A stretch of 64,000 nt of DNA, taken from the NCBI RefSeq assembly GCF_028712425.1, contig NZ_JAQTQD010000009.1, positions 1-64,000 on the forward strand, in the 5' to 3' direction. Source of the stretch: Methanoregula sp. (GTDB taxonomy: Archaea; Halobacteriota; Methanomicrobia; Methanomicrobiales; Methanospirillaceae). The notes beneath the pieces were generated by a model. It did not search any database. It saw only the letters and a list, made by a program, of their open reading frames with translations, and was not told the DNA's origin. Below are positions 1-64,000 of this stretch, in pieces (positions within the stretch are counted from its first letter, which is position 1; each line of letters begins with the position of its first letter). The position numbers and the translations under genes were made by a program.

Positions 1-169
1 CGATCTTTTATTTGTCTCCTTACTAGTTGAGCACACATCTTGGTATGGAGACAATGTACCTTAGATCTTTTGGTCATTCGCCGTTCTCTTTTCTCTCGTT
101 CAAAGCATTTCTACAGAGCAAAATTTTGTAACCAAGCTTGGCAATTATAATTTTTCAAAACAGGATCAG

Positions 170-2008
170 ATGAGAATAATTCAAGCTCTCAATAGCAGAA
201 AATCAATCGAATCGCTGGTCTTAAATAAAGAACGAGAGCTACAGCAAAAATCCCTCATTATCAGAGATCAACGAAAAGAAATCCGGATGACAGAAGCATT
301 TTCTCTTAAGGCAAAAGATCCAAACAGCAGGATACCAGAGGGGGGTATTGTGAAATTCTCTTCTGATGGAATTACACGGGTTTTTAACGCCCAAGGCGAA
401 CAGATTCTTGACGTGAGGGATAGCAATGCTCAGATGGTGATGACACCCTCTGGAAAAATGATTCCCGCGACTCATGTGTTTTCAGTGCCTGAGGACGTCA
501 TCGTGTATAACTCAGGAAATCGTGATTACTATATCCGGGATGAAAAAATCCTGTTCATCAAGGATTTTGGGGACGAAAAGGACGGAGATTTGGTTAATAA
601 AATCCAAGGTTTGCCCGGACCGTTAGGGAATACCTGGGTAGCATATGCAGAAAGCGATTCAATCACGAATCCGGCTATTCTTACATCCCAATTGGTTGTC
701 CCTCATAGTCCGTCAACTTCTGTAAATATCTTATTCAATGGCCTGCAACCAGAGGATGGATCGTATATCGTTCAGCCTGTTGTTGCATTTAATTATAATC
801 AACATAATGGTAATGGATTACGGTGGCAAAACCAATGGACCGGCGCTTCATGGTTATGCGATGAATCTGTTACATGTGATCACGGAGATCCAGTTCTTGC
901 TGTTAATGAGGGGGATACTATTAATGGTGCTGTTGGTCGAGTCCCTCTTCCGGGACCAATTCCTGATTTATGGGTAATTACAACTACCGATATCACGTCA
1001 GGACAATCCACAACATATCTGAAATTCTATAAAACTACCAGTCCGAGCCAGGTTGTCACTACTTATGAGATAATTGAGGGTTACTTAGATCGGCTTAAAA
1101 TATCCGATACACCTTTTACAAATATTGTGGCAAGAGATACCTCATTTAATTCAATCCCACTTACAATGCACGGGCAGTACCATCTCCTTGATCACCCTCA
1201 TTTGACAGGGCTGTACGTTGATACTTCTCAGTCACCATCAAAAATTACAATTTTTACTGACTATTCATTTTCAATTACCACAACTACTGAAGGAAATGGT
1301 GAAATAAAACCAACAGAAGGAGAAATTATTCCTTCTGGGATTTACTCAATAAAAACAAATGAGGATAAAGAATTTACAATAACTCCAAATTCCGGATACA
1401 TAATCGATAATGTCCTTGTAGACGGACAATCAAAAGGGCCTCTATCCACATACTCATTTAGACTTGTAAATCCTGAAGATATGAAAGACCATACAATCTC
1501 CGCTATCTTCAAGGAGAAGACCCTCCCCGCCATCGTCCCGCTCTGCCAGGCCGGCGAAGCATTTGATGCAACCCTCTATCCACAAGGCTGGCCGCAGTCC
1601 GATCCAATGACATTCACCTGCGACTGGGACGGCAACGGACGGGTGTACGTATCCGGCAGCAGTTCGGAGCTCATCGGTACGCATGCCGATGACGGGTTCA
1701 CAGTTGATACACCAAATGGAATCCAGTTCGATGCCGAAGGCCATTACGCACATCAGCATGCGCCGTTGGATATTACCGAGGGCATGAACAGTGGATCAAA
1801 CACCCTTACCCTCATTGTCAGGAATTATATGGGATTATCCATGAGTTACGGATCTTCAACCGGAATTGGAACCGATCAAGTACCGTATATCGTTGAGATT
1901 AATGATCCGTCAATGGCGGCTACAATGCGTTCAATCGTGTCAACGACACCGCAATTCACCCCGAACAGTACCTCACTTGAAGGAGCCGCATTTACGGAAA
2001 ACGCATGA
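170..2008 (+). CDS. Large accessory protein with an InlB-type beta repeat domain
   Basis: I do not recognise a full-length family for this 612-residue protein. Residues about 370-450 look like a divergent InlB B-repeat/bacterial repeat domain (NSGYIIDNVLVDGQ followed by HTISAIFK), common in secreted and surface proteins of methanogens. The remainder is beta-rich with many Ser/Thr/Asn. No signal peptide is visible at this start; an in-frame TAA at 149-151 limits extension, so the start can only lie at or just before 170. The first 1500 bases are AT-richer than the purF operon and the last 500 are GC-richer, suggesting a mosaic origin. Residues about 70-80 (VFNAQGEQI) weakly resemble VYDRHGRKI in the secreted protein at 10.7 kb. 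A fossil purF end lies just downstream, marking this gene as accessory DNA. Confidence 0.6.
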   Translation: MRIIQALNSRKSIESLVLNKERELQQKSLIIRDQRKEIRMTEAFSLKAKDPNSRIPEGGIVKFSSDGITRVFNAQGEQILDVRDSNAQMVMTPSGKMIPATHVFSVPEDVIVYNSGNRDYYIRDEKILFIKDFGDEKDGDLVNKIQGLPGPLGNTWVAYAESDSITNPAILTSQLVVPHSPSTSVNILFNGLQPEDGSYIVQPVVAFNYNQHNGNGLRWQNQWTGASWLCDESVTCDHGDPVLAVNEGDTINGAVGRVPLPGPIPDLWVITTTDITSGQSTTYLKFYKTTSPSQVVTTYEIIEGYLDRLKISDTPFTNIVARDTSFNSIPLTMHGQYHLLDHPHLTGLYVDTSQSPSKITIFTDYSFSITTTTEGNGEIKPTEGEIIPSGIYSIKTNEDKEFTITPNSGYIIDNVLVDGQSKGPLSTYSFRLVNPEDMKDHTISAIFKEKTLPAIVPLCQAGEAFDATLYPQGWPQSDPMTFTCDWDGNGRVYVSGSSSELIGTHADDGFTVDTPNGIQFDAEGHYAHQHAPLDITEGMNSGSNTLTLIVRNYMGLSMSYGSSTGIGTDQVPYIVEINDPSMAATMRSIVSTTPQFTPNSTSLEGAAFTENA

Positions 2009-2097
2009 ACGGCATAATGATTGGTGGAGACAAAAATCTTTTTTCGTCATTTTTTATGAACACCCTTGGGGCAATGGTGAAATCGCCCCTCAAGATC

Positions 2098-2170
2098 TCA
2101 CGTCCCAAAACTCCCGAGCTTAACCTGGATCGTCGAGTCAACGAAATCGATCCTTCAGTGCAGGCCTTTA
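2098..2170 (-). pseudogene. Fossil of a purF 3' end
   Basis: Read on the minus strand this stretch encodes IDFVDSTIQVKLGSFGT and then TGA, which aligns without gaps to the last residues of the intact PurF 150 bp away (VDFVDATYQTKLGSYEA, then TGA). Upstream of that the match continues for a few bases after a small insertion and is then lost. It is too short and interrupted to be a gene. I read it as a decayed second copy of the purF C-terminus, left by a duplication, a recombination event, or insertion of the accessory DNA to its left. Confidence 0.7.
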
Positions 2171-2249
2171 ACTACCATTATTCAGGATTATCTTCGATTT
2201 TTTCAAGATTGTTACAAGTCCAATAGCTGCCGAAAGTGATTACGAAAAG

Positions 2250-3671
2250 TCACGCCTCATAACTCCCGAGCTTGGTCTGGTACGTAGCGTCCACGAAATC
2301 CACGTTGCAGGTCTTCGCCTGCTCGCCTTCGATAGGGAGCGGGTAACAACCGGTCAGGCAGCCAAGGCAGAGGTTCTCGCCGTCGAGCCCGGTCGCCCTG
2401 ATCAGGCCCTCGAGCGAGATGTGGTGGAGGGTGGTTGCGGTGATGCTCTTCCTCACTTCCTCCTCGGTCCGGTTGTGGGCGATGAGCTCTTCCCGCGTGG
2501 GGAAGTCCGTGCCAAGGTAACAGGGAGCCTTGATGGCAGGCGAGCCGACCCGCATATGGATCTCCCGTGCACCGGCATCCCTGACAATGCCGATGATCCG
2601 CTTCGATGTCGTGCCCCGGACAATGCTGTCATCGACAAGGACAACCGACTTGTCTTTTAGGTGCGCCCGGATCGGGTTGAGTTTCATCCGCACTGCCCGC
2701 TCACGTTCCTTCTGCGTAGGCATGATGAAGGTCCTCCCGATGTACCGGTTCTTCATCATGCACTCGACGAACGGTATCTTCGAGCCCTCGGCATACCCGA
2801 TCGCGTGTGCGGTCCCGGAGTCGGGGACCGAGGATACCGAGTCCGCTTTCACCGGGTCCTCTTCATACAGGGTTTTTCCGATCCTGCGCCGCACATCGTA
2901 CACCAGCACACCGTCGATGATCGAGTCGGCCCGGGCAAAGTAGATGTACTCAAAGACGCAGTGCGCACAACGACCGGCCACTGCCACCTGCATGCACCGG
3001 ATCCCCTCCGGATCGATCCGGATGAGCTCCCCGGGTTTTATATCCCGGAGAAACTTTGCGGAAAGGGCATCCATGGCAACGCTCTCGGAGGCAAGCATGT
3101 ACCCGTTCTCGGTCTTCCCGATGCCGATGGGCTTGATCCCGAGCGGGTCGCGGAAGCCGTACAGGATCCCGTCGATCATGATGATAGTGGCGTACGACCC
3201 CACGAGCTTGTGCATGCAGGTCCTGACCGCGTCCTCGACCGACCCTGAGTTGCTCAGGGCGTTGATTAAGATCTTTGCGATGATCTCCGTGTCTGTGGTG
3301 GTGATGAAGATCTGGCCCGAACGTTCATACCCGGCCCGGAGCTCGCTTGTATTGATCAGGTTCCCGTTGTGGGCAATGGAGATGAAATGATCCTGGAACC
3401 GGAAGTTCAGGGGCTGGATATTTTCCGGAAGGTTCTGACCTGTTGTCGGGTACCGGACATGACCGATCCCGGTCGTCCCTTTCAGGTCATTTAAAACAGG
3501 AGGAGAAAAGATCTCGGCAACCAGACCGTTTCCCTTGAATTTATGGAGGCTGGTGCCGTCAAACGTGGAGATCCCGGCGCTCTCCTGCCCGCGGTGCTGG
3601 AGAGCATACAGGGCATAATAGAGCTGGATTGAGACACCGCCAGCATCCACGATGCCAACGATTCCACACAT
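2250..3671 (-). CDS. purF: Amidophosphoribosyltransferase
   Basis: Catalyses the first committed step of purine synthesis: PRPP plus glutamine to 5-phosphoribosylamine. The 473 residues are full family length. The protein starts MCGIVGI, so Cys2 becomes the N-terminal nucleophile of the class II glutaminase domain (about 1-230). The phosphoribosyltransferase domain carries the PRPP loop VVLVDDSIVRGTTS. Cysteines in CAHCVFEY, APCYLG and CLGCLTGCYP match the iron-sulfur type of PurF known from Bacillus subtilis. It is the last gene of a minus-strand string LSm, eL37, purF with gaps of 11-12 nt, so it is probably co-transcribed with translation and RNA-metabolism genes, an arrangement found in euryarchaea. 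Confidence 0.97.
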   Translation of the reverse strand: MCGIVGIVDAGGVSIQLYYALYALQHRGQESAGISTFDGTSLHKFKGNGLVAEIFSPPVLNDLKGTTGIGHVRYPTTGQNLPENIQPLNFRFQDHFISIAHNGNLINTSELRAGYERSGQIFITTTDTEIIAKILINALSNSGSVEDAVRTCMHKLVGSYATIIMIDGILYGFRDPLGIKPIGIGKTENGYMLASESVAMDALSAKFLRDIKPGELIRIDPEGIRCMQVAVAGRCAHCVFEYIYFARADSIIDGVLVYDVRRRIGKTLYEEDPVKADSVSSVPDSGTAHAIGYAEGSKIPFVECMMKNRYIGRTFIMPTQKERERAVRMKLNPIRAHLKDKSVVLVDDSIVRGTTSKRIIGIVRDAGAREIHMRVGSPAIKAPCYLGTDFPTREELIAHNRTEEEVRKSITATTLHHISLEGLIRATGLDGENLCLGCLTGCYPLPIEGEQAKTCNVDFVDATYQTKLGSYEA

Positions 3672-3683
3672 GGTACAACCCTG

Positions 3684-3866
3684 TTAATGCGTCGGGATTT
3701 TTGGTTTTTTCGTATCCCACTTGTGGCTTGTGATCTTCGTGCTCTTGCCAAAGCCGCAGGAAGAGCAGACTTTCTTGTTGGCGTGGAACGAGATCTTCCC
3801 GCAGCGCCGGCAGGCGATGTGAGTGAACTTGTTCCGCTTACCCATTGATGGAGTGCCTTTTGACAT
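3684..3866 (-). CDS. rpl37e: Ribosomal protein eL37
   Basis: A 60-residue zinc-ribbon protein of the large ribosomal subunit. Two CxxC pairs (CRRCGK and CSSCGF) form the zinc site and the rest is Lys/Arg-rich, as expected for rRNA binding. Length and the [13 protein letters not shown] start are typical for archaeal eL37. It lies 11 nt downstream of the LSm gene and 12 nt upstream of purF on the same strand, so the three are very likely one operon. The adjacency of LSm and eL37 is a conserved archaeal feature and supports both calls. Confidence 0.96.
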
Positions 3867-3877
3867 GTCGTTTCACC

Positions 3878-4117
<240 letters not shown>

Positions 4118-4270
4118 TTACCATCGCTCTGGAGTAATATATGTGTGCGAGCGGATCACTTAAACATACCGTAGATCCCAGCATAGCAATAAAATTTCCT
4201 GCGCTGGCGTCCCCGGGCAGAGGTACGAAAAACGGCCGGTATGCAAATTTTTTTCATGCCTCCGCTCTGA

Positions 4271-4783
4271 ATGATGTGCAGAACGATGAAAAAAATTGTC
4301 GTAAAGAAACGCCACTCGATCCGTAAGAGCCAGGCGCAGGATCTGCTCGCCCGCTTATCGGAGCAGATCGGCCCTTCGGCAAAGCTGTTCAGCGCCGATA
4401 TGATCGAAGTCCTCGAGACCACGGCGAATGTCTCGCTCTACATGGTGAACAAGAAGCCGGTGCTGATGGCAACGGATGCGTGGGTCTTTCCTACGCTCAA
4501 AGGGGCGGTGCAGTACCCGTTCCCCGAGCGCCGTGTTGTTGTGGATGCCGGCGCAATCCCGTACGTGGTGAACGGTGCCGACATCATGCGCCCGGGGATC
4601 GTCTCGTGCACGGACGACGTGAAGGAAGGCATGCCGGTCCAGATCGTGGACGAGCGGCACGGTAAGGCGCTGGCCATCGGAATTGCCCTCTTTGATGCGC
4701 CCGGGTTGCGTGCAGCAACGACAGGAAAGATGGTGAAAAAGTTCCACCACGTCGGTGACGAGATCTGGAACATGGAAATATGA
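4271..4783 (+). CDS. PUA-domain RNA-binding protein (archaeal MCT-1/Tma20 type)
   Basis: About 165-170 residues with an N-terminal DUF1947-like region and a C-terminal PUA domain (about 85-165; DAGAIPYVVNGADIMRPGI and the later GKALAIGIALFDA). The family is the archaeal counterpart of eukaryotic MCT-1/Tma20, which binds RNA and the small ribosomal subunit; the archaeal function is not firmly established. Three start codons are possible (4271, 4274 and 4286); MKKIVVKKRHSIRKSQ from 4286 is the usual beginning of the family, and none has a clear Shine-Dalgarno sequence. It is divergent from the LSm operon and upstream of sepF, fitting a housekeeping block concerned with translation. Confidence 0.9.
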   Translation: MMCRTMKKIVVKKRHSIRKSQAQDLLARLSEQIGPSAKLFSADMIEVLETTANVSLYMVNKKPVLMATDAWVFPTLKGAVQYPFPERRVVVDAGAIPYVVNGADIMRPGIVSCTDDVKEGMPVQIVDERHGKALAIGIALFDAPGLRAATTGKMVKKFHHVGDEIWNMEI

Positions 4784-4873
4784 GCCGGATCAGGATCCGG
4801 CGGGCCTGCGGAAAAACGGCCGATTTGCTCTTTTTTTCCCAAAAAATCCCTTACCGGCGGGCTCTGAATAGAT

Positions 4874-4884
4874 ACTATTAAATA
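4874..4884 (+). promoter_or_regulatory. TATA box of sepF
   Basis: ACTATTAAATA is centred about 27 nt before the sepF ATG and no Shine-Dalgarno sequence lies between, so the transcript is probably leaderless, a common archaeal arrangement. Confidence 0.5.
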
Positions 4885-4906
4885 AATTCCTTCATTAAGT
4901 TTTTTT

Positions 4907-5269
4907 ATGGTTAAGATCATAGACACCCTCCTTGGAAAAAGCGCCTCCCACGCGGACGACGAATACATGGAACTGGACCTTGCGTCGTACGAGGAACACG
5001 GCAGCGGTCCGGCCCTTCTTGTGAAGATTGCAACGATCAGCGACCTCAAGGACACGCCCCGTGTCAAGGATGAAGTCTACTCCGGTAACATTGTCATCGT
5101 GGACATCTCCCGGCTGAAGATGGACAAGATCTCGTACGAGCGTGTCTTAAAAGACTTAAAGGAAGTTGCAAAGGACGTCAACGGGGATATCATCGGCCTT
5201 GGCGACCAGCGCTATGTTGTCTTAACGCCCATGTCGGTGAAGATCTCCCGCGACAAGATCGGTGGATAA
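4907..5269 (+). CDS. sepF: SepF-like cell division protein
   Basis: A 120-residue protein of the archaeal SepF family, the membrane anchor of FtsZ in FtsZ-dividing archaea. The N-terminus MVKIIDTLLGKS is the expected short amphipathic membrane-targeting helix, followed by a linker (residues 15-30) and the SepF core from about residue 35 (VKIATISDLKD, then GNIVIVDISRL and GDIIGLGDQRYVVLTP). The following ZPR1 gene overlaps its end by 8 nt, so the two are translationally linked. It sits between PUA and ZPR1 genes, a neighbourhood seen in methanogens. The function is assigned from the family; the membrane helix can be seen directly. Confidence 0.92.
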   Translation: MVKIIDTLLGKSASHADDEYMELDLASYEEHGSGPALLVKIATISDLKDTPRVKDEVYSGNIVIVDISRLKMDKISYERVLKDLKEVAKDVNGDIIGLGDQRYVVLTPMSVKISRDKIGG

Positions 5270-5798
5270 TCGCGTGGAGAGAAAAGTCCCGGGACCGTGT
5301 CCAAGCTGCAATACTGAAATCGATTATCTCTACAAGACAGAGAATATTCCCTATTTTTCCGATATCCTCATCATCTCCGCCATCTGCCCGTCCTGCGGGT
5401 ACAGGTTCGTGGATACCCAGCTCCTGAAGCACGGCGAGCCGGCACGGTACACGCTCGCCGTGGAGAAGGAAGACGACCTCGCAGTCCGCGTTGTGAGGAG
5501 CATGAGCGCCAGCATCGAGATCCCCGAGCTTGGCGTCCGCATCGACCCCGGCCCCCAGTGCCAGGGATTTGTCTCGAACGTTGAGGGCGTGCTCGACCGG
5601 ATCGAGGAGGTTGTCAAGGGCGCTTTGAGATGGGGAACCGATGTGGAGAAGGAGAACGCTGCGGAGCTTCTCGCGGATATTGCCCGGGTGAAGGCCGGGC
5701 TGTACCCGATTACGTTGATCATTGAGGACCCGGGCGGGAACAGCGGGATCGAGAGCGAGCGGGTGACAAAGGAGAAGTACGAGCCGGAAGAGGAATAG
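5262..5798 (+). CDS. ZPR1 zinc-finger domain protein
   Basis: A 178-residue single-copy ZPR1 module. The CPSC-x(26)-CPSC zinc site lies at residues about 13-45 and is followed by the beta-rich ZPR1 domain (ELGVRIDPGPQCQGFVSN is characteristic). Eukaryotic ZPR1 chaperones elongation factor 1A; the archaeal role is unproven. The start is GTG at 5262, overlapping the last 8 nt of sepF; a second GTG at 5274 is possible. The acidic C-terminal tail (EPEEE) is followed by a TAG stop and a poly-T run, a likely archaeal terminator. Confidence 0.9.
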   Translation: MDNRVERKVPGPCPSCNTEIDYLYKTENIPYFSDILIISAICPSCGYRFVDTQLLKHGEPARYTLAVEKEDDLAVRVVRSMSASIEIPELGVRIDPGPQCQGFVSNVEGVLDRIEEVVKGALRWGTDVEKENAAELLADIARVKAGLYPITLIIEDPGGNSGIESERVTKEKYEPEEE

Positions 5799-5799
5799 T

Positions 5800-5824
5800 C
5801 TTTCAACTTTTTTTGATTTTTTTA
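5800..5824 (+). terminator. Poly-T terminator after sepF-ZPR1
   Basis: Two runs of seven T residues separated by GA follow the ZPR1 stop codon by about ten bases. Oligo-T tracts of this kind are sufficient for termination by archaeal RNA polymerase. Confidence 0.45.
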
Positions 5825-5907
5825 AATCGCACACTGTATTCTGTGCGTTTTTTCATAGTTTCAGGGCCCTTACTTGACTATAAAAGCGATAATTCAAGGC
5901 ACCATTA

Positions 5908-6615
5908 ATGTATATTGATACTGGAATAATTCCTATGAAATTGGCTCAACAAGTACTGTACGCAATTGATGATGCAGGGGCGAACAAGTTTGAGTCTGCT
6001 TTACTACACGCATGCATAGCAATTGACACAACCTCAAAACGACTTACTCTCGCAAAAACAAAGGTTCGGGATAGATATGTTGCTTGTCTTCGTAACTACT
6101 ATTGGATTTTGGAGCCAATGCTCGGACCAGGAATTAATTTGGTCGAAACAAAATTTGAAAACATACAATCGAAAAATAATTGTTCGCCCGACTTAGCTGA
6201 GATTATTTACGAAATTTTCCGTTGCTCCCATGCTCATGGTGATGAAGTTCCTATTGCGTTTTCTGTTACCCCAACTACAGATTCTGAATGTTCCAGATGG
6301 ATTTTGGGAAATGGAGAAATACATATGCCGGATCGGATAATATGGGCTCTTCTTTCAGTAGCTGTTTTTTCGAGGGTCAACGCAAGTGAAAAGTCTGACG
6401 GAAATTATTATCTCTCGCTTGGCGATCACCGCTTTCTTCTTCGTGAATGGTGGGGGCGAGAAGATGATTTTCGCGTTATTGCCGCCCAATATAATCAGAC
6501 AAGAGTCACGCTTGACAAACTCGGTAGATTAGAAAAAGGTAATGAAAATCCTGCGCTCGACAAGACTATGAATTTAGAAATAATCCAGCCTTATGCCACA
6601 CAAAGGCGCACTTAA
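5908..6615 (+). CDS. Accessory protein of unknown function, possible HEPN-type
   Basis: A 235-residue soluble protein that I do not recognise. It is predicted mostly helical in the first 150 residues and carries RCSHAH near residue 110, which fits the R-x4-H signature of HEPN-family RNases; the preceding ALLHACIAID helix is also reminiscent of that superfamily. This is a motif match only. A second start codon follows at 5935 (MKLAQQVLYAI). The gene is clearly AT-richer than sepF-ZPR1 and stands alone, directly beside the 71-bp repeat region, so horizontal acquisition is likely. No partner gene typical of a toxin-antitoxin pair is adjacent. Confidence 0.55.
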   Translation: MYIDTGIIPMKLAQQVLYAIDDAGANKFESALLHACIAIDTTSKRLTLAKTKVRDRYVACLRNYYWILEPMLGPGINLVETKFENIQSKNNCSPDLAEIIYEIFRCSHAHGDEVPIAFSVTPTTDSECSRWILGNGEIHMPDRIIWALLSVAVFSRVNASEKSDGNYYLSLGDHRFLLREWWGREDDFRVIAAQYNQTRVTLDKLGRLEKGNENPALDKTMNLEIIQPYATQRRT

Positions 6616-6682
6616 GCACTATCCTTGGTAATGCAATTCCCACTTGCGATATCTCGTAATACCCTCCTATATTTTTCCTCCG

Positions 6683-6753
6683 GGTAATACGTCATCATCG
6701 CCTCACAGGGGATGCCCACGCGGCGGGGGCAGAGCCCCCAAGAGCGTCAAACC
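6683..6753 (+). repeat. 71-bp repeat element, copy A
   Basis: Begins GGTAATACG and ends in AAGAGCGTCAAACC. Its core GGGGGCAGAGCCCCC can form a 6-bp hairpin with a 3-nt loop. The last 45 bases match copy B at 7793-7837 with a single A/G difference. The two copies bracket the gene at 6953 in the same orientation. Confidence 0.8.
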
Positions 6754-6814
6754 AATTCTAAAAAAATTTCCAGACCGGCGGTTCTCATTATTAATCTAAC
6801 CTCATCAATCTTGC

Positions 6815-6825
6815 AAATATAAATA
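6815..6825 (+). promoter_or_regulatory. TATA box upstream of the 6953 gene
   Basis: AAATATAAATA is a strong archaeal TATA match. Transcription would start near 6848, giving an untranslated leader of about 105 nt before the gene at 6953. Confidence 0.4.
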
Positions 6826-6952
6826 ATACTGTATCTTACAATAACAATGGAAATTTTCCGGCACATTCACATCGTCACGCCGCTATTCCCAGAACACCAC
6901 TCAAAGAGCACCTGCCCATGATCACCAGCACAAATCACCAAACGGATCATTC

Positions 6953-7378
6953 ATGAAACGCGGCCGGCCATCCACAACCGGAATCAACGATGCCGTTGCC
7001 ATCGCAAAGAAACGCGGCTGCGTGATGAGAGTAACGTACTCTTCCGACAGCGTCTGCGATTTTTTTATCCGGACCGTAACGCACGTGACCTTTGTCCGGC
7101 TCATTCGTATTGAAAAGATCATTGCGCCCGCGAGCGAGATCGAGCACAAGTACCGCGAGATCATTGCCGAGCTCCGGCTGTTCCCACAATCACTGCAGAT
7201 TAAAAGGGAGCTCTGGGTCTACAACAAGTACGGAACGTATCGTTTCTTCCGGCTGACTGATGATGGTCTGGAAGAGAGCCAGCAGAGTGGGGAGCCGGCC
7301 AAAAACGGCGAACCAGAACCCGATGCTAAGCCAGAAGGGGGGAACAATAAGGAAACCCCTGCGACGCCTCCGTCGTAG
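6953..7378 (+). CDS. Small conserved-looking protein of unknown function
   Basis: A 141-residue protein I cannot name. Residues 1-110 form a compact alpha/beta domain with alternating strands (VMRVTYSS, HVTFVRLIRI), a helix rich in Glu/Lys, and the block RELWVYNKYGTYRFF; this pattern of strands around acidic and basic residues is reminiscent of small PD-(D/E)XK-type nuclease folds, but no complete catalytic motif can be identified. The last 35 residues are a low-complexity Pro/Glu/Gly/Asn tail, probably disordered. It lies between direct copies of the 71-bp repeat and just upstream of the iterated 15-bp motif, so it may belong to a small mobile or self-regulating unit. The stop is TAG. Confidence 0.6.
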   Translation: MKRGRPSTTGINDAVAIAKKRGCVMRVTYSSDSVCDFFIRTVTHVTFVRLIRIEKIIAPASEIEHKYREIIAELRLFPQSLQIKRELWVYNKYGTYRFFRLTDDGLEESQQSGEPAKNGEPEPDAKPEGGNNKETPATPPS

Positions 7379-7481
7379 ATAGTATTCTCCCCCCTGAAAA
7401 AACACCCTATCGGAGATGTTCCCCCGAAGATCCCGTATCGGGGATTCTACGTCGGAGAATTCTGACTCGACAAAACCCCTT

Positions 7482-7539
7482 AGGACTAAGTACCCCAAAA
7501 AGCAGGACTAAATCGCGAAAATACAGGACTAAGTACCCC
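7482..7539 (+). repeat. Three phased copies of an AGGACTAA(GTACCCC) motif
   Basis: AGGACTAAGTACCCC occurs at 7482-7496 and 7525-7539, with a partial copy AGGACTAA at 7504-7511. Copy starts are 22 and 21 bp apart, i.e. two helical turns, as in replication iterons or operators for cooperative protein binding. Confidence 0.7.
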
Positions 7540-7689
7540 CTTTTTCCATTTTTTACGTCGATAAAAAAAGACGCAAATAGCGCTAATACAGCCGCGAAAG
7601 TCGGGTCCGGACGGACTGGGGGATGTGGTTTTGGAAGAAACAGGGGGTCCGGATCGAGTCTGTCAACGGGAGAGACGCCCCCCCTTGCG

Positions 7690-7739
7690 CCATCCCGCCC
7701 CCATGGGGGCGTGGGCGCCGGTGATATCTCCGTATTACC
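7690..7739 (-). repeat. 71-bp repeat element, degenerate inverted copy C
   Basis: Read on the minus strand it begins GGTAATACGGAGATATCAC and continues to GCGCCCACGCC, parallel to the left half of copies A and B. It faces copy B head to head, separated by about 27 bp. The G/C hairpin part is rearranged. Confidence 0.5.
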
Positions 7740-7766
7740 TTCATGCGATCCACTCTGTTGTTGACA

Positions 7767-7837
7767 GGTAATGCAGAGGCATCGCCATGCGGGGGATGCC
7801 CACGCGGCGGGGGCGGAGCCCCCAAGAGCGTCAAACC
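7767..7837 (+). repeat. 71-bp repeat element, copy B
   Basis: Begins GGTAATGC and ends AAGAGCGTCAAACC like copy A; the hairpin core here is GGGGGCGGAGCCCCC. Over the last 45 bases it differs from copy A at one position, and that change sits in the hairpin loop. Confidence 0.8.
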
Positions 7838-8012
7838 TCTGTAAAATTTCAGAAAATTTTTCTTAACGAGTGATCATATTTTTTCTCAATCTTAATCGCA
7901 ATTTTTTTTTTAAAATTATTTTTGAAATGGAAATAATCTAATTATTCCAACCCGATCAAATCATCAATCTTCATCGTCCGGCAAACAATACAATCACACA
8001 AAGGAGTTCCCC

Positions 8013-8426
8013 ATGCCCCACCCCCTCACCTCAACCTGGCGCTGCCGGCTTGTCGGCGCCTTCCTGACCTGGCTCGTACCATTTGTCTGCGCCATCCCGT
8101 TCTACGGCCCGGATGGTCTCCTGATCGACCAGCAGCTCTTCAAGTCGCTGATGATCGTGGTCGGATCGATCACGGCAGCGATCCTGATCGTCCGGCTCTT
8201 CCGCACAATCGAGCGCAATTACATTCGCGAAGCGATCATTACCGGCATTGTCTGGCTGCTCGCCAACTGGGTGCTGGACCTTATTGTGCTCGTTGGCCTG
8301 CTGGGCATGACGCTGCCGGATTATGCTACGCAGATCGGGCTGCGGTATCTGGTGATCCCGGTGATGGTGATTGTGGCCGGGGTTGTGGCGGAGGAGACGG
8401 GGAAGGGAAAAACAGGAGATGTGTAA
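8013..8426 (+). CDS. Small integral membrane protein
   Basis: A 137-residue protein with four clear hydrophobic segments (about residues 12-30, 45-62, 75-95 and 110-127) and short polar loops; no family is recognised. Arginines between segments two and three suggest a cytoplasmic loop. The start has a good ribosome binding site (AAGGAG, 7 nt upstream). It is convergent with the PsiE-like gene: only four bases separate the two stop codons, and both stops lie inside one hairpin. Both products are small membrane proteins, but a shared role is only a guess. Confidence 0.65.
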   Translation: MPHPLTSTWRCRLVGAFLTWLVPFVCAIPFYGPDGLLIDQQLFKSLMIVVGSITAAILIVRLFRTIERNYIREAIITGIVWLLANWVLDLIVLVGLLGMTLPDYATQIGLRYLVIPVMVIVAGVVAEETGKGKTGDV

Positions 8427-8437
8427 GGTTTTACACA
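8420..8437. terminator. Bidirectional hairpin between convergent genes
   Basis: TGTGTAA-GGTT-TTACACA forms a perfect 7-bp stem with a 4-nt loop, followed on the plus strand by five T residues. The stop codons of both convergent genes are embedded in the two arms. Confidence 0.6.
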
Positions 8438-8946
8438 TTTTTCGCGGTTTTATCCGACCCTCCCGCACCTTTCCTGCGGTACTCCTCCAGCGACTTCTTC
8501 ATCTCATTGATGACCGAACCTTTCATCTCTGTCTCAATCTCCGTCTTCCTCAATGCCCCGTAATGCAGGAGGAAGAGGAGCGCGATGAAGAGCACCGATA
8601 CTGCGATGATCGTCCAGGGATTGATCTCGAGGATACCCAGCAGAATGATCTCGCGTAACACGGAGACAATGCCGACTTCGATCATGATGTCAACAGCTAT
8701 CCGGTGTTCCCTGAGATAGATGATGAGGAGCCGGTAGATCTCGACCAGTACGAGGACATAGATGAGTTCCGCTGCAATTGCCCTGAACTCAAGGGGTTGC
8801 CAGAGGGATAATATCAGGCTTGCAATCACCTTCAGCATCAGGACGAAGAGCACAACGCAAATCCCAATAACGATAACGTCCTGGATATTCTCCAGCAATC
8901 GCCGGAAAATATCATGGATCCTTGTGTATAATACTTCCACGGCCAT
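8431..8946 (-). CDS. PsiE-family membrane protein
   Basis: 171 residues with four transmembrane segments (about 22-45, 60-78, 88-108, 115-135) and a charged C-terminal tail of roughly 35 residues. The pattern, including AELIYVLVLVEIYRLL and the acidic/basic second half, fits the phosphate-starvation-inducible PsiE family; the biochemical role of that family is unknown. It is convergent with the membrane-protein gene at 8013. Upstream lies only the GNAT relic and decayed DNA, so it is probably transcribed alone. The start ATG at 8946 gives a reasonable amphipathic N-terminus; an internal start is not needed. Confidence 0.75.
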   Translation of the reverse strand: MAVEVLYTRIHDIFRRLLENIQDVIVIGICVVLFVLMLKVIASLILSLWQPLEFRAIAAELIYVLVLVEIYRLLIIYLREHRIAVDIMIEVGIVSVLREIILLGILEINPWTIIAVSVLFIALLFLLHYGALRKTEIETEMKGSVINEMKKSLEEYRRKGAGGSDKTAKNV

Positions 8947-9053
8947 AGCAAAAATTAAGGTTTTTTCAAAAAAATATTTGAATTTTACGGGGGAGAATAC
9001 CGCAGCCGGTTACAGACAGGACGGAAAGCAAACCAGGGAAAATCACTTAAAAT

Positions 9054-9164
9054 TCAGATCTCTTTCTGGTACATCACCACGTCAAGGACCTTCCCGGACT
9101 TCTCCCGATATTTTTCAGGTGCGCACACTTCAAGAAGCCGGCCTTCTCCATCAGCCGGATGCTT
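9054..9164 (-). pseudogene. GNAT acetyltransferase C-terminal relic, copy 1
   Basis: The minus strand encodes SIRLMEKAGFLKCAHLKN, then a one-base deletion, then GKVLDVVMYQKEI and TGA. This is the end of a GNAT N-acetyltransferase (the RLMEKAGF block is typical). It is about 90% identical in DNA to copy 2 at 10239-10403. It is too short and frameshifted to work. The 295-bp gap from 8947 to 9241 holds nothing else that I can support. Confidence 0.75.
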
Positions 9165-9241
9165 ATTGTATGAATGCATTACGATCGGGAGAGGCGGTCA
9201 TATTCCGCCATGGCCACGATCGAAGAAAACAGTGCGAAAAA

Positions 9242-9820
9242 TTATTTCTGGTGGATCTGCCTGATGAACCACGCGATGTTCTCGCCCAGCTGTTTCATCG
9301 TGTCGATCCCTTCCTCATCGGACTCGACATCGCCGGGTTGTAAGCCCTTGGCATTGTTCCAGTACCGGGAGCCGGCACTGAACATGCCGCTGATGCCGAA
9401 GTAGTGGTTGATGCAGTCCACGGCGCAAACCGCCCCGGACCGGCGCTCGGCCGCGATACCGGCACCGACCTTCTGCCGGAACAGGTCGCCGTTCGCCTTG
9501 GCAACGAAAAACGCCCGGTCCATGAAGGCCTTGATCTCCGGTGTCACACCGGAGAAGTACGTGGGCGTCCCGATGATGATGGCATCGGCTTTTACCATCT
9601 TCGTGATGCACTCGTTCACCATGTCGTTGTCCTGGATGCACTGCCGGTCAGCGTTCTCGAAGCATTTCCCGCAGGCCGTGCAGGGCCGGACATTCGTCCC
9701 GCCGATCTGGACCAGTTCGGTTGTGATACCTTCCTTCTCGATGGCGTCCAGCGTGTGCCGGATCAGCCGGTACGTGTTCCCGTCCCTGTTGGGGCTACCA
9801 TTGAATGCGATGACGTTCAT
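9242..9820 (-). CDS. Iron-sulfur-flavoprotein-like NAD(P)H/FMN reductase
   Basis: 192 residues with a flavodoxin fold: the FMN phosphate loop FNGSPNRDGNT is at residues 5-15 and GTPTYFSGVTPEIKAFMDR in the middle. The cysteine cluster CTACGKC-x7-C (about residues 47-61) matches the compact [4Fe-4S] site of archaeal iron-sulfur flavoproteins, electron carriers linked to ferredoxin and oxygen defence in methanogens. One of four such genes in the window (others at 28563, 31003 and 31625). It sits between two copies of a GNAT relic, so it may have arrived with the DNA that broke or duplicated that gene. Confidence 0.88.
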   Translation of the reverse strand: MNVIAFNGSPNRDGNTYRLIRHTLDAIEKEGITTELVQIGGTNVRPCTACGKCFENADRQCIQDNDMVNECITKMVKADAIIIGTPTYFSGVTPEIKAFMDRAFFVAKANGDLFRQKVGAGIAAERRSGAVCAVDCINHYFGISGMFSAGSRYWNNAKGLQPGDVESDEEGIDTMKQLGENIAWFIRQIHQK

Positions 9821-9906
9821 TCTCGTGTCTCCTTCCTCTTCCGGTATAACATCGGTAGTCTGGATATTAGAGTAACCGGTTACCGTGATGGTACCGGGTT
9901 TCCTGA

Positions 9907-10068
9907 AGGGTATCGTGCCTGTTCGGTGTAACCCTCCGGATCTTCATCCTCTCCGACTGCCTGCTCTCCCCCGGTGTCCCGGCCGCCCTGCTCCCGGTTC
10001 TGAACCTCGTCGCCTTCCTTGTTTCCCTTGCCGGGATCTGTCTCGTTATCCGCGAGAAGACTGCGTAA
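9907..10068 (+). pseudogene. Relic of a membrane-protein C-terminus
   Basis: After an in-frame TGA at 9904 an open frame runs 53 codons to TAA. It contains a long hydrophobic helix (PVLNLVAFLVSLAGICLVI) followed by a basic end, as at the C-terminus of a transporter. There is no start codon or ribosome binding site. I treat it as a gene remnant. Confidence 0.45.
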
Positions 10069-10097
10069 ACAAATTAGATCAAAAAATTCCGGGGATT

Positions 10098-10236
10098 TCA
10101 GGTGATTTCCAGCTTCCCGAGCCACGCCCCCGGCTCCTTCACAACCGTACCCACAACCTTCGCCCTTTCGCTATCTTCATGATGCACGTCACGCTTTTCT
10201 CAGGCGCAATGTTCACTTATCCCATGCCCATGGTAA
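10098..10236 (-). pseudogene. Fossil of a purM 3' end
   Basis: The minus strand reads MGMG-stop-VNIAPEKSVTCIMKIAKG, then after a one-base deletion VVGTVVKEPGAWLGKLEIT and TGA. The intact PurM (14209-15324) ends MGMGFAYVVPEKSVACVLKM and continues to VVKEPGAWLGEMEIT. One nonsense change and one frameshift separate them. The fossil is joined directly to GNAT relic copy 2 and lies 4 kb from the intact gene in the same orientation. Confidence 0.8.
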
Positions 10237-10238
10237 AT

Positions 10239-10403
10239 TTAAATCTCCTTCTGGTACATCACTACGTCAAGGACCTTCCCGAACTTCTCGCCAATATTTT
10301 TCAGGTGTGCACACTTCGAAAAGCCGGCCTTCTCCATCAGCCGGATGCTTGCCCGGTTATCCCCGCAGATGTTCCCGGGTGAGTCGGGGAACGTGATTGG
10401 GTT
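10239..10403 (-). pseudogene. GNAT acetyltransferase C-terminal relic, copy 2
   Basis: An open stretch of 54 codons on the minus strand encodes GDNRASIRLMEKAGFSKC and continues to LDVVMYQKEI, then TAA. It is in frame throughout but lacks the N-terminal two thirds of a GNAT enzyme and is preceded by a TGA at 10404-10406. The closely similar copy 1 lies on the far side of the flavoprotein gene at 9242. Confidence 0.75.
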
Positions 10404-10661
10404 TCATTTTGATTAACCAATTTGAGTCCAAAATATTAGTTTATGTCACAAAACAAAATAAAAAAATTAATAATAAAAAAGATCCTATTAAATTTGATCA
10501 GGACGATACCAAAGACAGTCGCCACCTGATATAACAAAAAAAGCTGAGCTCACCAAGCGACGAAACTGTGTTGAGCCCGCCTTGCCCGTAGGCATGGAAC
10601 AATTCACTTCTGTACTGAAGAAGATTGTGGTCATGCCTCTAAAATCAAATCAAAGAGAGGA
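10404..10661. other. AT-rich leader region of the secreted-protein gene
   Basis: No gene is supported. A very AT-rich stretch (10430-10500) probably contains the promoter. A 26-codon ORF (10594-10674) ends in a TGA that overlaps the ATG at 10671; it could be a leader but has no ribosome binding site. Confidence 0.35.
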
Positions 10662-10670
10662 ATGGAACAC

Positions 10671-12485
10671 ATGATCACCAGACTTTCTCTATTCCGAGGT
10701 ATCATTGCGTTATTAATTGTGACATGTATTATGTCCGCAGTCAGTGCTGCTAACACAACAAATGCAACGTATTTCAGTGAGATCACTTCGAAGGATAAAT
10801 TATCAACGACCGGATTTGAAGCGATTCAACAAAATCAAACTGAATGTCCTTCCCCCTCAATTACTGGGAGGCTCCTGATTTGTCGCTCCAATGAAAGCGT
10901 TATCGCTGTATATGATAGACACGGGAGAAAAATATTTACTGCCGAGGATTTGAAAAAAGGAGCATCTGAGAATGTCCTATCTCAATTTTCAACACATGTT
11001 AACGAGAGAGTATATGGCTCAAATCTTGTTGAACGTGCAATTAATGGCCAATTTGATCAGGTTAAGATAACCTTTGAACAGTACTTATCGTATATCGAAA
11101 CCGGTTGTTGGGATCCTCCCACCCCTGCTGGATGGGCATTCATTGGAGATGAGGAAGATACTTCCATGTATTGGGAACCTGACGATTGGTCTTCAGAATC
11201 TCACTCAGATTACCATGCTGCAGTATTCTTCAGTCATTATGGACATCGAAGTGGAATTCAAACCACCCTTGATGCCTCTGGAGGACAGTATATACGTATA
11301 GCAGTTGGGCCCAAGGGAGATAACCCGTTAGAAATATTCCTTGATGACATTCTCATTGGAAATATAACTGATAATTTCTCGATTCAGCAATTTGATATTT
11401 CCAGCCAATCCTGGACAACAACAAGTATTTTAAAGATAGTTGCTGCCGGAGGAAGTGAGGAGTGGGGTACTGGTTCTCTGGTAGAGAACATATCCTTGAT
11501 GGCGAGTGACTCCCTTAGTGACCCGGTATCTTTGTTTGATGGCAATCCCCTTTTTGGGAATGCCCCGCTTAATGTATCATTCACGGATACTTCTACCGGA
11601 TCACCAACATCGTGGAACTGGTCATTTGGAGATGGCGGGATATCAACACTGCAGAACCCGTCTCATGTATATACAATGGCCGGAACCTACACTGTGAGCC
11701 TGACAGCAACGAACGCTGCCGGAAGCAATACAACAGTTCGCTCTGGATATGTGAATGTGACGGCCCCGGCACAAACAGCGTTCTATGTATATGCTGAAGG
11801 AGTCGGGATGTATCATAGCACGCAAAACGATCTGAGTCTGGGGAACCAAACCCCGGGACATTTCTATAATCTCATCAATGGTCAATGCGGGTCTGTCGAT
11901 ACTGAAAAATGCTGGTATGGGCGGGGGATATATCTCGATGACAATGCCGGTTCAGTTCATTGGAGTGCCGCCGAACAGGCAAGCAGCTATGCCGATAATG
12001 CGGATTTCTCTGTATTTGTCGGGCACGGATGGAATAACGGGATAGTCTTCGGCACACAGAATTCCGCTCTGGAATTATCCCGTTCAAATATGCAGTTTGG
12101 GGGCAACCGGGCGAAATGGGTGACGTTCTTTGCCTGCGATGTGCTCAACCAGAGCAGCCAAAGCAACTGGGAATCTGTATTTAACGGCGTGCACATCGTG
12201 AACGGGTTCGATACGCATGGGTTGTTGTACGATGGACAGGGAACGAAGTATGCGCAAAAATTGACGGGTGACGGAGCAGAAGATCGAAAACCAATCCGTA
12301 CTGCTTGGAGAGAGACACTTCAGGAAACTATCAACAAAGAATACATCAAGGGGGCTTACATGTGGGCAAATCCCTGCGGTAGTGATTACCTTCCGGGTTT
12401 CGGTGATTATTGTTCCGCTCCAACAAAGGGCGGTCAGGGAGATTACGACATAACGTGGCGGAACTTCAATTGTACAATTTCCTAA
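10671..12485 (+). CDS. Secreted PKD-domain protein with caspase-like (DUF6345-type) C-terminus
   Basis: 604 residues, exported: a signal peptide (hydrophobic RGIIALLIVTCIMSAVSA) comes first, then a unique region, a PKD beta-sandwich (about 285-368; SPTSWNWSFGDGGIS with HVYTMAGTYTVSL) and a C-terminal domain of about 230 residues. The latter has VFVGHGWNNG and, 50 residues on, WVTFFACDVL, a His-Gly/Ala-Cys arrangement like that of clan CD cysteine peptidases and of the DUF6345 family; catalysis is not proven. The ATG at 10671 is preferred over 10662 because AGAGAGG then lies at proper spacing. AT-richer than the surrounding housekeeping genes. The next gene, 13 nt on, encodes a membrane-anchored protein and is probably its partner. 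Confidence 0.7.
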   Translation: MITRLSLFRGIIALLIVTCIMSAVSAANTTNATYFSEITSKDKLSTTGFEAIQQNQTECPSPSITGRLLICRSNESVIAVYDRHGRKIFTAEDLKKGASENVLSQFSTHVNERVYGSNLVERAINGQFDQVKITFEQYLSYIETGCWDPPTPAGWAFIGDEEDTSMYWEPDDWSSESHSDYHAAVFFSHYGHRSGIQTTLDASGGQYIRIAVGPKGDNPLEIFLDDILIGNITDNFSIQQFDISSQSWTTTSILKIVAAGGSEEWGTGSLVENISLMASDSLSDPVSLFDGNPLFGNAPLNVSFTDTSTGSPTSWNWSFGDGGISTLQNPSHVYTMAGTYTVSLTATNAAGSNTTVRSGYVNVTAPAQTAFYVYAEGVGMYHSTQNDLSLGNQTPGHFYNLINGQCGSVDTEKCWYGRGIYLDDNAGSVHWSAAEQASSYADNADFSVFVGHGWNNGIVFGTQNSALELSRSNMQFGGNRAKWVTFFACDVLNQSSQSNWESVFNGVHIVNGFDTHGLLYDGQGTKYAQKLTGDGAEDRKPIRTAWRETLQETINKEYIKGAYMWANPCGSDYLPGFGDYCSAPTKGGQGDYDITWRNFNCTIS

Positions 12486-12498
12486 TGAGGTGAAAGCT

Positions 12499-13494
12499 AT
12501 GAAAAAAGAATATGTTATCGGATTATGCCTGATCTTAGTAATTGCAGGAATTAGTGGATTTGTTCTTTGGCTTCAGCCATCAAGTAATCCTCAAAAAGGA
12601 CTAACCAATGACTCTCTTCAAGAACAATTCCAGAGCATATCCGGGGAAGTGGCGGGAGGATCGTTATCCTATAAAATCGATTTCAACACCAAGAAACCAA
12701 ATTCACCGGAAAAGATCGAAGTCTATAAGACGGTTCAGCCGAAGGTAACGAAAACCGATGCTATTGCGTTGGCACAAAAATTTAATATTACAGATTTTGC
12801 TGATATCAAGGAAGGTGATGAAAAAATATCAGTTTCTTCGAAAGACATGAGGTATTGTTTGCAGCTTTTTAAAACTGGTGGAATGTCCTATAGCGATTAT
12901 AAACGATCCGACACACCAAATGGAATTGACATTGCGGAAAACCTCCCTTCCGATGAAGAAGCTAAAAAGATTGCCACATTGTTCCTGAAAGAAAGAGGTC
13001 TATTACCCGATGGTGCGAAAATGGGGGGAGTTATCCATGAGAAAGCGTATAAATCAAACAAGAGCAGCGAATTAAAAACGGTTGTCTGGGAAGATATCCT
13101 CGTCTATTACACCCGCGAGCTCAACGGCATGAAAGTCGAGGGAACCCAGTTCGAAGTGGAAGTTGGGGGGCATGGCGATATCATCCGGTTCTTCTCCAAC
13201 TGGAAGGAATACGAGTCTGTCGGGGAGTATCCAATCAAAACCCGGGATTCTTCAGTCGAGACCCTGAAACAGAAAGGGATTTCAGCCGCAGCCGGTCCGG
13301 ATAAACCCGACACCATCACCATCGATGAAATATACCTGGCATATGAGACAAACGCTGTTGCGTACAAAGAGGAGTATCTGGAGCCTGTCTGGGTATTCAA
13401 AGGAGAAGCATTGAAGAACGGAACTTCACTCGGGCCGGTAAAGGAATTTGTTCCGGCACTTACTGATGCCTCAAAGAAATCCCTCTCATCATAA
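12499..13494 (+). CDS. Membrane-anchored extracytoplasmic protein, propeptide-like
   Basis: 331 residues: one N-terminal transmembrane helix (VIGLCLILVIAGISGFVLWL) and an external domain. The second half (YYTRELNGMKVEGTQFEVEV, followed by GGHGDIIRFFSNW) resembles PepSY/propeptide-type folds that bind or inhibit proteases, but this is a pattern impression rather than a firm family call. The start is ATG 12499 behind GAGGTGA; the GTG at 12490 in the ORF track lies inside the ribosome binding site. It follows the secreted caspase-like protein by 13 nt, so a protease-and-regulator or substrate-and-anchor pairing is plausible. The following pseudogene has the same one-helix-plus-external-domain plan. 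Confidence 0.65.
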   Translation: MKKEYVIGLCLILVIAGISGFVLWLQPSSNPQKGLTNDSLQEQFQSISGEVAGGSLSYKIDFNTKKPNSPEKIEVYKTVQPKVTKTDAIALAQKFNITDFADIKEGDEKISVSSKDMRYCLQLFKTGGMSYSDYKRSDTPNGIDIAENLPSDEEAKKIATLFLKERGLLPDGAKMGGVIHEKAYKSNKSSELKTVVWEDILVYYTRELNGMKVEGTQFEVEVGGHGDIIRFFSNWKEYESVGEYPIKTRDSSVETLKQKGISAAAGPDKPDTITIDEIYLAYETNAVAYKEEYLEPVWVFKGEALKNGTSLGPVKEFVPALTDASKKSLSS

Positions 13495-13532
13495 TTTTTT
13501 ACACCGATTCTCAGTGTAACAAAGGAATCACC

Positions 13533-14196
13533 ATGAACAACCGGATTCCAGTGTTGGTAATTACAGCGATACTCGTCATTACCGTTGTTTTCGCGTACGT
13601 CTGGATTTCCGGACCATCAGAGCAAAAGGGATCAATAACTATTGAAAAATCATTTATGAATAATTCTAATAAATTGGCCTTTGCGAATTCAAGCCTCATT
13701 TTTTCCCCCGGAGATAAGAGGTGATATCCAAACCTTTCAGAGAAATATTCAATCGATCTCGAATGGTGGGGATTCGATCCGTATTTTTCTGAAATTGATC
13801 TTATTGCAGTTGGTATCCATAATGCAAGTGTGATCAAGGAACTCCAAGGAAAAGAAATCGGGAATTAGAGGATTCATATTTTCAATGATACAGAGATTGA
13901 ATCTACCCGATCAGAAGTCAGAGCATATTTAATGGAGCTCTATAAAAACCGGAATACCGGATTGGGCCTTTTGGCATGGATAATCACGGTTCAATTGTAA
14001 ATCCAACAGGGTCCTATGTAGAGTTGTGGGTATACAAAATGACTGAAGAAAATAAAAAAAAGGATAAAACAATGATGAAGGGGTGGAAGATTCTCGTCTA
14101 TCCGGTCTCTCCGCCGAGACCGGAAAGCAGAAATTCCTCGAGCAATGCCTCTCCGATACCACTCTAATAATTGCACCGACAAAAAGAGAATTGTAA
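13533..14196 (+). pseudogene. Decayed membrane-anchored protein gene
   Basis: The first 63 codons encode an N-terminal membrane helix (VLVITAILVITVVFAYVWI) and end at TGA (13722-13724). The same frame then continues with plausible protein (SIDLEWWGFDPYFSEIDL and on), meets TAG at 13866, and continues again (IHIFNDTEIESTRSEVRAYL) until coding quality jumps frame near 13970 (GSIVNPTGSYVELWVYK) and again near 14106 (SAETGKQKFLEQCLSDTT), ending at TAA 14194-14196. Two nonsense codons and two frameshifts over about 220 codons make this a pseudogene. It lies convergent to purM in the accessory block and probably belonged with the two preceding genes. Confidence 0.8.
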
Positions 14197-14208
14197 GAAA
14201 AAGATACC

Positions 14209-15324
14209 CTAAGTAATCTCCATCTCCCCAAGCCACGCCCCCGGCTCCTTCACAACCTCGCCGACAACCTTCGCCCCTTTCACCATCTTCAGCACGCACG
14301 CAACGCTCTTCTCCGGCACCACGTACGCGAAGCCCATGCCCATGTTGAACGTGCGGTACATCTCCTCGTCCGCAATGTCGCCTTTCTTCTGGATCCAGTC
14401 AAAGACCTCGGGAGGCTTGATCGGGTTGTCGAAGACGAAGCCGTAGTTCGAAAGCCGCTTGAAGTTCAGGAGGCCGCCACCGGTCACGTGGCACATGCCG
14501 TGCACCGTGCACTTCGCGGTCACCTTCAGCACTTCACTGTAGATCCGGGTCGGGGTAAGGAGCTCGGCGCCGAGCGTCTTTTTGTTCTTCAGCTTCTCAT
14601 CATAGCTCCCGTACTTCTCGACAACCCGGCGGGCGAGCGAGAGGCCGTTGCTGTGGATGCCGGTCGAGGGAACGCCGACAATCTTGTTGCCGGGCCGGAT
14701 CTTCTCGCCCGTGATGATCTTCTTCTTGTCCTGCACGCCAAGACAGGCACCGGCAAGGTCGAGGCCGTGGACAAGGCCGCGGAGCGACGCGGTCTCGCCG
14801 CCTACGATGTCGATGTTCGCCTGCTTTGCGCCCTCGTTCAAACCCTTGCCGATCTGGGCCATCTTCTCCATCGAGAGTTTGTCGGTCGCGATATAGTCCA
14901 CGAACGAGACCGGCTCCATGTTCATCACGTAGAGGTCGTTTACGTTCATCGCGATGCAGTCGATGCCGACCGTTGTCCAGTCCTCCTGCTGGTCGGCAAC
15001 GAGCATTTTTGTGCCCACGCCATCCGTGGTCAGGGCGAGAGCAAGCGGGCCGAAGTCGATGAGGCCGGCAAAGTGGCCGACAGCGCCCATCATCGCGTAT
15101 TTCCCCTTGCGCCGGTACTTCAGGTTCCTGATGAGGGCCTTGATCGCTGTTGCCTCAAGATCGATGTCCACGCCGGCCTGGGCATAAGCGCTCTTTGCCG
15201 GGGCGGTCCTCGCCGGCATTTTCTTCGCAGCCGGCTTTTTTCCTGCCGGTTTCGGCTTCTTTGCTATCGTTTGCTTGACGGTCATCTTCTTTGCCGCAGG
15301 CTTCTTTGCCATTGTCTTACTCAT
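14209..15324 (-). CDS. purM: Phosphoribosylformylglycinamidine cyclo-ligase with Lys-rich tail
   Basis: Converts FGAM to AIR with ATP in purine synthesis. The PurM/AIRS core runs from about residue 45 (SAYAQAGVDIDLEATAIKAL) with ALTTDGVGTKM and the GGETASLRG loop, to the end. Before it is a 44-residue extension made almost entirely of Lys, Ala and Pro (KKPAAKK repeated), which ordinary PurM lacks and which resembles histone H1-type tails. I chose ATG 15324 (MSKTMAKK), which overlaps the lysC end by 8 nt; the longer ORF-track start lies deeper inside lysC. Coupling to lysC implies co-expression of a purine and an aspartate-family enzyme. The stop is TAG. Confidence 0.93.
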   Translation of the reverse strand: MSKTMAKKPAAKKMTVKQTIAKKPKPAGKKPAAKKMPARTAPAKSAYAQAGVDIDLEATAIKALIRNLKYRRKGKYAMMGAVGHFAGLIDFGPLALALTTDGVGTKMLVADQQEDWTTVGIDCIAMNVNDLYVMNMEPVSFVDYIATDKLSMEKMAQIGKGLNEGAKQANIDIVGGETASLRGLVHGLDLAGACLGVQDKKKIITGEKIRPGNKIVGVPSTGIHSNGLSLARRVVEKYGSYDEKLKNKKTLGAELLTPTRIYSEVLKVTAKCTVHGMCHVTGGGLLNFKRLSNYGFVFDNPIKPPEVFDWIQKKGDIADEEMYRTFNMGMGFAYVVPEKSVACVLKMVKGAKVVGEVVKEPGAWLGEMEIT

Positions 15325-16717
15325 CGCTTGCCTCCGAGAGCTGGAACTCGTCGTGGAGCACACGGCAGGCACGCGGCCCGTCACTCTGGCTCACGACAAA
15401 GGAGATGTTCGCCTCGCTCGATCCCTGCGAGATCATCATCACGTTCACGCCGGCCTTCCCGAGCGCCGTGAAGATCCGGCCACCGGTGCCGGGCGCCCCG
15501 GCCATGCCGGCCCCGACAACGGCAACCGCACAGACATCGTGGTTGTGGGAGACCTGCCGGACAATCCCTTCCTTTGCCAGTTCCGAAAGTGCCTTCACCG
15601 CAGCTGAGACATGCGTCTCGTCCACGATGAGCGAGATGTTCGCCTCGCTTGACCCCTGCGAGATCATCATCACGTTCACCTCGTTGTCGGCAAGGATGGA
15701 GAAGATCGATTTTGCAACCCCGGGCCTCCCGATCATCTGGGCGCCGCAGATGTTGATGGCCGCAACCTTCTCGATGTATGTCAGGGCCTTGACAACCCGG
15801 TGGTCGCGTTTCCCGGTCCGGACAATGACCGTGCCGGGATGGGACGGATTGAAGGTGTTCTTGACCCGCACGAGGATGCCTTTCCTCATCGCCGGCTCGA
15901 TCGAGCGGGGGTGCATGACCTTGGCCCCGAAGTACGAGAGCTCCATCACCTCGAGGTACGAGAGCGAGAGCATGACCCGGGCATCGTTGATCACGCGGGG
16001 ATCGCAGGTCATGATCCCGTCCACGTCGGTCCAGATCCAGATCTCGTCTGCGTCGATGCCGGCGCCGATGATGGAAGCCGAGTAGTCCGAGCCGCTCCGG
16101 CCGAGCGTGGTCAGGATGCCTTCCCGGGTGCAGCCCATGAACCCCGTAATCACCGGGATCTCCTTGCCAAGGAGCGGGCCGATCCGGCGCTTGATCCGCT
16201 CATCGCTCTCCGGGAGGGCGGTGGACTCGCCGTGCTGGGGGGTGGTGAGGATGCCTGCCTCGCAGCCGTCCATCACCGATGAGGAGATGCCCCGCTGCCT
16301 GATTGCGGCGGAGAGGATCGGGGCGAGGAGCCGTTCGCCGAACGAGATGATATAGTCCTTTGAGCGGGGAGTGAGTTCCCGCAGGTTGTAGATCGCATTC
16401 AGGATGTTCTCGAGCCGGATGAGGTTCTCCTCCATCGCAGCCCCGACCTCAGCGACATGGTCGGGCGCTGCTCCTTCGAGCGTGGCGATGTGGCGTTTAG
16501 AGAGCGACTGGATCAGCGAGGCGATCGCACTGTTGTCCTTTGCCGTCGGGAGGGCGGTCGCGACCTCGATGAGCTGGTCGGTCACGCCACGCTGGGCCGA
16601 TACGACCACGGCAAGTTCGTCTCCCGCTTTATGGTGTTGTTCTAAAATATCGACAACCTGCCCGATACGTTGTGCATCGGCAACGGATGTCCCGCCGAAT
16701 TTCATTAAGAGTTTCAT
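15317..16717 (-). CDS. lysC: Aspartate kinase with two ACT domains
   Basis: Phosphorylates aspartate, opening lysine, threonine and methionine synthesis. The kinase domain begins KFGGTSVADA and contains TLGRSGSDYSA and WTDVDGIMTCDPR. Two C-terminal ACT domains, each with NVMMISQGSSEANIS, form the allosteric part, so feedback inhibition by an end-product amino acid is expected. The ORF track starts at GTG 16729, but ATG 16717 gives the family-typical MKLLMKFGG and lies only a few bases past the transcription start predicted from the TATA box at about 16748. First gene of a lysC-purM pair with an 8-nt overlap. Confidence 0.94.
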   Translation of the reverse strand: MKLLMKFGGTSVADAQRIGQVVDILEQHHKAGDELAVVVSAQRGVTDQLIEVATALPTAKDNSAIASLIQSLSKRHIATLEGAAPDHVAEVGAAMEENLIRLENILNAIYNLRELTPRSKDYIISFGERLLAPILSAAIRQRGISSSVMDGCEAGILTTPQHGESTALPESDERIKRRIGPLLGKEIPVITGFMGCTREGILTTLGRSGSDYSASIIGAGIDADEIWIWTDVDGIMTCDPRVINDARVMLSLSYLEVMELSYFGAKVMHPRSIEPAMRKGILVRVKNTFNPSHPGTVIVRTGKRDHRVVKALTYIEKVAAINICGAQMIGRPGVAKSIFSILADNEVNVMMISQGSSEANISLIVDETHVSAAVKALSELAKEGIVRQVSHNHDVCAVAVVGAGMAGAPGTGGRIFTALGKAGVNVMMISQGSSEANISFVVSQSDGPRACRVLHDEFQLSEASDE

Positions 16718-16740
16718 GCTCTTGCTCACTCGTGCTTTTT

Positions 16741-16756
16741 GCTATTTATTTATCTA
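16741..16756. promoter_or_regulatory. Shared divergent promoter of lysC and tfrA
   Basis: The AT-rich GCTATTTATTTATCTA lies between the two genes. On the minus strand it gives GATAAATAAATAG, about 30 nt before the lysC ATG; on the plus strand TATTTATTTATC lies about 30-40 nt before the tfrA ATG. Both transcripts would be nearly leaderless. Confidence 0.5.
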
Positions 16757-16781
16757 ACTATACGATCCACTCTGTAATAAG

Positions 16782-18425
16782 ATGCGTGCAGATGAGGTCA
16801 CAGACTGCCATGTTCTGGTGATTGGCAGCGGCGGTGCGGGAGTCCGGGCCGCGATTGAGGCATCGCAGTACGGGGAGACGGTCCTCATCTCCAAGACCAT
16901 CGTGGGAAAAGGCGGGTGCACCACGATGGCGGAAGGCGGGTACAATGCGGTGCTCCGGGACGTGGACACCTGCGGGGGACACCTTGAGGACACGATGAAG
17001 GGCGGGGCGTTCTTAAACGATCCGCAGCTTGCCGACATCCTGGCACGCGAAGCCCCGCTCCGTATGGGCGACCTCGTGAAGTGGGGGGCCGTCTTCGATT
17101 TCACGGACACGGACGAGGTTGCCCAGCGGCCGTTCGGGGGCCAGCGGTTCCCCCGGACCTGTTATGCGGGCGACCGGACCGGCCACGAGATGATGATGAC
17201 ACTCGTTGACCGGCCCTCGTTTGTGATGGAGCACGCAAAGAATGTCACAGTCCTGCAGGAATACACGGTCATCGACCTGTTGAAAGACGGGGATTCGGTC
17301 ATCGGGGCACTGGCGCTGGACGAGAAAGGCAACATCGTTGTCATGAAGGCGGACAGCACGGTCCTTGCCACCGGTGGCGGGACGCGGGTGTACGACATCT
17401 CCACCAACTCGTCGAGCGGCACGGGCGACGGGTACGCGATGGGGTACCGGACCGGCGCGGAACTGATCGACATGGAGATGGTCCAGTTCCACCCGACCGG
17501 CGCAATCATTCCGTACGATGCCCGGGGCCGGCTCGTGACCGAGGCGGTAAGGGGCGAGGGCGGGGTGCTGAAGAACGTATACGGCGAGCGGTTCATGAAG
17601 ACCTACGACCCGGCACGGATGGAACTCTCCACCCGCGACGTGGTGGCCCGTGCCATTGCAGCCGAGATCCAGAAAGGCCGGGGCACAAAGAATGGAGGAG
17701 TGTATCTCGATGTCACGCACCTCTCCCGCGAGCAGATCGAGACCCGCCTTCCCGTGATGCTCGAACAATTCCTCAAATTCGGCGTGGACATCCGGACAAC
17801 CCCGATGGAGGTCGCCCCGACAGCCCACCACATAATGGGCGGCCTCCGGATCACGCCCGAGTGCCGGACCACCCTCCCCGGCCTCTTTGCCTGCGGCGAG
17901 GTCTCCGGGGGAGTGCACGGCGCCAACCGGCTTGGCGGCAATGCCCTTGCCGAGACGCAGGTCTTCGGGAAACGTGCCGGAGAGGCGGCCGGGAAGGCCC
18001 CGGTGCGGAAGAAGAGTGTGGACGAGCGACAGGTGGATGCCTGCCGGAAGCGGCTCAATGCATTCCTGTCGGGCAGCACGAACCCGGCACAGGTCCGGAC
18101 GAAGCTCCAGCTCGCGATGTGGGAAGGGGCCGGGATCTTCCGGACCGCGGTAGCGCTCGAAGAGACGCTGCACACGATCCGTCACCTCCAGACCATGAAC
18201 CTGAAGGCCGCGTCGGCACAGAACCTTGCCGAGTGCTGCATTGTCCAGAACATGTGCCTGACGGCCTCGCTCATCTGCCGGTCCGCCCTGCTCCGCACGG
18301 AGTCCCGGGGGGCCCATGTGAGGACGGACGTTGCAAAGACCCACGAGCCGGAGAACTCACCGTTCGGCCACACCTTCGTCTCGCTCACCCGCGAAGGGAT
18401 TGAGACAAAGGAGGTGAAGGCATGA
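16782..18425 (+). CDS. tfrA: Thiol:fumarate reductase subunit A (flavoprotein)
   Basis: Catalytic subunit of the cytoplasmic enzyme that reduces fumarate to succinate with coenzymes M and B, producing the CoM-S-S-CoB heterodisulfide. 547 residues, standard for the family. The FAD-binding motif VIGSGGAGVRAA is at residues 12-24, with KGGCTTMAEGGYN following; QFHPTGAI and the active-site region STRDVVARAI and HHIMGGL are those of the fumarate reductase/succinate dehydrogenase flavoprotein family. The helical C-terminal domain is present. Its stop overlaps the tfrB start (ATGA), so the subunits are translationally coupled. It provides succinate for the incomplete reductive citric acid pathway of methanogens. 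Confidence 0.92.
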   Translation: MRADEVTDCHVLVIGSGGAGVRAAIEASQYGETVLISKTIVGKGGCTTMAEGGYNAVLRDVDTCGGHLEDTMKGGAFLNDPQLADILAREAPLRMGDLVKWGAVFDFTDTDEVAQRPFGGQRFPRTCYAGDRTGHEMMMTLVDRPSFVMEHAKNVTVLQEYTVIDLLKDGDSVIGALALDEKGNIVVMKADSTVLATGGGTRVYDISTNSSSGTGDGYAMGYRTGAELIDMEMVQFHPTGAIIPYDARGRLVTEAVRGEGGVLKNVYGERFMKTYDPARMELSTRDVVARAIAAEIQKGRGTKNGGVYLDVTHLSREQIETRLPVMLEQFLKFGVDIRTTPMEVAPTAHHIMGGLRITPECRTTLPGLFACGEVSGGVHGANRLGGNALAETQVFGKRAGEAAGKAPVRKKSVDERQVDACRKRLNAFLSGSTNPAQVRTKLQLAMWEGAGIFRTAVALEETLHTIRHLQTMNLKAASAQNLAECCIVQNMCLTASLICRSALLRTESRGAHVRTDVAKTHEPENSPFGHTFVSLTREGIETKEVKA

Positions 18426-19879
18426 AGGAGCTGACGGTCACCATCCGCCGGTTCGATCCGGAGACGGACAAGGAGCCCCGGTACGTGACCTACCGCGTGA
18501 AGGTGAACGACGGCGCCCGCGTCCTGAACGTGCTGCACGCGATCCACGACTCCATCGACCCCACGCTCTCATACCGCTACTCCTGCGCCTCAGGGCAGTG
18601 CGGCTCGTGCGCCGTGCGGGTGAATGGCGAGCCGGTGCTGGCCTGCATGGAAGAGGCAAAAGACAACATGAAGATCGAGCCGCTAAACCTCGACGTGAAA
18701 AAGGACCTCGTGACAGACCTCGTCCCCCGGCTCGAACAGATCGCTTCGCTCATCCCGAAGACGGAGACCGTGATGCCGAAGAAGGCGGACATCGATGCGA
18801 TGAAGCCCTTGAAGGACTGCATCGAGTGCCTTTGTTGCGTCTCGGTCTGCCCGGCCGTTGACGTCACGAAGTTCGTGGGCCCGACGGCCATGCGCCAGCA
18901 GATGCGGCTCGTGCTCGACCCCCGCGACAGTGGCGACCGGATCAGCGACGCGGTCCGGGACGGGCTCTTTACCTGCACTACCTGCCAGGCCTGCTGGAAG
19001 GTCTGCCCGAAAGAGATCCAGACACCGGCAAAAGCGATCGAGAAACTCCGGGCCCACGCGAACCGCCGCGGGTTCACGCTGCCCCGGCACAAGGAAGTGG
19101 CGGCGATGGTGCAGGAGACCGGGCGGAGCATTCCCCGAACTTCCGAGTCGTTCCTGGAAAAAGTTCCCGATGTCATTGAGCCGGACGGTCCCGTGAAGGC
19201 AACGGTCGGGCTCTTCATCGGCTGCGTATACAACCTCCGGCAGCAGCAGTCAGCCCTCGATGCAATGGAGGTTCTGAAGAGAAACGGCATCCGGGTTATC
19301 ATCCCGAAAGAGCAGGTCTGCTGCGGCTCGCCGCTCATCAGGACCGGCCAGCTTGGATACATCGACGAGCTGAAGCGCCGGAATATTGAGACCTTCACCT
19401 CCCGGAAGATCGATACCGTCCTCACCATGTGTGCCGGCTGCGGCAGCACGCTCAAGCACGATTACGAGACGCCCTTTACGGTCATCGACATCAACGAGCT
19501 CCTGACAAAATACGGGATCGAGCCACCGGCAAAACTCCCGATCAAAGCAACTTATCACGACCCCTGCCACCTGATGCGGGGACAGGGCGTGAAAGACGAG
19601 CCCCGTCAGCTGATCCGGCAGGTCGTCGACCTTGTGGAGATGCCGGCGATCTGCTGTGGTTCCGGTGGTGGCGTCCGGTCCGGGATGCCGGACGAGGCTG
19701 CTGCTCTCGGGAAGAAGCGGGGCGAGGAGATTAAAAAGACCGGTGCCGAGATCGTTATCACCTCCTGCCCGTTCTGCGAGTTCCACATTGCCGGCCACAC
19801 GGACAAACCGGTCAAGAATATTATGACAGTGCTGCTCGAAGGCTACCGCGAGAAGGACCGGAAGAACGCGGAAAACTAA
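18422..19879 (+). CDS. tfrB: Thiol:fumarate reductase subunit B (Fe-S and CCG domains)
   Basis: 485 residues in three parts: an N-terminal plant-type [2Fe-2S] domain (SCASGQCGSCAVRVNG), two [4Fe-4S] motifs (CIECLCCVSVCP and CTTCQACWKVCP, residues about 138-205), and a C-terminal region with two CCG domains (CCGSP with CAGCGS, and CCGSGGG with SCPFCEFH) homologous to heterodisulfide reductase HdrB. The CCG part is the expected site of CoM-SH/CoB-SH oxidation, and electrons pass through the clusters to FAD in TfrA. The domain combination separates this from ordinary succinate dehydrogenase. It overlaps tfrA by 4 nt. Confidence 0.93.
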   Translation: MKELTVTIRRFDPETDKEPRYVTYRVKVNDGARVLNVLHAIHDSIDPTLSYRYSCASGQCGSCAVRVNGEPVLACMEEAKDNMKIEPLNLDVKKDLVTDLVPRLEQIASLIPKTETVMPKKADIDAMKPLKDCIECLCCVSVCPAVDVTKFVGPTAMRQQMRLVLDPRDSGDRISDAVRDGLFTCTTCQACWKVCPKEIQTPAKAIEKLRAHANRRGFTLPRHKEVAAMVQETGRSIPRTSESFLEKVPDVIEPDGPVKATVGLFIGCVYNLRQQQSALDAMEVLKRNGIRVIIPKEQVCCGSPLIRTGQLGYIDELKRRNIETFTSRKIDTVLTMCAGCGSTLKHDYETPFTVIDINELLTKYGIEPPAKLPIKATYHDPCHLMRGQGVKDEPRQLIRQVVDLVEMPAICCGSGGGVRSGMPDEAAALGKKRGEEIKKTGAEIVITSCPFCEFHIAGHTDKPVKNIMTVLLEGYREKDRKNAEN

Positions 19880-19960
19880 TCCTTCCATTGCACCTTTGAC
19901 CCGGCTCCTCAGCGCTGAGATTCATCGTCACGGTTTTCCGGAAATTTCCGGTACCAAATG

Positions 19961-19968
19961 CATAAATT
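19961..19968 (+). promoter_or_regulatory. TATA box of the solute-binding protein gene
   Basis: CATAAATT is centred 27 nt before ATG 19991, placing transcription start at or next to that codon. This argues for 19991 rather than 19958 as the start, and for a leaderless mRNA. Confidence 0.45.
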
Positions 19969-19990
19969 TTCAGCCTGCGTTTTTCAGTAC

Positions 19991-20785
19991 ATGAAGGTCA
20001 TTATCCCTCTCGTCATTCTCCATGTCATCGGCTGCATTGCCGCCGGGTGTAGCGCTCCCCCGCACAGCACGGCTCCGGCCACGACGGTTATTCCGCAGGA
20101 GACCCGCCCGCACTACGTCATCGGGGTCGATGCAGATCTCCCGCCTTTCTCGGTGCAGGACAGTTCCGGGAACTTCTCCGGCTTCGATATCGATGCCACC
20201 CGACGGGTTGCAGAGATCGAAGGGTTCGATGTGACCTTCGTGGCAATCCCCTGGGACAGCGCCATCTCCACCTTTGAGAGCGGGAAGATCGATATGATCT
20301 GGTCGGGCATGACGGTCTCACCCGAACGGAGCGCCCTCGTTTACTTCTCGGTCCCGTACTACCGCGTGACACGGAGCATTGCAGTCCGCGAGGGATCCGG
20401 GTTGACGATGCAGGATTTTAATCAGGGGAAGATCCGGATCGGGGCACAGATGGGATCGACCGAGCAGGAATGGGTTGAAGTGAACCTTATCGATACCGGC
20501 AGGATGCCGGTGGCAAACCTCTCCCTCTACCCGGACATCTCCGGCGTAACGGGTGCTCTCGTCAACGGCACAGTTGACGCCACCCTTGTCCAGGCCCCGA
20601 CGCAGGCCCGCGCTGTCGAGGGAAAACCGCTGGTCATCATCGGGAACACCATGGACGAAGACACGTACGCAGTTGCAGTCCGGAACAGCGATACCCGCCT
20701 GCAGGCGACAATCGACCACGGGCTTGGCATCCTGATGAAGGACCCCGCGTGGCAGGAGATGAAGGCAAAACACGGACTGCAGTAG
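19991..20785 (+). CDS. Orphan family-3 solute-binding lipoprotein
   Basis: 264 residues with a lipoprotein signal (hydrophobic stretch then IAAGC), so it is lipid-anchored outside the membrane. The mature part is a periplasmic-binding-protein fold of the amino-acid family 3 (YVIGVDADLPPFSVQDSSG, GFDIDATRRVAEIEGFDV, and later RIGAQMGSTEQEWV). Normally such proteins feed ABC permeases, but no permease or ATPase is nearby. Instead, the next gene in the same direction encodes a large sensor kinase, so a sensing role is possible. The earlier ATG at 19958 would precede the signal peptide by 11 residues and overlaps the TATA box. Confidence 0.82.
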   Translation: MKVIIPLVILHVIGCIAAGCSAPPHSTAPATTVIPQETRPHYVIGVDADLPPFSVQDSSGNFSGFDIDATRRVAEIEGFDVTFVAIPWDSAISTFESGKIDMIWSGMTVSPERSALVYFSVPYYRVTRSIAVREGSGLTMQDFNQGKIRIGAQMGSTEQEWVEVNLIDTGRMPVANLSLYPDISGVTGALVNGTVDATLVQAPTQARAVEGKPLVIIGNTMDEDTYAVAVRNSDTRLQATIDHGLGILMKDPAWQEMKAKHGLQ

Positions 20786-20956
20786 GAGGTAGAACCCGGG
20801 GTACGGGTATTCTCACGATCAGCCCCATTTTTCACCCTGTTTTTTTCAGTCATCCCCGGACAACGGGACTTTTCGCGGGTTCACCCTTTCCCACAGGCCC
20901 ATGTGCCGCTCGCCGGCAGCGAAAGGGATATACTGCACAGAAGAAATGGATTACTG

Positions 20957-23900
20957 ATGCCGGACAGCATTCGCGTCCTCTATGTTGATGACGAGCGCGA
21001 CCTGCTTGAGGTAGGAAAACTCTTTCTTGAGGAGAGCGGGGAATTTTCAGTCACGACCATTGTCTCGCCGAATGCAGCCCTGGATCTCCTCCAAAAGGAG
21101 CATTTCGACGCGATTGTCTCGGATTACCAGATGGATGAACTGGATGGGATCCGGTTCTTGCAGGCTGCCCGCGAGCGGTTCCCTATCGTCCCCTTCATCC
21201 TCTTCACCGGAAGAGGGCGTGAAGAGGTTGTAATCCAGGCCCTCAACAACGGCGCCGATTTCTATCTCCAGAAAGGCGGAGATCCCGACGCGCAGTTCGC
21301 GGAGCTCGCCCACAAGATACGGCAGGCTGTCCGGACAAAACAGGCGGAGCAGTCCCTTGCAGAAAACCGGGATTATCTCGAGCGGATCTATACCTCTGTC
21401 CAGGGGGGGATCCTCATCATTGATGCAAAAACCCACGAAATCCTGGACCTGAACCCTGCGGCCGAGAAAATGATGGGGAGGACAAAGGACCAGATCATTA
21501 GCAGGATCTGCCACCAGTTTATCTGCCCGGCAGAACAGGGCCGGTGCCCGATCACGGACCTGCACCAGCCGGTGGACAACTCCGAGCGTATTCTCCTGAC
21601 TGCTGACGGTAAGAAACGTGACATCATCAAGTATGTGGTCCCGTTCAATCTCCACGGCCGGGAATGTTTGCTGGAGACCTTCCTTGACAATACCGAGCGG
21701 AAACAGGCAACGGATAATCTGAAGGCGGCATACGAGAAGCTGACCATCGCCGAAGAGGAACTCCGGCAGAATTACGAAGCGCTCAGCAAAAAAGAGCAGG
21801 CGCTCAGGGAGCGCGAAACGCAGCTGGCAGAGACCAACACCTACCTCTCCAGCGTCATCTCGTATGCGGCAAACCCGATCGTGATTTGGGATGTCAATTC
21901 ACGCATCACCGGGTTCAACAAGGCGTTTGAGAAGCTGACCGGTTTTGCTGAATCGAACGTGCTGGGGCGCGACTTTGATATCCTGTTCCCCGATGAGTCG
22001 CGCAAGAGCTCCCTTGATCTCGTCTGTCGTGCGCTGTTTGGCGAGAAATGGGAGGGCGTCGAGGTCCCGGTCAAGACAATCCATGGCGCGACCCGGACGG
22101 TAATCTGGAACTCGGCAAACATCTATGCCGAAGACGGGGTCACCCCGCTCGCCACTGTCGCGATGGGGACCGACATCACGGAACGGAAGATCACAGAGCA
22201 GGAACTGCTCGCAAGGAACAAGGAGCTCCATGAGGCGTACGACAGGGTTGCACGGGCAGAGGAAGAACTCCGGCAGAATTATGAACAAGTGAGCGCAACC
22301 GAGGAGGAGCTCCGGTCGAATTACGAGATGCTCGCCCACCAGGAACAGGCACTCAGGGAGAGCGAGGAAAAGTTTCGCACACTGGTAGAGACGTCCCCGG
22401 ACGTCATCTGGGAAGTTGATCTCGAGGGAACGCTCCGGTATGTCAGTCCCACGGTGACAAGCCTGACAGGGTACTCACCGGAGGAGATGGTGGGAAAGAC
22501 TATCATCGGGATTGTGGAGGAAGAGGCACGGCCCCGCCTTATGAAGGAGATAGAACGGGCCATTTCATCAGACGGGCCTATCCTCCCCATGCAGTTCCCT
22601 GCCCGTCATCGCGACGGTGACATCTTCACGGTCGAGATCCGCGTGGCCCGGCTTACCGGCCCCGGGGGAAAAATTGCCGGGTTCCGCGGGGTTGCCGTGG
22701 ATGTCACGGAGCGCAGGAAAACCGAGGACGCCATAAAAGCGAGCGAAGAAAAGTTCCGCGCACTGGTCGAGAGTTCGCTTGACGGTATTGCGATAACGGA
22801 CTTTTCGGGAATCCTGCTCTTTTCCAACGCCGCTGCCGGCCGCATTGTCGATGCTGACGATTACCCGGCCCTCATCGGGAAGAAGAACATCCTCGAATAT
22901 ATCGCTCCCGCACACCAGCCTGCGGTGCTCCGCGACTTTAGCCAGGTGATGGAGGGCAGGGATGCCTATCTTGTCACCTACCAGCTTATCACCGAGAAAG
23001 GGAGGATGATCTGGGCCGAGTGCATCGGGAGGAAAATTACATTCGGGAAAACCCCGGCAATGCTGGTCTCCTTCCGGGACATCACGGAACGAAAGAACGC
23101 TGAGGAGACGCTTAAAGACAGCGAGGAGTTTGTCAACACCATTGTAGAGAATATCCCGGATATGATCTTTGTCAAGGATGCCGTGGACCTCCGGTTTGTG
23201 CGGTTCAACAGGGCCGGTGAGGAACTGCTGGGATATTCGCGGGAAAACCTCTACGGGAAGAACGATTACGACTTTTTCCCCAAAGAGGAGGCGGACTTCT
23301 TTACGGAAAAAGATCGGGAAGTCCTGCGAAGCGGCACAGTAGTGGATATTCCCGAAGAGGTCATCCAGACAAAGAACAAGGGGGAGCGGATCCTGCACAC
23401 AAAGAAGATCCCCGTCCTCGATCGGGACGGCAATGTCCGGTATCTCCTGGGGATCTCGGAAGACATCACCGAAAGCCGTCGGGCCGACGAGATACTCCGC
23501 GAGTCCGAGAAGAAATTTGCCACGGTCTTTCAGAACAATCCCGTTCCCCTCACCCTTACATCGGCAGATGGCGGAATGATTGCCGATGTCAATGAAGCGT
23601 TCTTAAGCAGTACCGGGTACCTGCGGGAAGAAGTGATCGGAAAAACCGCCAGGGAGCTGGGGCTTTTTGTCAACCAGGATGACATTACCAGGCTGGTGAC
23701 AGAACTCCGTACAAAGCACCAGGTCAGTGGAATGGACATTTCCTGCCGGACGAAGAATGGCGAGATCCGTATCTGCCGGTTCTCCTCCCGTGTCATCATG
23801 ATGGGCAGCACACCCCATGTTATCTCAACCGTTGAGGACGTTTCAGAGCGCTTGAAAACCGAAGAAGCGCTTCAGCAGGCAAACAAGAAACTCCACCTTC

Positions 23901-24526
23901 TCTCCAGCATCACCCGGCACGATATCAAGAACCAGCTCATAACCCTTGATGGATACGTCAGCCTCCTGAACAAAAAGAGGCCCGCCGGATGCGAGCTGGA
24001 GATTGCCCGGATCCACAAGGTGAGTAAAGAGATCACAGCCATGATCCAGTTCACCAAGGATTACCAGCAGGTGGGGATCGCAAGTCCGGTCTGGACGGAT
24101 CTCAGGGCCCTGGTGGATGCTGCTGAAAAGGGGATTGCCCCGGGGGGTGTCACGGTGATGAACGATATCCCGGCCGGGACCGAAGTCTATGCCGATCCGC
24201 TCATCGCAAAGGTCTTCTTCAACTTAATGGACAATGCCGTGCGCCACGGGGGCAGTGTTAAAAACATCCGGTTCTCCCTCATGACATGCAATGGGGAGAC
24301 CTGCATCACGTGTGAAGATGATGGCAACGGTGTTAATCCGGATATGAAAAAGAAACTTTTCCGGAAAGGATTTGGGAAGAACCAAGGCTTTGGGCTGTTC
24401 CTCTCCCGCGAGGTCCTCGATATCACCGGCATCTCCATCCAGGAGACCGGCGAACCGGGCAGCGGGGCGCGCTTCGAGATGACCGTCCCGAAAGAATCGG
24501 TCCGGACTGTTGCTGTGCAGGAGTGA
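20957..24526 (+). CDS. Hybrid response regulator / six-PAS histidine kinase
   Basis: About 1189 residues, soluble. It begins with a CheY-like receiver (VLYVDDERDLLEVG; phospho-acceptor Asp in IVSDYQMDELDG), then six PAS domains in tandem separated by coiled coils (near residues 150, 290, 475, 600, 720 and 840), then a C-terminal kinase: H-box SSITRHDIKNQL, N-box NLMDNAVRHGG, and ATP-lid motifs EDDGNGV and GFGLFL. The H-x-x-x-N form of the H-box is common in methanogen kinases. There are no membrane segments, so signals are cytoplasmic or come from partners such as the solute-binding lipoprotein upstream. ATG 20957 is taken rather than GTG 20903 because MPDSIRVLYVDDE is the usual start of a receiver. 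Confidence 0.9.
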   Translation: MPDSIRVLYVDDERDLLEVGKLFLEESGEFSVTTIVSPNAALDLLQKEHFDAIVSDYQMDELDGIRFLQAARERFPIVPFILFTGRGREEVVIQALNNGADFYLQKGGDPDAQFAELAHKIRQAVRTKQAEQSLAENRDYLERIYTSVQGGILIIDAKTHEILDLNPAAEKMMGRTKDQIISRICHQFICPAEQGRCPITDLHQPVDNSERILLTADGKKRDIIKYVVPFNLHGRECLLETFLDNTERKQATDNLKAAYEKLTIAEEELRQNYEALSKKEQALRERETQLAETNTYLSSVISYAANPIVIWDVNSRITGFNKAFEKLTGFAESNVLGRDFDILFPDESRKSSLDLVCRALFGEKWEGVEVPVKTIHGATRTVIWNSANIYAEDGVTPLATVAMGTDITERKITEQELLARNKELHEAYDRVARAEEELRQNYEQVSATEEELRSNYEMLAHQEQALRESEEKFRTLVETSPDVIWEVDLEGTLRYVSPTVTSLTGYSPEEMVGKTIIGIVEEEARPRLMKEIERAISSDGPILPMQFPARHRDGDIFTVEIRVARLTGPGGKIAGFRGVAVDVTERRKTEDAIKASEEKFRALVESSLDGIAITDFSGILLFSNAAAGRIVDADDYPALIGKKNILEYIAPAHQPAVLRDFSQVMEGRDAYLVTYQLITEKGRMIWAECIGRKITFGKTPAMLVSFRDITERKNAEETLKDSEEFVNTIVENIPDMIFVKDAVDLRFVRFNRAGEELLGYSRENLYGKNDYDFFPKEEADFFTEKDREVLRSGTVVDIPEEVIQTKNKGERILHTKKIPVLDRDGNVRYLLGISEDITESRRADEILRESEKKFATVFQNNPVPLTLTSADGGMIADVNEAFLSSTGYLREEVIGKTARELGLFVNQDDITRLVTELRTKHQVSGMDISCRTKNGEIRICRFSSRVIMMGSTPHVISTVEDVSERLKTEEALQQANKKLHLLSSITRHDIKNQLITLDGYVSLLNKKRPAGCELEIARIHKVSKEITAMIQFTKDYQQVGIASPVWTDLRALVDAAEKGIAPGGVTVMNDIPAGTEVYADPLIAKVFFNLMDNAVRHGGSVKNIRFSLMTCNGETCITCEDDGNGVNPDMKKKLFRKGFGKNQGFGLFLSREVLDITGISIQETGEPGSGARFEMTVPKESVRTVAVQE

Positions 24527-24584
24527 CCGTCCGACTTCTGCACCGAAACGAAAAAAGTCAGCGGCTTTGAGGCGACTGCCCCCG

Positions 24585-25733
24585 TTACTGCCCTGCCAGG
24601 TACCCGAAGGCTTCAAGCGCTGCTTTCGCGCCTTCTCCTGCTGCAATGATGATCTGTTTGCTCTTCGCGTTGGTCACATCGCCGGCCGCGAAGATGCCGG
24701 GGATGCTCGTCCGGCCGTTGATGTCCACGATGATCTCTTTTCTCTCGTTCAGGTCAAGGAGACCTTCGACCATTTCCGTGTTCGGGACCCAGCCGGTATC
24801 GACAAAGAGGCCGTCAATCGCGATCTGCTGCTCAGCACCATTGGCATCGCAGATGGTGATGCCTGACAGGAAGGTGTCGCCATGGAACGCCGTGACCTGA
24901 GTATCCGTGTGCACGGTGATGTTTTGTATCCCACCCAGTTTTTCCGAATAGACCGAATCGGCCCGGACAGCGCCCCGGGCAATCAGGCTCACGGACAATG
25001 CTATCCTGCTCATCTCGATAGCGGTCTGGACTCCTGCATTGCCACCGCCGACAACCGCGACCTTCTTTCCCTTGTAGAGCGGGCCGTCGCAGGTGGCACA
25101 GACCGAGAGACCGCGTCCCAGGAACTTCTCCTCACCCGGCACCCCGAGGTTCCTGTGGTGGTTGCCCTGCGTGAGGATGAGTGCCCGGGCCCGGTGGGTC
25201 TTTCCCGCAGCGGTCTTAATAGCAAAGTCCTGCTGCTCCCGCGTAACCGAGGTGACGCGGTCCAGTTCCAGCCGGATGTCGAGCGTTTTCACCTGCTCCT
25301 CGAACTTCTTCATCAGGTCCTCGCCCGTGATCATCCGGTAGCCCATGTAATTCTCGATAGCCCACGACTCCAGCGCCTGCCCGCCGATGTTTTCGCTGAT
25401 GATCAGGGTGCTGAGCATCTTTCTCGCACAATAGACTCCTGCCGTAAGGCCTGCCGGGCCGGCCCCGACGATCAGGACGTCATACCTGTCGGGGGCCTCT
25501 TCCTTCCCGAAGAGTTCTGTCAGGCGCTCGGCATCGAACCCGACGATCACTTCGTCATCCACGGTAATGACCGGGACCCCCCGCTGGCCGGAGATCTCGA
25601 TCATTTTTTGTGCCTGGACGGGATCGGCACCAACATCAATGCTCTCGTACGGTACGCCGTACTTGTCGAGGAACGCCTTGGCCATCCGGCAGTAGGGGCA
25701 GTTCTGGGTCGAGTAGACCGTTACGCGGGTCAT
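24585..25733 (-). CDS. Glutaredoxin-thioredoxin reductase fusion
   Basis: 382 residues. Residues 1-75 are a glutaredoxin-like domain with CPYC (Cys12 and Cys15), and residues 84-382 are a thioredoxin-reductase-type flavoprotein: FAD motif VGAGPAGL (90-97), redox pair CATC (212-215), NAD(P)H motif VVGGGNAGVQ, and IPGIFAAGDVT near the end. The fusion implies direct electron transfer from NAD(P)H or F420-linked donors through the flavin to the glutaredoxin head, which then reduces protein disulfides. The electron donor cannot be told from sequence. It is convergent with the kinase gene and divergent from the LamG protein. Confidence 0.92.
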   Translation of the reverse strand: MTRVTVYSTQNCPYCRMAKAFLDKYGVPYESIDVGADPVQAQKMIEISGQRGVPVITVDDEVIVGFDAERLTELFGKEEAPDRYDVLIVGAGPAGLTAGVYCARKMLSTLIISENIGGQALESWAIENYMGYRMITGEDLMKKFEEQVKTLDIRLELDRVTSVTREQQDFAIKTAAGKTHRARALILTQGNHHRNLGVPGEEKFLGRGLSVCATCDGPLYKGKKVAVVGGGNAGVQTAIEMSRIALSVSLIARGAVRADSVYSEKLGGIQNITVHTDTQVTAFHGDTFLSGITICDANGAEQQIAIDGLFVDTGWVPNTEMVEGLLDLNERKEIIVDINGRTSIPGIFAAGDVTNAKSKQIIIAAGEGAKAALEAFGYLAGQ

Positions 25734-25880
25734 TATGCCGGAAAGGGTTTCGGAATAATATAAACATATTGACGGCGGCAGGGCGCGGGATCGCGGCCGT
25801 CCTTATCGCAACCTTCTTTTTGCACAAGTCCCAATACACCTTTGGATACATCCATGGACTCCGCCTGTTCCGTTCCGGGG

Positions 25881-27209
25881 ATGAGGAGATACGCCCTTTT
25901 CTTTCTTGTAACGCTTCTCGTTCTCTCCATCCACGTGACAGGGGCAGATCCCTCCCCTGCGCCAGACCCGGCACTATACCTCAACTTCAACGAGGAGGGA
26001 GGGATGATGGCTCTCGATGCCTCGGGCCATTACAACCCCGGCATTATCATGGGGGCCGACCGGACCCGGTCCGGGATGTGCTGGGGAGCGCTCCTCTTCA
26101 ATGGCACGGGAGAGTATGTCAGCATCCCGTACACGGAGCGGAACCACCCCCAACAGAACATCACGGTCTCGACATGGTTTTACGTTGACTCGCACAATCC
26201 GCAGACACTTGTCTCCAGTTACCAGGACGGCGGGTACTGGCTGGGATTCGGTGACGGAAACGACCTGTGGTGGACTGTCAATACCGGTCGCTCGGGACCC
26301 GTCTCCGTTCCGGTCCTTCATGAGGGAATTGCACTCCGCCAGTGGCATCACGTGACGGGCACTTATGACGGCACATCCGCGAAGATCTACCTGGACGGCT
26401 CCCTCCGTAACCGGGCCAATGCATCCGGTCCCATCCACTACGAGTACCAGAACTCCATTCTCCTCGGGACGGATGCCGGGGAGGGACAGGCACCGGACAC
26501 CGCCTGCCCGCGTTTCCTGAGAGGCGGGCTCGACGATGTCCGGATCTACGATGCGGCACTGACGTATTCCGAGGTTATGGAAGACCGGTTCCGCTGTTCC
26601 GCCGAGCCGGGAAAGATCCCGCGTGCTTTAGAGAACGAAACGTTCGCCCTCCCGTCCTGCCTCTCCAGTTCCGGGTCGCTCGTGCTTACTGAAGGGCAAT
26701 CTGCTACGAGGACCCTCCTCTTCTCCGATATCGCGGAGAACGGGACCTGGTCCGTGTCCGTGCCGCCGGGTTCGGTCCTGGTCGTCAAGGCACGCGATCT
26801 CTATTCCTCGTTGTACCCGGATGCCTGGTATGTTGAGATCGCTGACGGGGACCAGCGCATTGACCGGTCGGTTGCCTTTCCGAGCACCAACAATGCACCG
26901 ACAGACGGGGTGATTCCCTCCGGGAACGCCGTGGTCACGATCCGGTACTTTGACGGCAAGTACCGCTTCCCGGCCAGTGTCGAGGTGACGTTCGAATCCC
27001 GTGCTGCACCTCCCCTTCCCGTCCAGGTCATCCCGAAAAACATCCTTGCAAACACCGGGATCGTGATTTATTCTGCGTCGTGGGCAACCCTGATTGCCGT
27101 GCTGGTTGTCGTTGTCTGGCTGCACCGGAGAAAGGTTGCACGAAAGGCAGCCGCTGAAAAAGAGGGACCCTGTAATATGCCGGAAGAAACCGGAGAAAAA
27201 GAAGAGTAA
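25881..27209 (+). CDS. Surface protein with LamG/concanavalin-like domain and C-terminal anchor
   Basis: 442 residues from ATG 25881, which begins a signal peptide (RRYALFFLVTLLVLSIHVTG); the ORF-track start 39 bp earlier adds residues with no signal function. A LamG-like jelly roll occupies roughly residues 30-225 (LYLNFNEEGGMMALDASGHY, QWHHVTGTYDGTSAKIYLDG, GGLDDVRIYDAAL), a beta-rich domain follows, and one transmembrane helix near the end (IVIYSASWATLIAVLVVVVWL) is trailed by a basic tail. It is therefore an outward-facing protein anchored in the membrane and probably binds carbohydrate or other cells. It ends 5 bp from the convergent rubrerythrin gene. Confidence 0.8.
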   Translation: MRRYALFFLVTLLVLSIHVTGADPSPAPDPALYLNFNEEGGMMALDASGHYNPGIIMGADRTRSGMCWGALLFNGTGEYVSIPYTERNHPQQNITVSTWFYVDSHNPQTLVSSYQDGGYWLGFGDGNDLWWTVNTGRSGPVSVPVLHEGIALRQWHHVTGTYDGTSAKIYLDGSLRNRANASGPIHYEYQNSILLGTDAGEGQAPDTACPRFLRGGLDDVRIYDAALTYSEVMEDRFRCSAEPGKIPRALENETFALPSCLSSSGSLVLTEGQSATRTLLFSDIAENGTWSVSVPPGSVLVVKARDLYSSLYPDAWYVEIADGDQRIDRSVAFPSTNNAPTDGVIPSGNAVVTIRYFDGKYRFPASVEVTFESRAAPPLPVQVIPKNILANTGIVIYSASWATLIAVLVVVVWLHRRKVARKAAAEKEGPCNMPEETGEKEE

Positions 27210-27213
27210 TCCC

Positions 27214-27717
27214 TTACAGGGTAATTTCCTTAAACTGCTTACCGAAAACCCCACAGATCGGGCACTTGTCGGGGACTTTACCAAGCTCGATGTTGCCGCA
27301 GACCGGGCAGAGGAACACCTTCTCCCGCCCGATGTCATGGCCGGCTTTGATGGCAAGAAGAGCCTTCTTGTAGAGTGCTGCATGGACCTGCTCGGCTTTC
27401 ATCGCGTGCGTGAACGCCAGGACCGCATCGGTCTTCTTCTCGGCCTCGGCTTCCTTGACGAATCCGGGGTACATGGACTCGTACTCGTGTGTCTCTCCCC
27501 CGATTGAACCTTCGAGGTTGGCTGCCGTTGTGCCGACAGCGGACATGACTTTTAACAGCTTCTTTGCATGGATGGCCTCGGCTTCGGAGGCTGCTAAAAA
27601 GAGCGTGGCGACACCCTTGAATCCCTCCTCAGCGGCTTTCTCGGAGAATGCCTTGTACTTGCGGTTCGCCTGCGATTCGCCGGCATACGCCTCCTTTGCA
27701 TTATCGATGGTTGCCAT
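27214..27717 (-). CDS. Rubrerythrin
   Basis: 167 residues: a ferritin-like four-helix bundle with a diiron site (ESQANRKYKAFSEKA, EAEAIHAKKLL and the later KAEQVHAAL) and a C-terminal rubredoxin-like domain (CPVCGNIELG and CPICG). It reduces hydrogen peroxide using electrons from rubredoxin or related donors, a standard oxygen-defence enzyme of strict anaerobes. A divergent promoter region separates it from radC, and several other redox proteins follow within 5 kb, suggesting an oxidative-stress neighbourhood rather than one operon. Confidence 0.95.
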   Translation of the reverse strand: MATIDNAKEAYAGESQANRKYKAFSEKAAEEGFKGVATLFLAASEAEAIHAKKLLKVMSAVGTTAANLEGSIGGETHEYESMYPGFVKEAEAEKKTDAVLAFTHAMKAEQVHAALYKKALLAIKAGHDIGREKVFLCPVCGNIELGKVPDKCPICGVFGKQFKEITL

Positions 27718-27808
27718 AGGGGAGGATATAGAAACCGGTTCACATAAAGATTCTTTATGCGGCAGGGTGCCACGAAAGAGATTATTCCTGGTGAAATAAT
27801 TTAAAATG

Positions 27809-27819
27809 TATAAAATACA
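27809..27819 (+). promoter_or_regulatory. TATA box of radC
   Basis: GTATAAAATAC lies about 60 nt before the radC ATG, giving a predicted start near 27839 and a leader of about 35 nt. Confidence 0.4.
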
Positions 27820-27873
27820 ATCCTATGGTCATATCATGATCCGGGCGTCCATGAGGGTGATGGCATAAGAAAG

Positions 27874-28527
27874 ATGAAAGATATCCCGGCGCTTGATCGC
27901 CCCCGGGAAAAGATTGCCCGGAAGGGTGCAGTAGCCCTCACGGACGCTGAACTCGTGGAGGCTATCCTCGGGAGGGGGACACGGCAGCGGGATGTCAGGG
28001 AGATCGCCCGGGACATCTGCGGCCTGCTGAAAGATCGGGAGCCGATCCGGTACGATGAGATCTGTGCAATCGATGGGATCGGGCCGACAAAAGCCTCACA
28101 GATCCTGGCCTGCTTTGAGATCGGGAGGCGGTACTATTCAAAGGACCATGATACTGCCCGGGTGACGCGACCTGAAGACATCCTCCCTCTCGTCGCCCAC
28201 CTGCGGGACAAGCGGCAGGAGCACTTCTGCTGCATCACGCTCAACGGGGCGGGGGAGGTTTTGGGAAACCGCGTCATCACCATCGGCCTCTTAAACCACA
28301 GCCTCGTCCACCCGCGGGAGGTCTTTTCTGACGCGATCCTGGACCGGGCAGCCTCGATCATCTGCGTCCACAACCATCCCTCGGGTTCCCTTGAGCCAAG
28401 CTCGCAGGACATCGCCATCACTGCCCAGCTGAAGGAGGCGGGAGCTCTTGTGGGCATCCAGCTCATCGACCACCTCATTGTCACGAAAACGGGGCACCTG
28501 AGCATGCGGGAACGCGGGCTTGTGTAA
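27874..28527 (+). CDS. radC: RadC-family JAB/MPN protein
   Basis: 217 residues. An N-terminal helix-hairpin-helix region (RPREKIARKGAVALTDAEL, DGIGPTKASQIL) precedes a JAB/MPN metalloprotease-like domain with the zinc motif VHNHPSGSLEPSSQD and an upstream catalytic Glu region (HFCCITLNGAGEVLG). The family is named for a supposed role in DNA repair, which has been questioned; in archaea and bacteria it is often found near mobile DNA. The protein is complete. It is followed convergently by a flavoprotein gene. Confidence 0.93.
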   Translation: MKDIPALDRPREKIARKGAVALTDAELVEAILGRGTRQRDVREIARDICGLLKDREPIRYDEICAIDGIGPTKASQILACFEIGRRYYSKDHDTARVTRPEDILPLVAHLRDKRQEHFCCITLNGAGEVLGNRVITIGLLNHSLVHPREVFSDAILDRAASIICVHNHPSGSLEPSSQDIAITAQLKEAGALVGIQLIDHLIVTKTGHLSMRERGLV

Positions 28528-28562
28528 TGCGGAATGTTCCCTGAAATAAGAGGATAATCAAT

Positions 28563-29156
28563 TCAGGGATTGAACGCTTTTCCAAAGGCCTGGCCTTTAT
28601 TGTATGCGGCATCCAGCAGTTCCGGGTGCCGGGTGACATCGACGAGGGTGTCCATGTCGTTAATGAGAAGCTCGTCTGCGTAGCGGCAGTCAATGATATC
28701 AAAGAACGCCTTTGTCGTGAGCCGGGCGCCGACAAACGTCTCCGGGATCTTCATGCCGGAGATGCAGATGAAGAGCGCCCGCCTTGTCGCCCGTTTCTCA
28801 GCGGGAACGAGCGGTTCTTTCCGGAGATACTTGGCCATGTAGAAGACCTGGCACCGGTCCATGAAGGACTTGAGCTTGCCGGGGATGCCCATGCACATGA
28901 TCGGCATTGCGATGATGATGCCGTCCGCATCCCGGATCTTCGGGTAGAGCTCCTGCATGTCGTCGTCCATGGTGCAGGTCTCATGGTCTTTGCAGAAGAA
29001 CATCTCCTGGCAGTCCTCGAAACAGAGGGTTGCAAGGCTGACCTTCTCGACTGTGCAGCCTGCGTCTTCTGCCCCCTGGAGCGCCCGGTCGAGCAAACGG
29101 GCAGTATTTCCTTCAGTGAGCGGGCTCCCGAGGAACCCGATGATCCGGCCGGCCAT
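28563..29156 (-). CDS. Flavodoxin-fold NAD(P)H/FMN reductase, Isf-like
   Basis: 197 residues with the FMN loop GSPLTEGNTARLLDRAL near the N-terminus and the flavodoxin segment GIIIAMPIMCMGIPGKLKSF. The cysteines (LCFEDCQEMFFC and ETC) are spaced more loosely than the CxxCxxC of the other three paralogues in the window, so cluster binding is less certain. It belongs to the iron-sulfur-flavoprotein/NADPH-dependent FMN reductase superfamily. Its neighbours (rubrerythrin, desulforedoxin-like, AhpD-like) fit a redox-defence role. It is divergent from the zinc-ribbon gene at 29282. Confidence 0.85.
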   Translation of the reverse strand: MAGRIIGFLGSPLTEGNTARLLDRALQGAEDAGCTVEKVSLATLCFEDCQEMFFCKDHETCTMDDDMQELYPKIRDADGIIIAMPIMCMGIPGKLKSFMDRCQVFYMAKYLRKEPLVPAEKRATRRALFICISGMKIPETFVGARLTTKAFFDIIDCRYADELLINDMDTLVDVTRHPELLDAAYNKGQAFGKAFNP

Positions 29157-29250
29157 ACTACAACTGGAGGAAAAGAGGACATATAGTTTTGCAAAAACTC
29201 CCTTTCAGCCCCGTCGGAAACCTACGCCCGTGACTGGCATCAACACAACC

Positions 29251-29260
29251 CATATATATC
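29251..29260 (+). promoter_or_regulatory. TATA box of the zinc-ribbon gene
   Basis: CATATATATC lies about 26 nt before GTG 29282, which would make the transcript leaderless. Confidence 0.4.
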
Positions 29261-29281
29261 ATTCCGCCTGAGTGAAGTTTG

Positions 29282-29521
29282 GTGGTCCTTTTGACCGAAC
29301 AGAAAACCTACAATGCCGGCCAGAAAGTAGGGCCTGGCAAATATGTCTGCATCGACTGCGGAAAAGAGCTGACGCTCGACAAGAGCGAGCAGGACCTCCG
29401 GAAGTGTCCGGCCTGTGCCTGCGAAGAGTACCAGTGCTTCCCGATGACGCACATCCGCCCGGACATCAAGTCCGCGGATGATGTCAAGAACCCGCCCAAG
29501 CGGGGAAAGAGCAACATTTAA
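29282..29521 (+). CDS. Small zinc-ribbon protein
   Basis: About 79 residues with two metal-binding pairs, CIDCGKEL and [11 protein letters not shown], in the first 50 residues and a short basic tail (PPKRGKSN). The layout matches stand-alone zinc-ribbon or rubredoxin-like proteins that precede rubrerythrin/desulfoferrodoxin genes in anaerobes; no enzyme activity is implied. The start is uncertain: TTG 29279, GTG 29282 and TTG 29291 are all in frame, and GTG 29282 best fits the TATA spacing. The downstream desulforedoxin-like gene follows in the same direction. Confidence 0.72.
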
Positions 29522-29624
29522 TCCCATATTTTCTTTTCGCACCGACCGTGTGAACGCTGGTGCCCTGCCGGGAATCGCCGGCATGAAGATGCGTACCAGG
29601 ACCAGGCAGGATCATGGAGACAGC

Positions 29625-29750
29625 ATGGTGAATGTTTCAAAGGAAGGACAGGTCTTCAAGTGCGAGATCTGTGGTAACGTTGTTGTGGTGAAAGAGGCAG
29701 GCGGTGGAGAACTGATCTGCTGCGGCGAACCCATGGTTTTGGAGGAGTAA
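29625..29750 (+). CDS. Desulforedoxin-like protein
   Basis: A 41-residue protein ([18 protein letters not shown], ending [12 protein letters not shown]) with the C-x2-C ... C-C arrangement of desulforedoxin, the small Fe(Cys)4 domain found alone or at the N-terminus of superoxide reductase (desulfoferrodoxin). The ORF track begins 147 nt earlier, but only this ATG has a ribosome binding site (GGAGA) and yields the known domain from its first residue. The superoxide-reductase catalytic domain is absent here. It is followed after 3 nt by the AhpD-like gene and so is probably its redox partner or at least co-expressed. Confidence 0.8.
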
Positions 29751-29753
29751 ACA

Positions 29754-30191
29754 ATGGTAGTGAAGAAAAAAATTGTCAGAAAAACCCCCGCAAAGAAGCC
29801 GGTGGCAAAGAAAGTCCCGGTAAAAAAGCCGGCGGTGAAGGCAGCTGCGGGAAGGGGACTGAAGAAGCTTGAGACGAAGATTGGCAAGGTGCCGAAGTTC
29901 TTCAAGGAACTGACCACGAACGAGCCCGAGATGTTCAAGATGGTGATGCGGTTTGAGGAGCACATCTGGGACGACGGGGCGATCTCGAAGAAGACCAAGA
30001 AGCTGATTGCCATCGCGATCGCTGCGGCCCTCCGGGACCAGCACGCGGTCCGCGCCCAGCTGGCCGGCGCCGCAAACCTTGGCGTCACCAAGAGAGAGAT
30101 CGAGGAGGCACTCCGCGTCACGTTCCTCCTCTCGGGCATGCCCGCCTACGTGTACGGCAAGGCCCAGCTTGATGAAGTTATGAAGAAGTAA
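29754..30191 (+). CDS. AhpD/carboxymuconolactone-decarboxylase-like protein with Lys-rich tail
   Basis: 145 residues. Residues 1-38 are a Lys/Pro/Ala/Val-rich tail (KKPVAKKVPVKKPAVK) like that on PurM in this window. Residues about 40-145 are an all-helical CMD/AhpD domain (SKKTKKLIAIAIAAALRDQH, NLGVTKREIEEALRVTFLL). AhpD peroxidase partners have a CxxC at the position that here reads QHAVRAQL, so the redox cysteines are missing and disulfide chemistry is unlikely by that route. It is 3 nt downstream of the desulforedoxin-like gene and very likely shares its mRNA. Its function is open. Confidence 0.82.
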   Translation: MVVKKKIVRKTPAKKPVAKKVPVKKPAVKAAAGRGLKKLETKIGKVPKFFKELTTNEPEMFKMVMRFEEHIWDDGAISKKTKKLIAIAIAAALRDQHAVRAQLAGAANLGVTKREIEEALRVTFLLSGMPAYVYGKAQLDEVMKK

Positions 30192-30283
30192 CAACCTTTT
30201 TTCGGTTTTTTATCCGGCAGATTCCCCCCTCTTCCGGAATCGCGGGGTTCATCTCTTCCCGGGACAATCCGGTACGGAAGACC

Positions 30284-30937
30284 ATGGCAGAGAAGATCCC
30301 GGGAACAGATGACGCCGGCAAAAAACCGATCCTGACCGATCCGCCCTTCTATCTCAAGGAGTTCGAACAGTCATACCGCTACATCATCGACGAGTACGCG
30401 GTTGCACCAAAAGATATCGCCATCTTCATGCCCTGTGCTGTCAGAAAACCGTACAGTGCAAGCCCGAGCCACCAGTAGATCCGGATGGTCATCTCGCAGG
30501 TCTTTTCAGAGCCCCAGTACCATATCGTCATCTTCGGCACCTGCGGGATCGTCCCTGCTGAGCTCGAGGAGATGTACCCATACGCCCACTACAAGTACAT
30601 GCTCGGGAAATGCAAAGACAAAAAGGTCCTGGACGACTTCCTCCGTATCGAGACCGACCGGGTGGCAGCATACCTGGAAAAGACACGGGACACGTACACG
30701 TACCGGATCGCGTACTGTATCGGGCTCTTCCGCGAGGCGCTCATCCGCGGATCGGAAAAGTCCGGCGTGAAGATCGACCTGCTCCTTCCCACCCGGGACA
30801 TGATCGACAAGATCATTGAGGAGGGGGACTGTGTCTTTGAGGAGGGCAGCCTCTCGATGGGCGAGTACCTGGGTGAGTTCACCGACGAGCTTATCCGGTT
30901 CCGGAATGCGCATTGCGGGCAGGCCCGGAAGGACTGA
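30284..30937 (+). pseudogene. DUF5591-type protein interrupted by one TAG
   Basis: Two ORFs in one frame (30284-30478 and 30485-30937) are separated only by TAG at 30476-30478. Read through, the 217 codons give a complete protein related to the DUF5591 domain found in archaeosine synthase ArcS: MPCAVRKPYSASPSHQ, stop, IRMVISQVF, then GTCGIVPAELEEMYPYAHY. There is no frameshift and codon quality stays good on both sides. Either a recent nonsense mutation, a sequencing error, or read-through explains it; TAG is a normal terminator elsewhere in the window (ZPR1, purM). A second product could start at ATG 30485 but would lack the conserved RKPYS motif. Confidence 0.8.
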
Positions 30938-31002
30938 GCACACACGGATGCCTCCCGACAGCATCCAATTGTTTTTGAACACGGATGACCTAGAACACAG
31001 TA

Positions 31003-31617
31003 ATGACAATCAAGGTCCTTGCCTTTGCCGGGAGCCCGCGCCGGCACGGGAACTCAGAGACGCTGCTCGACTGGGTGCTTGCCCCGATGGCAATGGACCC
31101 GGAGGTAGCAGTAGAGAAAGTCCCGCTCACCGAGGCGAACATCAACATCTGCCGGGGGTGCAATGCCTGCGAGAAGCTGAACAAGTGCGTCCAGCGCGAC
31201 GGGATGGACACCTATCACGATAAAATCGTCGACGCGGATATTATTCTCCTCTCTTCGCCGATCTTCTGCATGGGGATCGCTTCCCTGCCCAAGGCACTCA
31301 TCGACCGGATGCAGGTCTTCCGGTCCCGGAAATTCGTGCTCAAACTCCCGGTTGTCCCACCTGAACGGAGAGGAAAGCGCCTCGGGGTGTTCCTCTCAAC
31401 TGCCGGCCAGGACTGGCCCCATGTCTTCGATGCCGCCATCCCTTCCGTCAAGTGCTTCTACCATGTCATCGACATAAAAGACGCAGACATCAGCTACCTC
31501 ATGATCAATAACGTGGACGAGAAGGGCGCAATCGAGAAACACCCGACAGCAAAAGGCGATGCCGAGAAGCTCGGGAAAGCCATGCTCGCCGAGATCAAAA
31601 CACGGCTCGCTGCATAA
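31003..31617 (+). CDS. Iron-sulfur flavoprotein, tandem copy 1
   Basis: 204 residues. FMN loop AFAGSPRRHGNSETLLDW near the N-terminus and the compact cluster motif CRGCNACEKLNKC (about residues 47-59), which fits CX2CX2CX5C of archaeal iron-sulfur flavoproteins. These proteins accept electrons from ferredoxin and are implicated in reduction of oxygen or peroxide in methanogens. It is followed after 7 nt by a paralogue with nearly the same N-terminus (GSPRRHGN), so the pair arose by tandem duplication and is one transcription unit. Confidence 0.88.
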   Translation: MTIKVLAFAGSPRRHGNSETLLDWVLAPMAMDPEVAVEKVPLTEANINICRGCNACEKLNKCVQRDGMDTYHDKIVDADIILLSSPIFCMGIASLPKALIDRMQVFRSRKFVLKLPVVPPERRGKRLGVFLSTAGQDWPHVFDAAIPSVKCFYHVIDIKDADISYLMINNVDEKGAIEKHPTAKGDAEKLGKAMLAEIKTRLAA

Positions 31618-31624
31618 GGATACC

Positions 31625-32296
31625 ATGACCGTCACTGTTCTCGGGATATCGGGGAGCCCGCGCCGGCACGGAAACACCGAGACGCTGCTCGACAGTTTCC
31701 TGGACGGGGCAAAAGCCGCGGGTGCTGCAGTGGAGAAGGTTGTCTTAAAGGACCTCGATTACTCGGCCTGCCGGGGGTGCAATGCCTGCCACAAGGACGG
31801 CAACTGCATCGTGAAAGACGATGCCGTCCCGCTCTTCGAGAAGATGATGGCCACCGATATCGTGGCGGTGGCATCGCCGATCTACAGCATGGGGATAACG
31901 GCCCAGCTCAAGGGGTTCATCGACCGGGGGCAGTACCTCTGGGCGCGGCGGTTCGTGACGAAAACGCTGGAGTTCTCCCCGGAGCACCTGGCCCGGCACA
32001 AGGGGATCTTCATCTCCACGGCGGGGCAGAACTGGGACCATGTCTTTGACGGGGCATACCCTTCCCTCACGGCCCTCTTCCACGATGCGGGGTTCGACTA
32101 CTATGACAATATCGTGGCCAACAACATGGACGAACACAAGGGGATCAAAAACCACCCGTCGGCCCTGAAAGAGGCATTCGACAAGGGGCAGAACGTCGTT
32201 GCCTTGTTAAAAGATATAAACAAAGAGAGAGGAGTGCTCAGATCAGCATCCAGAGATGGTAGTACGCAGCAACGAGCGTACCGAATGCTGCGATAA
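31625..32296 (+). CDS. Iron-sulfur flavoprotein, tandem copy 2
   Basis: 223 residues from ATG 31625 (the ORF track starts 66 nt earlier, inside copy 1). FMN loop GISGSPRRHGNTETLLD and cluster motif CRGCNACHKDGNC. The middle (ASPIYSMGITAQLKGFIDRG, FISTAGQNWDHVFDGA) follows copy 1 closely. The last 19 residues (basic, ending QQRAYRMLR) are encoded by DNA that also encodes, on the other strand, the end of the M50 protease: the two genes overlap tail to tail by 59 nt. That extra tail may be the result of loss of an earlier stop codon. Confidence 0.86.
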   Translation: MTVTVLGISGSPRRHGNTETLLDSFLDGAKAAGAAVEKVVLKDLDYSACRGCNACHKDGNCIVKDDAVPLFEKMMATDIVAVASPIYSMGITAQLKGFIDRGQYLWARRFVTKTLEFSPEHLARHKGIFISTAGQNWDHVFDGAYPSLTALFHDAGFDYYDNIVANNMDEHKGIKNHPSALKEAFDKGQNVVALLKDINKERGVLRSASRDGSTQQRAYRMLR

Positions 32297-32900
32297 TGAG
32301 CACGAAGAAGATGGGAATACTCCACGCAAACACTTTTCTCCCGTCGAGAATGCTGATCGGCAGGAGGTTGAACGCGGCGATCATCGCATTGATCTGCACG
32401 CCGGCAATGCCGATCATGGCAAGGAGGCTGCCGCTTAACAGCCCGGCTTTCCCTCCGGCAAGGAAGAAGAGGGCTGCAAAGACGACGCAGAGGAGGAGGT
32501 TCACAACCGGCCCGGCTGCCGAGATGATCCCGTTCTCCCGTTTCGTCAGGGGGCGCCCGTCCCGCGAATAGATGACCGTTGCACCCGGTGCCGCAAAGAC
32601 AAAGCCGGCCAGCGCCGCCATGATAACCGCAACAAGGAGCATGGTGTTGTCCTTGACAAACTCCGTCCAGTAACCGAACCGGATCGCCACGAACTTGTGC
32701 GCCATCTCGTGGAGAATGAAACCGATCCCGACTGTCAGAAGAGAGATCCCGAAATATATCAGGGCCGTGACCGGGCTGATGGCATTAAAGGAGCCCATGA
32801 GGCCATACGGGGTGATGTTGATGATGGTAAACGATACTGCAATGGCTATCCAGGCAATAAAGAGATCCGCTTCTTCGCGCCGGCTGATACGTTCGAGCAT
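32238..32900 (-). CDS. Site-2 protease family (M50) membrane metalloprotease
   Basis: 220 residues from ATG 32900 (MLERISRREEADLF); the 75 upstream residues in the ORF track have no support. It has about five to six transmembrane segments; the zinc-binding HEMAH lies in one helix and the second motif, LLPISILDGRKVF, in a later one, as in S2P/M50 enzymes that cleave within membranes. It has neither PDZ nor CBS domain, so it is the minimal archaeal type. Substrates are unknown. It is divergent from the chorismate mutase gene (96 nt between starts) and overlaps the flavoprotein gene at its 3' end. Confidence 0.88.
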   Translation of the reverse strand: MLERISRREEADLFIAWIAIAVSFTIINITPYGLMGSFNAISPVTALIYFGISLLTVGIGFILHEMAHKFVAIRFGYWTEFVKDNTMLLVAVIMAALAGFVFAAPGATVIYSRDGRPLTKRENGIISAAGPVVNLLLCVVFAALFFLAGGKAGLLSGSLLAMIGIAGVQINAMIAAFNLLPISILDGRKVFAWSIPIFFVLIIAAFGTLVAAYYHLWMLI

Positions 32901-32996
32901 GGTGACACCGGGATTCGTAGTTTTAGTCCCGTACGTTCTTTGGCGTCCCGCTTCGTAAGCATTACGTTTATGCAAAAGAGAAGAAGAGTACATGGT

Positions 32997-33281
32997 ATGT
33001 CCCTCGATCATGTCCGTAACGAGATCGCGAAGGTGGACCGGGATATCATCGCACTCATCGCGAAACGGCAGGAGCTGGCCAAAAGCGTTGCGGCCATCAA
33101 GATACGTGAAGGGATCGCCATCCATGACGGGAAACGAACCGCCGAAGTCTTACAAACTGTCTTTGAGCAGGCCGTCGAGAACCGGATCGATCCCGTTGCC
33201 GTCCAGAAGATATTCGAGATCCTCATCGCCATGAGCGAGGAGCGCCAGCGGGAGTGCTCCGGGGACGGCAACCTGCCGTGA
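32997..33281 (+). CDS. Chorismate mutase (AroQ class)
   Basis: 94 residues from ATG 32997 (MSLDHVRNEIAKVDRDIIAL). It is a stand-alone all-helical AroQ domain that converts chorismate to prephenate for phenylalanine and tyrosine. Expected active-site positions are visible: the N-terminal Arg in VRNEIAKVD, KRQELAKSVAAIK, the conserved Lys/Asp stretch REGIAIHDGKR, and the C-terminal helix IFEILIAMSEERQRE. The ORF-track start 300 nt upstream lies inside the opposite-strand protease gene and is rejected. It stands alone between divergent and convergent neighbours. Confidence 0.88.
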   Translation: MSLDHVRNEIAKVDRDIIALIAKRQELAKSVAAIKIREGIAIHDGKRTAEVLQTVFEQAVENRIDPVAVQKIFEILIAMSEERQRECSGDGNLP

Positions 33282-33332
33282 CCTCCCGGAGGCCGGGCAG
33301 GACTTTTTCATTTACCAAAAAAGAGATGATGA

Positions 33333-34916
33333 TTAGTAATACCGGTAGATCAGCCCGGCAATGCTCCCGAGATCGATCCCTACCGATGTTCCGTTGACTG
33401 TATCCGAGATCGGTACGTTGTTGACGTACTCAGCAAAGACAAGCCGCTTCCCGCTTTTAGTATCAACATAACCGGCAAGACCTTTTGATATCAGGATGTT
33501 CCGGCCTTCATTCAGGGGGTCCGGGTAGCTGTAGGTACCTGTCTTCGCGTATACGCGTCCGCAGGCCGGATTGCCGGGTGCACAGTGCTGGACAGTCGAG
33601 CCATCGACACCGAGGATCGGCTGGGCCCTGATATACTGGTCGGCATACGGCCGCTTGCTCACCAGAGTCAGCAGCTGTGCCACAGCAGACGGTGAGACAA
33701 AGTCCACGCGATCTCCTCCGGCGCCGTCGCCAAGCGACAGGGCAGTCGTATCGAGGCCCAAGGACCGGAGGACCCTGCCTTCTTTCAGCATCCCGTCATA
33801 ATAAGCGGTCTTGTTGTCGGCAAGGGCCAGCAGCATGACGTAGTAGTTGGCATGCATGTTCTGTGAAACCTTGAGTGTCAGCTTCACATCCTCGGAAAGG
33901 GGCGGGGAGGTGAGTTCTGCCACTTTCTTTGCACCTGTGTAACTTCCTTCTGCCGGGAGTTTTACTGCCGGGTTGTCACCGGTCACCGGCGCGGTTACTG
34001 TGATGCCCTGCCGTTGTAAGGCCTCGATGAAGAGCGAGCGGGAGAATGCGGCAGGGTCCAGGATGGCGGCCGACTTGTTGACCGTACCAGCATCAGCGGC
34101 GATCGTCCCGACGAGCGTGATGGTGCCTAGGGGCACTTCCCCGGTATCGAGCAGAGTTTTTGACCCGGCCGGCCCGGTGGTTGCCTGGTTGTCAAATTTG
34201 TACAACGATGTCTGCGGGCGCATGACTACGGTCGGTGCGGTCCCGGGCGCACCCGGCGTAATGCTGAGGTCAACGATGTTCTCGTTGATGACGATCGGGG
34301 AGAGGAGAGCCATGACATCACCCTGGTAATTCTCAAACAGGCGGTCATCGATGACCACATCGGATACCTTCGTGATGCCGGCAGCCTTCACCTGCCGGGC
34401 AAGGTCGTTGAGACCTGATACGGGGTCGGTCTTTGTCAGGAGCGCGCCCGATTCGCTGTGATCGCTGTCTGTGAACTCGATAGTCCCATCGGGAAGCGTT
34501 CTCCCGCCCATGGTCGGGTCGCCACTTGCTACGAGGACGAGATTCCCGTCAAGGTTCCCGTTCGTGTCAGCCTTCCCCACAGCATAGACCGGGGTCTTGA
34601 ACCGGTAGTCCGGGCCAAGGGCTTCAAGCACGGCGGCTGACGAGAAGAGCTTTGTTGTCGATGCCGGGATAAACATCCTGTCGGCATTCTTTGCGTACAG
34701 TGTCTGGCCGGTTGATGGGTCGACAACAATGAGCCCCCAGCTCGCGTGGGAATACTGGAGCGCCGAGGTGATCGCGGAAAGGTCTTTTTCGAACCCGGAT
34801 TGGCTGGTTGTTGCAGGGTTTGCGGTACCGGAGCATCCCGCTGCTGCAATAAGCAGGACAAGCAGGAGGCCCATGGACAAGCCGGTCAGGTACCGGTCGT
34901 GCAGTTCTGGAGACAT
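33333..34916 (-). CDS. PBP4/DacB-like serine peptidase lipoprotein
   Basis: 527 residues, exported lipoprotein (lipobox AAAGC, Cys28). It belongs to the S13 D-Ala-D-Ala carboxypeptidase/endopeptidase family: the SxxK motif is FIPASTTKLFSS (Ser86, Lys89), KTG appears in YAKTGTYSYPDP, and large inserted domains lie between the first two motifs as in PBP4. The second motif, usually DGSGLSR, reads DGAGGDR, so its serine is missing and activity may be altered. Methanomicrobiales have no murein, so the natural substrate is unknown. It is divergent from an M23-like lipoprotein gene across an AT-rich promoter region. Confidence 0.85.
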   Translation of the reverse strand: MSPELHDRYLTGLSMGLLLVLLIAAAGCSGTANPATTSQSGFEKDLSAITSALQYSHASWGLIVVDPSTGQTLYAKNADRMFIPASTTKLFSSAAVLEALGPDYRFKTPVYAVGKADTNGNLDGNLVLVASGDPTMGGRTLPDGTIEFTDSDHSESGALLTKTDPVSGLNDLARQVKAAGITKVSDVVIDDRLFENYQGDVMALLSPIVINENIVDLSITPGAPGTAPTVVMRPQTSLYKFDNQATTGPAGSKTLLDTGEVPLGTITLVGTIAADAGTVNKSAAILDPAAFSRSLFIEALQRQGITVTAPVTGDNPAVKLPAEGSYTGAKKVAELTSPPLSEDVKLTLKVSQNMHANYYVMLLALADNKTAYYDGMLKEGRVLRSLGLDTTALSLGDGAGGDRVDFVSPSAVAQLLTLVSKRPYADQYIRAQPILGVDGSTVQHCAPGNPACGRVYAKTGTYSYPDPLNEGRNILISKGLAGYVDTKSGKRLVFAEYVNNVPISDTVNGTSVGIDLGSIAGLIYRYY

Positions 34917-35043
34917 GACATCAGACTGTATCTCTTCTGCAATCTATCATAAATTATATGAAATGATTTTTTGCCATTTCCGATGAGAAAATTCTATTTC
35001 TGTCGAGAATTATGTCTTTTTTCAGGGATAAACCGATTATTTT

Positions 35044-35064
35044 ATCATTATTTAATTTAATGAT
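35044..35064 (+). promoter_or_regulatory. Palindrome overlapping the TATA region of the M23-like gene
   Basis: ATCATTA-TTTAATT-TAATGAT has perfect 7-bp arms around an AT-rich centre that can act as TATA box. It lies 14-34 nt before the ATG, so a bound protein would block initiation. CAGGTGAT just after it is the ribosome binding site. Confidence 0.45.
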
Positions 35065-35077
35065 CAGGTGATTTATC

Positions 35078-36268
35078 ATGCCCGGCAAGAGCACATTTCT
35101 CTTCATTGTAATCGTCATCGCACTCCTCCTCGCTGCAGGGTGCGCCCAGTCCCAGCAGGCATCCTCAAGACAACCGCCTGCCACGGCGGCTCCGACCGCG
35201 ACAACTCCTTCTGTCACGATCACCGTCCCGTTCGGGCCCATCCCGGTCGAGAGCATGAACGGTGTCAACATTGCCTACGAACTCGAGTTTTCCGGTATGG
35301 AGAACATGTCCTTTGTGCCGGAGAAGGTCGAGGTCATCGACGCAGCCACCGGCAAGGTCCTGTACTCGCCGAACGCTTCGGTACTTGCCAAATTATCCCA
35401 TCGCGCCTCCGTCCCGCCGCCGACAGCAGCCGAGATGCAGAATGGTACCGCCAGGATTACCAAACCCCGGATCTCCGTCTGGTTCGTAATCAGCCCCGAC
35501 GCAGTGCCGGAACGGCTCACGCACCGGGTCACGCTGAACAGGACCGCCGACAATCTCACAGCACTCACCCTTACCGGAGGGGACGTCATGGTGCAAAAGA
35601 ACCTCAAACCGGTTGTTGTCGACTCCCCGGTCCGGGGCCCCGGCTGGGCAGTCCTGGAGACGACCTCCCCTATGGTCCACCACGTTACAAGCCAGATCAC
35701 CATGTCCGGCGTCACCCGCGTCCCCCAGCGGTACGCACAGGACTTCCTCTATCTCGACCCGGTTACCGGGAAGGCATACCATGACGACATGACCATCGCC
35801 CGGAACTTTTACGGCTTCGAAAAAGAACTTTTTGCCGTCAGTAACGGGACCGTTTCCTATGCCCGGGACGGCATCCCGGACATCGAGATCACCACGCAGA
35901 AACCGGCTCCCTCCTTTGACACTGCGCTGGGGAACGGGGTTGTCATTGACCTCGGAAACAACAAGTACGCATGTTACGGCCACATGGTCAACGGGTCCGT
36001 CCGGGTAAAGACGGGCGATACTGTTACGACAGGACAGGTGATCGGCCTGATGGGCAACACCGGCAACTCCGATGCCCCGCACCTCCACTTCCAGGTCATC
36101 ACGGGCAGCTCGTCACCCCTGGGTGGCGAGGGTTACCCCATCGTGTACCGTTCATTCGCCATCACCGGTACATTCGACGAAGATGCTATTGTCGGCATGT
36201 CCTTTGCCACACCAATCCCCCAGCAGGAACGAATCATGGAGAACGATGTCATTGTGAGTTTTCCATGA
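35078..36268 (+). CDS. M23-like (LytM fold) lipoprotein
   Basis: 396 residues: lipoprotein signal (LLLAAGC, Cys22), a Thr/Pro-rich linker, an all-beta middle region, and a C-terminal M23-type domain (about 270-360). The catalytic and second zinc motifs are present (YGHMVNGSVRVKTGD and PHLHFQVI) but the usual first zinc motif HxxxD cannot be found; the matching segment reads ARNFYGFEKELFAV. It may therefore be an inactive binding module. A paralogue with the same architecture is at 55363. The next gene, 59 nt downstream, is another wall-enzyme-like lipoprotein, probably co-transcribed. Confidence 0.82.
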   Translation: MPGKSTFLFIVIVIALLLAAGCAQSQQASSRQPPATAAPTATTPSVTITVPFGPIPVESMNGVNIAYELEFSGMENMSFVPEKVEVIDAATGKVLYSPNASVLAKLSHRASVPPPTAAEMQNGTARITKPRISVWFVISPDAVPERLTHRVTLNRTADNLTALTLTGGDVMVQKNLKPVVVDSPVRGPGWAVLETTSPMVHHVTSQITMSGVTRVPQRYAQDFLYLDPVTGKAYHDDMTIARNFYGFEKELFAVSNGTVSYARDGIPDIEITTQKPAPSFDTALGNGVVIDLGNNKYACYGHMVNGSVRVKTGDTVTTGQVIGLMGNTGNSDAPHLHFQVITGSSSPLGGEGYPIVYRSFAITGTFDEDAIVGMSFATPIPQQERIMENDVIVSFP

Positions 36269-36327
36269 ACCCGCAGGCTAAACACACTGTTGTTCGTGCG
36301 GAGAGAAAATCTAAGGGGGAATCCAGA

Positions 36328-37896
36328 ATGTCAGCGACGTTGCGGTTCCTTCCTGTTTTCCTCGTACTGGCGGCAGTGCTTGCCGCAGGGTGCACACAGC
36401 AGGGGTCTGCCCCGCAGCAGGTAACGGCACCGGCCATCACGCCCGCAGGAGCGGGCCAAGCGGCGGACGCAAGCCAGCTCATCCCGCAGTTCGATGCCTA
36501 TGCAGAGAAGACGTTCAACCAGAGCGGTGTCGTGGGAATGGCGGTTGCCATTGTCAAAGACGACAAGGTCGTCTATCTCCGAACTTTTGGCGTGAAGAAT
36601 GCAACAACGAAAGAACCGGTTGGCCCGGACACCCGGTTCCAGCTTGCCTCCATCTCCAAATCCGTGACCGGGACCATGATCGCGGAGATGGTCGGGAACG
36701 GCGAACTCTCGTGGGACGATACGATCGTGTCGGTGAATCCCGCGTTCCGGCTCTCCGACCCGTACGTCACAGAGCACGTCACGTTCCGGGATCTTATGTC
36801 GCACCGCTCGGGCCTGCCGGAGTACGGTGCCGACGATCTCCAGAATGACCTGAAGTACTCCCGGCAGGAGATCATGGACCGGCTCCCGTACCTCGGACTT
36901 ACCGGCGCGTTCCGCTCATCGTACGCCTATTCCAATATCGGGATTACGATCACGGGAGTGACTGCGGCGATGAAAGCCAAAAAAACCTATGAGGATCTCG
37001 TTGCCGAGCGGATCTTCACTCCGGCTGGTATGTACAACACGAGCGCCCGGTTCAGAGACTTTATCGCATCACCAGACCGCGTGGAGCTGTACCCGATGCA
37101 AGAGGGGACTCCGGTTGCCGGGCCACCCGTGGACGATGACATCAACTCTCCGGCCGGCGGAGTGAGTTCCACGATCAATGACATGGTACGGTACGCCCGC
37201 CTGCAGGCAAATGGTGGTTCCCTTGACGGGAAACAGGTTGTCAATGCCAGCACCCTTAGGGAGTCACACTCGCCCCAGTACATCAAGAGTTATTCCGGGG
37301 CCGCGATGACCGGCTCCGGCATGGGCTGGAACACCTTCCTGGACGGCGGCCGCAGTCGTATTGAGAAGGACGGTATGTTCTCCCAGGGCACAGCCACGAT
37401 CATCACGGTCTGGCCCGAAGAGAAGATGGCGCTTGTTGTCTTAACCAACAAATTCCCGGAAGGCAATGTCGTTGCAGGGAGTCTCAGCAATGCCTGGAAC
37501 AACCTGTATTACAACGGCAGGATAGGGAAGGACTGGTATGCCGTGGCACAACAGGAACTGCAGGCATTTTTCGACAGCATGGCACACGAAACGCAGCAGA
37601 AACCGGTGAACCCGCAGCCACACCGCGACCTGAAGTATTACACCGGGTCCTACACGAAGGACTATTACGGTACGGCGAGGGTCGTGGAAGAGTCAGGTAT
37701 TCTCCAGGTGTACCCGCCGGGCCACAGCACGACGCCGTTCGCCCTTGAACCATATGACGGCGACGCGTTCCGCGAAGAGATCTCGGGGGTCCTCGTGAAG
37801 TTCAGCGCCGGAACCGGTGCAAATGCCACAGGTGTCTGGTTCACGCGCTACGAGGCGCCCGGGCGGAGCGGGGCATTTATCCGGGCCGGCATGTAA
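36328..37896 (+). CDS. Beta-lactamase-family serine hydrolase lipoprotein
   Basis: 522 residues from ATG 36328, preceded by GGGGGAA. Lipoprotein signal VLAAVLAAGC (Cys22). The class C beta-lactamase/DD-peptidase-like domain spans about 50-400: SxxK in LASISKS (Ser108, Lys111), YxN in YAYSNIG, and the family block FRDLMSHRSGLPEY. A C-terminal beta-barrel-like domain of about 100 residues follows (DLKYYTGSYTKDYYG), as in many esterase or peptidase members. The ORF track extends 357 nt upstream through the M23 gene in another frame; that part is not used. The substrate is unknown; peptide or ester hydrolysis outside the cell is likely. Confidence 0.87.
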   Translation: MSATLRFLPVFLVLAAVLAAGCTQQGSAPQQVTAPAITPAGAGQAADASQLIPQFDAYAEKTFNQSGVVGMAVAIVKDDKVVYLRTFGVKNATTKEPVGPDTRFQLASISKSVTGTMIAEMVGNGELSWDDTIVSVNPAFRLSDPYVTEHVTFRDLMSHRSGLPEYGADDLQNDLKYSRQEIMDRLPYLGLTGAFRSSYAYSNIGITITGVTAAMKAKKTYEDLVAERIFTPAGMYNTSARFRDFIASPDRVELYPMQEGTPVAGPPVDDDINSPAGGVSSTINDMVRYARLQANGGSLDGKQVVNASTLRESHSPQYIKSYSGAAMTGSGMGWNTFLDGGRSRIEKDGMFSQGTATIITVWPEEKMALVVLTNKFPEGNVVAGSLSNAWNNLYYNGRIGKDWYAVAQQELQAFFDSMAHETQQKPVNPQPHRDLKYYTGSYTKDYYGTARVVEESGILQVYPPGHSTTPFALEPYDGDAFREEISGVLVKFSAGTGANATGVWFTRYEAPGRSGAFIRAGM

Positions 37897-37903
37897 CCAT
37901 CTC

Positions 37904-38542
37904 TCATTTCCCGAACCTTTTTTCCCTGTTCCCACCAGACCATGCCTTCAGGATATCGAGATCACGCTTCTTCGTCGCCCTGCTCAGCGCCTGGGCCCGG
38001 GTCAGCATCCGTTCCTGGAGGAAATCATACTCGCAGACGATCCGTGAATTCCGGAGCAGGGTTGCACGGATCGGGTGGTGCCGGAAGATCACGTCCTCTT
38101 GCCGGCTGACATACCATTCTACTCTCCGGAACGTGAGCCAGTCGAGCTTCATGGCCAGCGTTGCATGGAACTGGAAATCTTCGGCAGGGACGAGATCGTA
38201 ATCCCGCAGCGAACAGTACGGTGCAAGGGCCTGCGACATGGCGTAGCGGAACTGCTTCAGGGTTTCGTCAGGGGTGACTGTGACATAGACTACCCGCGTA
38301 TCGCCAAAAACACCATACCCCCCAAGCTCGTAGTTCGGAACCTTCCGTACTCCCGAGCAGGTCCGGGTGAAATCCGCCACCAGCCGATCTTCGTTGTCCG
38401 TTGAAAATGGACCCGCAAGGGTGATGTGGGGTGCGATCAGGTAGTTTTCAAGCCGGAACTGATCCCTGAGGCGGTTGGAGAGATCGCTGATCTGCTGTTT
38501 CACCGGCCCCATCAGGCGGATGTCGATAAGGTAGCGGGTCAT
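37904..38542 (-). CDS. 2H phosphoesterase (2'-5' RNA ligase family)
   Basis: 212 residues with the two HxT motifs of the 2H superfamily, PHITLAG (about residue 38) and FHATLAM (about 128), which form the active site of RNA 2',3'-cyclic phosphodiesterases and 2'-5' ligases. The C-terminal 45 residues are basic (RATKKRDLDILKAW), suited to RNA contact. The first motif is near the N-terminus as expected. The gene is convergent with the hydrolase gene, 7 nt away, and ahead of it lies the CcdA-type gene on the same strand (68 nt gap). The exact RNA substrate cannot be told. Confidence 0.85.
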   Translation of the reverse strand: MTRYLIDIRLMGPVKQQISDLSNRLRDQFRLENYLIAPHITLAGPFSTDNEDRLVADFTRTCSGVRKVPNYELGGYGVFGDTRVVYVTVTPDETLKQFRYAMSQALAPYCSLRDYDLVPAEDFQFHATLAMKLDWLTFRRVEWYVSRQEDVIFRHHPIRATLLRNSRIVCEYDFLQERMLTRAQALSRATKKRDLDILKAWSGGNREKRFGK

Positions 38543-38610
38543 GCCCCCGGGCTCCCCCTGTCGTGCATTCTTTCAGACGGAACTGCTGTCATGAGAAAAA
38601 TGGCGGAGGA

Positions 38611-39693
38611 TTACCCGAACCATCCGAGGAATACGACGATGCCAAGTGCAACCAGGACGAGCCCGATGACAAGCCGGAGGGAGCGCTTGTGTCCAGTCCT
38701 CCAGCTGTCCGCCTTCTCCATGGACATGCCATATGCCGCAAGGAGTGTCACAAGGACGAGCGGCAGGACGAAGATGATATTGTAGAGGAGGAGATATGGC
38801 AGGCCATCATAGAATGTCAGGCTCCGGCTTATCAGGGCAAGAATGCTGATGTAGATGCCTCCGGTACAGGAGAAACCGAGAAGACCGGCAAGGATGCCGA
38901 GCACGAACGCTGCGGGAATGGATGCGAGCCGGATATACTGCGCCATCAGGCCCTTGCCAGACTCAGAGACAGAGAGGAAGAACGTCTCCCTGTTCCGGAT
39001 TACATCCGAGAGGGTGATGACACCAAGGATTACGGCAACCGCTGCACCGAGAAGCGAGAAGGCCTTTGAGAGCCCGGCAAGTGTAACGAAGGAGAAGATC
39101 CCGATGCCCATAAGGAGATGGAAGAGGAAGACTGCTGCGATGTACGAGCCGCCGATGAGGAGGATGCGCCGCCGGTTCGCTGCTGCTGCAATGGAGATGA
39201 GAAGGAAGACAAGAACGGAGAGGGCACAGGGATTGAGGCTGTCGATGAGGGCCGGGAGAACCACCATCTGGGGTGTCAGTGCAGTGGGCTCCGTGCAGGC
39301 CGGTTCCGGAGCCGTCTTAACGGGAGGGGTAGTGCATGAGAGATGCTGCTCCTTTTCAAGAAGGATCCGTTCTTCAAGATGTGCAATGATTTGTGCATCG
39401 CCCGCCAGCACCGTGTTGCCGATCACGACGAGCGGGATCCCCGCGTTCTTCAGCCCGTACTGCCGGCTCATCGCCGCAAACGTTTGCAGGTTGGTCTGGT
39501 TATGCCAGATCTCCAGTTCCTCGACATCGAGCTCCGGGTATTTCTGCCGGAGGGATGCAAGAACAGGCTTCACATTTTCGCAATGCGGGCATTCCTCGCC
39601 AAAGAAATAAATTGCACGGATCGCGCCGCCAGGAGAAGAAAGGGGGGTGCCGGAACCGGCACCGTTACCCGGCGAAGAGGGATTATTCAGGTT
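38611..39693 (-). CDS. Thioredoxin-CcdA-like disulfide transporter, split by frameshift
   Basis: About 360 codons open from the A10 run to the TGA-type end. It encodes a thioredoxin-fold domain with CPHC (IYFFGEECPHCENV), a linker with further cysteines, and a six-helix CcdA/DsbD-beta-like membrane domain (PALIDSLNPCALSVLVFLL with the paired LGFSCTGG). Such proteins carry electrons across the membrane to extracytoplasmic thiols. The only recognised start (GTG 39573) lies after CPHC; between the preceding stop in this frame and CPHC there is no ATG, GTG or TTG. The frame is joined to the upstream thioredoxin-like gene by a -1 shift at the A10 run, so a fusion protein of about 490 residues is the likely functional product. 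Confidence 0.8.
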   Translation of the reverse strand, partial: NLNNPSSPGNGAGSGTPLSSPGGAIRAIYFFGEECPHCENVKPVLASLRQKYPELDVEELEIWHNQTNLQTFAAMSRQYGLKNAGIPLVVIGNTVLAGDAQIIAHLEERILLEKEQHLSCTTPPVKTAPEPACTEPTALTPQMVVLPALIDSLNPCALSVLVFLLISIAAAANRRRILLIGGSYIAAVFLFHLLMGIGIFSFVTLAGLSKAFSLLGAAVAVILGVITLSDVIRNRETFFLSVSESGKGLMAQYIRLASIPAAFVLGILAGLLGFSCTGGIYISILALISRSLTFYDGLPYLLLYNIIFVLPLVLVTLLAAYGMSMEKADSWRTGHKRSLRLVIGLVLVALGIVVFLGWFG

Positions 39694-40085
39694 TTTTTTT
39701 TGAGATATTCCTGGATGAGCCCCTCGAATCTCTCCGGGATCTCCGGTTCACCCGTGAGGACGACTTTGCCGATAATGACCTGCGGGACAGAAGCATACTT
39801 TACCCCTGCGGCGATGTTTGCCTTCTGGTACAGGGCATAATTGGTCTGGTTATGCCAGACCTCAAGGATCCGGATATCGGCGTCCGGGTATTTCCTGCTC
39901 ATATTCTGGACAAACGGGATCACGTTATGGCAGTAGACGCATTCTTCTCCATAGAAAAAGTATATCGTGTCCGTGGCCCTGATGCCGCTGTCGTTCAGTG
40001 CGACGGTGCTGGTAAAAATGAGGGCGGCACTGGCCACAACAACAAGGGCCAAGACTGCGATGACGATCTTTATGACCTTATCCAT
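39687..40085 (-). CDS. Membrane-anchored thioredoxin-like protein
   Basis: 132 residues with an N-terminal membrane helix (IVIAVLALVVVASAALIF) and a thioredoxin fold with CVYC (IYFFYGEECVYCHNV) and the cis-Pro segment YASVPQVIIG. It is closely related to the thioredoxin part of the next frame (both contain IYFF, GEEC and WHNQTN), so the two domains came from a tandem duplication. The ORF ends KKKT-TGA directly at the ten-adenine run. With a -1 shift the ribosome would continue into the second thioredoxin and CcdA domains; without it this 132-residue protein is made alone. Confidence 0.83.
   Translation of the reverse strand: MDKVIKIVIAVLALVVVASAALIFTSTVALNDSGIRATDTIYFFYGEECVYCHNVIPFVQNMSRKYPDADIRILEVWHNQTNYALYQKANIAAGVKYASVPQVIIGKVVLTGEPEIPERFEGLIQEYLKKKT
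39692..39701 (-). other. A10 slippery run joining two reading frames
   Basis: Coding-strand sequence CTC-AAAAAAAAAA-CCTGA. Zero frame reads Lys-Lys-Lys-Thr-stop; a -1 shift reads Asn-Leu-Asn-Asn and enters the thioredoxin-CcdA frame. The run contains the slippery heptamer A-AAA-AAA and is also prone to polymerase slippage. Confidence 0.7.
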
Positions 40086-40146
40086 GACTCAAATTCCTTA
40101 ACCTATTGTACTATTCCACTTGGTAATAATGCCTCTTTTAAAAAAA

Positions 40147-41019
40147 TCAGGAGCGGGAGATCATCGTCCCGACACCGTCATTCGTGAAGAGTTCGAGGAC
40201 AAGGTTGTGCTCGGTGTTCCCGTTGATGATGTGGGCAAAGCTGACACCATTCTCCACCGCTTTCATCACCGACTGGACCTTCGGGATCATACCCTCGCCA
40301 ATGGCACCGGACTTCTGGAGATCGTTTGCCTCGCGGATGGTGAGTTTCCGGAAGACCTTTGTCCTGCCCTTGTCCATCACACCGTCCACGTCGGTCATGT
40401 TGATGAGCTTGTACGCGTTCAGGGCAATCGCGATGTCTCCGGCCGCGGTATCGGCATTGATGTTCAGGTTGCCCCCGTGCCGGTCAATGGCAATCGGTGA
40501 AATCACCGGGATATACCCGGTATCAAGGAGGGTATTCAGGAGCGCCGGGTCGATCTGTTCGATCTCGCCGACATGCCCGAGGTCCACCTCTTTCTGGATG
40601 CCACCGATATCGACTTTCTGGAGCTCCATCTTCCTCGCCAGGATGATGTTCCCGTCGCTGCCCGAGAGCCCGACACCGCGGGCACCGCACTTGGCGATCA
40701 GGGATACTATGTTGGCATTGATCTTCCCGACCAGCACCATCTGGGCGATCTCCAGCGTCTCGGCATCGGTCACCCGGAGGCCGCCGACAAAGACAGACTC
40801 CTTGCCCATCTGCTTCATCTTCTCGCTGATCTCCGGCCCGCCGCCATGGACGAGAACGACACGAATCCCCACGTAATGGAGGAGGACCGCGTCCCGGATC
40901 GCGTTCTCCAGCACCACGGGATCCACCATGGCATGGCCGCCGAGCTTGATGACAATCGTCTTGTTATGGAACTGCTGGATGTAGGGCAGCGCCTCCATGA
41001 GGACATCTTCGCGCTTCAT
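40147..41019 (-). CDS. argB: Acetylglutamate kinase
   Basis: 290 residues from ATG 41019 ([17 protein letters not shown]). Second step of arginine synthesis: phosphorylation of N-acetylglutamate. The amino-acid-kinase family motifs are clear: VIKLGGHAM near the N-terminus, [23 protein letters not shown], and the C-terminal [19 protein letters not shown]. The ATG overlaps the argJ stop by 4 nt, fixing the start and showing translational coupling. It is the last gene of the argC-argJ-argB operon. Confidence 0.96.
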
Positions 41020-42176
41020 GTTGTATACTTCCCGTTGATCTCTACGTATTTTTCGGTGAGGTCGCAGCCCCACGCGGTCGCCTCTGATTTTCCGGCCGCA
41101 AGGTCGAGGATGAAGACCACTTTTTTTCCGCCCATCGCGTTCTTCGCGGCAGCGAGATCCGCGATGATCTCGCCGGATTTCACCAGCGGGTGCTGCTTTT
41201 TACCGCCATCGCTGATCCAGAGCGAGATCGCGTCCGGATCGAACTTCACGTCGGCCCGACCAGCTGCGGCCACCACGCGGCCCCAGTTGGGATCTTCGCC
41301 ATAGACCGCGGTCTTGACGAGCGGCGACTCGATGACTGTGCGGGCGACTTTCTCTGCTTCATCTTCCTTCCTGGCTCCCGTAACGGTGATCTGGAGCAGC
41401 TTGGAGGCACCTTCGCCATCGCGGGCGATCTGTTCGGCCAGTATCCGGCAGCATTCTTCGAGCGCTCCCGAGAACTCCTTTGCGCCGACCTTTCCGGCCT
41501 CACCGGTGGCTGTGCAGAGGGCGATATCGTTCGTGCTCGTGTCACCATCGACGACAACACGGTTGAACGACCGCCGGGTTGCCTGCTTCAGGGCGCTTTT
41601 GAGCTGCTCTGCATCGACCTTCGCATCGGTGTAGAGGAAGGCGAGCATGGTCCCCATGTTCGGCGCGATCATCCCGCTCCCCTTGCAGATCCCCCCGACC
41701 GAGAAACCTTCTTTCTCCACGAGAGCGTACTTGGGGAAGGTGTCAGTGGTCATGATCGCCCGGGCTGCCATAATCTCTGCCTCCTCGGTACGGTTGATCT
41801 TCGGCGCAACTTCCTCGCACTGGTGTTGGATAAGGGGGAGATCGAGATACCGCCCGATAACGCCGGTGCTCGCAACGCCGATCCGAGACGGTTTCTTGCC
41901 AAGCACTTCCCCGGCATATTCCGTCATGGTCACGGCGTCCGCGTAGCCGCGTTTGCCTGTGTACGCATTGGCACACCCGCTGTTGACAATGACGGCCTCG
42001 AGTTTTCCGGCCTTGATCTGCTTCCGCATCAGCTGGATCGGGGCTGCCTTCACCAGGTTCTCAGTGAAGACGCCCGCCGCTGTTCCTTCTGCTTCGATGA
42101 GTGCAAGGCCGTACTTTCCTTCCTTCATGCCCCAGGCGTTTACCCCGGGGACTGCGCAGATACTCTGGTATGACAT
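41016..42176 (-). CDS. argJ: Bifunctional ornithine acetyltransferase / N-acetylglutamate synthase
   Basis: 386 residues, full length. Transfers the acetyl group from N-acetylornithine to glutamate, recycling acetyl in the arginine pathway; some family members also use acetyl-CoA. Self-cleavage into alpha and beta chains occurs before a Thr in the motif seen here as [15 protein letters not shown]. The C-terminal [14 protein letters not shown] and the [13 protein letters not shown] region are also typical. It lies 13 nt after argC and overlaps argB, so the three make one operon. With ArgJ present the pathway is the cyclic type. Confidence 0.96.
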
Positions 42177-42189
42177 CTCTTGACCTCCC

Positions 42190-43176
42190 TTACGGAAGCA
42201 TCCCGGCGCCGGTCAGGCCGTCATTTTCCTTGAATCCGCACATCAGGTTCATGTTCTGGATCGCCTGGCCGCTTGCCCCTTTGACCAGGTTGTCGATTGC
42301 GGAGCAGGCAACAACCCGCGTCCCCTCGCTCTCGACCATCACGTCGCAGAAGTTGCTGCCCCGGACTGCGGCAAGGATGGGTTTCTGGTACCGGACAAAG
42401 TACTCGTTCTTGTAGAAGTCGCGGTAGAGCTTCTCCACCTCTTTTTGCTCCATTGGCTCGTTTAAGAGAATATGCGCCGTTGTCAGGATACCCCGGTTGA
42501 CGGGGACAAGATGAGGGGTGAAATACACGTTTGCCTTCGAGCCGAGGAACGCCATCTCCTGCTTCATCTCTGCGAGGTGCCGGTGACTCGTCCACTTGTA
42601 GGGCCCGACATTGTCGCCCACGTTGGGATAATGTGTTGTTGCGGAGGGATTGTCGCCCGCCCCGCTCACGCCGGTCTTGGAATCGAAGATTACGGCGTGG
42701 GCAAGCTTTGCCAGGGGCGCTGCGGCAAGCGTTGCGCCAGTCGGGAAGCAGCCGGGGTTCGAGACGAACTTTGCGTTGATGCTGTCCTTCCGGTGGATCT
42801 CGGGGATGCCATACGGGGCCTTGAAAAAGTCGGTGTGGGGGACACCGTACACCTTCTCGAAGACCTCTTTGGGCAGGCGGTAGTCCGCGCTCAGGTCCAC
42901 GACTTTTATGCCGCGGGAGAGGAGTTTGCCGGCATAGGTCATCCCCGCCGTATGCGGGACGGCGAGGAATGCCACGTCGGCGTCAATGGCATCGGTCTCG
43001 GGATTCGTAAACGTGAGATCGGTGAGCCCTTTCAGCTGGGGATGGATCTGGTCAAGAGGTGTTCCTGCCAGCTTGCGTGACGTGACGCAGGTGACTTCTG
43101 CGGCAGAATGGTGGAAAAGGAGCCGGACCAGCTCCCCCCCGGCATACCCGGATGCTCCGACAATCGCAACTTTCAT
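42190..43176 (-). CDS. argC: N-acetyl-gamma-glutamyl-phosphate reductase
   Basis: 328 residues from ATG 43176 ([20 protein letters not shown]). Reduces N-acetylglutamyl phosphate to the semialdehyde with NADPH. The nucleotide loop [10 protein letters not shown] is at residues 5-14 and the catalytic Cys lies in [13 protein letters not shown]; downstream VSGAGDNPS and HRHLAEM are family blocks. The ORF track includes 24 extra upstream residues without support. It is the first gene of argC-argJ-argB on the minus strand. Confidence 0.96.
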
Positions 43177-43256
43177 GCCAGTACTATCCGAACGGCAAAA
43201 CTTAAGGCTTGTTAAAACCGGGGAGGGGGCTGTAAAAAAGATATGCACTGATCGTA

Positions 43257-44165
43257 TCAGGCCGTTTTGTGCATATACAGGTTATAGAGCCGCTGCCCGA
43301 GGAGCCCGATCCTGTCGCGATCCTCGAGCCCCTTGACAAGGTCTTCCGGTAAAGCATCCATACCTTTTGCTGCACCGAGATAGGCCCCGCAGATCATGGC
43401 GATGGTATCGGTGTTGCCGCCGGTGTTGGCGGAGACAGTCAAAAGGTCGGGGGGATGGGTATACCGGCTGATAAGGAAGAACGCGATAGGGAGAGTCTGG
43501 TACACCGAGACATCGTTCCCGATCTTTAAGAGTGCGGTCTCGGTCTCCATCCCGTCCCGCTCCAGGTTGAGGGCGTTGCGGATCTTGCCGCCCAAAACCT
43601 CGTCTTCTGCCAAAGCTTTCTGGACGGCACGCTCCACGGGGTCCGGGGATTCATTGAGGGCATGGTAGAGGAGGGTGACGAACGTGGAGATGGCAGCATG
43701 GGCTGCCGGGTGGGAGTGGGTAATGTTGCAGGCCCGGACCGCCCGCTCACAGGCCTCGTTCATATCCGGGAAACCGAGGGCAAAGGGTATTCCTGCCGCA
43801 AGGCACCCCGAGGTTGTGGACTTGACACCTTTCTGCGGGATATCCTCGTTTGCCATCCGTTCGCAGGCAGCAGAGATGGACCCGTCCGGAAACCGGAGGG
43901 CTCCCCTGAGATAGAGTTCCCTCAGGGCATGTGCGTACCGGTCCTCGGTGAATTTCCGGTCGGCAATGAGCGTCCCGACAAGGATCATCAGCTGAGTGTC
44001 ATCGGTATATTGTCCCGCATTCAGCCCTTCGTTGGGGTGGCCTTTGTACGGGCGGCGGTACCCGTACTGCATTTTGTTCAGGTTGGGGGATGCACTTTCA
44101 TTGGGCATGCCAAGCGCATCGCCGATTGCCGCGCCCAGTACACATCCCTTGAATTTTTTCAGCAT
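43257..44165 (-). CDS. ADP-ribosylglycohydrolase family protein (DraG/ARH type)
   Basis: 302 residues from ATG 44165 ([20 protein letters not shown]). All-helical ARH fold; the dinuclear metal ligands are visible in [14 protein letters not shown] near residue 70, and [17 protein letters not shown] near residue 250. The family removes ADP-ribose from proteins or related substrates; in nitrogen-fixing organisms DraG reactivates nitrogenase reductase, but no nif genes or DraT partner are in this window, so the substrate is open. It is divergent from acs with about 165 bp between starts. Confidence 0.9.
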
Positions 44166-44280
44166 CGATCTTATATTGAAAAATCCGGATAGATAACCCT
44201 TCTTATACTCGCGCCAGCGGTCTTCTTTTCGAAATCCGGGATTTCGGTAAATCGGCTTTCGTCGAACAAACATTCGACAA

Positions 44281-44290
44281 GATATAAATA
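44281..44290 (+). promoter_or_regulatory. TATA box of acs
   Basis: GATATAAATA lies about 45 nt before the acs ATG; transcription would start near 44310, leaving a short leader with the ribosome binding site AGGTGG (44321-44326). Confidence 0.5.
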
Positions 44291-44329
44291 GGATGTTAGT
44301 CATGATTAATAATGTAAAATAGGTGGCAC

Positions 44330-46222
<1,893 letters not shown>

Positions 46223-46272
46223 AAACACGTATGCACTGAAGGTCGGACAACTCGCAATAAAGGAGGTCATCT

Positions 46273-46857
46273 ATGTCAAATGAAGTAGTAACACAGGTCA
46301 AAAACCTTGATATCACGGCAAACCCGGCACCCCTCGGGCTCCTGGGTTTTGGCATGACAACCGTGCTTTTGAACCTGCACAATGCCGGGTTCTTCGCGTT
46401 GGGATCCATGATCCTCGCGATGGGCATCTTCTACGGGGGGCTGGCACAGATCATCGCGGGTATCGAGGAGTGGAAAAAGAACAACACATTCGGCGCAACA
46501 GCCTTCACATCATACGGGCTGTTCTGGATGACACTCGTCGCCCTCCTCATCCTGCCGAAGATGGGGCTTGCCGAGGCCACTTCGAAAAGTGCGATGGCGG
46601 CATACCTCTTCATGTGGGGGCTTTTCACTGCCGTCATGTTCATTGGTACGCTCAGGGCCAACCGGGCTTTGCAGGCAGTCTTCGCAACACTTGCGATCCT
46701 GTTCTTCCTGCTCGCGCTTGGCGATGCAACGGGGAGCGAGACCATCACAAGGATCGCCGGGTACGAGGGCATCCTCTGCGGGTTCCTGGCAATCTACGCC
46801 GGCCTTGCGCAGGTGCTCAACGAGATGTACAAGAAAACCGTTGCCCCGCTCGGGTAA
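46273..46857 (+). CDS. Acetate transporter family (GPR1/FUN34/YaaH, SatP-like)
   Basis: 194 residues with six transmembrane helices and the family signature [18 protein letters not shown] at residues 16-33. Family members move acetate or succinate, probably with protons. A very strong ribosome binding site (AAAGGAGGT) precedes the ATG. It lies 50 nt downstream of acs in the same direction, and the pair is almost certainly co-transcribed: uptake followed by activation. The predicted topology and the short hydrophilic C-terminus ([10 protein letters not shown]) are ordinary for the family. Confidence 0.92.
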
Positions 46858-46934
46858 CACTGCCCCATTTCTTTTCCCTTTTATTATCCGCTAAAAACCA
46901 GTAAGCCACAATTGACCGGGCCGGAATTTGAAAG

Positions 46935-48044
46935 TTAGTCCTGTCCCTGCTGGCGGACCTTCTTCCGCTGGGCGATACGGTACCCGCAGATCACCTGGAT
47001 CGAGTCCCCGAACTCCCGGTCAAGCGCCGGGTCACCGGAATCCACCAGCAACTCGGGAATGTCCTGCAGCTTGTGCGGTGTTGCGACAACAATGACATGC
47101 CCGACCCCCGCCCGCCGCACGATCGCGGGGCTGATCTGCTGGTTGCCCCTGCCCAGGATGAATCCCTGTGCACCGATGGGGCTGATGATGATCCGCACGT
47201 CCTTCTCGCGTTCTGTCAGGCGGAGGAGGACCTGCTCATCAGCATCAGATACAATGAGCCTCCCGTTCCTGACCACATCAACACCAAGCAGGGTCTTTTG
47301 ATGCCCCAGGTAGCGCACGATCGCATCCGTTGTTGTCCCTGCCCCGATGATGTAGAGAGCCCCCGGCAGCATCACCTCCTGCATGAACTGGGCGATCTCC
47401 CTTTTTGTCCGTTCCTCGTCCGGCTGCTCGTACACCTGTTTTGAGACCGCGACCATCCCGCGGATCACGGGAGTCCGGGCAATTCCGAACAGCCGTGTGT
47501 CCAGCGTCCCTGCCCGGTACGCCTCTTCGTCAACGTCCATGACCTCGGAATCCCGCAGGGCAGCCTTGTCAAGTCCTGCAACGAGTTCCGCGGCAGCGTC
47601 GGGATTTACGGCAAAGACCCCGGAGTACATCTTCACTCCCGCCGGGATGCCGAGCATCGGTACATCCCGACCGGCAACCGAGAAGATATCGCGGGCTGTG
47701 CCGTCGCCCCCGCAGAAGAGGATGAGATCGACCCCGGTTTTCAGGAATGCTTTTGCAGCGGCCCGGGTATCATCAGATGTTGTGTCACTCCCCGGCGTGT
47801 ACACTATTTCGTAATTCTCCAGGCCCGAGGCAGTAAGGACGGCCTCTCCCATAGCCCCGGCACAGGTTAGAAAAGCGAGATCTTTTTTCCCGTGTAATTG
47901 TTCAAGTGCCCGCTGTGCCCGCTCCCCGGCATGCGGTACGGCCCCGCGCCGCTTTGCCTCCTCCACGTTCCCGTCGGTGCCCTTCAGCCCCACCGACCCG
48001 CCCATCCCGGCAACCGGGTTGACGATGAAGCCGATCCGTTTCAT
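46935..48044 (-). CDS. ATP-NAD kinase / AcoX family protein
   Basis: 369 residues. The N-terminus IGFIVNPVAGMGGSVGLKGT and FCGGDGTARDIFSVAG are diagnostic of the NAD kinase-like (AcoX) subfamily, which is longer than classical NAD kinase. It is expected to phosphorylate NAD or a related substrate; the exact activity is unproven. The middle (GIPAGVKMYSGVFAVNPDAA) and the C-terminal ILGRGNQQISPAIVRRAG are also typical. It lies 23 nt downstream of trpB2 on the same strand, so co-transcription is likely though no pathway link is obvious. Confidence 0.88.
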   Translation of the reverse strand: MKRIGFIVNPVAGMGGSVGLKGTDGNVEEAKRRGAVPHAGERAQRALEQLHGKKDLAFLTCAGAMGEAVLTASGLENYEIVYTPGSDTTSDDTRAAAKAFLKTGVDLILFCGGDGTARDIFSVAGRDVPMLGIPAGVKMYSGVFAVNPDAAAELVAGLDKAALRDSEVMDVDEEAYRAGTLDTRLFGIARTPVIRGMVAVSKQVYEQPDEERTKREIAQFMQEVMLPGALYIIGAGTTTDAIVRYLGHQKTLLGVDVVRNGRLIVSDADEQVLLRLTEREKDVRIIISPIGAQGFILGRGNQQISPAIVRRAGVGHVIVVATPHKLQDIPELLVDSGDPALDREFGDSIQVICGYRIAQRKKVRQQGQD

Positions 48045-48067
48045 GAAAAAAGGTGATGGTCCCGGGA

Positions 48068-49426
48068 TTATTGAATCTTGGGGATCCGGCCGATAGCCTC
48101 TTTGATCAATTCGTCCGGGTACTCGTAGTCTACCAGCTGGCCGGCATAGTATGCATCGTAAGCCGACATATCGAAGTTGCCATGCCCGGAGCAGTTGAAG
48201 AGGATGGTCTTCTCCTCACCGGTCTTTTTACACTTGATAGCCTCATCGATGGCACACCTCACTGCATGGGAGGTCTCCGGTGCAACGATGATCCCTTCGG
48301 TACGCGAGAATATCTGACCTGCCTCGAACGCCTCGCTCTGGTGGCAGGAGATCGCCCGCATCACGCCATCGTGTACCAGGCGGGATACAATCGGGGAATC
48401 TCCATGATAGCGAAGGCCCCCGGCATGGATAGACGGCGGTACGAAGTCATGGCCGAGCGTGAACATCTTCAGGAGCGGTGTTAAACCTGCAACATCACCG
48501 AAGTCATACATAAACGCGCCTTTTGTCAGTGTCGGGCATGATGCTGGTTCGACCCCGATGATGTCGACGTCCTTGTGCTTCCCGGTCATCTTGTCGCCCG
48601 CGAACGGGAAGCCGATACCGCCGAAGTTCGATCCGCCGCCAACGCAGCCGATAACGACATCGGGATAGTCATCCACCATCGCGAGCTGTTCGCGGCACTC
48701 CTGCCCGATGATCGTCTGGTGGAGGCAGACATGGTTCAGCACCGACCCGAGCGCGTAGTTGGTGTTGTCGTGGGTTGCCGCGTCCTCGACCGCCTCGGAG
48801 ATCGCGATGCCCAGGGCACCGGGAGTCTCGGGATCCTTTTCAAGCACTGCTTTGCCGGAGTTTGTCTTCATGCTCGGGCTCGGGATGCACTCCGCTCCCC
48901 AGACCTGCATCATGGACTTGCGGTAAGGCTTCTGGGTGTAGCTCGACCTGACCATGTAGACCGTGCACTCGAGATCGTAGAGCATCGTGGCGAAAGCCAA
49001 AGCGGAACCCCATTGCCCTGCACCGGTCTCGGTCGCAATCCGCTCAATCCCGGCCTTCATGTTATAGTAGGCCTGCGGCACCGAGGTGTTGGTCTTGTGG
49101 CTCCCGGCCGGGCTGACCCCTTCCCACTTGTAATAGATCTTTGCCGGGGTCTTGAGATACTTCTCCAGCCGGAAGGCCCGGTACAGGGGACTTGGCCTCC
49201 AGAGCCGGAGCACGTCCTGCACCTCTCCCGGAATATCGATATACCGGTCTGTACTCACTTCCTGTTTGATCAGTTCCATCGGGAAGATCGCTTTCAGGTC
49301 ATCGGGTCCAACCGGCTTATGCGTGGCCGGGTGGAGCGGCGGGTCGAGGGGAGTGGGCAGGTCCGCCTGGACATTGTACCACCGTCTGGGCATCTGCTCT
49401 TCATCGAGCAGTATCTTTGTCTGCAT
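48068..49426 (-). CDS. Tryptophan synthase beta-like, TrpB2 type
   Basis: 452 residues from ATG 49426 ([20 protein letters not shown]). A PLP enzyme that joins indole and serine. It is the longer TrpB2 form: [18 protein letters not shown] carries the PLP lysine, [15 protein letters not shown] is the phosphate loop, and the N-terminal extension [18 protein letters not shown] is TrpB2-specific. There is no trpA or other trp gene adjacent, in keeping with the usual stand-alone genomic position of trpB2, where it may salvage indole. The NAD-kinase-like gene follows after 23 nt. Confidence 0.93.
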
Positions 49427-49865
49427 AGTACAGTGGTTGTCGTGTACAAATATATACATTATGGTACAATTTTGTTTATTGGAGCATTATTAAGTGCGAT
49501 GGGGTTCGGGAGCTTGAATTGTAACCAGGGAGATTTTTCTTCTTTGTGTTAGAAATATATAACATTGGGAGAAAATGTTAGAAGTGTACAACAATTTCCT
49601 CAGAAAACGCGGTCGGGAATTCCATTCACTGACGGAATTAAAAAAAATCCACCGGAAAAGAGTTATGGAGATCACACTAACGGTAATACCACGTTCTTCC
49701 TGCTCTTGCAGATCGCCTGTTCAGGCAGGTGCCTGCGAGCGGAATAATTCAGGAGCATCCGGGAAACAGATCAAAAAGCATATCTCTGTCAACATTGAAG
49801 TGTTGACGGAAATATTTCAAGGATTATAGTTAAACCATTCTTAGCACAAACAGTACAGGTGAAGC
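49427..49865. other. Intergenic region upstream of the export operon
   Basis: 439 bp with no supported gene; the small ORFs in the track have poor composition and no ribosome binding sites. AT-rich sequence at 49430-49490 probably carries the trpB2 promoter. A perfect palindrome lies at 49788-49807, and ACAGGTGAAGC at the end is the ribosome binding site of the next gene. Confidence 0.5.
49788..49807. promoter_or_regulatory. Palindrome GTCAACA-n6-TGTTGAC
   Basis: Perfect 7-bp arms around a 6-nt centre, 59 nt before the Yip1 gene, shaped like an operator for a dimeric regulator. A role as hairpin in the leader is the alternative. Confidence 0.4.
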
Positions 49866-50534
49866 ATGACACATTCTATTATTGACATCCTCTTCCGACC
49901 CGGCCAGTTCTTTTCGGGTCTTGATATAGAAAAAGAGCGTATGACCCTGCCGCTGCTCATCCTCCTTGCCGGGGGCATTACCGCCGCGGCGTACGGGTAC
50001 CTGATTGGCGGGGTAACTGCGCAGATGATGGGGGGCGCCATGGCCGGGCTTGACACGATTGTCCTTTTGTCATCCGTAATCGGTGCATTCCTCGGAGTCT
50101 TCATCTTCTGGATCATCTGGGCTGCTCTCATGTTTGGCATATCCATGGTATTCAAGGGATCCGGCAGTTTTTCCGGTACCTTAATGGTCATCGGGTACGG
50201 CTACCTCCCCCAGGTTATCGGCACCGTCATTACCCTCATAGCAGCAATCGAGTACGTGCCGAAGATCGTTGTCCCGAAGATTACCTCCGCCATGATGCAG
50301 GACCCGGCGGCAGTGCAACAGGTAACAGCATCACTCATGAAAGACCCGGCCATGGTGGAGCTGACCCAGATCTCAGCCCTTGTCACCATTGTCTTCCTCC
50401 TCTGGAGCGCGAACATCTGGATCTTCGGCATCCAGAACGCACGAAAACTGGCGGTACGGGACGCCGCCATCTGCGTTGGCATTCCGGTCATTGCCTGGAT
50501 CTTCTACATGATTTATACGCTTGGAGTATCGTAA
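49866..50534 (+). CDS. Yip1-domain integral membrane protein
   Basis: 222 residues with five to six hydrophobic segments and the family start IIDILFRPGQFFSGLDIEKE, typical of archaeal Yip1-domain proteins. The family's role is unclear; in methanogens it often accompanies ABC exporters and COG1361 proteins. The gene abuts the next one with no gap (TAA followed directly by ATG), and the following two junctions overlap, so it is the first gene of a four-gene operon. A long loop between segments three and four (KITSAMMQDPAAVQQVTASL) is amphipathic and may face the cytoplasm. Confidence 0.85.
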   Translation: MTHSIIDILFRPGQFFSGLDIEKERMTLPLLILLAGGITAAAYGYLIGGVTAQMMGGAMAGLDTIVLLSSVIGAFLGVFIFWIIWAALMFGISMVFKGSGSFSGTLMVIGYGYLPQVIGTVITLIAAIEYVPKIVVPKITSAMMQDPAAVQQVTASLMKDPAMVELTQISALVTIVFLLWSANIWIFGIQNARKLAVRDAAICVGIPVIAWIFYMIYTLGVS

Positions 50535-51716
50535 ATGAGAATCAGCCAGATCATCACCTCACTCTTTGTCGCCCTGCTGGTAAGCCTGGCAGTCGGTGTT
50601 GCCAGCGGAGCGTACACGAATATCAACGAAGACCCGGTCTCCGGAACCTACTACACCGGAAAGGTCTATGTTGCCGAGACGGTCTTCGAACCCGGGACCT
50701 TTTTTACCGGGGATAAAGGGACTGTAACCTACAAGATCACCAACGGCAACGCCAACACCAGCATCAAGCTGAACCACGCGATCTTCCGGGACAGCACCTT
50801 CTCCCTGCTGAGCGGCAACTACGATACTACCTCAACACTCGGCCCGCTCCAGACCCGGCCGTTCACCTTCTCCATCGTGGCTAATGGGGCTGCGGGAGAT
50901 TACTATCCGACCTTTTCCGTCAGCCTGTACGATTCCGACCTCAATCATAAGACGCTGCTCCAGATCGACAACACGCCCCTTGAACTGACGGTTGTCGACA
51001 AGCCCGATGCCTTCACGCAGGGGAAGAAGAAGACAATCGATCTGCAGGTGGCAAACCCGCGGAAGAACAATGTGAGAAATGTCATCCTCACTGCAACCGG
51101 TGCCGGTATAACGGCAAACCCTGAACGGATATTTATCGGCGACCTTGCAGCTGCGGCAAAAATCCCGGTCAATGTCTCCATCACCCCGGACCAGGAGACC
51201 ACGCTCATCCTCCACCTGACCTACAACAACGGCGACAACCCCCATGACGTGACCCTGGAGATCCCCATCACGTTCGGGCATGACAAGAAACAGGCAGACC
51301 CGGTCATGAGCAACATCCAGGTGACGCCGGAGGGGATGAGCTACCGGGTAACGGGTGACGTGACCAATGCAGGGCTCGAGACGGCAAATGCCGTCATGGT
51401 GACTGCCCTCCCACCGGCGATCCCTGAAGACCCGTACAAGACCTATGTTGTCCAGGCGCTCAAGCCGGACGATTTCGGGAGCTTCGAGATCACGTTCTCG
51501 ACCGATGGCACCGTTGAAAGCGTCCCTGTCCAGATCTCGTTCAAGGACAACGACGGGAACATCTACACCTCGGTCCAGGACATCACTGTTCCCAACGGCA
51601 GGCTCGCCGCCGTGAAGGACAACGGCCCGCCGCTCGTCCCCATCATCGCAGCACTTGTCGTCGTCGCAATCTTTGTCGGCGGATGGTACTTCTACCTCAG
51701 GAAGAAGAAACAGTGA
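50535..51716 (+). CDS. COG1361-type extracytoplasmic protein with C-terminal anchor
   Basis: 393 residues: signal peptide (SLFVALLVSLAVGVASGAY), three or four Ig-like beta domains (about 35-350; VTYKITNGNANTSIKLNHAI, RVTGDVTNAGLETANAVMV) and one transmembrane helix at the end (VPIIAALVVVAIFVGGWYFY) with a Lys/Arg tail. This is the archaeal COG1361 S-layer-related plan. Between Yip1 and an ABC ATPase/MacB-like permease it occupies the place that MacA-type adaptors have in bacteria, so an adaptor or substrate-capture role is a reasonable inference. Its TGA overlaps the GTG of the next gene. Confidence 0.85.
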   Translation: MRISQIITSLFVALLVSLAVGVASGAYTNINEDPVSGTYYTGKVYVAETVFEPGTFFTGDKGTVTYKITNGNANTSIKLNHAIFRDSTFSLLSGNYDTTSTLGPLQTRPFTFSIVANGAAGDYYPTFSVSLYDSDLNHKTLLQIDNTPLELTVVDKPDAFTQGKKKTIDLQVANPRKNNVRNVILTATGAGITANPERIFIGDLAAAAKIPVNVSITPDQETTLILHLTYNNGDNPHDVTLEIPITFGHDKKQADPVMSNIQVTPEGMSYRVTGDVTNAGLETANAVMVTALPPAIPEDPYKTYVVQALKPDDFGSFEITFSTDGTVESVPVQISFKDNDGNIYTSVQDITVPNGRLAAVKDNGPPLVPIIAALVVVAIFVGGWYFYLRKKKQ

Positions 51717-52402
51717 CGACAACAGAAGACGACCAGCCGGTCATGGTCTTCTCGGACGTGGCCAAGGTGTACCCCCTCCCGGCCGGGGACGTCCGGGCAC
51801 TGGACGGTGTCTCGTTCCAGGTGGACCGGGGCGAGTTCATCTCCATCATGGGCCCCTCCGGGTCCGGCAAGTCCACGCTCCTCAACCTCATGGGGTGCCT
51901 TGACACGCCCACGGAAGGGGACATCTGGATCAGCGGCACCCGCATCCGGGACATGGCGGACACGGAACTCACTGCCCTGCGACGGGACCGGATCGGGTTT
52001 ATCTTCCAGTACTTCAACCTCTTCCCGCTCTTAAATATCATCGAGAACGTCACGTTCCCCATGATGCTGAAGAGCGGGAGGGGTGTGGACCCGGAGCGGG
52101 GAAAGGACGTGCTCCGCGCCGTCCAGCTGGATGAGAAACTCTTCACCCACACGCCCACGGAACTCTCCGGCGGCCAGCAGCAGCGCGTGGCCATTGCCCG
52201 GGCGCTCATCAACAACCCCGACATCCTCCTCTGCGATGAACCGACTGGCAACCTCGACTCGAAGACCGGTGCCGGCATCATGGAGCTGATGACCGAACTC
52301 AACCGGAACGGGACAACCATTATCATGGTCACCCATGACCAGAACATCGCCGATTATTCGCGGCGGACCATCCGGATCTCCGACGGGAGGATCGTCTCAT
52401 GA
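51713..52402 (+). CDS. MacB/LolD-type ABC transporter ATPase
   Basis: 229 residues. All ABC motifs are present: Walker A GPSGSGKST, Q-loop FQYFNLFP, signature LSGGQQQR, Walker B ILLCDEPTGNLDSKT, and the H-loop VTHD. The combination DEPTGNLD is typical of the LolD/MacB/FtsE group. The start is GTG 51713, overlapping the previous stop (GTGA); the ORF-track start 30 nt earlier would put part of the preceding anchor into the protein. The permease follows with an ATGA overlap, so ATPase and permease are made in fixed ratio. Confidence 0.94.
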   Translation: MTTTEDDQPVMVFSDVAKVYPLPAGDVRALDGVSFQVDRGEFISIMGPSGSGKSTLLNLMGCLDTPTEGDIWISGTRIRDMADTELTALRRDRIGFIFQYFNLFPLLNIIENVTFPMMLKSGRGVDPERGKDVLRAVQLDEKLFTHTPTELSGGQQQRVAIARALINNPDILLCDEPTGNLDSKTGAGIMELMTELNRNGTTIIMVTHDQNIADYSRRTIRISDGRIVS

Positions 52403-53589
52403 TCTTCTGGGAGATCGCAAAGAGAAACATTCGGATCCACTTCCTCCGGTCAACCCTTGCCATGCTCGGCATCGTGATCGGGGTTGTTGCCATTGCCTCG
52501 ATGGGGATCCTCGGCAACAGCATGGTCTCCATGGTCTCCGACAGCCTCTCATCGGTAGGCGACAGCGTCATCGTGTACCCGTATACCGGAGGAGGCGGGG
52601 GATTCGGTGGGGGAAGCGGGAGCTCCGAAAACCTGAAGATAACCGACCAGCAGTTCCAGCAGATCAAACGGGTGGTTGCACCGGGCGTTGCGATACCGGT
52701 CCACTCTTCTTCGGAACGCATGAAAGTCGGGGTGAGCAAGGACTACATTGTTGCATCCGTGTACGGGGTCGATCCCCAGCACCTCAAGGACCTCAACTTC
52801 GAGCTGACAGCAGGAAGCCTCAGCAATGCCAATTCCGGGTGCCTTGTCGGGTCCGCGTTTGCCAAGGACAACAACATCAAGGTGGGATCGCGGATCTCGA
52901 TGGGGACGGACGGTTCGAAAGGAACGCTCCGCGTCACCGGTATCATCAAGGAACGGGGCATGAGTTTCGATATCAGCACGGACAACGCCGTCATCGCCAC
53001 CCAGGACTGGTTCGAAGGGACCTACAATACCGGGAAATATTATGACCAGATCGTGGTCAAGGTAAAACGCGACCAGGACACCGCCAATGTCAAGACCATC
53101 ATCGAGAAACAGATGAACAAGCGGGACAAGGTCGTGATGGTCATTGACAGCAAGGCAACCCTTGCCACCATCTACGAGACGTTTGGTGCGATCACCTCGT
53201 TCGTCACAGCAATCGGCGGGATCTCGATGATCGTTGCCGGGGTCTCGATCTTCAACATCATGATGATGTCGGTCAACGAGCGGATCAAGGAGATCGGGAT
53301 CATGCGGAGCATCGGCACCCAGAAGAAAGAGGTGATGAGCATGTTCGTGTACGAGGCTGCCATCATCGGGGTCATCGGCAGCGTTGTCGGGGGAATCCTC
53401 AGCCTCATCGCCGGCTACGGCATCAGCGCCCTGATGCTCCAGTCAACGAAATACCTCTGGACCCTCTCGACCGTGTCGTCAATTGCCGGGGGCGTTGGTT
53501 TCGGTATCGTGGTCTGCCTTGCCTGCGGGCTCTACCCGGCATGGCAGGCAGCAAACTTAAACCCCATCGATGCGCTCCGGCACGAGTGA
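52399..53589 (+). CDS. MacB-like ABC transporter permease
   Basis: 396 residues with the MacB/FtsX plan: one N-terminal helix (FLRSTLAMLGIVIGVVAIAS), a large extracytoplasmic MacB-PCD domain (about 45-270), and three C-terminal helices (about 275-390) including NIMMMSVNERIKEIGIMRSI, the usual FtsX-family coupling region. A Gly/Ser-rich stretch (TGGGGGFGGGSGSSEN) lies in the external domain. With the ATPase it forms a mechanotransmission-type exporter; it may export a peptide or lipid or act on envelope proteins. It ends the operon, although the methyltransferase follows 47 nt on. Confidence 0.93.
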   Translation: MIFWEIAKRNIRIHFLRSTLAMLGIVIGVVAIASMGILGNSMVSMVSDSLSSVGDSVIVYPYTGGGGGFGGGSGSSENLKITDQQFQQIKRVVAPGVAIPVHSSSERMKVGVSKDYIVASVYGVDPQHLKDLNFELTAGSLSNANSGCLVGSAFAKDNNIKVGSRISMGTDGSKGTLRVTGIIKERGMSFDISTDNAVIATQDWFEGTYNTGKYYDQIVVKVKRDQDTANVKTIIEKQMNKRDKVVMVIDSKATLATIYETFGAITSFVTAIGGISMIVAGVSIFNIMMMSVNERIKEIGIMRSIGTQKKEVMSMFVYEAAIIGVIGSVVGGILSLIAGYGISALMLQSTKYLWTLSTVSSIAGGVGFGIVVCLACGLYPAWQAANLNPIDALRHE

Positions 53590-53636
53590 GTGGCATCACC
53601 TGAACCTTTTTTTCTTTCGGCACACTACGGTATGCT

Positions 53637-54491
53637 ATGCAACCGGCGGTGTCTGACCCTGACTGGAACGAGATCTGGAAAGAGCGGCAGCGCCTGCAGG
53701 AGACCTCGAAAATTGAGGGCGATCCTTCCCATAACTGGGACAAGAAAGAGAACGCGGAACGGTACGATGCAAACGCCCGGAGCGAGTACGATGACCGGGT
53801 GCAGAGGACGATCGCCTTCCTCCCGCTCTCCCGAAATGCCCGGGTGCTCGACATCGGTGCCGGCCCGGGGATCCTCGCCCTGCCCCTTGCCCCGCTCGTC
53901 CGCGATGTGACGGCGGTAGAGCCCGGCGCCGGGATGGTCGAAGTCTTAAAAAAGCATGCTGAACGGGACGGGATCCGGAATATCGCGTGCGTGCAGAAGA
54001 CCTGGGAAGAGGTCGATCCTGCCCGCGACCTCGCGCCCCCGTACGACATCGTCATCGCGTCGCTCTCGCTGACCATGCACGACATCCGCGAAGCGCTCGC
54101 GAAGATGGATGCCGCTTCCTCGGGCTCGGTCCACCTCTTCTGGTTTGCCGATATGCCCTTCTGGGAACGGATGAACTCCGACCTCTGGATGCCGCTGCAC
54201 GGCCGGCAGTATTACCCGGGGCCGAAGGCCGACTGCCTCTTTGGCGTCCTGAGCCAGATGGGGATCTTCCCGGACGTGACGATGATGCCGATGGGAAAGG
54301 AGTACCGGTTTTTAAGCCGGGACGAGATGATGGCATTTTTTACAAAACGGTTCGGGGCGGCAACACCGGCACAGAAGAAAACGATTGAGGACTATATCGC
54401 ACCGATGATCCGTGCAGAGGGGCACGAGGTCGTTATTTCCGGGATGTCAACGCTGGCACACGTGCGGTGGAAGAAGCACCAGAGCGGGTAA
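53637..54491 (+). CDS. Class I SAM-dependent methyltransferase
   Basis: 284 residues. Motif I VLDIGAGPGILALPLAPL with the following DVTAVEPGAGM places SAM binding at residues about 60-85, and PYDIVIASLSLTMHDIREAL is motif IV/post-region. The N-terminus (DPDWNEIWKERQRL) and C-terminal part (FLSRDEMMAFFTKRFG) resemble methanogen proteins annotated as methyltransferase type 11/12; the substrate is unknown. It lies 47 nt after the permease, so it could be the fifth gene of the export operon and modify the exported product, but this is inference. Confidence 0.87.
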   Translation: MQPAVSDPDWNEIWKERQRLQETSKIEGDPSHNWDKKENAERYDANARSEYDDRVQRTIAFLPLSRNARVLDIGAGPGILALPLAPLVRDVTAVEPGAGMVEVLKKHAERDGIRNIACVQKTWEEVDPARDLAPPYDIVIASLSLTMHDIREALAKMDAASSGSVHLFWFADMPFWERMNSDLWMPLHGRQYYPGPKADCLFGVLSQMGIFPDVTMMPMGKEYRFLSRDEMMAFFTKRFGAATPAQKKTIEDYIAPMIRAEGHEVVISGMSTLAHVRWKKHQSG

Positions 54492-54554
54492 TCACCTCTC
54501 GGTTCTGCGAGACCAGCGAATCTTTTTATACCATAATCAGGGTTATGGATCATC

Positions 54555-54803
54555 ATGGCACTATCACTGGTTGTAACCCCGGTTGCCATGCTCCTTGAGC
54601 TGGTCATCTGTGTCCTTGGATTGTATGTGGGCTATACAAAGAAGAAGTCCTACGGGTACCTCTTTGGAGTGACGTTCCTCCTGTTTGCCCTGTTCGACTA
54701 TCTTGGCCAGGCCGGCCTGAACGCTGACAGTCTTGCCATCGTGAACCTGGTGGCCGTCCTCGCCGCTCTGACTGGGATGTATCTTGTGCTTCAGGATACG
54801 TGA
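54555..54803 (+). CDS. Small membrane protein with three helices
   Basis: 82 residues with three hydrophobic segments (about 3-25, 33-50 and 57-79) joined by short loops; KKKSYG follows the first helix, placing that loop in the cytoplasm. No known family. A TATA-like TTTTTATACC about 30 nt ahead suggests its own near-leaderless promoter. The composition is that of a genuine membrane protein and the gene is well separated from its neighbours, but with no family match the call rests on hydrophobicity and the upstream promoter. Confidence 0.65.
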   Translation: MALSLVVTPVAMLLELVICVLGLYVGYTKKKSYGYLFGVTFLLFALFDYLGQAGLNADSLAIVNLVAVLAALTGMYLVLQDT

Positions 54804-55362
54804 CAGGCGATTTCCTTTTTTCATGCGTTCTCCAACAGGGTGGATCCGTTCAATCGCATTTTTGGAGATCATGAATGCGGTTGGCCGCTCGCAGTGCGAT
54901 CCTGTTCAGATTTTTTTGATTTTTTTCCGGTTTGAAAAATTTTCAGCGCGAAAATAATCCGGAATGAAAACCTTCCCCTGCCCGACCCCCCTTGGCTTCG
55001 CATGGAGGGTTTATTGGGCATCCTTACGTCGCAGATTCCACAGGAAATTATGGTGTTTTTTGCCTACCTGAAAAGGGGGGTCGGGCAGGGTAAAACCGGA
55101 AAAAAACGATCGCGTTTGAAAATTTTTTTGAAATTTTTTCCGGTTTTTCCGGCGTACTGAAAGGATTTAGCGACTCAATCGGGTACCAGGGGGCTCCGTT
55201 TCAATCCCCTGCTGCATCCCCCTACTCATATACCGGGCACGGTTTTTCCCAGACGGATAATCGAAGGTTCATACAATTTTAGTAATCCTGGTTGTGATCG
55301 CCCATGCCTGACACAAGGGGATCATTTTATGGTCCGGAATACGAATCACTCCCTGTCATACC
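54804..55362. other. Long intergenic region with fold-back repeat
   Basis: 559 bp without a supported gene. It contains the 18-bp inverted repeat described separately, flanked on both sides by similar AT-rich blocks (TTTTTTCCGGTTT on each side), and then the promoter region of the M23-like gene. Confidence 0.6.
54976..55090. repeat. Fold-back element with 18-bp perfect arms
   Basis: CCCTGCCCGACCCCCCTT (54976-54993) and its exact reverse complement (55073-55090) enclose a 79-nt loop. No coding sequence is inside. It could be a MITE-like fold-back element, a structured RNA, or an attenuator. Confidence 0.75.
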
Positions 55363-56583
55363 ATGTCAGCGAAACTCCAGCTCCTTATCCTCATGCTCGC
55401 ACTGACTGCAATCCTCGTTGCAGGTTGTACCCAGCCGGCTCCCGCTTCAGGATCCACGGCCACGGCCCTGAACATGACCGTTCCGTTTGCACCGGTCCCG
55501 GTCCCTGCCGGGAGCGGGATGCAGCTTGCCTATGAACTCGAACTCGTCCCGGCAGATGGCAGGGTGCCAGTTGTCGAAAAGGTAGAAGTGTTCGATGCTG
55601 CTACCAAAACTGTCCTTTTCACTGCAGACGGGGACCTGCTTGCTGCGCTCTACCACCCGGCTGCCGTCCCACCCCCGACACCCGCGGAGCTCCAGGATGG
55701 GACGGGAAAAGTTCCCATGCCCCGCGTATCTGTCTGGTTTGTCGTTAAGCCGGATGCCGTACCGGACCGGCTTGTCCACCGGGTCACCCTGAACCGTTCG
55801 GCTTCCGGCCTGCCTCCGGAGACAGTCACCGGCGGTGAAGTTGCTGTGCGTAAAGATGCTGCACCGGTTGTCATCGGGGCCCCGATGTCCGGCCCGGGCT
55901 GGATGGCCATGGAGACAACATCGCCCTTCACCCACCACTTCTCTGCCCAGATCACGATAGGCGGCGTGACCCGGGTTCCCCAGCGGTACGCCCAGGACTG
56001 GATCCTTCTGGACCCGGTAACAGGAGCGGCCGCGAAGGGCAATTTCACGCTTGCCCGTAACTATTTCGGGTTCGGGAAGGAACTCTATGCCGGGGCGGAC
56101 GGGACGGTTGTCGCAGCCCTGGATGGCCTGCCGGATATCGAGACGATCTACTCGGCCCCGCCGGCAACCCTTGACACTGCTGCCGGAAACTTCGTGATCA
56201 TCGATGTCGGGAACAAGAAATACGCATGCTATGCCCACATGGTGAACGGGTCCGTCCGGGTGAAACCCGGCGATGTTGTCAAGGAAGGGCAGGTGATCGG
56301 TCTCATGGGTAACAGCGGGAACTCCGATATCCCGCACCTCCATTTCCAGGTCGTGACGGACACGCCGTCATTCCTGGGTGCAGAGGGATATCCCCACGTG
56401 TTCCGCTCGTTCGATTCCCAGGGCGGGGTCCACATCAACCGGGCCATAGAACGGCAGGCCAGCCCCGGCTATACCATGACACAACTCTGGTCAGAGATGG
56501 GAGAATTCGCGGAATATCTGAAAACTCCGGTCCCCCGGCAGAACATGCTGCCGGAGAACAACGAGATCGTCAGGTTCCCCTGA
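55363..56583 (+). CDS. M23-like (LytM fold) lipoprotein, paralogue of 35078
   Basis: 406 residues: lipoprotein signal (AILVAGC, Cys22), Thr/Ala-rich linker, beta-rich middle and C-terminal M23 domain. It follows the protein at 35078 along its length (for example VSVWFV, RVPQRYAQD, and YACYAHMVNGSVRVKPGD). HLHF is intact, but the first zinc motif is again missing: the segment reads ARNYFGFGKELYAGADG with no histidine. An extra C-terminal segment (about 40 residues) is not shared with the paralogue. The gene stands alone, with the fold-back repeat 270 bp upstream. Confidence 0.82.
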   Translation: MSAKLQLLILMLALTAILVAGCTQPAPASGSTATALNMTVPFAPVPVPAGSGMQLAYELELVPADGRVPVVEKVEVFDAATKTVLFTADGDLLAALYHPAAVPPPTPAELQDGTGKVPMPRVSVWFVVKPDAVPDRLVHRVTLNRSASGLPPETVTGGEVAVRKDAAPVVIGAPMSGPGWMAMETTSPFTHHFSAQITIGGVTRVPQRYAQDWILLDPVTGAAAKGNFTLARNYFGFGKELYAGADGTVVAALDGLPDIETIYSAPPATLDTAAGNFVIIDVGNKKYACYAHMVNGSVRVKPGDVVKEGQVIGLMGNSGNSDIPHLHFQVVTDTPSFLGAEGYPHVFRSFDSQGGVHINRAIERQASPGYTMTQLWSEMGEFAEYLKTPVPRQNMLPENNEIVRFP

Positions 56584-56701
56584 CCGGCTTTTCCTTTTTT
56601 TCACCAGTGCGATCGGGCTGCGGGAGGGAGTAGGGAGCCCGGGAGTGCGACAACTCCCCCGCATCTATTTCCCGGGTACTATCTCTGTTCCCGCAATGCT
56701 G

Positions 56702-56727
56702 ATAATCTAAGAATCCAATAATCTAAG
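56702..56727 (+). repeat. Tandem 10-bp repeats before the AbrB-type gene
   Basis: ATAATCTAAG occurs at 56702-56711 and 56718-56727, 16 bp apart and 13-38 nt before the start codon, a position suited to an autoregulatory operator. Confidence 0.45.
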
Positions 56728-56739
56728 TCGTGAGCATCA

Positions 56740-56955
56740 ATGCCTGACACAACGCTGGTCAAGGTATCATCCAAGGGGCTCGTTACCCTTCCGAAAAAAA
56801 TCCGGACAGATCTCGGGATCGAAGACGGCGATTACCTGACCATCTCCTCGGATAAGGACAAGATCATCTTCCGGAAAGCCAGGATCGAGATCGATTACGA
56901 GAACCCGGACGATGCGTGGAAGGAACACGCACACCGAAGGCTGGCGCATGACTGA
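56740..56955 (+). CDS. AbrB/SpoVT-type DNA-binding protein, antitoxin-like
   Basis: 71 residues. Residues 5-50 are a swapped-hairpin AbrB domain (VKVSSKGLVTLPKKIRTDLG, DGDYLTISSDKDKIIFRK); the acidic C-terminal 20 residues (NPDDAWKEHAHRRLAHD) are what antitoxins use to bind a toxin. No PIN or MazF-type toxin gene follows: the next 480 bp hold no supported ORF. So it is either an orphan antitoxin or a stand-alone regulator. Two direct repeats upstream could be its own binding site. Confidence 0.85.
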   Translation: MPDTTLVKVSSKGLVTLPKKIRTDLGIEDGDYLTISSDKDKIIFRKARIEIDYENPDDAWKEHAHRRLAHD

Positions 56956-57436
56956 GCCGGCATCATACTGCCGGTCCGGGCACCCGCTCTCATGCCTCGG
57001 GGATCCGATGCCTGTGTTCTCCGCCCGGATGTCAACAGAACGTTGCTGTACATTACCTCACCAATTCCCGTCGTAAAACCTTGATCTGTTCCGGAACAAT
57101 TACCGTGTTTTTCCTTTTCATAGCCTCTGCCAAAATGGGGGGGTGAGGCAAAACTCGTACAACGGGGCACGATACGTGCTCCGTTTCATCAGAAACGGTG
57201 CTTGAGAAGAACCAACCGGTTCTTCAAGGGGCCGGAATTTTTACCCCGTGGAGAGGGGGGTGGGGAGAGTGGGTTATCGACGGAGGGGGAATATGGGGAG
57301 GGAATCCCCCCGCCCCGGTTGTTCGTCTGCTGTACAATTCTTCAGGCTAATGCCGCCACGGTGTCCGCCAAGGCCTCGACTTTGCTCCGGATCCCTTGAG
57401 GGAATGAGGGTGCAGGAGAGCCGGAAAATTTAAGGG
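56956..57436. other. Intergenic region, no gene seen
   Basis: 481 bp. A small GCCGGCA/TGCCGG hairpin follows the AbrB stop. G-rich stretches around 57245-57310 produce open frames of biased composition on the plus strand, which I reject as genes. No toxin remnant could be recognised. Confidence 0.5.
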
Positions 57437-58009
57437 TCAAACAGATTCTCTTCTTTTCACTTGTTTATGCCGTTTGTTATAGCGGGGTAGCATTTTCAGA
57501 CATTGGATAACTTCCTGATCAGAAGTTACACCATAAACACGGTCATCAGGAATATCAGGATAGCGGGTCCGAGAGTCAATTTTCTGATCGGCAAGTTTTC
57601 CGCTCCATCCATCAACCCGACACGCAATTATCAGCCGATTTAAAGCCCAGGCATTTGCCATCTCTGCCAGAGTACCGGCCCCCCCGCCAATTGCAATGAC
57701 CGCATCCGCATTCGCGACAATTAGATTTCGTGCGAGATCCAGACCGGTAGGTATACAAATATCGACATAGACATTCGCATCACCAGGATCACTGCCGGGA
57801 AGAATTCCGATGATATCACCATGTTTGTAACGAGGGGAGTTTCGTGCTCCTTTTGATGCCGCTTCCATTACACCCCCGAGACCTCCTGTTACCAACCGGT
57901 ATCCATTATCAATAAGACTCCGCCCAATCTTTTCGGCGAGAAGATACTTTTCTGAATCCTCCCGAATGTTTGCATCCCCGATAACGGCAATTGATTTTTG
58001 TTCCTTCAT
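57437..58009 (-). CDS. SLOG/LOG-like nucleotide-binding protein (TIGR00725 type)
   Basis: 190 residues with a Rossmann-like SLOG fold: AVIGDANIREDSEKYLLAE at the start, TGGLGGVMEAASKGAR, PTGLDLARNLIVANADAVIA, and GGGAGTLAEMANAWA. SLOG proteins bind nucleotides or their derivatives; plant LOG cleaves cytokinin ribotides, and others sense nucleotide signals in defence systems. The PGGxGTxxE active-site motif of LOG appears here as IGGGAGTLAE. It is the third gene of a strictly coupled operon: its ATG overlaps the histidine phosphatase stop as ATGA. Its substrate may be a product or intermediate of the 1732-residue enzyme upstream. Confidence 0.87.
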   Translation of the reverse strand: MKEQKSIAVIGDANIREDSEKYLLAEKIGRSLIDNGYRLVTGGLGGVMEAASKGARNSPRYKHGDIIGILPGSDPGDANVYVDICIPTGLDLARNLIVANADAVIAIGGGAGTLAEMANAWALNRLIIACRVDGWSGKLADQKIDSRTRYPDIPDDRVYGVTSDQEVIQCLKMLPRYNKRHKQVKRRESV

Positions 58010-58680
58010 GAAATCCTACGCTCCGTTTTGAATGAATACTCCGCATTTTTAAACTGAATTTCGGCATTGTCAGAATTCACTGATAGAACAATGCCGTTAA
58101 GGAATTCTATGGCCTTGACATGTTTCCCAAATATGGTGAACACTAAAGGGAACAATGTTATGTCGTGAGCAACGACAACAAGCAGGTCTCCGGGCTGAAC
58201 AGCAGGGTACTTCAGTAATTTACCCAATACCTCGTCTGTATACTTCCGGGGATTCCAGATAGTATCCTCCGGCAGCTCGGATCGCAGCCATTGTTGAATT
58301 AGTCCCTGCCATCCGAATTCATTTCTCAGTTTAACGAGATTATTCAGGTTCACAACAGGACTTTTTATCTCAGGCTCACACCCGAGAACCCTTGTCTGAT
58401 TTAAAGAAGAGAACCCTTCCTGTATTGAGCAGGCTGTCATCTCACACCGTTTTGCGACAGTGTGCCCGAGGAGCAACTGTTTTTTGGGAGCAACCTGCCT
58501 GATGGATTTACCGAATTCCCGTGCCATCTGGACACCCTCAGGATTAATTCCAATGGTATCACGCAGATGATCGGGAATACCACCGAATGAGTCCCTTTTT
58601 GAATGACGTATAAGGACAATCGTTTTTTCATTAAGGGGGGCCTCATCGAGAAGATCAAGAACATAGGCGCCAGCTTTCAT
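58006..58680 (-). CDS. Histidine phosphatase superfamily protein
   Basis: 224 residues from ATG 58680, which overlaps the stop of the giant gene as ATGA (the ORF-track TTG is two codons earlier). Motifs of the histidine phosphatase superfamily: LIRHSKRDS near residue 25, where His is the phospho-acceptor, and LVVVAHDITLFPL near residue 165, with the second catalytic His. The middle is helical and not close to a named subfamily. It probably removes a phosphate from a small molecule or glycan made by the neighbouring enzyme. Overlap with both neighbours means all three proteins are made together. Confidence 0.85.
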   Translation of the reverse strand: MKAGAYVLDLLDEAPLNEKTIVLIRHSKRDSFGGIPDHLRDTIGINPEGVQMAREFGKSIRQVAPKKQLLLGHTVAKRCEMTACSIQEGFSSLNQTRVLGCEPEIKSPVVNLNNLVKLRNEFGWQGLIQQWLRSELPEDTIWNPRKYTDEVLGKLLKYPAVQPGDLLVVVAHDITLFPLVFTIFGKHVKAIEFLNGIVLSVNSDNAEIQFKNAEYSFKTERRIS

Positions 58681-61600
58681 ACCCAACCTCCATTCGTTAC
58701 ACCGTCGGTTTTCTTAAGCGGGGTTTTTCTTATTATCTGACCGATAATATCCTCGCGCATCAAACGGGTACCGGTATTTTTTTCTCCGGTGGGTTCATAG
58801 AAATACAACTTTTTGTCGATAAAGACCGGGTGGTGTGCCATCTCGACCATGGGAATCATGAAGGCCCAGTCTTCTGCATAGGGAATCCAGGTATCCCCGA
58901 TTTTCATGTATGACTCAGGAATCGAATCAAACAGGAATTTCCTGAACGATCTCAGGTGCTGCCAGACATTCCCGCCGCGGGCTCCCCGGGGATTCGTGAA
59001 CATTGCTTTGTAATCACACCATTTGTCGGTTCGAATCATGGACCCGACGGTGAGATCGGCTCCATCATCGTACACCTTCCTGAGCTGACCGATAATATCG
59101 GTCCCTATCAGCGCGTCATCGGCATCCAAAGTAATGATGACACTTTCCGGGTTCGAACAGATATCCCGAATTGCGATGAGGTTGTTTTCCATAGATGTGA
59201 GAGAATTCCCGTTGAAGAATACCCGGGCCCCCTCTCCGAGTGCAGGGGCCAGGATTTCACTGATGTATTCAGGGATGGGATTGGACGATCCAGCATCGAT
59301 GAAGACAATCCCGAAGCAATGGTCCTGTTGCCGGGCAACCGAATCCATGCAGCGTCGCATCCTGGAGACCGGGACATCCTTTCCACGGATGATGAAAATA
59401 TACTCGGAATCGAGCGGGATAATCCAGTCAGCAAGTCTGCCCACGAGATCAACAGAATTGTTCTGGATTTCCGGAACGTGATTTCGCTCGATACTCCTGA
59501 CGACATTATACCAGAAATTAATATCGGATTTTTTATCGTTGGGAACATGGACGAAGAAGGTCCGGCAGTCTCCTCCGCGATAGGATTGCCATGACGATTG
59601 TGCCAGTCTGGCATCAAGTGCCCTATGCCAGGGATACTGCAGGGTCCCATCATGTGTCAATCCGTTCGGGAGGGGGAGCACTTCCTCCAGCCGATCTTTG
59701 GCGAGAAGCGAGCATCGTACTTCCGTCCTCCACTTTTCCCCGGCCCTACCTGGAGAATACGGTTCATTCCCGTTTTTTGCTATGTTGAATGATATCGTGA
59801 CTGCCATGGGATCTGACTGGAGAACATCGATCATCTCCCCAAGATAATCATGATCGCGATCCTTGCGTCCGATGAGACAATCGCTGTCCATCTGGAGAAT
59901 GTAATCGCCTTGGCACTGGTCTACCCCGAACAATGACATGAAGGTTGGCTGTCCGTTTTCACATCGCGGGTTTGTGCAGGCAATACCGAACCAGTTTTGA
60001 TAAGTCTCTTCAATGGTCGCAGGATCGTCCGGGACTATCACAAAACGATCGATGACACCTTCGGCTGTAAGGCGCTCCAGCCTTACTTTGAGTTCTGCCA
60101 CATCTGCCGGGGCATACTCCCGGGAGAATGGCCCGGTGAAAGTGTCCGTAATAACGATTTTCTCGAAAAACCTCTGGGGCCCCTCCAGTTGATTGACGAT
60201 ATGGCGGATCTGGAAATCTATGGATTCCCACTCCATTGCACCCGCACGGATGAGGAGCGATACCTTTTCGTCTCTTGGGAGTTGAAGCGGTTTCACCTTA
60301 AGGAGGAGGAAATCGCTTGACGGGCAGAGATTCGGGATATCTGTCGTCCTTACCTCCTCGATTGTTTCAATCTCAAATCCCTGACGGTGTATCTGATGCT
60401 TGTACCATGAGAATGGCCGGTGGCACTCCGTCCGAATTTTACCGGTCTCCCTCATTTTTTTCTGATAGGTAAAGGTTTCCTGGTAATGAGAGTCATCCGG
60501 GATGTCCAGTTTCACATGTGTTTCAGATTCCTTTACAAATGATGAGAAGGGGTTGCAGAGTGCGATAATGGCTTCGCCGTCATCAGAAACCAGCGACCGG
60601 ATATCCTGCAGCACCTCCTCAGCCTCGGAATCGTTGCTTATGGTACAGAGAACCAGGCTGCAGATCACCCGGTCAAATTTTATTTCCTTCTCCTTCAGAA
60701 CTGCCAGCTCTTTTGAACCGATGTAGTGTGCCTTGACAGTCTCTTTACAGTTTCTGGCAAGAACAGTCCGGTCCAGATCATACCCGGTAACCGAAAATCC
60801 CTTTTCCGCCAGGGCTTCTGCTATGGAACCCCGGCCGCACCCATAGTCGAAAATGCTGGAGGGGTTTGCCTCCGATACAAGGCGCACAATGCGCTCATTG
60901 ACAAGATTATTCTTGGTTTTTGTCTTTGTCGATTCGTAAAAATACTCAAATCCGCACAGTTCCGGCAGATTCCCATCGAAGAGCGCGATCGACATCACAT
61001 CAAAGAGGTCTGCCCGGAAATGCCATCGGTACATGAGATATGCCCTCCGGCACATCTGGAGGAACTCGCTGTCATTATACGGGACAATCGAATCACCGAT
61101 ATCCACAAGTTTGAGCGTGCCGTCACTGACAACAAAATTCCGTGGGTGGAAATTCGTGAATGCAATACCGGCATCGCGGCATTCTGCAAGAACGGAGAAT
61201 ATGTCCTGCAGGTACCCTCCCGAATATTCCTCTCCCTTTTCAAAGGAGAGGACAAAAATCAACTCTCCCTCATCCTCGATGATTTCCTTGAGTTGGCACA
61301 TATGACACAAGGCAGGGTTGTTCAGGACCCTGGCCCTGATAACATCAAGCCGCCCGTCCTGAAAATTTGCCCGGCCAGCGTAGAAATATTTGTAGGCATT
61401 CGTGCCATCGGTGAAAACGGCTCCTTCGTGGCCATGCCCGACATAGGACAGAGGTGCCGTGATATCAACAATCTTCTTCTGAACGATTCTTTCAGTGATG
61501 ATCCTTGCCCGATCAACCTGCGCCGGCAGTACATCCTTTGTAAGGGCTGATCGGTAGGTTTTCACATGCCCTTTGAACTGCATGAGGAATCGTCGAAGGT

Positions 61601-63875
61601 CCTGCCCATTCCAGGCCATTCCCTCACGATGCAGGCTCCAGATATTCTTATCCGAATACATTTCTTTAAGTGATTTCAGGAATGTGAGGGCATTCTCTGC
61701 TCCCTGCCCTTGGGAAAATGAATCAGACTGCAACACCTTTTCAATCGAACCGATGAGTCCCTGAATCCGGTATGCGTTCATGACGAATTGGGTGAGCCGC
61801 CCGGTCAGATGGCTATTGAACGAGGTGCAGACCCGGGCGATATCCCCCTCTTCCATTGAAAGTCTGATCCTGCGGGGGATTGAGCCGGTCTCTTCAATTT
61901 TTTTCTCATAGTACTCGTCCATGGCACGGACATATGCACTTCCGTAAAAATCAGCAAGCAGGGAATCAAAGTTCATGACACCCACCGCTTCAGCGGTCCG
62001 TTCCTGCCTGACCGCAAGAGGGAAAATCCCTACCTTGTTTGCCCGAACCCGATTATTGAGAATACACCAGAAGGTATCCCCGCGACGGGCATTCAGCCTC
62101 CCGATCCTGGGAGAGATGTTGGGAAATTCCCGCAGGCATACCGGATTGAGCACAAGGGTATTACCACCTCGCGGGATTATTGATCGGGAACCTGATAGCG
62201 ATCCGCCACAGGTCGAGTGATGCGGAACGGCGACGGGCCGGGTCAGGTTCCTGCCATAACCGATGGCGGGGATCTTCCGGATACTATCCCTGCCTTTGAA
62301 CGGAGGGACCGGCAGTTCGAGGTGGGCCGCATGCTCACTGGAATAATCATAGTAATAATCGGGAAATGCTCTGCTGAGCTCAGCGATTGAATTCCGTGTT
62401 TGAGAGACGGGATAGGCCGACACTGTAGCATCCGATGCGATCATACGCTCCTGCTCTTTCAGCGCGAAGAAGAGATCGAGCAGTTGAACCCGCATTGTGC
62501 TTTGGACCGGGAGCGGTGCATCCCCGGTGATTTTCCCAACGGCAATACTGATCCCCTCACTGCGTAACCGGCCGATGGTATTCTGCAGATCCGCAAGGGA
62601 GAGTTTCACAATTTCATTATCCGTTGTCAGATACTCAAGACGGATATCGTCATCGAGGATCCAGACCACAGAACCCGGTATCTGCCGTGCCTCCTTGTAG
62701 AGGTAATGGTGAAGGACGGTTCTTCCCGATGAGATCCCTTTTCGCTGCTCTTCATCCTGCAGATAGGATCCGAATGTTCCCTTGTCGCACTCTTCATCAA
62801 TGGTTCTGCTGCTGATACACACACAGTTCAGCGACCGGTAGTTTTCCGAATCGAGGAGTCGGTCGAGGTCTGGCGTGGATGGCGTGTTATCGCAGACGAT
62901 CACCCGCCGTTGAGCGGAAGAGTTTTTGAAAAACTCCACAAGATCGTCAAGCAGGTGTTGCGTGGAGCTCATCCGTGTTGCAATGAACCCGATGACAACA
63001 GGGATTTGCGATACGACAGGCGCATCTGGGGATTTATGAATGCAATCCGGCAGACTACCTCCAAACCGTCGTTGGGATTCCTCGATAGTACATCCAAAAA
63101 GGTCCCGGGCCCGCTGCCGGAATGCCTCACGCTCCGGTTCGGTCATTCTCGGGGCGTATTTATTGTAGAATCCCGCAAGGCCCTGTTTTTTCCGGGGGGA
63201 TCCGGGCTCCGATAACCGGTTTGTATCGGGAATCGCCCAGTGATGCACCAGATGTTTTCTCACAAATCCGATGCGGCAGGTATCGAGATCGAGCAGCCGT
63301 ATGCAGACATCCCGGTCTGTTGTGCTTTCCAGCGCTTCATCAAATCCCCCGGCATGAAGAAGGGTCGAGAACCTCACGAAGAGATTGGAGCCCTGGACAT
63401 GGGGATTCCGGATGAGAAAATCGTGCGCTAACAGTGTATCAGGGATCGTAAGAGGGATTCCGCTGTCTCCGGTTCTTTCGTGGCGGATGAGACCGGAGAC
63501 AACAACATCACAGCCTTGTGATTCGGCTGTTTTCAGGCATTCCGCGAGATACCCGGGAGACCACTCATCATCATCGTCAAGAATCGCAATCCAGGTCGAT
63601 TCCGGAACAACACCTGCCTGTATGCAGGAATACAGACCGGTGTTTATTGCCCCGGAGAGATTGTCCGTCCTCTTGTTCTTAATAAAATGAATCTCGGGAA
63701 GGATACTGGATGCTTCATGAACCACATCCCGTGTCTGGTTCTCGTGATTGCTATCACAATCGCTAACAACAAGGATGGTATCCGGTTGCTTTGTCTGCTT
63801 GGCGATCGAACCGAGAGCCCGTCTCAGCAATTCAGGCCGGTTCTTCGTTGGAATAAGTACGGCAAGGTGCGGCAT
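58677..63875 (-). CDS. Giant multidomain glycosyltransferase / kinase-like / methyltransferase protein
   Basis: 1732 residues, no signal peptide or membrane helix. Domains: (1) 1-240, GT2 glycosyltransferase (VLIPTKNRPELLRRALGS, acidic AILDDDDEW, TDRDVCIRLL); (2) about 285-620, a second GT-like domain (WILDDDIRLEYL); (3) 620-800, helical linker; (4) 808-960, protein-kinase-like fold (YVGHGHEGAVF, Lys829, then FTNFHPRNFVV and LVDIGD), with Asn where the catalytic Asp should be; (5) 1000-1195, SAM methyltransferase (IFDYGCGRGSIAEAL); (6) 1203-1460, GT2 with DSD (ILQMDSDCLIG); (7) 1490-1720, GT2 (SVIITLDADDALIG, PYAEDWAFM). The plan suggests a one-protein assembly line for a methylated, possibly phosphorylated glycan. 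It heads the operon with the phosphatase and SLOG genes. The overall architecture is one I do not know from any described system. Confidence 0.85.
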   Translation of the reverse strand: MPHLAVLIPTKNRPELLRRALGSIAKQTKQPDTILVVSDCDSNHENQTRDVVHEASSILPEIHFIKNKRTDNLSGAINTGLYSCIQAGVVPESTWIAILDDDDEWSPGYLAECLKTAESQGCDVVVSGLIRHERTGDSGIPLTIPDTLLAHDFLIRNPHVQGSNLFVRFSTLLHAGGFDEALESTTDRDVCIRLLDLDTCRIGFVRKHLVHHWAIPDTNRLSEPGSPRKKQGLAGFYNKYAPRMTEPEREAFRQRARDLFGCTIEESQRRFGGSLPDCIHKSPDAPVVSQIPVVIGFIATRMSSTQHLLDDLVEFFKNSSAQRRVIVCDNTPSTPDLDRLLDSENYRSLNCVCISSRTIDEECDKGTFGSYLQDEEQRKGISSGRTVLHHYLYKEARQIPGSVVWILDDDIRLEYLTTDNEIVKLSLADLQNTIGRLRSEGISIAVGKITGDAPLPVQSTMRVQLLDLFFALKEQERMIASDATVSAYPVSQTRNSIAELSRAFPDYYYDYSSEHAAHLELPVPPFKGRDSIRKIPAIGYGRNLTRPVAVPHHSTCGGSLSGSRSIIPRGGNTLVLNPVCLREFPNISPRIGRLNARRGDTFWCILNNRVRANKVGIFPLAVRQERTAEAVGVMNFDSLLADFYGSAYVRAMDEYYEKKIEETGSIPRRIRLSMEEGDIARVCTSFNSHLTGRLTQFVMNAYRIQGLIGSIEKVLQSDSFSQGQGAENALTFLKSLKEMYSDKNIWSLHREGMAWNGQDLRRFLMQFKGHVKTYRSALTKDVLPAQVDRARIITERIVQKKIVDITAPLSYVGHGHEGAVFTDGTNAYKYFYAGRANFQDGRLDVIRARVLNNPALCHMCQLKEIIEDEGELIFVLSFEKGEEYSGGYLQDIFSVLAECRDAGIAFTNFHPRNFVVSDGTLKLVDIGDSIVPYNDSEFLQMCRRAYLMYRWHFRADLFDVMSIALFDGNLPELCGFEYFYESTKTKTKNNLVNERIVRLVSEANPSSIFDYGCGRGSIAEALAEKGFSVTGYDLDRTVLARNCKETVKAHYIGSKELAVLKEKEIKFDRVICSLVLCTISNDSEAEEVLQDIRSLVSDDGEAIIALCNPFSSFVKESETHVKLDIPDDSHYQETFTYQKKMRETGKIRTECHRPFSWYKHQIHRQGFEIETIEEVRTTDIPNLCPSSDFLLLKVKPLQLPRDEKVSLLIRAGAMEWESIDFQIRHIVNQLEGPQRFFEKIVITDTFTGPFSREYAPADVAELKVRLERLTAEGVIDRFVIVPDDPATIEETYQNWFGIACTNPRCENGQPTFMSLFGVDQCQGDYILQMDSDCLIGRKDRDHDYLGEMIDVLQSDPMAVTISFNIAKNGNEPYSPGRAGEKWRTEVRCSLLAKDRLEEVLPLPNGLTHDGTLQYPWHRALDARLAQSSWQSYRGGDCRTFFVHVPNDKKSDINFWYNVVRSIERNHVPEIQNNSVDLVGRLADWIIPLDSEYIFIIRGKDVPVSRMRRCMDSVARQQDHCFGIVFIDAGSSNPIPEYISEILAPALGEGARVFFNGNSLTSMENNLIAIRDICSNPESVIITLDADDALIGTDIIGQLRKVYDDGADLTVGSMIRTDKWCDYKAMFTNPRGARGGNVWQHLRSFRKFLFDSIPESYMKIGDTWIPYAEDWAFMIPMVEMAHHPVFIDKKLYFYEPTGEKNTGTRLMREDIIGQIIRKTPLKKTDGVTNGGWV

Positions 63876-64000
63876 TGTATCTCACACCGGCTTAATGCGA
63901 CCTGTTTTCAATTGACTGCGGAACGGGGGGTTTTGTATTAACAACCAATCGGGAATTCTGATGGTTCTCGTTCACCGTTTCCACGGCCCTGAGCAAGGGT
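63876..64000. other. Upstream region of the giant gene
   Basis: Includes GGTGTGAG as a likely ribosome binding site for the giant gene (minus strand) and a T/A-rich stretch (TTTTGTATTAACAA) about 60 nt out, a possible promoter. The window ends before any further gene is recognisable. Confidence 0.35.

Follow-up and report, generated by a model that had tools for sequence, protein, structure and literature searches.

The 64,000-nucleotide stretch of DNA analysed here (the window), which is part of contig 41 of the Methanoregula-like genome G000, encodes three neighbouring lipoproteins, a PBP4-type (S13) peptidase, an M23 metallopeptidase and a PF00144 serine hydrolase, in a methanogen that has no murein of its own. 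A second M23 lipoprotein is encoded 19 kb from this trio. It is on balance probable that these proteins work as D,D-peptidases, tethered to the membrane, on the murein of bacteria or on fragments of it. The complete trio is rare, whereas the combination of M23 with a PF00144 enzyme recurs among related genomes, as adjacent genes or as one fused gene.

The lipoprotein genes and their products

The features of the locus are listed in Table 1. Each of the four genes encodes a signal peptide with a lipobox-like AGC at its end. The PBP4 and M23 genes are divergent, with 161 bp between them, and the serine hydrolase gene follows the M23 gene in the same direction after a gap of 59 bp, its start being the internal ATG at 36328 and not the start of the long ORF. 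The profile matches, the leaders and the gene order confirm the first-pass annotation, which had described adjacent PBP4-like, M23-like and beta-lactamase-family lipoproteins and an M23-like paralogue at 55.4 kb. The two M23-domain genes of the window are the only ones in the whole G000 genome, which has two PF00144 genes and one S13 gene. Just upstream of the cluster (28563-32296), several genes for NADPH-dependent FMN-reductase-like flavoproteins were seen by eye to lie close together.

Table 1. Positions of the lipoprotein genes and the divergent spacer in the window
Feature	Position	Strand	Length and basis
S13/PBP4 D,D-carboxypeptidase/endopeptidase-type lipoprotein (predicted)	33333-34916	-	527 aa; PF02113, TIGR00666, motifs
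Divergent intergenic spacer with two conserved AT-rich blocks	34917-35077	.	comparison with G181 and G192
M23 metallopeptidase lipoprotein	35078-36268	+	396 aa; PF01551, alignments, AlphaFold, Foldseek
PF00144 (class C beta-lactamase / S12 peptidase superfamily) serine hydrolase lipoprotein	36328-37896	+	522 aa
M23 lipoprotein paralogue	55363-56583	+	406 aa; PF01551 (61 bits), tree

Genus-level relatives of G000 are on record as Methanoregula or Methanoregulaceae. In the closest relative, G181 (L190), a near-complete genome in a single contig of 2.8 Mb, the PBP4 and M23 genes are likewise divergent, in the same order, and M50, LigT and DsbD genes flank them as in G000; on this ground bin contamination was rejected. 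The pairwise omega values against G181 are 0.15 for PBP4, 0.16 for M23 and 0.19 for the serine hydrolase, and the three genes are thus maintained by purifying selection. The M23 protein is 77% identical to its G181 counterpart, and the neighbouring genes are 84-94% identical. No match to FtsW/RodA or to a Mur ligase was found in the G000 genome, whereas the positive-control genomes gave matches; own murein is therefore excluded as the substrate, and the earlier description of the host as a methanogen without murein is borne out.

The spacer contains two AT-rich blocks that are conserved when compared with G181 and G192, one on the PBP4 side (34948-34970) and one on the M23 side (35027-35065). 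These are likely, judging from the conservation, to be two back-to-back archaeal promoters, one per gene, and not the single shared promoter region that had been proposed. The palindrome reported for this region did not hold up either: an inverted repeat as good as the best one (ATCATTA-N7-TAATGAT, 35044-35064) turns up in 29% of spacer sequences randomised with a first-order Markov model, and the repeat is present in the close relative G181 but absent in G192. Its role as an operator was rejected, as it is at chance level.

The PBP4 protein matches PF02113 (Peptidase_S13) as a full-length domain with 229 bits (cut-off 22.8) and the NCBIfam PBP4 equivalog TIGR00666 with 184 bits (cut-off 107.8). 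The three catalytic motifs SxxK, SxN and KTG are all present (PASTTK, SQN and KTGT), and among solved structures those nearest to it belong to two DD-peptidases, 2wke and DacC of B. subtilis (1w5d). The gene product is predicted to be an S13 D,D-carboxypeptidase/endopeptidase.

The serine hydrolase matches PF00144 with 204 bits and has intact SxxK, YxN and (K,H)xG motifs (SISK, YSN and KDG), with a weak C-terminal DUF3471 match just below the cut-off (28.6 bits). Its best NCBIfam equivalog is AmpH, at 94 bits far under the cut-off of 266. Assignment as a true class C beta-lactamase (AmpC) was rejected (88.5 bits against an NCBIfam cut-off of 415), as was true beta-lactamase identity in general, every match to such models being far below its cut-off.

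The M23 protein matches PF01551 above the cut-off (59 bits) and consists of an N-terminal beta-rich domain followed by a LytM-type domain, in which the HxH motif and the catalytic histidine are present (H302, H335, H337). Canonical M23 enzymes have an HxxxD motif that supplies the first two zinc ligands. This motif is absent here, and H202 and D222, which lie 20 residues from each other on either side of a hairpin in the AlphaFold model, are put forward as the putative zinc ligands because of their invariance. In the alignment, H202, D222, H302, H335 and H337 are kept in 38-39 of the 39 archaeal and in all 38 bacterial sequences, and the lipobox cysteine is nearly invariant across the archaeal sequences. 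Probably, H202 and D222 correspond to the same zinc ligands, with a hairpin inserted between them, a layout shared with the bacterial relatives. The AlphaFold model that was kept, calculated with 75 input sequences, has a pLDDT of 96.2 and a pTM of 0.93; a run with 10 sequences (pLDDT 43.5) was discarded. In the profile search against solved structures, only the HxH half was aligned. When the model was searched with Foldseek, LytM-type domains were found, including those of EnpA (TMt 0.62), LytM (0.60), StM23 (0.63) and ShyA; none of the PDB entries matched the protein over its full length, and the beta-rich domain at the N-terminus had, as such, no counterpart among the hits. A search for similar folds in viruses yielded nothing beyond tail proteins and generic M23 endolysins.

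Distribution of the families and pairing of M23 with PF00144

Full-length searches gave M23 matches in 50 of 232 Methanomicrobiales genomes and 17 of 40 genera, a count that takes in a few partial or generic M23-domain-only matches. The family also occurs in Methanocorpusculum, Methanoculleus and Methanocalculus; most Methanomicrobiales, among them many members of the same genus, do not have it. PBP4 is present in 27 of the 232 genomes. Among 394 Halobacteriota sampled outside Methanomicrobiales, a long but partial match was found in one genome (G452), the remaining matches being to generic M23 domains. The archaeal M23 proteins are related along their full length to uncharacterised bacterial proteins, about 30-35% identical and mostly from Acidobacteriota, Actinomycetota, Gemmatimonadota and others. 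Since all 39 sequences from archaea fall in a single clade (support 100*), apart from the 38 bacterial relatives, the family entered or arose a single time in these archaea and has been patchily retained, and a recent bacterial transfer was rejected on the same ground. The M23 gene of L079, a contig assigned by binning to a Syntrophobacterales bacterium, falls within the archaeal clade, which probably reflects a binning error or a transfer. The M23 gene of G156 (L078/L199, G156:C89) is split by a stop, and a split PF00144 gene lies upstream of M23 in G149 (L196:5367-6753); these are signs of decay and turnover.

The first-pass annotation had proposed conservation of the cluster as its check, and lack of conservation with scattered gene positions in relatives as its refutation. 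The outcome differs for the trio, for which this refutation holds in part, and for the M23-PF00144 pair, for which it does not. The exact trio is found in only two genomes, G000 and G192 (L191), and in the latter, at a contig edge, it is reordered, with PBP4 divergent from the serine hydrolase and M23 following. In G181 the slot of the serine hydrolase holds a C45 autoproteolytic hydrolase (NF040521, 133 bits), and the orthologue of the serine hydrolase (86-87% identity) is found some 1.4 Mb away from PBP4-M23, which shows that the linkage is not obligatory. In G205 (L192), PBP4 is followed by a transglutaminase-core lipoprotein and then by a serine hydrolase.

In contrast, of the 26 genomes with both M23 and PF00144 genes, 8 have them fused or as immediate neighbours, where about 0.06 are expected by random placement. 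This is more than 100-fold above expectation (p ~3e-15 if the genomes are taken as independent, a value that overstates the case, as the genomes are related). The two genes are direct neighbours in G000, G012, G015, G022, G149, G150 and G219 and are fused in one ORF in G022 and G187, G022 being counted with both forms; G192 (the trio) and G156 (one gene between) are further cases. The fused BL-M23 genes encode 824 aa (L043) and 773 aa (L087), and both domains were confirmed by Pfam. In the tree, the M23 paralogue of the window has among its closest relatives the M23 half of the G022 fusion (79% identical). All pairs were seen in family f1 (Methanoregulaceae) and none in other families. The PF00144 partners are spread over several separate clades, and the tree shows at least nine label changes; this speaks in favour of pairing having happened more than once. 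In addition, the first 47 residues of the PF00144 protein of G150 (L200:8986-10419) are an M23-type leader, 32 of the 47 being identical to the M23 protein of L045, an apparent exchange of leaders between the two genes. The recurrence side by side or in one protein suggests that the two enzymes work together.

Other lipoprotein and hydrolase genes recur in these neighbourhoods. The transglutaminase-core lipoprotein is found at L192:4729-6252, L049:12078-13586, L053:9295-9741, L198:2660-4207 and L057:5036-6556; it lies near PBP4 in three genomes, adjoins M23/PF00144 in G219 and occurs on contig 18 of G000, about 2 kb from the second PF00144 gene. C45 autoproteolytic acyltransferase/hydrolase genes lie next to M23 in G181 (L190:10998-12203) and beside PF00144-M23 in G150 (L197:4741-6072).

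Among bacteria, the three families are found within 7.5 kb in two Acidiferrales loci (L093, L099), which are close kin and effectively one event. The order is S13, a fusion of PF00144 with PF01427 (D-Ala-D-Ala dipeptidase), an amino-acid permease and an M23 gene of the same full-length family. By analogy, this neighbourhood, the only contextual pointer to a substrate, points to D-Ala-D-Ala murein peptides. PF00144 matches occur in 4 of about 46 bacterial M23 loci; a general linkage in bacteria was rejected, this number being judged to be no more than would be expected of these PF00144-rich genomes.

Candidate substrates and rival explanations

In the proposed mechanism, the three enzymes and the M23 paralogue, tethered to the membrane and extracellular, would jointly dismantle the peptide part of bacterial peptidoglycan. 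M23 would cut the stem-peptide cross-links, PBP4 would provide a D,D-endo/carboxypeptidase step and the PF00144 enzyme may remove or cleave D-amino-acid-containing ends, while the lipid anchor would hold the enzymes on the archaeal surface, for action on contacting bacteria or on arriving murein fragments. What the sequences show is the gene content, the catalytic motifs, the lipoprotein leaders, the purifying selection, the absence of murein synthesis and the recurrent M23-PF00144 linkage and fusion; the substrate, this division of labour and the benefit, by attack or by feeding, are our inference. Bacterial murein or its fragments are considered, with modest confidence, the best remaining substrate, because the catalytic motifs are kept in a host without murein and because of the S13 and PF00144-D-Ala-D-Ala-dipeptidase neighbours in Acidobacteriota. 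The patchy presence is also in agreement with this, as it resembles that of weaponised peptidoglycan hydrolases (PMC12352652), and the predatory PBP4s of Bdellovibrio are a precedent for PBP4s that act on the wall of another cell (PMC3276566). The murein reading is weakened by the lipid anchor, which is ill-suited to a diffusible weapon, by the lack of a peptidoglycan-binding domain in the cluster proteins (Pfam search), by the restriction of the full trio to two genomes and by the existence of PF00144 and M23 members with other substrates. Because of the anchor, enzymes that work on contact or process fragments are more plausible than a diffusible toxin, and the Acidobacteriota cluster with its permease would, by analogy, favour feeding. 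Intracellular muropeptide use via an S66 L,D-carboxypeptidase was rejected, none being found, and this absence also counts against the murein reading. Attack on bacterial neighbours had been suggested in the first-pass annotation; its substrate, bacterial murein peptides, is the best supported one, while the evidence fits both attack and scavenging. That members of Methanoregulaceae have a dedicated, lipid-anchored multi-enzyme module for degrading murein peptides, made up of M23 and PF00144 (fused in some cases) together with S13, and employ it on contact with bacterial partners, either as a weapon or for feeding on the wall, is a more tentative proposal, which we regard as possible but doubtful.

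The rarity of the exact trio could also mean that there is no functional unit and that independently useful secreted hydrolases have gathered in a hot spot of lipoprotein genes. The slot beside M23 does vary (the C45 hydrolase in G181, a COesterase upstream in G015, an alpha/beta hydrolase downstream of the G022 fusion), and the M23 copies of Methanocorpusculum, Methanoculleus and Methanocalculus do not adjoin PF00144 genes. This explanation is nevertheless unlikely, given the strong excess of M23-PF00144 adjacency, involving several PF00144 clades, and the single-protein fusion in two genomes. Processing of the archaeon's own surface, such as the S-layer glycoprotein, pilin or other surface glycopeptides, is held to be more unlikely still, although lipoproteins sit under or in the S-layer, the M23 and PF00144 folds are able to act on non-murein substrates and the genes are under purifying selection. 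With M23 in 50 and PBP4 in 27 of the 232 genomes, neither belongs to core envelope maturation, and the S-layer trimming suggested earlier is hard to square with this as core processing. The sheath trimming suggested with it fits poorly, as Methanoregula lacks sheath proteins and is sheathless (PMC11576556) and the M23 family is also found in genera beyond the sheathed ones named there. The Acidobacteriota neighbours, moreover, indicate D-Ala-D-Ala chemistry. Least probable, and by our estimate quite improbable, is detoxification, in which the serine hydrolase (and the C45 hydrolase of G181) would destroy an antibiotic or other small amides or esters and the peptidases would be incidental. It is in favour of this reading that Methanosarcina has a class C-like enzyme with nitrocefin-hydrolysing activity (PMC7697635) and that NCBIfam describes the C45 family as acyltransferase/hydrolase. 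However, the beta-lactam target is absent in archaea (PMC7697635), the true beta-lactamase models score far below their cut-offs, and the coupling to M23 would be left unexplained.

Comparison with known enzymes

Within the set of papers searched, no previous account of these genes was found for Methanomicrobiales. Should the enzymes act on murein, attack or scavenging would be added to hydrogen transfer among the ways in which methanogens interact with their syntrophic neighbours. The hydrogenotrophic methanogens for which the contact module is proposed are not known to exploit bacteria; the fused BL-M23 proteins are a simple test object.

With S13 PBP4/DacB D,D-peptidases, the PBP4 protein shares the full S13 profile match and the three catalytic motifs, but it is an archaeal lipoprotein with no own murein to maintain. 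The M23 protein has the predicted C-terminal fold and the catalytic histidines in common with LytM-, ShyA- and lysostaphin-type endopeptidases; it differs in its His and Asp, 20 residues apart and not in an HxxxD motif, and in its N-terminal domain, without a full-length PDB match. The serine hydrolase shares fold family and motifs with the PF00144/S12 peptidases (AmpH, PBP4B, D-aminopeptidase, class C beta-lactamase) but falls below every NCBIfam equivalog cut-off shown. The Acidiferrales locus has the three families, with an M23 of the same full-length family; its host, however, has its own murein, its PF00144 domain forms one protein with a D-Ala-D-Ala dipeptidase and the locus includes an amino-acid permease.

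The closest known systems are the archaeal peptidoglycan hydrolases, which can kill bacteria (Strock 2025, PMC12352652). Such enzymes, for example the M23 enzyme Woldo of Halogranum salarium, are likewise archaeal, secreted, of M23 type, patchily distributed and found in a murein-free host (PMC12352652). That screen took only modular proteins, defined by a catalytic and a cell-wall-binding Pfam domain in one protein, which the cluster proteins are not, and its main text mentions neither Methanomicrobiales nor carboxypeptidases nor lipoproteins (PMC12352652). The cluster proteins differ further in having lipoprotein leaders and in the pairing of M23 with PF00144 and, here, S13. Common wetland and digester methanogens reliant on bacterial partners would, to judge from this locus, have a second class of such enzymes, which is tethered to the surface and not modular. 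As far as its sequences indicate, the cluster is most likely of a known kind, that of the archaeal peptidoglycan hydrolases, in a non-modular, lipid-anchored, multi-enzyme variant that lies outside the Strock 2025 screen.
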